From IMG/VR virus record IMGVR_UViG_3300027857_000052, positions 1 through 27,884 of that record: a DNA stretch of 27,884 bases. One strand, given 5' to 3'. The translations under genes were made by a program, and so were the position numbers. The notes under the pieces are model-generated. The model searched no databases. It had not been told where the DNA came from and saw only the letters and a list, made by a program, of their open reading frames with translations. The stretch is from a virus. Within the stretch, counting starts at the first letter, position 1; every line of letters starts with the position of its first letter. Below are positions 1 to 27,884 of this stretch, in pieces.

Positions 1-64
1 AGGGGCTGGCGCCGGGGGCAACGCTCCGTCACCTGAGGTCATCCGTTCGGTCGCCGCCACACCT

Positions 65-78
65 TGGCCGATCGGCCA
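65..78. promoter_or_regulatory. Perfect 14-bp palindrome
   Basis: TGGCCGATCGGCCA reads the same on both strands. It lies about 35 bp left of the GTGTC/GACAC cluster. It could bind a dimeric regulator, or be chance in GC-rich DNA; nothing else identifies its partner. Confidence 0.3.
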
Positions 79-102
79 TTTCGCGGCGTGATCCGGTGTT
101 CG

Positions 103-144
103 GTGTCCGTTACGACACACGTTGGCGTGTCAGGTGTCCGACAC
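103..144. promoter_or_regulatory. Cluster of GTGTC/GACAC half-sites (candidate operators)
   Basis: Three GTGTC (103-107, 127-131, 134-138) and two GACAC (114-118, 140-144) pentamers fall within 42 bp. They form inverted pairs such as GTGTC-C-GACAC. The segment 115-130 is almost identical to 299-314. The density and symmetry suggest cooperative binding by a dimeric transcription factor, perhaps the phage repressor, whose gene is not visible in this window. Confidence 0.4.
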
Positions 145-298
145 TCTTACAAAACTTGGCATCCTCTTGCCCTCAAGATCGGAACGCTCCGTGATATCGG
201 GACATAGCGACGCGCCGAAGACGCCTCTGACCCTTGGCCCGCGTCCACTGTGGACAGTACGCCTGCGGCCTGACCTGGGGTCTGTATAGGAATACAAC

Positions 299-314
299 AC
301 ACACGCTGGCGTGT
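299..314. promoter_or_regulatory. Dyad operator candidate upstream of the 62-aa gene
   Basis: ACACACGCTGGCGTGT contains the perfect dyad ACACGC-TG-GCGTGT (301-314). It matches 115-130 at 15 of 16 positions. It ends 12 bp before the ATG at 327, so a bound protein would cover the start region of that gene. TATCGT at 314-319 could be a -10 box for a leaderless transcript beginning near 327, but no good -35 accompanies it. Confidence 0.45.
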
Positions 315-326
315 ATCGTTGTGGGT

Positions 327-515
327 ATGACGCGCATCGACCTCCCCAGCATCGACACCCCGACCGGCACCCTGGACGTCTACACCTGCCGAGACGGCAT
401 TGAGCTCTACATCCAGCCGGACGGCGACGCCGAAAGCGTTGACCTGGTCCTCACCCGCGAGCAGGCCGCCGCGCTGATCGCACGCCTCGCCGCCGCCCTC
501 GCCGAAAGCGCGTAA
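327..515 (+). CDS. Small hypothetical protein (62 aa)
   Basis: I chose the ATG at 327 because the protein from there (MTRIDLPSIDTP...) has strong G/C bias at third codon positions, while the in-frame extension back to 234 does not look like coding sequence. The product is acidic. A predicted beta-rich first half (TLDVYTCRDGIELYIQ) is followed by an amphipathic helix (TREQAAALIARLAAALAESA). No catalytic motif is visible and I do not recognise a family. A paired dyad sits directly upstream, and the gene converges on the minus-strand zinc-finger gene with 15 bp between stops. Small proteins of this shape are common in actinobacterial mobile elements. Confidence 0.6.
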   Translation: MTRIDLPSIDTPTGTLDVYTCRDGIELYIQPDGDAESVDLVLTREQAAALIARLAAALAESA

Positions 516-530
516 CCGCGAGGCCCCCCG

Positions 531-764
531 TCACGCGGCGACAGTCGCCGGCACATCCACGACCGGCCGTGCCGCTTCCGCCCCGCACCGGGCACAACTG
601 GCCGACGCCCACACCAGGCGCCGCCCGCGGGTGATGGGTTGCCCGTGGGCTTGTCCTCCGCAGTCGCAGTGTCCGACGGGGAGGTGGAGGATGAGTTGGG
701 CGTTCCAGAGGTTGAGGTTGATTTGGCCGTCGGTGAGGACGCCTCGGCTGTAGCGGATTGCCAT
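531..764 (-). CDS. Small zinc-finger-like hypothetical protein (77 aa)
   Basis: The ATG at 764-762 is preceded on the minus strand by a strong purine-rich SD (GGAGGGGGG). The product has CDCGG near residue 33 and CARCG near residue 57, i.e. Cys-x-Cys and Cys-x-x-Cys pairs with a nearby His, an arrangement fitting a single zinc-binding knuckle. Such small zinc proteins are frequent in actinobacterial phages and usually uncharacterised. It is transcribed away from the integrase. The upstream region contains a TGTGTCA/TGACACA inverted repeat whose right half overlaps a TTGACA hexamer read on the minus strand, so repression at this promoter is plausible. Confidence 0.65.
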   Translation of the reverse strand: MAIRYSRGVLTDGQINLNLWNAQLILHLPVGHCDCGGQAHGQPITRGRRLVWASASCARCGAEAARPVVDVPATVAA

Positions 765-796
765 GGTGCCCCCCTCCGTGCAGAGTTGAGTGTGGT

Positions 797-819
797 TGTG
801 TCAAGTTCAGGGTGACACA
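797..819. promoter_or_regulatory. Inverted repeat TGTGTCA-N9-TGACACA
   Basis: A perfect 7-bp inverted repeat with a 9-bp spacer lies between the divergent zinc-finger gene and the integrase. Its core, GTGTC...GACAC, is the same half-site that clusters at 103-144. Read on the minus strand it overlaps TTGACA, a consensus -35, about 40 bp before the zinc-finger start. It is a candidate operator for the same regulator. Confidence 0.4.
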
Positions 820-955
820 TGTCGCGGGGCGGGGCAATGCGGATCGAACGGGCGCCGAGGGCGACGGGTGTCCGGTTGGTGCGGCGCTGTCCGTCCGGGC
901 ACGATACGCAACTATGGCGATCTATTCCACCCATTCACGTTGACCACTACCGAGC

Positions 956-983
956 TTGATCGAAACCAGATAATGCCGATTAT
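956..983 (+). promoter_or_regulatory. Possible integrase promoter
   Basis: TTGATC (956-961) and GATTAT (978-983) are separated by 16 bp, about 50 bp before the integrase ATG at 1036. Both boxes deviate from consensus, so this is only a candidate. It sits in a locally AT-richer patch in an otherwise GC-rich region. Confidence 0.25.
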
Positions 984-1035
984 GTGGCGGCGCGGCGCCT
1001 CGGAAAGCCCAAACAGGCCCGTATCCTCACCAACC

Positions 1036-2007
1036 ATGGACACCCCTCCCGCAACCGACATCGCGACAATCGTCTCCGGCGAAATCGTCGCCGGCCGCAA
1101 GGACACCAGCCTCGCCGGCATCACCGCCGCGTGGCTGTGGACCTACCGCGAATCGGCGCACACCCGCGCCGCCTACCAACGCGACATCACGGCCTGGGTG
1201 CACTGGTGCGCGGAGCGCGACCTGGATGTCCTCGCCGTCGAACGGCGAGACGTCGACGCGTACGCCGCGTTCCTCGCGAACACCCCCAACCCCCACACCG
1301 GCCGGCCCCTCGCCCCGGCGAGCCTCGCCCGCCGCCTGTCCGCGATCGCCTCCTGGTACGGGTACCTCCTCGACGCGAAACAGGTCACCGCCAATCCCTG
1401 CGTCCGCGTCCGCCGCCCGAAGATCGACAAGGACATGACCACCACCGTGGGAATGTCCGCGATCGAAGCGATCGCGCTGCGGTCCGTCGCCGGATCCGAC
1501 ACCCGCCTCTCATCGGCGTGCGGGGTCGCGCTCGCCGCGTTCCTCCTCGACCTCGGCGCCCGGGTCTCCGAGGTGTGCCGCGCGGACATCGCCGACCTCG
1601 GCCACGACAGCGGCCACCGTACGGTGCGCCTACGCATGAAGGGCGGGAAGTCCCGCATCCGCGCGGTCCCCCCAGCGCTGAATACCGCCCTCGCCGCCTA
1701 CCTGGGCGACCGAACGGAAGGGACGATCTTCCTGAACCGTGACGGCCAGCGGATCAACCGGGACGAGGTTGCCGGGTTCGTAACGCGCTGCGCGCGGGCA
1801 GCCGGGCTGGCCGGCTGGGAGAAAATCACCCCGCACAGCTTCCGCCACGCGTGGGCGACGATCGCCCGGGAACGGGGCGCCTCGCTGGAGGAGCGCCAGT
1901 ACGCGCTCGGGCACGCCGACCCGCGCACCACCCAGCGGTACGACCGGGCCCGGGCGTCGTTGGACCGTGACCCGTCGTACCTAGTGGCTGCCGCCACCTC
2001 CGGGTGA
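1036..2007 (+). CDS. int: Tyrosine recombinase / phage integrase
   Basis: A 323-aa site-specific recombinase that would integrate and excise the phage. An N-terminal SAM-like core-binding domain occupies roughly residues 25-125 (HTRAAYQRDITAWVHWC, then SLARRLSAIASWYGYLL). The catalytic domain follows, with the full tyrosine-recombinase set: R176 (GARVSEVC), K202/K205 (RMKGGKSR), H267-x-x-R270 (HSFRHAW), H293 (ALGHADPRTT) and the nucleophile Y302 (RYDRA). Length is normal for XerC/D-like actinophage integrases. I chose ATG 1036 because the upstream in-frame extension to 790 has poor coding character; no strong SD precedes it, and ATG 973 is an alternative. No attP core could be identified by eye. 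Confidence 0.93.
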   Translation: MDTPPATDIATIVSGEIVAGRKDTSLAGITAAWLWTYRESAHTRAAYQRDITAWVHWCAERDLDVLAVERRDVDAYAAFLANTPNPHTGRPLAPASLARRLSAIASWYGYLLDAKQVTANPCVRVRRPKIDKDMTTTVGMSAIEAIALRSVAGSDTRLSSACGVALAAFLLDLGARVSEVCRADIADLGHDSGHRTVRLRMKGGKSRIRAVPPALNTALAAYLGDRTEGTIFLNRDGQRINRDEVAGFVTRCARAAGLAGWEKITPHSFRHAWATIARERGASLEERQYALGHADPRTTQRYDRARASLDRDPSYLVAAATSG

Positions 2008-2318
2008 CGGCACCCCGCGCCGGGGACCGTTCCTGTCGTACCCCGGCGGTACAGTTCACGGCGATGGGGAAGTGATATCGCCGAACCGGGTGTGGGGCCT
2101 GCCGCTGGCACCCGGCGTACCGAACCACCTGACCGTCGCCGTATCCGGGGAAGCGCCTCCGGACTGACGCCGGCCGGGCCACTAGGGAAAGCTCGACGAT
2201 CGGCAGGCAGCTCCCATCTCCAGCGCGGGACAACCGTCCGAGCCCGCGTGACGTGGAGGACGGCTCTGCGCGTAGCCCCGGCCCGGCGGATTCGGAACAA
2301 GCCGGGGCTACGGCATAT
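2008..2318. other. Noncoding region between integrase and minus-strand gene
   Basis: No convincing gene is present; an open frame from 2092 lacks an SD and resembles GC-rich shadow sequence. The stretch holds an inverted repeat CGGCGAT/ATCGCCG (2059-2065 and 2077-2083), the short dyad GTACC-CCGGC-GGTAC near 2038-2052, and the strong hairpin at 2271-2312. Being next to the integrase, it is a reasonable place to look for the attachment site, but I cannot recognise a core or a tRNA 3' end. Confidence 0.4.
2271..2312. terminator. Bidirectional terminator-like hairpin
   Basis: CGTAGCCCCGGC (2271-2282) pairs perfectly with GCCGGGGCTACG (2301-2312): a 12-bp GC-rich stem with an 18-nt loop. It starts 6 nt beyond the stop of the minus-strand gene (2319) and lies downstream of the integrase on the plus strand, so it could end both transcripts. 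There is no long U-run on either side, as is usual in actinobacteria. Confidence 0.5.
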
Positions 2319-2642
2319 CTATATACGCGGGCCACCTGGTGAGGGTCCGGGTCCCCCTTCCGAACCAGCCAAGCTAACCGGTGGGTACGACATCCGCCAC
2401 GCCGGCAGGCTGATGGTCACCTGGATCGTGTAGTACGTCGTGAATGGAAACGGCGGGGCCGCCGTCGTGTTGGGCATCGGCCAGACGATCGGCGGCGGGG
2501 TCGCGGCGGTTGACGGCCACGCGACCGTCTCGCCGCGCTGCAGCCGCTCGTTCAGTGCGCGGTGTTCCTCGCAGCGCGGGCAGTCGAGCCCCGAGCACCA
2601 GGTGACCGAGCCGTTCGCACCGTTCACAACCTCATGGGACAT
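2319..2642 (-). CDS. Small Cys-rich hypothetical protein (107 aa)
   Basis: The minus-strand ATG at 2642-2640 (MSHEVVNGANGS...) follows an AAGG-type SD, and the frame has strong G/C third positions, which the overlapping frames lack. Near residue 16 there is a WCSGLDCPRCEEH motif, a Cys-x4-Cys-x2-Cys-x2-His pattern suggesting one zinc site. A charged helix (RALNERLQRGE) and a long Pro-rich tail follow. No known family is recognised. It is divergent from the MUG113-like gene at 2734, and the 91-bp gap contains a perfect palindrome that could control both. A hairpin follows its stop directly. Confidence 0.55.
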   Translation of the reverse strand: MSHEVVNGANGSVTWCSGLDCPRCEEHRALNERLQRGETVAWPSTAATPPPIVWPMPNTTAAPPFPFTTYYTIQVTISLPAWRMSYPPVSLAGSEGGPGPSPGGPRI

Positions 2643-2705
2643 GCCGCCGACCTTACGCTGACATGGTGATCCACAAACGGCTCCCCGTGCGGCGTGGGAT
2701 CGCCG

Positions 2706-2717
2706 GATATGCATATC
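2706..2717. promoter_or_regulatory. Palindromic operator candidate in divergent promoter region
   Basis: GATATGCATATC is a perfect 12-bp palindrome, strikingly AT-rich for this DNA. It lies in the 91-bp gap between the divergent genes at 2642 (-) and 2734 (+), about 5 bp before the AGGAG SD of the rightward gene. A repressor bound here would block that gene's start and possibly the leftward promoter. Confidence 0.4.
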
Positions 2718-2733
2718 GCCGTAGGAGAATGAG

Positions 2734-3432
2734 ATGCCCCGGCAGCGTTCCCGCGCCCCGGGGCCGACCGATCCACCCTTCTGGAAAGGGACCGATGTGG
2801 TCCACATTAACCATGCCGATGTGCTCGGCTGCGGCGCGTTCAACGCCGACATGCCGGATCGAGACCGAGGTCTCGCGGAACTCTTGGACACGCTGGCAGA
2901 TGACCCAGCCAAGCGGGAGATCTCGATCGTCGCCATGCAGGCGGCGAGCATCGGATTTGACCTTGCGGACGAAGCGGCCTTCAACATCGTTGTAGCGACC
3001 GGCCGTCGTTGGCACGAAGCCGGCGAGGAGATGCGAGTGCTCCTCTTTCCTACCCGAACTGCGGAGCCGAGGACTGCACAGGTCCAGCCGGAGCGCGGTC
3101 ACGCGCCCATCGTCTACTACATGCGCCTCGGGGACATCGTAAAGATAGGCACCACGACGAACGTCGCGAAGCGGGCAGGCAGCATCAATCCGGAAGGCGT
3201 GATGGCCGTCGAGTTCGGCGCCGTGGATGTCGAGCGGGCTCGCCACAACCAGTTCATCGATCTTCACCTACATGGCGAATGGTTCCGGCTGGACGCCACC
3301 CTGGGCTCGCACGTCATTGAGGTGCGAGCCGCCTTCGAGGCTGCGACAGGAGAGACGACCGAGGCCTGGCTCGCCCGAATGCGGACCCCCGGTGCCGAGC
3401 GCGGCAAACGGCGGAAGCCCGTGCGGAGCTAA
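2734..3432 (+). CDS. MUG113 / GIY-YIG-like nuclease-fold protein
   Basis: 232 aa, starting at an ATG preceded by AGGAG at good spacing. The C-terminal half (about residues 126-205) matches the MUG113/T5orf172 branch of the GIY-YIG superfamily: a YYMRLGDIVKIGTT segment (Y128, Y129, K137, G139), then NVAKR with R147, then VERARHNQF with a conserved Glu and His, ending in the family signature HGEWF. GIY-YIG domains cut DNA, but many MUG113 members are uncharacterised and their activity is uncertain. The N-terminal 120 residues are of unknown function. In phages such genes are often accessory or homing-type. It begins a rightward pair with the HTH gene 10 bp downstream. Confidence 0.75.
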   Translation: MPRQRSRAPGPTDPPFWKGTDVVHINHADVLGCGAFNADMPDRDRGLAELLDTLADDPAKREISIVAMQAASIGFDLADEAAFNIVVATGRRWHEAGEEMRVLLFPTRTAEPRTAQVQPERGHAPIVYYMRLGDIVKIGTTTNVAKRAGSINPEGVMAVEFGAVDVERARHNQFIDLHLHGEWFRLDATLGSHVIEVRAAFEAATGETTEAWLARMRTPGAERGKRRKPVRS

Positions 3433-3442
3433 CATCGTGCAC

Positions 3443-3688
3443 ATGATTCACCACCCGATCAGCAGCGAGGAGTCGCTGGTGGATCGGGAACTCCTTGCTG
3501 CGGTTCTCGGCCTGTCGGTGGCGTCGATCCGGCGTCACTGCGAGCCGATCGCCTGCGACGTTGAAACCCATCGCGTGCTCTACGCGTGCAACATTCGGGA
3601 TCCCCGCGGCGCGTCGGAGGCCCTCCGTGACGTGGCACCACGACAGAAGAGGACGAAGCACGGGCGTGTCTCGCCCGTCGCTGCTTGA
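3443..3688 (+). CDS. Small helix-turn-helix protein (81 aa), possible excisionase or regulator
   Basis: I start it at ATG 3443, 10 bp after the MUG113-like gene. Residues 14-34 (DRELLAAVLGLSVASIRRHCE) read as a helix-turn-helix of the MerR/excisionase kind: helix, LGLS turn, recognition helix SIRRH. The rest (VETHRVLYACNIRDP) could be the wing strand, and the tail is basic. Near an integrase, such proteins often act as excision factors or transcription regulators; which applies here cannot be told from sequence. No strong SD is visible, so translational coupling to the upstream gene is likely. A terminator-like hairpin follows 41 bp downstream. Confidence 0.6.
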   Translation: MIHHPISSEESLVDRELLAAVLGLSVASIRRHCEPIACDVETHRVLYACNIRDPRGASEALRDVAPRQKRTKHGRVSPVAA

Positions 3689-3729
3689 CTTGTGGCCTTA
3701 GAGCACCCAAGATGCGGCTAGACCAGTAT

Positions 3730-3766
3730 GCCCACCGACCAGTTTCGGTGGGCGGTTTGCTGTTTT
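3730..3766 (+). terminator. Rho-independent terminator after the control module
   Basis: GCCCACCGA (3730-3738) pairs perfectly with TCGGTGGGC (3745-3753) around a 6-nt loop, followed by GGTTTGCTGTTTTC with two T-rich patches. It lies 41 bp beyond the HTH gene and marks the boundary between the control module and the late region. Confidence 0.75.
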
Positions 3767-3774
3767 CAGGGACT

Positions 3775-4020
3775 GGTTCGGGTCGCCGCGCGTTGAGCCT
3801 CGACCTCCCCAGGCGGCCTCCCTGCTTGCTGGCGACCCGAACCTCAATTCCCCCCCCCGCGGCCCCCAAGAGTTGCGCCTGTTCTGAGTCTTCCGTCCTG
3901 TTGGCCGCTTTCGAGGGGTGAGCGCCAACCCAGGGACGGCAGGGGTTGGGAAGGGAACCCGCGCTTCGGCGTGGCCGCGTCCCCTTCCTGGCGTGGTGCC
4001 CGGCCGGCGGCTAGGGCACC
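3775..4020 (+). ncRNA. Candidate structured noncoding RNA / late-operon leader
   Basis: No gene is supported in this stretch, which packs at least four consecutive stem-loops. One is a 13-bp perfect stem (3775-3787 with 3831-3843). Next is a three-part stem (3893-3898/3934-3939, 3900-3904/3925-3929, 3906-3909/3921-3924). A 7-bp stem (3949-3955/3982-3988) encloses a 6-bp hairpin capped by a cUUCGg tetraloop (3959-3974). Last is a 7-bp stem (3995-4001/4014-4020). The regular spacing and the UUCG cap favour a functional RNA over random GC-rich pairing. It follows a terminator and precedes the first late gene. The strand is inferred from neighbouring genes. No known RNA class was recognised. Confidence 0.45.
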
Positions 4021-4064
4021 CGCCCCACCCCCCTCCTTCACGACCCAACCCAGTGCAACCAGGG

Positions 4065-4220
4065 GTGTGGCGTGCACCTACTAGCCGCAGCCGCCAACTG
4101 GTTCAAACACTGTGGGGCCTACCCGCCCTGTACGTGCACCACCGCCGACTCAAGGCCCACCACCGCAGGCTGATCGACGAACTCCGCGCCGACCTGCTCG
4201 GCGACGAACCCGACGAATGA
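4065..4220 (+). CDS. Possible small protein (about 51 aa)
   Basis: The frame ending at 4220 has clear coding character from about 4110: third positions are nearly all G/C and the sequence LKAHHRRLIDELRADLLGDE reads as a basic-to-acidic helix. GTG 4065 is the nearest plausible start, with a G-rich stretch immediately before it but at poor spacing, so the start is uncertain. There is no recognisable family. It sits between the structured RNA candidate and the first clear virion gene, and may be a leader or regulatory peptide of the late operon. Confidence 0.35.
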   Translation: MWRAPTSRSRQLVQTLWGLPALYVHHRRLKAHHRRLIDELRADLLGDEPDE

Positions 4221-4244
4221 AGCGCGCATTTCCCGGCTTCCCGC

Positions 4245-4264
4245 CCCACCGGGTGGGCAGTTTT
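4245..4264 (+). terminator. Weak hairpin with T-tract before the late operon
   Basis: CCCACC (4245-4250) and GGTGGG (4252-4257) can form a short stem followed by CAGTTTTC. It lies 37 bp before the ATG at 4294. It may attenuate read-through into the late genes, but the stem is short and the case is weak. Confidence 0.25.
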
Positions 4265-4293
4265 CCCACCCTCCACCGGCAAAGGAGTAAGCC

Positions 4294-4770
4294 ATGGGAG
4301 CCCCCGCGGGTCTTTACAATCTAATCCGGTCCAGCGTCGCCACCAGCACCGCGATCACCGTCAACCAGGTGCTCGTACCGGCTGCCGCCTCGGCGGAGTT
4401 TACCCGCGCTTGGTGCAACCAGGACTCGGTCACCACGACCAACCAGACCCGCATCCAGCTGAACCAGAACTCCACCGCGTGCACCGTGACCAGCCAGACG
4501 CCGTTCCCGGCGCAGAAGTCGATGCAGGCGTCGAAGTGTGTCGGCGGTACCTCGGCGACCGGTATCACGGCGACGATCGAGGGCACCGTGACGGGCACCT
4601 GGTGGCAGGAAGGATTCAACATCGTCAACGGCATCCTCTATCTTCCGGTGCCGGAGGCCCGCTGGATCCTCGTCGGCCAGGCGTCCGGCTTCGCCGCGCT
4701 GAAGTTCCCCGGCGCCCCGGCCAGCGCGTCCTATACGACCGCTTTGGAGTGGTTGGAAAGTGCGGGGTGA
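4294..4770 (+). CDS. Putative virion structural protein (158 aa)
   Basis: The ATG at 4294 follows AAAGGAG at ideal spacing. The product is rich in Thr, Ser, Ala and Asn with alternating beta-strand patterns (STAITVNQVLVPAA, TRIQLNQNSTACTVTS, TATIEGTVTGTWW), typical of small decoration or fibre-associated virion proteins; no enzyme motif is seen. Three Cys residues occur in the middle. It opens the rightward accessory virion module and its stop overlaps the start of the 20-codon micro-ORF by GTGA. Function is inferred from composition and position only. Confidence 0.6.
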   Translation: MGAPAGLYNLIRSSVATSTAITVNQVLVPAAASAEFTRAWCNQDSVTTTNQTRIQLNQNSTACTVTSQTPFPAQKSMQASKCVGGTSATGITATIEGTVTGTWWQEGFNIVNGILYLPVPEARWILVGQASGFAALKFPGAPASASYTTALEWLESAG

Positions 4771-4829
4771 GGTTGGCTAGCGAACGTGCTAAGTTCGCGG
4801 CCCTGAACGCGGTGGACGGCAAGCAGTGA
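4767..4829 (+). CDS. 20-residue micro-ORF coupled to both neighbours
   Basis: GTG at 4767 overlaps the stop of the preceding gene (GTGA, 4767-4770), and its own stop overlaps the GTG start of the AlkB-like gene (GTGA, 4826-4829). The peptide is VRLASERAKFAALNAVDGKQ, basic and helix-prone. GGAAAG at 4754-4759 could serve as SD. The exact fit of both overlaps suggests the ribosome is passed from gene to gene. It may matter mainly as a coupling device rather than for its peptide. Confidence 0.4.
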   Translation: MRLASERAKFAALNAVDGKQ

Positions 4830-5314
4830 CGACTCCGGTGCCGGAGCTTGAGGTCCACCGCAACTGGTGCATCGAAGAGCCGGACGTGCTACTCGACCGG
4901 GTCCGGCAGTCATTCACCTACGGACCCGGCGAGAACCGTGCCACCGGCCAGTTCTACGCGGCCGGTGAGCAGAAGTGGGTACCGGCGCTTGCGGTCCGCG
5001 GCCCCGAACTGCTCGACGACCTGGCAGTACGGTTCGGCCGATTCACGATCGTTCACTTCCAGGCGTACCGCAACGGCTCCGGCTGTGACTGGCACGCCGA
5101 CGACCCGTTCGACGCGGCGGCTGTCCTTTCCCTCGGGGTGACCCGCACCTTCGGGATCCGCCGGCCCGGCGTGGACCCGCAGTGGATCCCTGTACGCCAC
5201 GGAGATCTGGTGTTCATGCCATCGGGTTTCCAGCAGGCTTGGCAGCACTGCGTGCCCGTAGAAGACATTCCCGGTGAGCGCTGCTCGCTGGTGTTCCGAA
5301 CAGTGAGGAGATAA
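4826..5314 (+). CDS. AlkB-type 2-oxoglutarate/Fe(II) dioxygenase
   Basis: 162 aa, from GTG 4826. The Fe(II) triad is complete: H90-A-D92 (CDWHADD) and distal H141 (QQAWQHCVP). The 2-oxoglutarate-binding pair appears as R152-CSLVF-R158, close to the RxSLxFR motif of AlkB and its ALKBH2/3 relatives. GDLVFMPSGFQ before the distal His is also family-typical. AlkB proteins oxidatively remove alkyl groups from nucleic-acid bases; some phage members are thought to reverse damage or modify bases. At 162 aa it is shorter than E. coli AlkB, covering only the catalytic core. Its place among virion genes is odd. Repair or base modification of phage DNA is inferred. Confidence 0.85.
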   Translation: MTTPVPELEVHRNWCIEEPDVLLDRVRQSFTYGPGENRATGQFYAAGEQKWVPALAVRGPELLDDLAVRFGRFTIVHFQAYRNGSGCDWHADDPFDAAAVLSLGVTRTFGIRRPGVDPQWIPVRHGDLVFMPSGFQQAWQHCVPVEDIPGERCSLVFRTVRR

Positions 5315-5318
5315 CCCG

Positions 5319-5621
5319 GTGAGCAACGCGATCGTGTCCACCGCCGCCCGGGTCACCCTGCCCGACGGCCGCCTCGCCGCCACCATCGACGAGGTACCGG
5401 TCGGCGGTGGCACGCAGGTCAAGACCGTTGACGGGGAGAAGGTCGAGACCGTCCACGACTCGTCGAAGGTGTACCACCTTCGGCTGATCAGTCTCGACCG
5501 GTCTGTACCGGACGAGCTGCGCGAGTTCAGCGACTACGACGAGGCAGTGGCGGCCGGCGTTGCGTACGCCGACCGGCTCGAGCAGTCCGCCGCGCAGGCC
5601 CTGGCCGACCTGAAGGCGTGA
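5319..5621 (+). CDS. Hypothetical protein (100 aa)
   Basis: GTG 5319 follows GAGGAG at good spacing, 4 bp after the AlkB-like gene, so the two are probably co-translated. The first two thirds look beta-rich (ARVTLPDGRLAATIDEVPV; KVYHLRLISLDRSV). The last third is an acidic amphipathic helix (DYDEAVAAGVAYADRLEQSAAQALADL). No family is recognised. It could be a virion component or a partner of the dioxygenase; position is the only evidence. Confidence 0.55.
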   Translation: MSNAIVSTAARVTLPDGRLAATIDEVPVGGGTQVKTVDGEKVETVHDSSKVYHLRLISLDRSVPDELREFSDYDEAVAAGVAYADRLEQSAAQALADLKA

Positions 5622-5628
5622 GCCTGCG

Positions 5629-5961
5629 GTGCCGAACTTCGCCGGTGCGGTGCTGCTGAAACCGCCGGAGACCAAGCAGTCGTACGAGCGTAAGCAGCTC
5701 ACAAACCTGATCCGGGTCGGCGGGAAACTCGCCGTCCTCGGCGTGGAGGACGGCCGCCGCGCGATGGGCTGGTGGCATGTCGTGCGGCCGGGCACGTTCA
5801 ACACACCGATAAGTAACTCGTGGGGGCCGGATCAGCAGGGCGACAACCTGGTGTACGGCAAGTCCCTGTGCGGCAAGACGAACATCATAAGCAACGGCTA
5901 CCCGGCGGATTGGCGCCCACCGAAGGGCACACTTTGCCCGGCCTGCTCCGAACTGCTCTGA
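5629..5961 (+). CDS. Small zinc-binding hypothetical protein (110 aa)
   Basis: The GTG start at 5629 lies 7 bp after the previous stop; its SD is weak. A His in GWWHVV (about residue 50), a Cys in SLCGK and a terminal CPAC make a His/Cys3 set, an arrangement common in small zinc-finger proteins of actinobacterial phages. The order is His, spacer with a Gly/Asn-rich loop, CG, then CxxC near the C terminus. Molecular role is unknown. It continues the closely spaced rightward run. Confidence 0.55.
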   Translation: MPNFAGAVLLKPPETKQSYERKQLTNLIRVGGKLAVLGVEDGRRAMGWWHVVRPGTFNTPISNSWGPDQQGDNLVYGKSLCGKTNIISNGYPADWRPPKGTLCPACSELL

Positions 5962-5977
5962 ACAGGAGACTCTGCCC

Positions 5978-6316
5978 GTGGGAACTGTCATCCTGCCCAC
6001 CTCGCCGTGGACGTTCTACGCCGTGTCCTCCGACGACGGCTTGGGCACCCTGTGGCTCGCGTTCACCGTCACGTTCACGGGCACGTGGGCGCCAGCCACG
6101 GCCCTGACCGGTGGCCAGGTGTTCCGCGCCGCGGCGTCGTCGTACACGCGGGTGGCGATCGGTCCGCTCAACACCGACGGGTCCATCCCGACCGGCACGA
6201 AGGTTGTGACGGTGCCGCTGGGAACGACCAACTTCACCGCCAATCAACTGCACGCCGCTGGACTGAATACGGTCGCTGACATCACCGGGGCGCCGCAGAT
6301 CACCGCCCTGCCCTGA
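5978..6316 (+). CDS. Putative virion structural protein (112 aa)
   Basis: The GTG start at 5978 follows AGGAG. The sequence is dominated by alternating hydrophobic beta-strand segments (LWLAFTVTFTGTW, TKVVTVPLGTTNFTA) with many Thr residues and no charged catalytic motifs. This suits a small beta-sandwich virion component. It is followed closely by the large repeat protein and may be part of the same fibre or decoration structure. The assignment rests on composition and neighbours. Confidence 0.55.
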   Translation: MGTVILPTSPWTFYAVSSDDGLGTLWLAFTVTFTGTWAPATALTGGQVFRAAASSYTRVAIGPLNTDGSIPTGTKVVTVPLGTTNFTANQLHAAGLNTVADITGAPQITALP

Positions 6317-6341
6317 CCCACCGGCGCGGGGGGTCTGAGCG

Positions 6342-9300
6342 GTGACGATCAGTGAGGACACCGCCAATCAGCCTTCCCCGGTCCATATCACCACCACCTC
6401 GGGCACGACCGGGTCGTTCAGCCCGCAGGCGGCCACGCTGCTGGTGGCGATGCTGGTCGGTGACGGCCCGGTCACCGCCGCCGAGACGGGATCCGTTTCC
6501 GACTCCGGCAGCCACACCTGGACCCGGCTCGTCCAGTCCAACACGCACGCGTCGGGTGTCAACGCCATCGGCGGGTTCTGCGAAGTCTGGGTCACCTACC
6601 TCAGCTCGGCCCCCGGGTCGATCACGGTCACCGGGTCGTGGACGCCCACCAGCGGCGCGGCCGCCGGTAACCTCGTCGTCCGGTCGCTACTCGGCGCGGC
6701 ATCAACCCAAACCGGGGTTACGGCCACCGCCGCGAACAACGGGTCGAACACGATCAACCCGACGGTGACGCTGACCCCCACCCAGGTCGGGTCATGGGTG
6801 TACGGGTGCGCGCTGGACTACACCACCAACTCGACGCTGACGGCCAATGGCAGCACGACCAGCATCGACCAGTTCAACGACTCCACCAACGGGGACACCT
6901 GGGCGACGTTCAAAGGCGCGGCGGCCACCACCACCCTCACATCAACGACGTTCGGATACACGAACGCCGCCGCCGCCTACCAGTTGGCGGCCGTTGAGAT
7001 CCTGCCCGCCGCGACATCAATCCCGTGGAACCCGCAGCGCACCACCCTGCCCACCGACCCGGGCACGTCGTGGTGGATCCAGCGGGACCGCCGCGACGCG
7101 AACACCGTCGCCACCCCGGCGAATCCGCTGCCCTCACCCCTGGACACGGCGTGGCAAGCCGACGCGAACTACTGGCACCTGTACGCAGACGCGGGCAACA
7201 CCGGTGGCCGGTCGTGGATGCCGCAGCAGCGGCCCTATATCTCCGATCCGAGCCTGCTCGCCGGCAACCCCGCTGATCCGCTGCTCGTGGCCGGCGGGGT
7301 GGGCGGCGACACGTGGCGTCGGTACGCGGTGCCCGACTACACCGACCGCCGCCTGGTCCCCGCGCAGCGACCGTACGTCTCCGACCCGAACCTCCTGACC
7401 ACCGCCCTGCTGGAAAACGAACTGCTCGGTGGTGCGGACGATCTCGCCCGGCACCGACACGCCGGCGTGTATACAGATCGCCGATTCGTTCCTCAGCAGC
7501 GCGCGTACGTGTCTGACCCGAACCTGTTGGCAACGGCGTTGCTTGAAGGGCCGCTCCTTGGTGGGGCCGATGACCTCACCCGGCATCGGGCGGCAGCCGA
7601 GTATATTGATCAGCGCCTCGTTCCTCGGCAGCGCCTGTACATCTCCGATCCGCTGCTCCTGACAACCGCCCTGCTTGAGTCTCCACTCCTGGGCGGCGCG
7701 GACGACCTGGCCCGGCACGCGAACACGTCTGTGTACCTGGATCGCAGGTTGGTCCCGCAGCAGCGTCCGTACGTGTCGGATCCGTCTCTCCTCGCGACGG
7801 CCCTGCTCGAGTCGCCGCTTCTCGGTGGTGCGGATGATCTGACTCGCCACGCGAACGTGTCGACCTACCTCGACCGGCGCTTGGTGCCCCAGCAACGGCC
7901 GTACGTGTCGGACCCGCTGCTGTTGACGACGGCTCTGCTGGAGTCGCCTCTGTTGGGTGGGTTCGACGACACCGCGCGGCACCAGTCCGCAGCCGAGCAA
8001 GTTGACCGGCGTGAGGTGCCGCAGCAGCGGATCTACATTTCCCCACCCGGCCTGTTGGACACCGCCGAGCTGGAGAACGAACTGCTCGGCGGGGCGACGA
8101 CCGGGCTGCGCTCAGCCACCCCCGCCACCCACGCAGACCGCCGCCTCGTACCGCAGCAGCGCGCCTACATCTCCACGGTGGGCCTGCTGGACACGGCCCT
8201 GTTGGAGTCGCCCCTGCTGGGTGAGGCCACCACCCCGCTGCGCCGGGGCGCGGCGGTCACGAACCCCGCCGTGTGGTGGATGCCGCACCAGCCCACCTTC
8301 CCGGGGCCGCTCGACCAGGCCCTCCTCGAAACCCCGCTGCTGGGTGCGGCGGAGGACCTGCGTCGCCGGCAGACCGGCGCATACCAGGACCGCCGCCTCG
8401 TTCCCGACCAGCGGCTCTACATCAGCGGGGTTGGCCAACTCGACACCGCCCTCCTCGAGTCGCCCCTACTCGGGCAGGCCACGATCAGCACCCAGTACCT
8501 GGTGCCGGCCACCCACAGCCCACGCTGGTGGATGCCGCAGCAACCCGCCCGGCAAACGTGGTACTTCGACGCCGGCCCGGGGACACCACCCCTCACCCTC
8601 GCCTGGGGTGCGGACGGAAACCTCGTCCTCCTGTACAACACCGCCGGGTGGCAGCCTGACCGGCGCCTCGTTCCGCAGCAGCGGTCCTATATCAGCGACC
8701 CGTCGTTCTACCCGGTCGTCGCCCCCATCGACCCGCTGACCGTGGCGTGGGGTGCGGGCGGCCCCTACTGGCACCTGTACAACACGGCCGCCGACCAGAT
8801 TGACCGGAGGCTGGTTCCGCAGCAACGGGCGTACATTTCCGACCCCACCCTCCTCAGCACCGCCCTGCTGGAAGGTGTTCTCCTCGGCGGGGCGGACGAC
8901 CGCCCCCGCCGGTGGCTGACCGCCGCCACCCACACAGACCGGCGGCAGGTGCCGCAGCAACGCACCAACATCGATCCGCTGCTCCTGACAACCGCCCTGT
9001 TGGAAAGCCCCTTACTCGGCGCGGCGGATGACCTGGCCCGGCACGCGCTGCTCTCGGCGTACCTGGACCGGCGGCTTGTTCCTGCCCAGCGCGCCTACAT
9101 CTCCCCGCCGGGGCTGCTCGACACCGCGTTGCTCGAAACCCCGCTCCTCGGCGGCGCGGACGATCTGCAACGCCGGTTCCTGACCGCGGTCGAGCTCGCC
9201 GACCGGAGGCTGGTTCCGCAGCAGCGCGTCTACTTCGACCCGAGCCTGTTGGCGACCGCGCTTCTGGAGTCGCCCCTGCTTGGGGGTGCCACCACCTGGA

Positions 9301-9767
9301 CCCGCCACGGACCGGCCACCCACACAGACAGGCGCGCCGTACCGCAGCAGCGGCCCTATGTCAGCAACCCGGACCTGCTCGCCACGGCCCTCCTCGAATC
9401 CCCGCTCCTCGGGGCGGTAGACAGTCTGCTGCGTCACGCCACCTGGTTCACCAACCCACCCGCCGGTGGTCAGCAGGCCGCCCGCTACGACCAGGCCCCG
9501 TTCACCCCGCCCACCAACCCGGCGGATCCGCTGCTGGTCTCCGGTGGTGTGGGTGGCGACACGTGGCGCCGCTACCAGCTGCCCGGGTACGGGTGGCGCC
9601 CCCTGCTGCTCATCCAGCAGCGCACCCCCACCGCATCCCAGGGCACCATCCGGGACCTGATCCTCGTCCTCGGCCAACCCGCCGGGAAGTGGCAGATCGG
9701 TGGCGTCACCCGCTCGGTGTGGCAGGTCAGCGACGCGATCGCCAAATGGACGATCGGGGAGGTCTGA
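6342..9767 (+). CDS. Large repeat protein, probable phage fibre or surface protein (1141 aa)
   Basis: GTG 6342 follows a G-rich SD. Residues 1-230 form a Thr/Ser-rich beta domain like those of phage surface proteins. From about residue 335 to 1032 there are sixteen tandem units of about 44 residues, each opening with DRRLVPQQRxYISDP and continuing with LLxTALLESPLLGGADD. Units 8 and 10 open with WWMPxQP instead. The array is flanked by two copies of NPADPLLVxGGVGGDTWRRY (about residues 311 and 1063), acting like caps. The C terminus has a WQIGG/WQVSD/WTIGE triplet. No enzyme motif is seen. It sits just upstream of the terminase, an unusual place for a fibre gene. I know no named family for this unit. 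Confidence 0.75.
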   Translation: MTISEDTANQPSPVHITTTSGTTGSFSPQAATLLVAMLVGDGPVTAAETGSVSDSGSHTWTRLVQSNTHASGVNAIGGFCEVWVTYLSSAPGSITVTGSWTPTSGAAAGNLVVRSLLGAASTQTGVTATAANNGSNTINPTVTLTPTQVGSWVYGCALDYTTNSTLTANGSTTSIDQFNDSTNGDTWATFKGAAATTTLTSTTFGYTNAAAAYQLAAVEILPAATSIPWNPQRTTLPTDPGTSWWIQRDRRDANTVATPANPLPSPLDTAWQADANYWHLYADAGNTGGRSWMPQQRPYISDPSLLAGNPADPLLVAGGVGGDTWRRYAVPDYTDRRLVPAQRPYVSDPNLLTTALLENELLGGADDLARHRHAGVYTDRRFVPQQRAYVSDPNLLATALLEGPLLGGADDLTRHRAAAEYIDQRLVPRQRLYISDPLLLTTALLESPLLGGADDLARHANTSVYLDRRLVPQQRPYVSDPSLLATALLESPLLGGADDLTRHANVSTYLDRRLVPQQRPYVSDPLLLTTALLESPLLGGFDDTARHQSAAEQVDRREVPQQRIYISPPGLLDTAELENELLGGATTGLRSATPATHADRRLVPQQRAYISTVGLLDTALLESPLLGEATTPLRRGAAVTNPAVWWMPHQPTFPGPLDQALLETPLLGAAEDLRRRQTGAYQDRRLVPDQRLYISGVGQLDTALLESPLLGQATISTQYLVPATHSPRWWMPQQPARQTWYFDAGPGTPPLTLAWGADGNLVLLYNTAGWQPDRRLVPQQRSYISDPSFYPVVAPIDPLTVAWGAGGPYWHLYNTAADQIDRRLVPQQRAYISDPTLLSTALLEGVLLGGADDRPRRWLTAATHTDRRQVPQQRTNIDPLLLTTALLESPLLGAADDLARHALLSAYLDRRLVPAQRAYISPPGLLDTALLETPLLGGADDLQRRFLTAVELADRRLVPQQRVYFDPSLLATALLESPLLGGATTWTRHGPATHTDRRAVPQQRPYVSNPDLLATALLESPLLGAVDSLLRHATWFTNPPAGGQQAARYDQAPFTPPTNPADPLLVSGGVGGDTWRRYQLPGYGWRPLLLIQQRTPTASQGTIRDLILVLGQPAGKWQIGGVTRSVWQVSDAIAKWTIGEV
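7344..9440 (+). repeat. Tandem array of sixteen about 132-bp coding repeats
   Basis: Each unit encodes about 44 residues, starting at the DRR triplet (first at 7344, last at 9327). Protein identity between units 1-5 is high. DNA identity is visibly lower, because the same residues use different synonymous codons from unit to unit, especially in LLESPLLGG. The array is in frame throughout and is not a CRISPR or transposon. Confidence 0.85.
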
Positions 9768-9768
9768 G

Positions 9769-10086
9769 TTGCTGACCATCGCCGCCGCGTCCCTGGAGTA
9801 CGTGCGGGTACCAGTCACCGCCACCGCCGCTGGCCTACCCGTGGACCCAACCAGCGACTCGGTGGCGATGGCGTTCATGCCGAACCCCACCACCCAACCC
9901 GGGTCGGGGGACTGGCACACCGCCTCGTGGGACACGGGCACCTTCGGCGGCAGGTACATCGCCCAGTGCCTCATCGGCCCGGGTGGGGGTGTGCAACTGA
10001 ACCCGGCCACCTGGTGGGTATGGGTGAAGATCGTCGACAGCCCCGAAGTACCCGTCCGGGCCGCCGGCACCCTCCAAATCATCTGA
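9769..10086 (+). CDS. Putative virion protein with beta-sandwich character (105 aa)
   Basis: I start it at TTG 9769, one base after the repeat-protein stop, because GGGGAGG lies upstream at good spacing and the protein from there (MLTIAAASLEYVRVPVTA...) is coherent. The pattern of strands, the central TWWVWVKI and the terminal DSPEVPVRAAGTLQII resemble small Ig-like proteins seen near virion genes in actinobacterial prophages. Function is unknown. Its stop codon lies within a small hairpin that precedes the terminase genes. Confidence 0.6.
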   Translation: MLTIAAASLEYVRVPVTATAAGLPVDPTSDSVAMAFMPNPTTQPGSGDWHTASWDTGTFGGRYIAQCLIGPGGGVQLNPATWWVWVKIVDSPEVPVRAAGTLQII

Positions 10087-10113
10087 CCCCGAAGTTACCC
10101 ACGGGTTCGGGTC
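10085..10113 (+). terminator. Hairpin between accessory and packaging modules
   Basis: GACCCCGAA (10085-10093) pairs with TTCGGGTC (10106-10113), 8 bp with one bulged C, overlapping the preceding stop codon. No U-run follows. The 100-bp gap to the small terminase gene is one of the larger gaps in the late region, so this may separate transcripts. Confidence 0.35.
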
Positions 10114-10186
10114 TCGCGTTTATCGGGCTCAAGACCACTTTCCGATCATGCAACAGTCGAACGTGACCCCCCAAGGAACGTGAACC

Positions 10187-10711
10187 ATGGCCAGGCCAAC
10201 CAAAGCCCAACGGGTCACCATCGTGCAGCGCCGCGCCGCGGCCGTGACCATGCGGCAGCAAGGCGCGGACTGGCAGACCATCGCCGACAAGCTTGGCTAC
10301 AAGACGCGCGGCGCCGCCTGCCAGGACGTGAACCGCGCACTCGAGCAGGCCGTCGCCGAACAGGCCACCAGCGTCGAAGCCCTCCGCCAGCAGGAACTGA
10401 ACCGCCTCGACGAACTGTGGGCCGACGCGTACGCCATCCTGAAGCGACGGCACCTGACCGTCAACCAGGGCAGGGTCATCCTCGACCCTGACACGGGGGA
10501 GAAACTCCGCGACGATGCTCCCCGCCTTCAAGCCATCGACCGCCTGTTGAAGATCCAGGAGAGGCGGGCGAAGTACCTCGGGCTCGACGCCCCCACGAAG
10601 GTGGAGGCGATCACCATTGACGCGATCGATGCTGAGATCGCCCGCCTCGTCGCCGAGCTTGACGGCGCTGAAGCTGGCGAAGCTGAAGGAGCTGAGGCAC
10701 CTTCAAGCTGA
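10187..10711 (+). CDS. terS: Terminase small subunit (TerS-like)
   Basis: 174 aa, starting at ATG 10187 behind AAGGAAC. Residues 1-50 carry a helix-turn-helix (MRQQGADWQTIADKLGYKTRGAACQDVNRAL) of the kind TerS uses to recognise packaging sites. A long helical oligomerisation region follows (QQELNRLDELWADAYAIL; LQAIDRLLKIQERRAKYLGLD), then an acidic Glu/Ala-rich tail. TerS forms a ring that recruits phage DNA to TerL. The gene lies directly before and overlaps terL by about 95 bp in another frame, which strongly supports the assignment. Confidence 0.75.
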   Translation: MARPTKAQRVTIVQRRAAAVTMRQQGADWQTIADKLGYKTRGAACQDVNRALEQAVAEQATSVEALRQQELNRLDELWADAYAILKRRHLTVNQGRVILDPDTGEKLRDDAPRLQAIDRLLKIQERRAKYLGLDAPTKVEAITIDAIDAEIARLVAELDGAEAGEAEGAEAPSS

Positions 10712-12317
10712 GGTTGCGCAGCGCCGCCAGCTGACCTCAACCCGGACGTGGCCCAGCCCCGGCGACCTCGCACGGGCGTTGACCCCCACAACCATCCAAA
10801 CCCCAGCCCTCGATGTTGTTGACGACGCCATCCGGTGGGCGTACACCACCAAGGCCGCACGGCTGATCGTGTCGCTGCCCCCGCAGGAGGGAAAGAGCGA
10901 AAGGGTCACCAAGACCGGTTCGCTGTGGGCACTGATCAGGGACCCCCAGCTGCGGATCGGTATCGTCTCGTACGCCCAGTCGCTGGCTGAGGGCTTCGGC
11001 CGGGACATCCGCAACTGGGTCACCACCTACAACGGTGACGACGGATCCCTCGACCTCGGGTTGCGCATTGCCCGGGACAACGGGTCGGCCCGCCGGTGGC
11101 AGTTGTCCGGCCACCGCGGCGGGGTCATCTGCGTCGGCATCGGATCGGGTCTGACGGGCCGCCCGCTTGACGCGCTGGTCATCGACGATCCGTTCGCTGA
11201 CCGGATCCAGGCCGCGTCCGCCTACTACCGGGACCGGGTGTGGGACTGGTGGCGGGCGGTCGGATCCACCCGCCTCGCCCCCGGCGCCCCGGTGATCGTG
11301 ATCCTGACCCGGTGGCATGAGGACGACCTCGCCGGCCGGCTGGTCGCGGCGGAGGACGGGGACCGGTGGCGGGTCGTCAACATTCCCGCCCTCGCCGATC
11401 ACGATCCGGCGAAAGGCCAAACCGACCCGTTGGGTCGGCAACCCGGCGAGTGGTTGCAGTCCGCGCGGGGCCGCAGCGTCGCCGAGTGGGAAGCGATCCG
11501 CATCCAGGCCGGTGTTCGGGTGTTCACCGCCCTGTACCAGGGCCGGCCGTCACCGGACGCGGGGAATGTGTGGCAGCGTCAGTGGTGGCGCCGCTACTCG
11601 GTGCCCCTGTGGTCGCAGCACCCGACTATCCCCGACGCGTACCGGGTCGACGAGTACGACGAGATGGTCATGTCGTGGGACATGGCGTTCAAGGACACGA
11701 AGTCGTCGGACTATGTTGTTGGCCAGGTGTGGTGCCGCCGCGGCGCGAACGTGTACCTGCTTGACCAGGTGCACAAGCGGCTGTCGTTCACCGACACCCT
11801 CGTCGCGTTCAAGGCGCTGGTGGCCCGGTGGCCGCAGGCCACCGGGAAGTACGTGGAAGACAAAGCCAACGGCACCGCGATCATTGACACCCTGAAGTCG
11901 AAGATTCCCGGCATCGTTGCCCTGTCCCCCACGGAAAGCAAGTACGCGCGGGCGAATGCGGTCGCACCGGTCGTGGAAGCCGGCAACGTGTTTCTGCCTG
12001 AGGCGGAGATCGCCCTGTTCGATCCTGAGGAACTGGTCACCGAAGCGGCGGACTTCCCGAACGGCGCCCACGACGACCAGGTTGACGCGACAAGTCAGGC
12101 GTTGGCGCAGATGCTGCTCGACGGCACCGGGGCGCAGGCGTGGATCGACTACGTGCGCCGCAAGGCGCAGACGGTGACCGCAACCGTTCCCGACCCGGCC
12201 GCTGCGCCCTCACCTGAACCGCACGCCCCGGCTGGGGAGGCGCCACCCGAAGACCCCGCCACCGCCCGTAAACGTGCCCGGGACGCCGCTTTCCGGGAGC
12301 AGCAGCAGCGCCGATAG
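10617..12317 (+). CDS. terL: Terminase large subunit (ATPase/nuclease)
   Basis: 566 aa. The ATPase half shows a Walker A variant (SLPPQEGKSE, K93), Walker B (LVIDDPF, D190/D191) and a coupling segment (ILTRWHEDD). The nuclease half shows the RNase H-like acidic set: D355 in SWDMAF, E414 in YVEDKANG and D486/D487 in AHDDQVDA. It powers DNA translocation into the procapsid and cuts concatemers. The C-terminal 60 residues are Pro-rich and disordered. TTG 10617 has the best SD (GGAGG, 9 bp before), giving a 95-bp overlap with terS; ATG 10629 or TTG 10659 are alternatives. The stop TAG overlaps the GTG of the portal gene. Confidence 0.92.
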   Translation: MTRSMLRSPASSPSLTALKLAKLKELRHLQAEVAQRRQLTSTRTWPSPGDLARALTPTTIQTPALDVVDDAIRWAYTTKAARLIVSLPPQEGKSERVTKTGSLWALIRDPQLRIGIVSYAQSLAEGFGRDIRNWVTTYNGDDGSLDLGLRIARDNGSARRWQLSGHRGGVICVGIGSGLTGRPLDALVIDDPFADRIQAASAYYRDRVWDWWRAVGSTRLAPGAPVIVILTRWHEDDLAGRLVAAEDGDRWRVVNIPALADHDPAKGQTDPLGRQPGEWLQSARGRSVAEWEAIRIQAGVRVFTALYQGRPSPDAGNVWQRQWWRRYSVPLWSQHPTIPDAYRVDEYDEMVMSWDMAFKDTKSSDYVVGQVWCRRGANVYLLDQVHKRLSFTDTLVAFKALVARWPQATGKYVEDKANGTAIIDTLKSKIPGIVALSPTESKYARANAVAPVVEAGNVFLPEAEIALFDPEELVTEAADFPNGAHDDQVDATSQALAQMLLDGTGAQAWIDYVRRKAQTVTATVPDPAAAPSPEPHAPAGEAPPEDPATARKRARDAAFREQQQRR

Positions 12318-15300
12318 TGGGGGTGCCGTCCCGCATGGGTGTCCGCTCCCGCCTCGCCGACCTCGGCACCGTACTGGTCAAGCGGTTCGGGCAGAACAAG
12401 CCCACCGACGTCGCCGCGGGTGAAACCGCCGCGGGGATGGATGTCACCCGCCCGTTCTCCCCGGGCGAGCCGATCGGCCCGTACGACGGGTACTCCCGCA
12501 CTCCCCGGTCCCGGGACTTCGTCCCGGGCTACAACATTGCGGCCCGCCCCCGCAGCCACGAACGGGTCGCCTTCGAAACCCTAAAAGGCCTCGTCGAAGC
12601 GTACGACGTGGCGCAAACCTGCATCTGGCACCGCATCGACTCGATCCGGGCACTGGAATGGTCCCTGGTTCCGGTGCGCGGGTTCTCCGGCGACGCGGAC
12701 ACGGCCATCGACCGGGGCATGGCAGCCCTGGAAAAGCCGGACCGGAAAACCCCATTCCCGAACTGGTTGGCGAAGTGGCTGTACGACGTGTTGGCCTACG
12801 ACGCCGGCACCTTGTACCGGATGCGCAACCGGGGCGGCCGGCCCATCGGGCTGAAGGTCGTGGACGGCACCCTCGTCGCGCCGCTGCTCGACTACTGGGG
12901 TGACTCCCCCGAACCGCCCGCCGAGGCGTACGTGCAGTACGTGCACGGCCTGCCGTGGAACTGGCTGACCCGCGACGACCTCGTGTACGAGCCGTTCCGG
13001 CCGGTCGCGAACAGCCCCTACGGCCGCGCCCCGCTCGAGTCGGTGCTGCTGAACGCGAACACGGACCTGCGGTTCCAGGCCTACTTCCTGCAACGGTTCA
13101 CCGAGGGCAACATTCCTGAGGCGTTCGCGTCGGCCCCGGAAACCTGGTCACCGAACCAGATTGAGCAGTTCCAGGAGTACTGGGACGCGTTCATGCTCGG
13201 CGACCAGTCGGTAAAGCATCAGATCCGGTGGATTCCCGGCGGGTCGAGCATCGCGTGGAGTAACGAGAAGGACTTCCAGGACCACTTCTCCCTGTTCTTG
13301 ATGCGTAAGACCTGCGCGGCTTTTCATGTGGTGCCCGCCGACCTGGGGTTCACCGAGAGCGTCAACCGGTCCTCCGGCGAGACGCAGGCCGACGTTCAGC
13401 ACCGCGTCGGGGACCTGCCCCTCATCGCCCACATCCAAGGCATCCTCACCACCTTCCTCCGCAAGGACCTGGGCCTTCCGCTGCAGTTCCTGTTCGACAC
13501 CGGGCAGGAAAAGGACGACCGGTTGGCGCAGGCCCAGGCGTGGGAGATTTACATCTCCTCCGGCATGGCGTCCCCGGACGAGGGCCGGGAGAAGCTCCTC
13601 GGCCTGCCCGGGGATCCGCAGCGCCCCACGCCCCGCTTCTACGCCACGAACCGGTTGGGCCCGGTGCCGCTCCTGTCGATCCAGGGCGTGTCAGGCAAGG
13701 TCGATTCGGAAACGTTCGGCCCCGCCCCGGACCAGCCGGTCCTGTACCAGCCGTTCGTCGCCGCACCCGGTGTGGTTCCCGCCGCTGGTACGACCGACGC
13801 GAAAGCGTCCCTCGCCGCGGAGGACGCCTATCAGCTTCAGGTCCGTGACCAGTTGGAAGGCCAAACCGCGCAGCCGGGTCCGGTCGCGAAAGACGGCACC
13901 CCCACGGTGGGCGTGACTGCGGAAACGGGCATCGTCAGCTACGACCTGAACGGCCGCAGCGGCAGCGCCGGGCGGCACCGAGCGCCCGACGACGAAGACG
14001 ACCCGGACGAGGCGCAGCGCGCCGAACTGGTAAAGCGGGAACTCGCCGCGTTCCGCAACTTCCGCGCCGCCCGCCGCCGCAGCGGCGCGTGGCGGGACTT
14101 CACGTTCGTGCACACCGACCCGGTCACCGGGCATCGCCTCAACGACGCCGGCCGCCTCGCTGTGCGTAAGGCCGCCGGGCAGGTCGCCGTGGCCGGGCTA
14201 GCGGTACGCGCCGCAGACACCGGCCGCGTGCTGATGCTGCAACGCGCCCTGGACGACGACGACCCGGCCGGCGGCACTCTCGAGTTCCCCGGCGGCCACA
14301 TCGAAGAGGGCGAGACACCGTTGCGCGCGGCGTGGCGGGAGTGGAGCGAGGAGACGGGTTGCATACCCCCGCCGGGCGAGTGTACCGGCGAGTGGACCAG
14401 CTCCAACGACATCTATCAGGGCATCGTCTGGACCGTCACCAACGAGGCGTGCGTGCCGGTACGCGGCGACGCCCAGGTCGGTAACCCAGACGACCCCGAT
14501 GGCGACTGCGTCGAAGCGGTCATGTGGGTCGATCCCGATCACCTCGTCGACAACCCAATGGTCCGACCGGAACTCGCCGCAGATCTGGTACTGGTCCTCA
14601 CCGCACTTGGTGGGGACCCGCCCGGCGAACTGGTGAAAGCGGGTGGTGGCCCAAAAGACCCGGCCCCGGCCCCCGACTGGCCGGGGTGGGAATGGGACCA
14701 GCAGGTCGCTGACCACTGGGCACCCCTGATCGCCGACGCCACCGGCAGCGCCCTGACCGAACAGCGCGCCGCGCAGGTGGTGGCCGCCTACCAGTCCACC
14801 GACCAGCCCAGCGACGACACCAGCCGGGACGCGGCGGTCGCCACCGTGGCGCTGTGGCTGGCCAGGCAGGACATCACCGCCACACCACAACTCACCCAGA
14901 CCCTGACCGGGTTGTACGCCGACGCGTACCTCATCGGCGCCGCGTCCGCCAGCGCACTGCTTGATGGGGGGAAACCGGACCTGGGTGGGTGGCGGCCCGG
15001 TGACACCGCCACCACCCAGGACCGCTTGGCCCAGCTCGACGGCACACCGGGACTGGCGGACCTGCTCGACACCGCACCCGACATGGCCGCCGGCATCCTG
15101 GACACCCGCACCGAAGCGGCCGCCCGGGTACTGCTCGACGGCACCGCCGCCGGGGACAGCACCGCCAACATGACCGCTGGCCTCCTCGCCGCGTTCAGCA
15201 ACATCGGGGGCGCCCGAACCGTCGCGGTCACCGAAGTGGTCGCCGCCTCAAGTGTCGCGTCGATGGCCCTGTACGTAGCGCGGGGTGTGGAGTGGGGCCG

Positions 15301-16273
15301 CTGGGTCACCGACCCGTCCGGCAACGTGTGCGCCCTGTGCATCGCGAACGCCGATGCGGGGCCGGTGCGGATCGGGGACGCATACCCGTCCGGGCACTCC
15401 GAAAGCCCAGCCCACCCTCACTGCCGGTGCGAAGTGGTTCCCGCCGGCACCCGAACCGCGGGCGGCTTCGGCGGTGCAGCCGCCGCTGTGGACGACGAGG
15501 AAGCGGCCGCGACCGAGTCCGAAGCCGAGGCGGGCGCCGCTGAAGCCGTCGCCACCACTGAAGCGTCCCTCGAGTCCAGCGTCGCCACCGGCGTCACCGA
15601 CCGGGAAGTCCTCGGCGGTGGGGTGTCCGCCGAAACTAGCCTCGTCACGTTCGCCGACGGCACCCGGGCTGTGGAGAAAGTCGCCAGGTCGTACGCGGAG
15701 CGGGAACCCGACGAGGCCACCGACGCGGAAACCCTCGCCGCGAAACTCGGCCGCGCGATCGGTGTGCAGGTACCCGACGCGGTGCGCACCGCCGACAACA
15801 CCGTGTACCTCGCCTACGTGGCCGACGCCGAAACGGGCATGGAGAAAGCCCTCACCGACCGGGCCCTCGCCGAGCTCGCTGACACCACCGCCGGCCGGCA
15901 GTTGGGCCTGTTCGACCTGCTCACCCAGAACACTGACCGCAACACCGGCAACTGGCTGGTTGACGGTGGTGGCGGCCTGTGGGGCATTGACCACGGGTGG
16001 GCGTTCAACGAGTTCTCCACCACCGAGGGCATGCAGATCGTCACCGGGCGGAACCCGTTCGCGGGTGGCCTACTCCAGATGAATGACGCCGGCGAGGTCA
16101 CAGGTGGTTCCGGCGGGTTCTCCCTCGTCGACCTCGACCACCTCCGCACCGCCCTCACCGGTCTTCAAGGCGACTTCACCAGCCTGGGCCGGGAAAGCTG
16201 GTACCAGCAGACCCTCGACCGGTTGGACTGGTTGGCGCAGCACGCCACGGGCGATGGGACACTGTTCGGATGA
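12317..16273 (+). CDS. Portal-Nudix-MuF-kinase-like fusion protein (1318 aa)
   Basis: Residues about 1-455 are an HK97-like portal, the dodecameric DNA gate (FLMRKTCAAFHVVPADLGF; AWEIYISSGMASPDEGREKL). A disordered linker follows. Residues about 621-764 are a Nudix hydrolase with an intact box: G660-x5-E666-x7-R674-E675-W-S-E678-E679-T-G681. Residues about 790-1045 are a helical MuF-type head-morphogenesis domain ending in C1005-x2-C1008 and HPHCRC (C1036, C1038). After an acidic linker, residues about 1090-1300 resemble phosphatidylinositol 3/4-kinase folds: K1121, NTDRNTGNW (D1207, N1212) and IDHGWAFN (D1225). Portal-MuF links are known; the added Nudix and kinase-like parts are unusual. 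One frame is open throughout. GTG 12317 overlaps the terL stop; ATG 12335 has better SD spacing. Confidence 0.88.
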   Translation: MGVPSRMGVRSRLADLGTVLVKRFGQNKPTDVAAGETAAGMDVTRPFSPGEPIGPYDGYSRTPRSRDFVPGYNIAARPRSHERVAFETLKGLVEAYDVAQTCIWHRIDSIRALEWSLVPVRGFSGDADTAIDRGMAALEKPDRKTPFPNWLAKWLYDVLAYDAGTLYRMRNRGGRPIGLKVVDGTLVAPLLDYWGDSPEPPAEAYVQYVHGLPWNWLTRDDLVYEPFRPVANSPYGRAPLESVLLNANTDLRFQAYFLQRFTEGNIPEAFASAPETWSPNQIEQFQEYWDAFMLGDQSVKHQIRWIPGGSSIAWSNEKDFQDHFSLFLMRKTCAAFHVVPADLGFTESVNRSSGETQADVQHRVGDLPLIAHIQGILTTFLRKDLGLPLQFLFDTGQEKDDRLAQAQAWEIYISSGMASPDEGREKLLGLPGDPQRPTPRFYATNRLGPVPLLSIQGVSGKVDSETFGPAPDQPVLYQPFVAAPGVVPAAGTTDAKASLAAEDAYQLQVRDQLEGQTAQPGPVAKDGTPTVGVTAETGIVSYDLNGRSGSAGRHRAPDDEDDPDEAQRAELVKRELAAFRNFRAARRRSGAWRDFTFVHTDPVTGHRLNDAGRLAVRKAAGQVAVAGLAVRAADTGRVLMLQRALDDDDPAGGTLEFPGGHIEEGETPLRAAWREWSEETGCIPPPGECTGEWTSSNDIYQGIVWTVTNEACVPVRGDAQVGNPDDPDGDCVEAVMWVDPDHLVDNPMVRPELAADLVLVLTALGGDPPGELVKAGGGPKDPAPAPDWPGWEWDQQVADHWAPLIADATGSALTEQRAAQVVAAYQSTDQPSDDTSRDAAVATVALWLARQDITATPQLTQTLTGLYADAYLIGAASASALLDGGKPDLGGWRPGDTATTQDRLAQLDGTPGLADLLDTAPDMAAGILDTRTEAAARVLLDGTAAGDSTANMTAGLLAAFSNIGGARTVAVTEVVAASSVASMALYVARGVEWGRWVTDPSGNVCALCIANADAGPVRIGDAYPSGHSESPAHPHCRCEVVPAGTRTAGGFGGAAAAVDDEEAAATESEAEAGAAEAVATTEASLESSVATGVTDREVLGGGVSAETSLVTFADGTRAVEKVARSYAEREPDEATDAETLAAKLGRAIGVQVPDAVRTADNTVYLAYVADAETGMEKALTDRALAELADTTAGRQLGLFDLLTQNTDRNTGNWLVDGGGGLWGIDHGWAFNEFSTTEGMQIVTGRNPFAGGLLQMNDAGEVTGGSGGFSLVDLDHLRTALTGLQGDFTSLGRESWYQQTLDRLDWLAQHATGDGTLFG

Positions 16274-16479
16274 GCGAGCTGGTCGTCACGTCAGTGCGTA
16301 CCGGTGCCGAACTGGATCGGGTCAGTCTGGTCGACGGGAAACTCGTCTACGCCACCGGCGATGCCCGGGACATTCTTGAGGCGCTGCGGCGTAGCCGGCC
16401 GGGTCTCACCGATGAGCGGCTGTTCGAGCTGCGCTCCGACTGGTCGAACGGGTACATCACCATCAAGCCCGCCGAGTAG
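16270..16479 (+). CDS. Small hypothetical protein (69 aa)
   Basis: ATG 16270 overlaps the stop of the portal fusion (ATGA), so translation is coupled. The product has a beta-rich start (ELVVTSVRTGAELDRVSLVDGKLVYATG), a helix (ARDILEALRRSRPG) and a strand end (NGYITIKPA). No known family is recognised. Small genes between portal/MuF and protease genes are usual in actinophages and often unassigned. Confidence 0.6.
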   Translation: MSELVVTSVRTGAELDRVSLVDGKLVYATGDARDILEALRRSRPGLTDERLFELRSDWSNGYITIKPAE

Positions 16480-16528
16480 GAACCCAACCCGACGGAATCT
16501 GTTTGCAGGGCAAGGGGTGTGATGGCTC

Positions 16529-16933
16529 ATGCCCGAGGAGCAGCGGTTCCTGCTTGGAATTGCGTACCAAGCTGGGCCGGACCCGCGCATCCGACGCGGC
16601 GCCGACGGAGGGCGCGACTACTTTGAGCCGGCCGAGCTTGAGAAAGCGTGCCACAGCTTCCTCCGCAACGGTCCCCGCGTGGGTCTGTTTCATGTGGACG
16701 GTACGGACGGCGAGGCAACCGCCACGGTGGTCGAGTCATACATCTACCGCAACGACGAACCGTGGGTCGTCGCCGAGGACCTCGTAGTCCGAAAAGGCGA
16801 TTGGGTAGTCGGTGCCATCCTCAGCCCGAAAGCCTGGCAGCTGTACAAGTCCGGTCGGATCTCGGGATGGAGCCCGCAGGGCACGGCGAAACGCCGACGA
16901 GTCGTCCCCGTCAACTCCGAGAGTGAGTCGTGA
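16529..16933 (+). CDS. XkdF-like protein, putative prohead protease
   Basis: 134 aa from ATG 16529, with AAGGGG upstream. The core VVESYIYRNDEPW...VRKGDWVVGAILSPKAW...KSGRISGWSPQG follows the pattern of the PBSX XkdF family (ESY, KGDWVVG, a Ser/Gly-rich SGxSxQG ending). XkdF is annotated as a phage-like element protein and suspected to be a head protease. It lies between portal and scaffold, where capsid-maturation proteases are usually encoded, and its stop overlaps the scaffold start (GTGATGA). Catalytic residues cannot be assigned with confidence. Confidence 0.72.
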   Translation: MPEEQRFLLGIAYQAGPDPRIRRGADGGRDYFEPAELEKACHSFLRNGPRVGLFHVDGTDGEATATVVESYIYRNDEPWVVAEDLVVRKGDWVVGAILSPKAWQLYKSGRISGWSPQGTAKRRRVVPVNSESES

Positions 16934-18774
16934 TGACCGCGCCTGTTGAGGACGACGAACTGACGGCCCTGGTGGACCCGGACATCCCTCGCGTAGACCT
17001 AGTCGATAAGGGTGCCAACGGCGTTCCTCGGTGGCTCATCGCCAAGCAGGCCGACGGCACCCGCGGGCTGATGGATCCGGCGTTCGTGCGTGACCTGCTC
17101 GGGCAAGCCGAGCCCGCCCCCGTGGTAAAGCAGGAAGGGGAAACGGTCACCATGTCCGGAAGCCCCGCCGCGATCGCCCGGTTCATCCATCAGGCCGCGC
17201 GCCGCGCCGCCGATCCGGTTGAGAAGGCCGACCTGAGCTCCGCCGAGGAGAATGACCTCCCCGACTCCGCGTTCGCGTACATCGAACCGGGCGGCGAGAA
17301 GGACGGCGAGGGCAAGACCACGCCCCGAGAGTTGCGGCACTTCAACATCAGCGACGCGGCGCACGTGCGTAACGCCCTGTCCCGCGCACCGCAGTCCCCG
17401 TTCGGCGACAAGGCCATGCCCAAGATCCGGGCAGCGGCGAAGAAGTTCGACATCGAGGTCACCAAGGAGAGCGACATGGCCGACGAAGACCTCGACGCGG
17501 CGACGGTCCTCGCCGAACCCGACAACACCGACTCCCCGGGCCTCGCCACCACCCCCGGCTCCCCCGCGTGGGAAGCGATCGACGCCGCGACCGCCCGCAA
17601 GTGGACATCGATCCTCGCCCGGGCCCGCGCCGCAGTGGAGCTGCTCGCCGACCGGGAAATGATGGAAGCGACCGCCGGGGCGGAGGACGACTCCGACGAG
17701 GCGCTCGACCTTCTCGACGCGTGCTGCGCCATCGACTACGCCATCGGTGTTCTCGCCCCGTTCGCGGTGGAGGAGCAGGCCGAAGCGGACTGCGGCGCCG
17801 ACGACATGGCGATGGTCGGGAAGGCCCTCGCCGGATGGGATCCGGCTCCCCTGGACACCATCGAAGCCCTCGGCCGGGTCCGTAAGGCTGGCCGGGTGCT
17901 GTCCTCGGCGAACGAGGCCGCGATCCGCGACGCCGTGGACAAGCTGCAGAAGGTGCTGGCGTCCCTGCCCGCCGCGCCCGCGCCCGTTGAGAAGGCCGGC
18001 GCGCCGGTCGTGACCACCACGGAGGAACCCGACATGAGCACCGCCGACCTGCCCACACCGGCCACGTCCGCCGAGACGGTGGCCGTACACGGTGAGCAGC
18101 CGAAGATGGGTATCGCCAAGACCGGCGAGCCGGTGGCCAAGGCCGATGGTGAGGGTAAGGCGGCGATGCGCGCCGTGTACGACGCGAAGGGCCGCCTCGT
18201 CGGCATTGTCGACCCGGCGGACATCACCCCGATCGAGGACGCCACCCCGGAACCCGACGCCGAGCCGGACACGGCACCCACCCCGGAGCCGGCGGCGGAT
18301 GACATGCAGCCCGCCCCGGCCGCCGAGGTGGGAACCCCCGCCGACGCCGCACCCGACGATGTCACGAAGACCGAACAGGAAACCGACAACACCAGCACGA
18401 CGGACACGCTCATCAAGGGCATCGCCGACGTGGTCAAGGCGCAACTCGACGCGCACAGCACCGCCCAGCAGGAGGTCCTCGCGAAGATGGCGGGCGACCT
18501 GGAGGCGGTGACGCAGGCGAGCGAGGTGCTCAAGGCCCAGGTTCAGGCGTTGGAGGAGCAGCCCGCCGCACCGAAGGTGTTCACCAACGGGGCCGTTCCG
18601 CCCGCGCACCTCATGCGCGGGCAGGACCGTGGCAGCGCCCCGGTCGACCAGGCCCAGGTCAGCGAACTGCGCAAGGGGCTGTACTCGCCCGTCGCCGCGG
18701 AACGCGACAAGGCCGCGCTCGACCTGAACGCGCTCGCCATCGCCGAGCTCCAGGAGATCCACCACCGGCGGTAA
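16930..18774 (+). CDS. Capsid scaffold-type protein (614 aa)
   Basis: GTG 16930 or ATG 16933 overlaps the XkdF-like stop. Residues 1-70 share the VDKGANGVPRWLIAK pattern found beside phage proteases. Residues about 100-180 (LPDSAFAYIEPGG...SPFGDKAMPKIRAAAKKF) resemble a small domain often annotated DUF6582. The middle is helical and acidic. The C-terminal third has a Pro/Glu-rich linker, a coiled coil (DVVKAQLDAHSTAQQEVLAKMAGDL broken by short gaps) and a basic end, as in scaffolds that guide capsid assembly. Two in-frame ATGs (17476, 18034) each follow a consensus SD and may yield 432-aa and 246-aa forms. A terminator-like hairpin follows the gene. Confidence 0.65.
   Translation: MMTAPVEDDELTALVDPDIPRVDLVDKGANGVPRWLIAKQADGTRGLMDPAFVRDLLGQAEPAPVVKQEGETVTMSGSPAAIARFIHQAARRAADPVEKADLSSAEENDLPDSAFAYIEPGGEKDGEGKTTPRELRHFNISDAAHVRNALSRAPQSPFGDKAMPKIRAAAKKFDIEVTKESDMADEDLDAATVLAEPDNTDSPGLATTPGSPAWEAIDAATARKWTSILARARAAVELLADREMMEATAGAEDDSDEALDLLDACCAIDYAIGVLAPFAVEEQAEADCGADDMAMVGKALAGWDPAPLDTIEALGRVRKAGRVLSSANEAAIRDAVDKLQKVLASLPAAPAPVEKAGAPVVTTTEEPDMSTADLPTPATSAETVAVHGEQPKMGIAKTGEPVAKADGEGKAAMRAVYDAKGRLVGIVDPADITPIEDATPEPDAEPDTAPTPEPAADDMQPAPAAEVGTPADAAPDDVTKTEQETDNTSTTDTLIKGIADVVKAQLDAHSTAQQEVLAKMAGDLEAVTQASEVLKAQVQALEEQPAAPKVFTNGAVPPAHLMRGQDRGSAPVDQAQVSELRKGLYSPVAAERDKAALDLNALAIAELQEIHHRR
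17464..17478 (+). promoter_or_regulatory. Internal SD and ATG in the scaffold gene (site 1)
   Basis: AAGGAG (17464-17469) lies 6 nt before an in-frame ATG at 17476, which is residue 183 of the scaffold gene. It falls just after the DUF6582-like domain, at a domain boundary. A product from here would be 432 aa (MADEDLDAATVL...). Confidence 0.45.
18021..18036 (+). promoter_or_regulatory. Internal SD and ATG in the scaffold gene (site 2)
   Basis: GGAGG (18021-18025) lies 8 nt before an in-frame ATG at 18034, residue 369. A product from here (MSTADLPTPATS...) would be 246 aa and contain just the acidic linker, coiled coil and C-terminal end, i.e. a typical free-standing scaffold, as with lambda Nu3 nested inside gene C. 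Confidence 0.5.
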
Positions 18775-18801
18775 CCCGCCCCCTTCCTGCCTGAACCTTC
18801 C

Positions 18802-18830
18802 AGCCCCCGGCCGTGCCAACGCCGGGGGCT
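18802..18830 (+). terminator. Terminator-like hairpin before the capsid gene
   Basis: AGCCCCCGGC (18802-18811) pairs perfectly with GCCGGGGGCT (18821-18830): 10 bp, 9-nt loop, followed by TTCGC. It sits in the 79-bp gap between scaffold and capsid genes and ends only 11 bp before the capsid SD, so it could attenuate upstream transcription or protect the capsid mRNA 5' end. Confidence 0.6.
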
Positions 18831-18853
18831 TTCGCATGCCCAGGAGGCATCCG

Positions 18854-20353
18854 TTGAGCATCGAGAACGTCACCGAGGAAACCCTCGCCGCCATCACCAA
18901 GGCGCAGACGACGGGCATCCTCGAGTCCACCGGCATCTACAGCTACGACCTGTCCGGGCTGGTGTCCCTGGTTCCGGTCGTCACCCCGTTCCGGGACATC
19001 GTGGCCCGCAAGGCCAGCCCGGACGGGAACCCGTTCGCCGTGTGGCGTGCGATCATGAACCTGACCAACTCGCAGCCCGACCCGTCGATGGGCTTCGACT
19101 ACGCCGCGAACGAGGTCGTGTTCCTGGAGCAGGACTTCCAGGCCAAGTACATGCCCACCGGCTACGCGGGTCTGGTCACCCAGGACGCGTACGACCTGGC
19201 GAAGGGGTACGGCGATCCGTACGCCATCGCCACGTTCCAGGTGTTGAACCAGGTGTTGATCGGCGACGACCGCAAGCTGATGGGCGCGCAGTCGTTCGCG
19301 CTGGCCCGCCCGGCGGCGCCGACCCTGACGCAGGCCGACACGGGTGGCACCATCGCAGCCTCCACGCAGGTGTACGTGGGTGTCGCAGCGCGCACCGGGT
19401 CCGGCTACTACTACGGGTCCGGCAACTCGCAGGCGAACTCGGCGAACGTCACCACCTCGACCGTGGCCGCATCGACGCACAAGATCACCGCCACGGTCGG
19501 CAGTGTCCGCGGCGCCGTCTGCTACGACTGGTTCCAGTCCGCCGACGGCAGCACCTGGTACTACTACACCACCACCACCGTCAACACCGTCGTCATGACC
19601 AAGACGATCGCCGCGAACCAGGCGTTCCCCGCGTCCACGGTCTGCCCCGACCTGTCGACCTCCTGGAAGGGCACCGCCAACACCAAGCCCACCATCAACA
19701 CCGCGGCGGACAACGGGTCGGCGAACGCCAACGACTACGACGGGTTCCTCGCCACCCTGTGCGGGGACTACAGCTCCACCGGGCAGTGGGTGCAGTCGGG
19801 TACCGCCACCGCGAACCCGTCGTACAACTCCAGCCTCGACGGGGCGGCGCTGACCCTCACCGGCGGCACCGTCACCGAGATCGAGGCGAACCTGTTCCTG
19901 CCGCTGTGGACGCAGGTCAAGTGCTCCCCGACCGCGCTGATGGTCAACGCCGCGCAGGCGCAGGAGATCGCGAACCTGATCCTCGGCGCGAACTCGGCAA
20001 CCACGTTCCTGAACACCGACACCGCGGGCCGTGTGAGCGTGACCGCCGGCGGCCGGGTCGGAGAGATCGTCAACGCCCCAGCCGGTGGGGTGACCGTACC
20101 GATCGAGGTGCACGTGTCGCTGCCCCCGGGCACCATCGTCGCCCGCACCGACCGGGTCCCGTTCCCGCAGGCCAACATCTCCAGCGTGCTGGAGTACCGG
20201 ACCCTGCGCGACACCGCCCAGTTCGACTACGGCATCAGCCGGGTAGCGAACACGTCCGGCGGTGGCCCGCGTAAGGAATTCGAAATTCGCAGTAACGGCG
20301 CCATGATCAACAGGGCACCCGTCGCCATGGCGGTCATGCAGAACGTGGGCTGA
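18854..20353 (+). CDS. Major capsid protein with an inserted Ig-like domain
   Basis: 499 aa from TTG 18854: AGGAGG lies 6 bp before it, and the in-frame ATG at 18836 lies upstream of that SD and adds only PRRHP, so TTG is preferred. It is the shell protein, supported by position after portal, protease and scaffold and by its layout: an N-terminal arm, FRDIVARKASPDGNPF, an E-loop-like region, and a C-terminal beta/alpha part (VEIEANLFLPLW-like segment; LPPGTIVARTDRVPFP). Residues about 153-250 form a Thr/Tyr-rich beta module (APTLTQAD...VCYDWFQSADGSTWYYYTTT) that looks like an Ig/FN3 insertion probably exposed on the capsid. Strong hairpins flank the gene on both sides. Confidence 0.8.
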   Translation: MSIENVTEETLAAITKAQTTGILESTGIYSYDLSGLVSLVPVVTPFRDIVARKASPDGNPFAVWRAIMNLTNSQPDPSMGFDYAANEVVFLEQDFQAKYMPTGYAGLVTQDAYDLAKGYGDPYAIATFQVLNQVLIGDDRKLMGAQSFALARPAAPTLTQADTGGTIAASTQVYVGVAARTGSGYYYGSGNSQANSANVTTSTVAASTHKITATVGSVRGAVCYDWFQSADGSTWYYYTTTTVNTVVMTKTIAANQAFPASTVCPDLSTSWKGTANTKPTINTAADNGSANANDYDGFLATLCGDYSSTGQWVQSGTATANPSYNSSLDGAALTLTGGTVTEIEANLFLPLWTQVKCSPTALMVNAAQAQEIANLILGANSATTFLNTDTAGRVSVTAGGRVGEIVNAPAGGVTVPIEVHVSLPPGTIVARTDRVPFPQANISSVLEYRTLRDTAQFDYGISRVANTSGGGPRKEFEIRSNGAMINRAPVAMAVMQNVG

Positions 20354-20366
20354 GTCCCGCCCTAGT

Positions 20367-20399
20367 AGGTAGGGCCGGCGTTGGACGCCGGCCCTACCT
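20367..20399 (+). terminator. Strong hairpin after the capsid gene
   Basis: AGGTAGGGCCGGCG (20367-20380) pairs perfectly with CGCCGGCCCTACCT (20386-20399): a 14-bp stem with the 5-nt loop TTGGA. No U-run follows. It lies 14 bp after the capsid stop and may be a terminator or an mRNA-stabilising 3' structure. Confidence 0.7.
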
Positions 20400-20448
20400 C
20401 GGTCTACCTCAGTGAATCTTCCTTGAACCGCCACCCGAGGAGACTCCC

Positions 20449-20820
20449 GTGCCCAACCCGAATGACGGTCTGATCGCCCCCTACGCCAACACCCTGGAGC
20501 TGACCGGCGGCACCATGACCGGGCCGATCGCGATGGGCTCCAACAAGATCACCGGCCTGGCCGCTGGCAGCGCGCCGACCGACGCCGCGCAGATACAGCA
20601 GGCAGCCGACCAGGCCGAGTACTACCTCAACGGCGCGCCCACGTTCATGCGGTACAACATGATGCGCCGCAACGCAGGCGGGAACCTGTCCGCCCTGACA
20701 ACCCAGGTGATGACCTCGGTCGCGATCCTGCTGTACGCCGGGGATGTCGTCACGAACCTGACGTTCATGTCGGGGGCAACCGGTGCCAGCGTGCCAACCA
20801 AAACCCCTTCCAACACCTGA
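20449..20820 (+). CDS. Short protein with phage fibre motif (123 aa)
   Basis: GTG 20449 follows GAGGAG. Residues 18-48 contain TGGTMTGPIAMGSNKITGL followed by APTDAAQIQQA, the motif repeated in phage tail-fibre proteins that trimerise along a shaft. The rest (VTNLTFMSGATGAS) resembles the start of a receptor or jelly-roll segment but stops abruptly at PTKTPSNT. The protein may therefore be a shortened fibre or a capsid-associated decoration. A fibre motif between the capsid and neck genes is unexpected. Confidence 0.6.
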   Translation: MPNPNDGLIAPYANTLELTGGTMTGPIAMGSNKITGLAAGSAPTDAAQIQQAADQAEYYLNGAPTFMRYNMMRRNAGGNLSALTTQVMTSVAILLYAGDVVTNLTFMSGATGASVPTKTPSNT

Positions 20821-20830
20821 GGAGCGCCGC

Positions 20831-21154
20831 ATGCGTCTCTACCCCCGCGCGGGTCAGACCGCCATCGACGACCCGGAGTACGGGCACTTCGACGCCGGCC
20901 CGGACGGCGGGTTCGACCTGCCCGAGGACCTCGCTGAGCGGCTGCGCCGGTTCCACGTCGACAAGGCGCCGGTGTGGGAAACCGACATTGAGCGGCAAGC
21001 CCGGCTACTCAACGAGGAGTTGGAACGGCGCAAGGACCCGGCGACGCTCCTCGCCGCGGTGGAGCAGCTCGTCGCGGCCGCCGCCCAAACCGCCCCCACC
21101 GAGCCGGCTCCGGCGAAGTCCCGGACGGCGAAGAAGGCCACGACCGCTGGGTGA
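20831..21154 (+). CDS. Small hypothetical protein of the neck region (107 aa)
   Basis: ATG 20831 follows GAGGAG, which overlaps the upstream stop region. The N-terminal half (YPRAGQTAIDDPEYGHFDAGPDGGFDLPEDLAERLRRFH) is compact and acidic. The second half is a long helix (DIERQARLLNEELERRK) ending in a basic Ala/Lys tail. It resembles short proteins encoded just after the capsid gene in many actinophages, whose function is unknown. Its stop overlaps the next start (GTGA). Confidence 0.6.
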   Translation: MRLYPRAGQTAIDDPEYGHFDAGPDGGFDLPEDLAERLRRFHVDKAPVWETDIERQARLLNEELERRKDPATLLAAVEQLVAAAAQTAPTEPAPAKSRTAKKATTAG

Positions 21155-21633
21155 TCCTGGTCCCGCACACCCGACTCCACCCCGCAGCAGGGCGGCTGCT
21201 GAACCGGCACGCCCCCGGGCATGTGCGGGTACGGCTGGACCCCGCCGATGCGCAGGCGTACTGGCAGCTACTCGCCCACTGGTGGCGGCAACCCGGCGAC
21301 CTGATCGTCGTGGAGCAGGACGTGGGCATCCATTCGGGGGTGCTGCCCGGCGTGGCCGGGTGCCGGCAGCCGTGGTGCGGGTACCCGTACCCGATCGGGG
21401 AGCAGCTGCTCGTGTGCCTCGGGTGCACGAGGTTCACCGCCGAGCTGAAGGCGGCTGAGCCGGATCTTCTCGACACGGTAGGGGTGGACGGCACCGGCGG
21501 GATGCCGGCCCGGCATTGGAAGTACCTGGATGTGAAGATCCTCACCCACCTGCGGGAACGCGGGTACGTCCAGCATCGGCACGAACCGCCCGTGAAGCAC
21601 TACCACCGGTACCCGGCAGCGAGCGGGGGGTAA
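21151..21633 (+). CDS. Cys-rich hypothetical protein, possibly glycosyltransferase-like (160 aa)
   Basis: GTG 21151 overlaps the preceding stop. The sequence has LIVVEQDVGIHSGVLPG, then CRQPWCGYPYPIG, then LLVCLGCTRF: Cys-x4-Cys and Cys-x2-Cys pairs that could bind zinc. The VVEQD strand-acid pattern and WCGYPY recall proteins sometimes annotated as glycosyltransferases in actinophage virion operons, but no sugar-nucleotide site is clear. The C-terminal end is His/Arg-rich (RERGYVQHRHEPP). I treat the function as unknown and the transferase reading as weak. Confidence 0.5.
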   Translation: MILVPHTRLHPAAGRLLNRHAPGHVRVRLDPADAQAYWQLLAHWWRQPGDLIVVEQDVGIHSGVLPGVAGCRQPWCGYPYPIGEQLLVCLGCTRFTAELKAAEPDLLDTVGVDGTGGMPARHWKYLDVKILTHLRERGYVQHRHEPPVKHYHRYPAASGG

Positions 21634-21639
21634 CGGCTG

Positions 21640-22584
21640 ATGCCCCTCGGTACTCCTTACATCACGCCGGAGATCGCTACCAACGCACCGACGGGCGTGT
21701 CGTGGTCGATCATTCCGTTCCCGAAGGCTTCCTCGCAGGCCCAGTACGCCGAGCAGGTCTCAATTTGTTGGCGGGCCACCTCAATGGTCGACACCTACTG
21801 CCGGCAGGTGCTGCGCGCCACCGTCGACAATGAGGAGCTGACCGGGCCCGGTAGTCCCCGGGTTGGGGTGGAGAAGGACACCTGCAACGGGATCCTTGTG
21901 ATGCGGCGGTGGCCCGTCACGCAGGTTCTCGCTGTGGCGACCGCGGTGAACCGGACGTGGCCGCGCACCTGGACGCTGGTCCCAGCAGGCCTGTACGAGC
22001 CGGCGCATCCGCTGATCAACCAGTTCACGGACTCGGCGTCGGCGACGATGCCCGACGGGGGGCAGAAGATCCTCGTTGCGCCCGGGTACATCGACTGGTG
22101 GTACGGGCGCAACGGGTACCGGGTGCTCACCTCGTATGTGAACGGGTGGCCGCACACCAGCCTCACCCAGGCCGCCACCGCCACCGCGACGACCCTGCAT
22201 GTTGATGATGTGACCGGGTTCGCGGGGGCGTCCGCGTTCGTGTACGACGGGGCCCTGACGGAACCGGTGTCCTGCGCCGCTGTTGCGGCGACGAGTCCGC
22301 TGGTGTTGCCGAACGGGGCCGGTACCGCGCAGTCGGGGCCCGGAACCCTCACCCTGTCCGGGGGGTTGGTGCAGGACCACGCGGCGGGAACAGTCGTGTC
22401 GGCGCTGCCCGCGAACGTGATCTGGGCGACGGTGCTCGCCGCAGCGTGCCAGGCCCTGGAGTCGGGCATTGACGCGATCACCATCCAGAACCTGCCGGGG
22501 TCGCAAACCGTGGGTGGGCATGGGGTGTCGGATCTGGAGGCGCAGTATGAGCTGCTCCTCGACGACTACCGCCGGATCATATAG
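21640..22584 (+). CDS. Head-tail connector/adaptor-like protein with beta insertion (314 aa)
   Basis: ATG 21640 follows GGGGGG. The start (MPLGTPYITPEIATN...) and helices with SMVDTYCRQVLRA resemble head-completion adaptors that bind under the portal; the C-terminal end (VSDLEAQYELLLDDYRR) fits a connector helix. Residues about 177-257 are a beta module (TTLHVDDVTGFAGASAF ... LTLSGGLVQDHAAGTVV) also found in phage tail proteins, so the protein is longer than the usual adaptor. Position after the capsid genes and before gp10-like supports the call. Confidence 0.6.
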   Translation: MPLGTPYITPEIATNAPTGVSWSIIPFPKASSQAQYAEQVSICWRATSMVDTYCRQVLRATVDNEELTGPGSPRVGVEKDTCNGILVMRRWPVTQVLAVATAVNRTWPRTWTLVPAGLYEPAHPLINQFTDSASATMPDGGQKILVAPGYIDWWYGRNGYRVLTSYVNGWPHTSLTQAATATATTLHVDDVTGFAGASAFVYDGALTEPVSCAAVAATSPLVLPNGAGTAQSGPGTLTLSGGLVQDHAAGTVVSALPANVIWATVLAAACQALESGIDAITIQNLPGSQTVGGHGVSDLEAQYELLLDDYRRII

Positions 22585-23073
22585 ATGCCCCTGAATAGCA
22601 TTCAGCTGCATATCCGTGATCTCCTCGACGGGCTCGAAATCCCCGGGTCCACGCAAACCCTGGAAGCGTTCGTCACCCCACCCATGGTCGACAACCTCGA
22701 CAACCCGAAAGCATACGTGTGGGGCGCGCGGATGCGCGGCACCCGGCAAACGATGCCCCGCGGCATTCCCCCCGCAGCCGGGTTCAAAAAGTTGACCTGG
22801 ATGGTCGACGTGTACCTGTCCTACGAGACGAACCCCGACACGGCCACCGACGAAGAATTCCCCCTGATCGTCGACGCGGTGATGGCGGCCACCTGGGCGG
22901 CGACGATGCCCACGTTCATCACCGACCCGACCACCGGGGTCAAATCGCAGCTGCTGGCGATCGGTGAGGAGTTCGAGTTCGAGTACCCGCCGGAGAAGGC
23001 CCCCGCGACGCTGCGGATGTTGTACTACACCGGCCGTCTCGGGTTGACCGTGTACGAGGCGGTGCAGGGCTGA
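22585..23073 (+). CDS. Head-tail completion/tail terminator-like protein (162 aa)
   Basis: ATG 22585 directly abuts the previous stop (TAGATG), so it is coupled. It contains LHIRDLLDGLEIPG, KKLTWMVDVYLSYET, FPLIVDAVMAATWAATM and a C-terminal MLYYTGRLGLTVYE, the layout of small minor tail or neck proteins, where a helix-strand core closes the tail end. No enzyme motif is seen. The gene order (adaptor, this protein, gp10-like) matches siphovirus neck operons. Confidence 0.55.
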   Translation: MPLNSIQLHIRDLLDGLEIPGSTQTLEAFVTPPMVDNLDNPKAYVWGARMRGTRQTMPRGIPPAAGFKKLTWMVDVYLSYETNPDTATDEEFPLIVDAVMAATWAATMPTFITDPTTGVKSQLLAIGEEFEFEYPPEKAPATLRMLYYTGRLGLTVYEAVQG

Positions 23074-23531
23074 TGTTCTCGTCCACGTTCACCGACGGCG
23101 GGGCGACCCGCCGGTTGACGGGGTTCCGGTTCGTGGCGGCTGCGGCGGCGTGGACCGCCGAGGTGGAACCGTTCGTCGCGGCGGCGTTGAAGGGCCACGC
23201 CCCGGTGGGGAAAGGGCCCGGAGCGGGCGCGTTCCGGGACTCGATCCGCGGCAGCCGCCACGTCGACGCGACCGGTGCGGTGCTCACCTTCACGTCCAAC
23301 GTGCCGCACGCCAAGTTCGTGATCGGCGGCACCCGGCCGCACCTGATCCGGCCACGCCACGCCAGAGCCCTGTACTGGGTGGACCCGTCCGGCCGGGACC
23401 GGTTCGCGCGCCTCGTTCACCACCCCGGCACCCGACCGAACCGGTTCGTTGAGCACGCCGTCGCACCGTTGGTGCCGTTCCTGCGGGCCCGGCTCGCCGC
23501 CACGATCGAGCGGGCATTTCAGGAGGGCTGA
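23073..23531 (+). CDS. HK97 gp10-like neck/tail completion protein (152 aa)
   Basis: The start overlaps the previous stop (TGATG). The N-terminal helix (FVAAAAAWTAEVEPFVAAAL) leads into APVGKGPGAGAFRDSIR. Then SNVPHAKFVIGGTRPHLIRP and FARLVHHPGTRPNRFVEHAV follow, a pattern (AP..TG.LR.S...N..YA..ve.GT.PH.I.p......P....FlewA) characteristic of the HK97 gp10 family, which joins head and tail. Length is typical. Confidence 0.75.
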   Translation: MFSSTFTDGGATRRLTGFRFVAAAAAWTAEVEPFVAAALKGHAPVGKGPGAGAFRDSIRGSRHVDATGAVLTFTSNVPHAKFVIGGTRPHLIRPRHARALYWVDPSGRDRFARLVHHPGTRPNRFVEHAVAPLVPFLRARLAATIERAFQEG

Positions 23532-23534
23532 GAC

Positions 23535-23801
23535 GTGCCGACGATTCCGCTCCCGGAGGGTGCCCGGCGGGTCGCGTCGGACGGCAGTAACCGGTACACG
23601 GGTGGGGAAGGTGACCGGGTCACGGTCAGCCCCGGCAACGCCGACATCATCCGCCGGTACGCGGCTGGTCGTCCCGGTCGGGGACAGCGGTTCGGGCTTG
23701 GCACGAAGACGAGCCGCACCTGCCAGCCGTGCCGGCGGGTGTGGAACGCGTGGTCCACCGTGTGCCCGCGCTGCGGTCAGCCAACAGCCGCAGATGGGTA
23801 G
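23535..23801 (+). CDS. Small zinc-ribbon protein (88 aa)
   Basis: GTG 23535 begins 3 bp after the gp10-like stop, with AGGAGGG upstream. The C-terminal third holds CQPCRRVWNAWSTVCPRCG, two Cys-x-x-Cys pairs forming a likely zinc ribbon. The N-terminal part (IPLPEGARRVASDGSNRYTGG) is beta-like. Nucleic-acid or protein binding is possible; the role is unknown. It overlaps the next gene by 8 bp. Confidence 0.6.
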   Translation: MPTIPLPEGARRVASDGSNRYTGGEGDRVTVSPGNADIIRRYAAGRPGRGQRFGLGTKTSRTCQPCRRVWNAWSTVCPRCGQPTAADG

Positions 23802-24117
23802 AGGCCGGAGGCGCGGCTACCACCTGTCAGCGAAAGCCCGTGCGGCCATGTCCGCCGCACGCAAAGGCCGGCGGCACAAGCATCGGGGACGCCGCCAGTC
23901 CGCCGCGACCCGGGCGAAGATTTCCGCAGCGTTGAAGGGCCGCCACCACCGGGGTCACCGGCTGACCGCCTCGACGAGGGCGAAGATCTCCGCCGCGCTG
24001 CGGGGACGCCACCACAAGGCCCGCAAGACACGTCACCGCCACCGGGCACGCCACACGGTCACCCGGCAGCGCATCCCCCGCTACTTCGCGCCCGGAACTG
24101 GAGGGGCCCCGTCATGA
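23794..24117 (+). CDS. NUMOD3-like repeat DNA-binding protein (107 aa)
   Basis: ATG 23794 overlaps the zinc-ribbon gene. The sequence consists of repeated units of the form S-x2-(A/T)RAKISAALKGR-H-H: about residues 12-27 (SAKARAAMSAARKGR), 36-52 (SAATRAKISAALKGR) and 57-72 (STRAKISAALRGR). They are joined by His/Arg-rich linkers. This is the pattern of NUMOD3, a DNA-binding module normally attached to homing endonucleases. No nuclease domain is present. It is highly basic and overlaps the next gene (ATGA). DNA binding inside or at the neck of the virion is an inference. Confidence 0.65.
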   Translation: MGRGRRRGYHLSAKARAAMSAARKGRRHKHRGRRQSAATRAKISAALKGRHHRGHRLTASTRAKISAALRGRHHKARKTRHRHRARHTVTRQRIPRYFAPGTGGAPS

Positions 24118-24518
24118 CCGCACCCGTTGAGGACACACCCGACACGGTGGTCACTGTTCCCGCATCCCCGGATCCGGCGATCGCCCCCGGTACACCGGAC
24201 CCCGCCGACGAGGCCGAGCCGGCGGCGGGACCGGAGGACCGGTGGGTGCGTTTCACCGGCCCGGTGACCCAGACCGTCGGGCACGTCGGTGAGTGGGTGA
24301 GCGGTGAGGTCAAGCACGTCACCGGCTGGCTGGCCGGGCGGCTTCTGCAGCATCCCCACTTCGTCGAGGCTGCCGACCCCACCGACCCCACCCCTGACGC
24401 CGAGGCCGAGCCCGAGCCCGAGGCTGCGGCGGAACCTGAGCCCGCGCCGGCCGAGGCGACGAAGCCGGGCAGGCGTGCCCGTCCCGCGCCCGGCAGCGAA
24501 GCCGCCCCCACCGACTAG
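24114..24518 (+). CDS. Acidic low-complexity hypothetical protein (134 aa)
   Basis: ATG 24114 overlaps the previous stop and has GGAGG upstream. Both ends are Pro/Glu/Ala-rich and disordered. The middle (RWVRFTGPVTQTVGHVGEWVSGEVKHVTGWLAGRLLQHPHFVEA) is a compact amphipathic segment that could dock to another virion protein. The final stretch is basic (TKPGRRARP). No family is recognised. It lies directly before the tail tube gene, so a tail or neck role is likely. Confidence 0.55.
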   Translation: MTAPVEDTPDTVVTVPASPDPAIAPGTPDPADEAEPAAGPEDRWVRFTGPVTQTVGHVGEWVSGEVKHVTGWLAGRLLQHPHFVEAADPTDPTPDAEAEPEPEAAAEPEPAPAEATKPGRRARPAPGSEAAPTD

Positions 24519-24571
24519 CCCGACCGCAGCCCCCGCCCAACCTGCCGGCACCGCCACCATAGGAGCAGCGC

Positions 24572-25786
24572 ATGCCCACCACCGTTGTCGAGCGCTACGG
24601 GTCGCTGTCGGCCACCGGGGTAGCGAAGGAAACCACGTTCGGCACCCCGGTCGCGGCGTCGGTGTTCGTGCCGATGACCGGCAACAACCTGGAGCTCGAC
24701 CCGGGTTTGTTCTCCCCGAAGGTGATGTTCGGGCAGCGGGACGTCAACACGTTCCCCCTGTACGGGCAGAACAAGAACGCGGGCAGCCTGAACTTTCCCC
24801 TGTTCCCCACCCAGGGAATCAACCTCCTCGCCGGTGCGATCGGGGCCGACGCGGCCGCCGGGAACGGGGTGACCGGCACCGGGTCAGCGTCGCCGAACAC
24901 CCTGAACGGGGCGACGATCGCAGGGGCGACCACGGTGACGCTGACCAGCGCGACCGGCTACACCGCCAACGCGTTCATCCAGGTCGACGTGAACGCGTCG
25001 GGGCCGACGACCACCGCCGAAGTGCGGAAGATCGTCAGTGTGTCCACGAACACGTTGACCTTGGACACGGCCCTGACCTATGCGCACGCCAACGGGGCCG
25101 CGACGAAGGTGGTCACCGCCCCGTTCACGCACACCATCACCCAGGCCACCACCCTGCCGTCGTTCACGGTGGAGAAGAACCTCGGCAATTTCGAGTCGCT
25201 GCAGTTCGCGGGGGCCCGCATCAACAAGTTCGACATGCAGGTGCAAAACGGCAACAGCGAGGTCGCGTGCGCGGTGGACCTGATGGCGAAGTCGTCGGCG
25301 GTCCTCGCCACCCCCACCGCGATCACCGTCGTGAACGAGCTGCCGTACGTGTTCGCCGAGTGCACCACCTCGTTCAACAGCCAGACGATCAGTCAGACCA
25401 CCAACGCTGAGGTGACGATCGAGAACGGGCTGAAGGACACCTTCACGTTCAACGCCAGCCACAACCTGCAGTTCCTCACCCCCGTGACCCTGAAGGTGTC
25501 CGGGAAGACGGACCTGGTGTTCACGAGCCTGGACGACGCGACGTGGGGCTACTGGACGCAGATGACCAACGGCACCGAGGGTGCCCTGTCCGTGTCCCTG
25601 GCCCACCCATCCAGCGGCGGCACCGTGACCCTGAACCTGGGCCGATCCCGGATCCGTACCAGTGCCGACGCGGTGAAGATGGACGACGTGATCATCACCA
25701 CGTTGAACTTCGACGCGTTCCTGAACCTGACCACCCTGCAGACCATCACCGCCACCGTCATCAACAGCGCGTGGCTGCCCTACTAG
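24572..25786 (+). CDS. Major tail tube protein (404 aa)
   Basis: ATG 24572 follows AGGAG. The start (YGSLSATGVAKETTFGTP) is typical of phage tail tube subunits, and the protein is beta-rich throughout (KFDMQVQNGNSEVACAVD; LKVSGKTDLVF; SLAHPSSGGTVTLNLGRSRI). It polymerises around the tape measure to form the tail. Residues about 110-181 are an inserted beta module (ATTVTLTSATGYTANAFIQV ... LTLDTALTYAHANGAAT) similar to that in the connector protein. Placement directly before the chaperone pair and tape measure is diagnostic. Confidence 0.8.
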   Translation: MPTTVVERYGSLSATGVAKETTFGTPVAASVFVPMTGNNLELDPGLFSPKVMFGQRDVNTFPLYGQNKNAGSLNFPLFPTQGINLLAGAIGADAAAGNGVTGTGSASPNTLNGATIAGATTVTLTSATGYTANAFIQVDVNASGPTTTAEVRKIVSVSTNTLTLDTALTYAHANGAATKVVTAPFTHTITQATTLPSFTVEKNLGNFESLQFAGARINKFDMQVQNGNSEVACAVDLMAKSSAVLATPTAITVVNELPYVFAECTTSFNSQTISQTTNAEVTIENGLKDTFTFNASHNLQFLTPVTLKVSGKTDLVFTSLDDATWGYWTQMTNGTEGALSVSLAHPSSGGTVTLNLGRSRIRTSADAVKMDDVIITTLNFDAFLNLTTLQTITATVINSAWLPY

Positions 25787-25813
25787 CACCCCTTTGAGCA
25801 AGGAGAAACCCCC

Positions 25814-26287
25814 TTGGGCTTCCTCAGCCTGTACAAGCAAACCGACCGGGTTGAGCTCGGCGGCGGCTACTACATCGACATCAAACGGCACCTGTCCATG
25901 GCCGAAACCGCCCGCGCGGAGGAGATGCGGGTCAGTAAGGACATCCGCTCCGAAATGGGCGCCGCGAAGGACGGCAAAGCGGGGGATGTCACCGCCACGG
26001 TGATGCGCATCGACCAGCAGGCGTACAACACGGAGATCCTCGTCGCCGCGGTCGTCGACTGGAACCTTGACGACGACCAGGGTGTGCCCCTGCCGCTGCC
26101 CCCGTACATTCCGGGTAAGCCCACCGGGGACGACAAGGCGAACCTGGTTCGCCGCGAGTCGATCGGCCTGCTGCCCGCGTTCGCGGTGAAACGGCTGCTC
26201 GAGCAGATCGCCGCGAATGAGAAGGCGGGGGCGGACGCCGAGTCGCTGGCCGCCTTTCCAGGAGAGAGTGTCAGCGCACCTGCGTAA
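25814..26287 (+). CDS. Tail assembly chaperone, first frame (gpG-like)
   Basis: 157 aa from TTG 25814, preceded by AAGGAG. It has a beta-rich start (DRVELGGGYYIDIKRHLS), a helical middle and an acidic end (IAANEKAGADAESLAAF). Position between tube and tape measure, with an overlapping downstream frame, matches the gpG/gpGT arrangement of siphoviruses, where a programmed frameshift makes a longer chaperone that loads the tape measure. The final codons include TTT followed by C at 26255-26258, a plausible +1 slip site. Confidence 0.75.
   Translation: MGFLSLYKQTDRVELGGGYYIDIKRHLSMAETARAEEMRVSKDIRSEMGAAKDGKAGDVTATVMRIDQQAYNTEILVAAVVDWNLDDDQGVPLPLPPYIPGKPTGDDKANLVRRESIGLLPAFAVKRLLEQIAANEKAGADAESLAAFPGESVSAPA
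26255..26258 (+). other. Candidate +1 programmed frameshift site (TTT-C)
   Basis: In the first chaperone frame the codon TTT (26255-26257) is followed by C. Slipping forward one base re-pairs tRNA-Phe with TTC, its better match, and enters the second chaperone frame at CAG (26259). TTT is rare in this GC-rich DNA. AGGAG just downstream has only 3 nt to the next GTG (26268), too close for efficient independent initiation, which favours slippage. Confidence 0.5.
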
Positions 26288-26588
26288 ACCCCACCTCGTC
26301 CCCGCGCCTGAGGCGTACACCGAGTACTGCCTGGAGCGGCGGTTCTGGGAGGAGTTCGGGGCGCCGCAGCCCCCACTGGACGACTGGCCCAGGCGGAAGG
26401 TTGCCGAGTACACCCGCATCCAGCGGGCTATTGACGAGGTGACCCGGGAGCGGGAACGCACCCCCGCTATCGGATCCGGCGCCGGCGGCCCGCCGGGTTC
26501 GGCGGCTGGGCCGGCGACGGAAGAGGCGTACCAGCGGATGCGCACCCAAGCGGTCACACCAACCCTGCCACCCCCACCACCGACCTGA
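26268..26588 (+). CDS. Tail assembly chaperone, second frame (gpT-like extension)
   Basis: This frame is +1 relative to the first chaperone gene and overlaps its end. It encodes about 106 residues (PEAYTEYCLERRFWEEFG ... RRKVAEYTRIQRAIDEV) with a Pro-rich tail. I place the start at GTG 26268 for convenience, but the likely product is a fusion made by +1 slippage near 26255, giving about 257 aa. The charged helical content matches gpT-type extensions that bind the tape measure. The tape measure gene begins a short distance downstream. Confidence 0.7.
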   Translation: MSAHLRKPHLVPAPEAYTEYCLERRFWEEFGAPQPPLDDWPRRKVAEYTRIQRAIDEVTRERERTPAIGSGAGGPPGSAAGPATEEAYQRMRTQAVTPTLPPPPPT

Positions 26589-26612
26589 CCCAGCAACCTC
26601 GGGGTGGTGGGT

Positions 26613-27884
26613 GTGGGCGACGACATCACCCTCCTGCTCGTCCTTGAGGCCCGGGACAAGGCCGCCGCGATCATTGAGGGGATCACGGGAAAGGTCAAGG
26701 GGTACACCGACGCGACGAAGGTCGCCGCCGACCAGGCCACCCGGTCCGCCGCCGACATCGCGGCAGCGAACGAAAAGGCCACCGCCACCACCGCGTCGTA
26801 CGAGCGGGCCGTCAAAGCGCAAACCGATGCGCAGGCCTCCCTGCGGGAGGCGATGCTCGCCACGAAGTCCGCCCAGTTGGAGGCGGACGCGGCGGTTCGG
26901 GAAGGCGCAGCGAACGCGTCCGCAGCGGCGAAACTCGTCACCGAGGCCGCAACGCAGGAGGAAGCGGCCCTGGTCCGGCTGCAGGAGGCGGAACGCCTCG
27001 CCGGTGTCCGGGCGAAGGACATGGCGGCGGCGCAGGCAGCGGCGAGCACCGAGGCTGAGGCGTCGTCGTCGAAGATGACCGGCCTGGGTGTGGCCGCCGG
27101 CGCCACAGCGTTGGCTGTGGGGTACATCGGCGTGAAGTCGATCGAAGCGGCGGCCGACTTCCAAACGAGCACGACCCGGCTGATGACCAGCGCCGGGGAG
27201 ACCTCCAAGACCATCGACACCGTCCGACAGGGCATCCTCAAGATGGCCGGCGATGTCGGGTACTCAACGTCCCAACTGTCCGACGCGATGTACAAGGTGT
27301 CCTCTGGCACCTTCACCGGCGCGGCTGGGCTAGAGGTCCTGCGAGCCGCAGCCGAGGGCGCGAAGACCGAGAATGCAGACCTCAAAACCGTCGCGGATGC
27401 CGTTACCACGACCCTGATCGACTACCACCTCGGCGCCGACCAAGCGGCGATGGTCGCCACGAAGCTCGTTGCTGCGACCTCGGCGGGTAAGACAACCTTC
27501 GAGGAGCTGGCGGCCTCGCTGCATTCGGTGATGCCGCTTGCGTCGATGCTCCACGTACCACTGAGCGACATCCTCGGCGACCTTGCGGCGATCACCCTCC
27601 ACGGACAAACCGCCGACCAGGCCACCCAGAACTTGGCCGACACCCTCAAGCACATGCAGACCGTCACCCCGACGATGGCCAAGGAGCTGGCAGTACTGGG
27701 GATGACGAGCAACCAGCTTGCCGACGACCTGCGCACCAAGGGCCTGTCTGGCACGCTTCAGGAGATCTCCGACCGCTTCGAGATCCAGGACCTGATGGTC
27801 AAGTACTGCACCGCCGTCGACGCCCACGACTGGGACGCCTACGAGACCGTCTTCACGCCCGACGCGTTCATCGACTACTCGCAG
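26613..27884 (+). CDS. Tape measure protein, partial (runs off right edge)
   Basis: 424 codons are visible with no stop. GTG 26613 is used; GTGs at 26604 and 26607 are equally possible. Residues 1-150 are a long Ala/Lys/Glu coiled coil. Then comes a hydrophobic stretch (GLGVAAGATALAVGYIGV, about 157-174) and the TP901-like core (AADFQTSTTRLMTSAG; VSSGTFTGAAGLEVLRAA; FEELAASLHSVMPLASML). The tape measure sets tail length. Near residue 383 the frame passes without a break into a SnoaL/NTF2-like sequence, foreign to this family, so the gene may be truncated, fused or chimeric. Confidence 0.8.
   Translation, partial: MGDDITLLLVLEARDKAAAIIEGITGKVKGYTDATKVAADQATRSAADIAAANEKATATTASYERAVKAQTDAQASLREAMLATKSAQLEADAAVREGAANASAAAKLVTEAATQEEAALVRLQEAERLAGVRAKDMAAAQAAASTEAEASSSKMTGLGVAAGATALAVGYIGVKSIEAAADFQTSTTRLMTSAGETSKTIDTVRQGILKMAGDVGYSTSQLSDAMYKVSSGTFTGAAGLEVLRAAAEGAKTENADLKTVADAVTTTLIDYHLGADQAAMVATKLVAATSAGKTTFEELAASLHSVMPLASMLHVPLSDILGDLAAITLHGQTADQATQNLADTLKHMQTVTPTMAKELAVLGMTSNQLADDLRTKGLSGTLQEISDRFEIQDLMVKYCTAVDAHDWDAYETVFTPDAFIDYSQ
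27759..27884 (+). other. SnoaL/NTF2-like sequence in frame with the tape measure
   Basis: The last 42 codons read LQEISDRFEIQDLM, VKYCTAVDAHDWDAYE and TVFTPDAFIDYS, the N-terminal signature of SnoaL/NTF2-like proteins (DR..I.DL..rY...D..DWda....F..Da..dys). These are small chromosomal enzymes or binding proteins, not tail components. EISDR would suit both a tape measure and a SnoaL N terminus, so the join may lie on a short shared sequence around 27759-27776. Codon choice stays GC-rich, with a marked preference for C. Confidence 0.6.

Follow-up and report, generated by a model that had tools for sequence, protein, structure and literature searches.

The repeat gene studied here (6342..9767, + strand; GTG start, 1141-aa ORF) lies in a 27,884-nucleotide viral contig, the whole of which we call the window, and it is the final member of a conserved, portable cassette found in or beside structural genes. 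In our judgment the chances are evenly poised that its product is an accessory virion protein that combines an exchangeable N-terminal binder with an array acting as spacer, is most likely held at the head-neck, travels in a portable cassette, and resembles the neck passage structure (NPS) of lactococcal phages. Such a product would serve adhesion or decoration in uncultivated actinophage-like tailed phages; the N-terminal beta domain would be an exchangeable binding domain, and the array would be a multivalent spacer tethering this domain to the particle, with the head-neck junction as the likeliest site. If this reading is right, the cassette would be a mobile means by which tailed phages equip their particles with surface-binding parts, so far seen only in uncultivated phages. 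A repeat unit without a known family or structure would also gain a testable home, in a cassette compact enough for piecewise reconstitution.

The protein begins with a beta-sandwich region predicted by AlphaFold2 (residues 1–220; 6342..7001, + strand) and continues into 17 units of ~44 residues that were delimited by an iterated unit HMM (residues 293–1079; 7218..9578, + strand) and also analyzed by autocorrelation and pS/pN. A sequence-only reading of the window had reported this open reading frame and a regular repeat array, and both are real: self-identity at a lag of 44 residues was 0.393 over residues 331–1040, compared with a maximum over best lags of 0.136 in 1000 residue shuffles, which rules out chance or simple low complexity as the origin of the array. 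The same reading had described sixteen 44-residue units. The array stood, but the HMM found 17 units, and the exact pitch was confined to seven successive unit starts (residues 335–599); elsewhere the pitch differs because the second halves of the units come in three interchangeable forms (...LLxTALLExPLLGGADDLxRH, ...DPLTVAWGAGGxYWHLYN, and ...DPLLVxGGVGGDTWRRY). The short motifs DRRxVPQQR, DPxLL, and PLLGG are invariant, with variable spacing, and the WWMPxQP segments, which may mark kinks or binding points, are variant first halves of the ordinary unit. The duplicated sequence NPADPLLV...GGVGGDTWRRY (residues ~307–328 and ~1057–1079) had been taken for a pair of matching end caps. The duplication is genuine, but both copies are ordinary variant units, and we rejected the cap assignment because relatives have the same variant at internal positions of their arrays or close to the end, as DPLVVGGGVGGDQWRRY in contig L011 and as DADPLLLAAAVGGDLWRRV in the arrays of L013 and L014.

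Between units, the mean synonymous difference was 0.63 and the mean non-synonymous difference was 0.26 (11 gap-free units), and adjacent pairs were also diverged (synonymous difference 0.49–0.73). These values indicate that the array is old and that its units are maintained by purifying selection on the protein. Recent slippage was excluded as the origin of the array, as synonymous differences are large even for neighboring units. Leucine accounts for 123 of 710 array residues. Separately, residues 335–1040 contain 65 arginines among 706 residues with no lysine and no cysteine, and Lys-poor arrays also occur in most relatives.

Profile searches of Pfam, NCBIfam, and PHROGs gave no convincing match for the repeat, in agreement with the earlier view that it can be assigned to no named family. 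The best Pfam match (E 0.018) was below cut-off, NCBIfam gave no match, and a sequence search of the PDB gave no convincing one. Membership in phrog_36833 (E 1.8e-4) was rejected, as no single stretch passes alone and the match is not common to four relatives. In tblastn searches, which like our other database searches may omit records very close to the window's own, the repeat protein and its relatives matched nothing among 50,697 phage records and 72,556 plasmids, and P158, PZn, and a P158-like protein (P158 and PZn are cassette proteins described below) likewise matched none of the phage records. Two GTDB genome scans limited to a few short patterns found no relative of the repeat, a mixed alignment of distant units yielded no pattern usable for searching, and we found no described repeat of this type in the literature.

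Relatives, which are known solely from IMG/VR, were gathered with three independent probes (the repeat protein or its units, P158, and PZn), giving 21 contigs. Profile searches showed that the cassette genes of these contigs share one strand and an unvarying order: P158, an oxygenase in 10 contigs, P100, PZn, and the repeat protein. P158 (158 aa; 4294..4770, + strand) is 67–90% identical to most relatives and is present in 20 of the 21 contigs allowing for contig ends (19 by HMM). Its AlphaFold2 model is beta-rich with low confidence (pLDDT 52), too weak to sustain its best match, to the HFTV1 turret (Z 7.3), which we discounted. The optional member is an AlkB-like 2OG-Fe(II) oxygenase (4838..5314, + strand; phrog_21963) that matches PF13532 with an E of 4e-8 and a score of 34.1 bits (cut-off 31.2), and its HxD...H...RxxxxxR residues are invariant in the six copies aligned. 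P100 (100 aa; 5319..5621, + strand), conserved by alignment and in the gene-order table, had no family match in profile searches including NCBIfam. PZn (110 aa; 5629..5961, + strand) has invariant WWHV, CG, and CPAC motifs and is probably a small protein that binds zinc; independent searches started from it recover the same contigs. Two further genes adjoin the repeat gene: a variable 112-aa protein (5978..6316, + strand) between PZn and the repeat gene, with no family match and no clustering with proteins of other contigs, and a 105-aa protein just 3' of the repeat gene (9769..10086, + strand), which had no family match and resembles, by eye, a lone Ig-like domain. A TerS-like gene starts at 10187 and the TerL gene at 10617.

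The repeat HMM matched in 16 contigs, with 5–17 units per array and three visible in the truncated contig L007. Contig L027 has a diverged array seen by eye (YWxQRR...DQS...PDLExELTH) after P158 and PZn. The N-terminal beta domains of relatives appear exchangeable and share 28–45% identity. In the L022 protein (5989-9264), the beta domain is duplicated, with its second copy in mid-array. In L029 (9519-11579), unrelated ~18-residue repeats (APxAGxAxVTxAA) occupy the slot between a P158 homologue and the adaptor gene.

The AlphaFold2 model covers residues 1–600 as a monomer from a shallow 13-row alignment. It predicts the N-terminal beta domain that had been proposed (residues ~24–220, pLDDT mostly 55–76), followed by array units with a pLDDT of 25–40 and short helices only, giving no support for the monomer as a rigid rod or as a defined solenoid; a monomer prediction from so shallow an alignment cannot separate array disorder from an oligomeric shaft. 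A hydrophobic-moment test on the unit showed no signal for a helix or for a strand. In the PDB, the N-domain aligned best to BppA chains of phage Tuc2009 (5e7t_G, Z 7.9; 5e7f_G, Z 7.6) over 110–111 residues with rmsd values of 3.3–3.7 (110 residues and 3.3 for 5e7t_G), a Z score that, for a weak model, is below the level that would exclude a common arrangement. Foldseek matched the N-domain to several uncharacterized Caudovirales proteins in BFVD with a probability of 1.0, one of them carrying a Gly-rich domain annotation, and a Foldseek search of the PDB with the residue 1–600 model returned nothing significant. The array model bears directly on an alternative to which we assign a minor but appreciable chance, namely that each unit is a short linear motif binding a single copy of a repeating protein of the virion or cassette (capsid lattice, tail tube, or P158), and that the protein is not a fibre but a flexible multivalent strap that clamps or decorates the particle. 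Low array pLDDT with short helices, invariant motifs at variable spacing in arrays of 5–17 units, and a P158 that is always close by and more conserved than the array are all consistent with a strap. However, so leucine-rich an array would be unusual for a disordered linker, the low pLDDT comes from a monomer and 13 alignment rows, and L029 retains P158 although an unrelated repeat protein fills the slot.

Several observations argue for the preferred reading, an accessory virion protein held at the head-neck. First, the gene order of the cassette is fixed. Second, the next gene matches a gp6-type head-tail adaptor profile in 11 of the 16 repeat-bearing contigs. The adaptors of L012, L028, and L029 (the last outside the 16) reach the PF05135 cut-off and that of L008 falls below it, and those of L005, L021, L024, and L022, in which PF05135 was not detected, were assigned by profile. 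The repeat protein is not itself an adaptor of this type, and the adaptors next to it carry an N-terminal extension, typically Ig-like and recognized via Big_1 and filamin matches. Third, cassette-bearing contigs have a longer interval between the major capsid protein (MCP) and adaptor genes, which is 427 bp in the isolate Mcklovin and 446 bp in the isolate Sonali but 5,808 bp in L015 and 7,082 bp in L016. With ~0.43 kb in its absence and 5.8–7.1 kb in its presence, the module appears to have been inserted among the head-neck genes. The L015 capsid gene, which precedes the cassette, has homologues among the capsid genes of Gordonia and Mycobacterium phages.

The window itself is an exception, as its cassette lies ahead of terS and its own MCP-adaptor interval has no cassette; the location before terS and terL, which had been called unusual, is indeed so, because in most relatives the gene sits between the capsid and adaptor genes. 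The backbone of the window resembles that of Arthrobacter phage Sonali (Sonalivirus), with 55% identity for TerL, 47% for the portal portion of the portal-MuF fusion, 41% for the MCP, and 45% for the protease, and with the same gene order (TerL, portal-MuF fusion, protease, MCP, adaptor). In Sonali the terminase is the second gene, and neither the repeat protein nor P158 has a tblastn match there. A curious feature, unrelated to the cassette, is a NUDIX hydrolase domain inside the portal-MuF fusion of the window (12317-16273; PF00293, residues 624–745, E 2e-16), which is likewise present in Sonali gp3. A T5orf172/MUG113 (GIY-YIG-like) nuclease-domain gene (2734-3432) lies near the integrase gene.

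Other observations weaken the head-neck adhesion reading. In L009, L013, and L014, the array is directly followed not by an adaptor gene but by a different gene, stopper-like by eye. An hhalign comparison showed no significant similarity between the adaptor Ig domains and either the 105-aa protein or the C-terminus of L027, and thus a shared anchor domain, or a BppU_N-like identity for all three as suggested by eye, is a guess only. The modest BppA alignment and an array without a confident fold weigh in the same direction, as do cassettes near tail-fibre or endolysin genes. The G007 cassette begins after tail-tip genes, and that of G010, where no tape measure was recognized, lies ahead of a GH25-like endolysin gene (roles read by eye in both).

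Evidence for adhesion comes from neighboring genes. Some contigs encode extra proteins between PZn and the adaptor, including a GH16 plus fn3 protein in L010, a beta-helix-like protein with a weak pre-neck appendage match in L008, beta-helix-like proteins by eye in L014 and L022, a Gly-rich protein in L004, and a beta-sandwich-like protein in L013/L014. An N-terminal tag, R.[SE]LR[WY], is common to four of these passengers from three lineages (L017:10609, L013:683 and 1391, L041:5035) whose predicted folds differ (GH16, beta-sandwich-like, beta-helix-like), and it may be a docking peptide. The adhesion reading draws on these neighbors and their tags, on the second beta domain in L022, on the alignment of the N-domain to BppA, which is the template reported for NPS carbohydrate-binding modules (CBMs), and on the purifying selection acting on the units.

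The abundance of adhesin-like passengers is also what would be expected if the repeat protein belonged to the tail fibre system that serves as primary receptor binder and the placement of its gene ahead of capsid, neck, or terminase genes were structurally meaningless, and the tail-tip and endolysin surroundings in G007 and G010 fit that proposal. We nevertheless regard it as unlikely, as most contigs place the cassette within the head-neck block and at least G001 also encodes, in a distinct block after the tape measure gene, a 612-aa protein at the fibre position. It is less probable still that the cassette is moron-like, non-virion cargo whose products work inside the host cell or at its surface: the AlkB-like oxygenase, the CPxC protein, and the nearby glycosyltransferase genes (upstream in several contigs, by phrog_34859 match) look non-structural, and the cassette has changed position among genomes, but its usual same-strand place within the head-neck block, the beta-domain-plus-repeat plan, and the adhesin and hydrolase neighbors speak against it. 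Given the AlkB-type RxxxxxR spacing of the oxygenase, nucleic acid would be its first expected substrate, and for that reason modification of the array by this enzyme was kept as an outside case only; we consider it improbable that the array consists of short docking motifs forming a virion scaffold, produced by a self-sufficient cassette and chemically modified by its oxygenase and a nearby glycosyltransferase, into which tagged adhesins and hydrolases plug.

Among known systems, the NPS is reported to be a non-essential, portal-vertex-associated structure of lactococcal phages (PMC6669499; PMC4493119) that carries exchangeable carbohydrate-binding or beta-helix domains, and BppA is reported as template for the CBMs of three NPS groups (PMC6669499). 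In TP901-1, the gene for the NPS is located after those for the baseplate (PMC4493119). Like the NPS of the 936 and P335 phages, for example ORF51 of TP901-1, the preferred accessory virion protein would join exchangeable beta-rich or beta-helix binding domains to a long spacer in a tailed phage. In the NPS, a BppU-like anchor at the N-terminus is followed by a coiled-coil spacer and then by the binding domain at the C-terminus, whereas our protein has its beta domain at the N-terminus and a different repeat as spacer, with no long helices predicted at the low pLDDT of the array and no helix periodicity in the unit, and in most relatives it is the adaptor that has an Ig-like domain. The N-domain aligns best to BppA rather than BppU, although the weak model would allow another family; it shares only 12% identity with BppA, which itself has no repeat array. 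The NPS would be the nearest precedent for how the repeat protein works, with the likeness residing in the overall plan and the exchangeable binding parts rather than in demonstrated descent.
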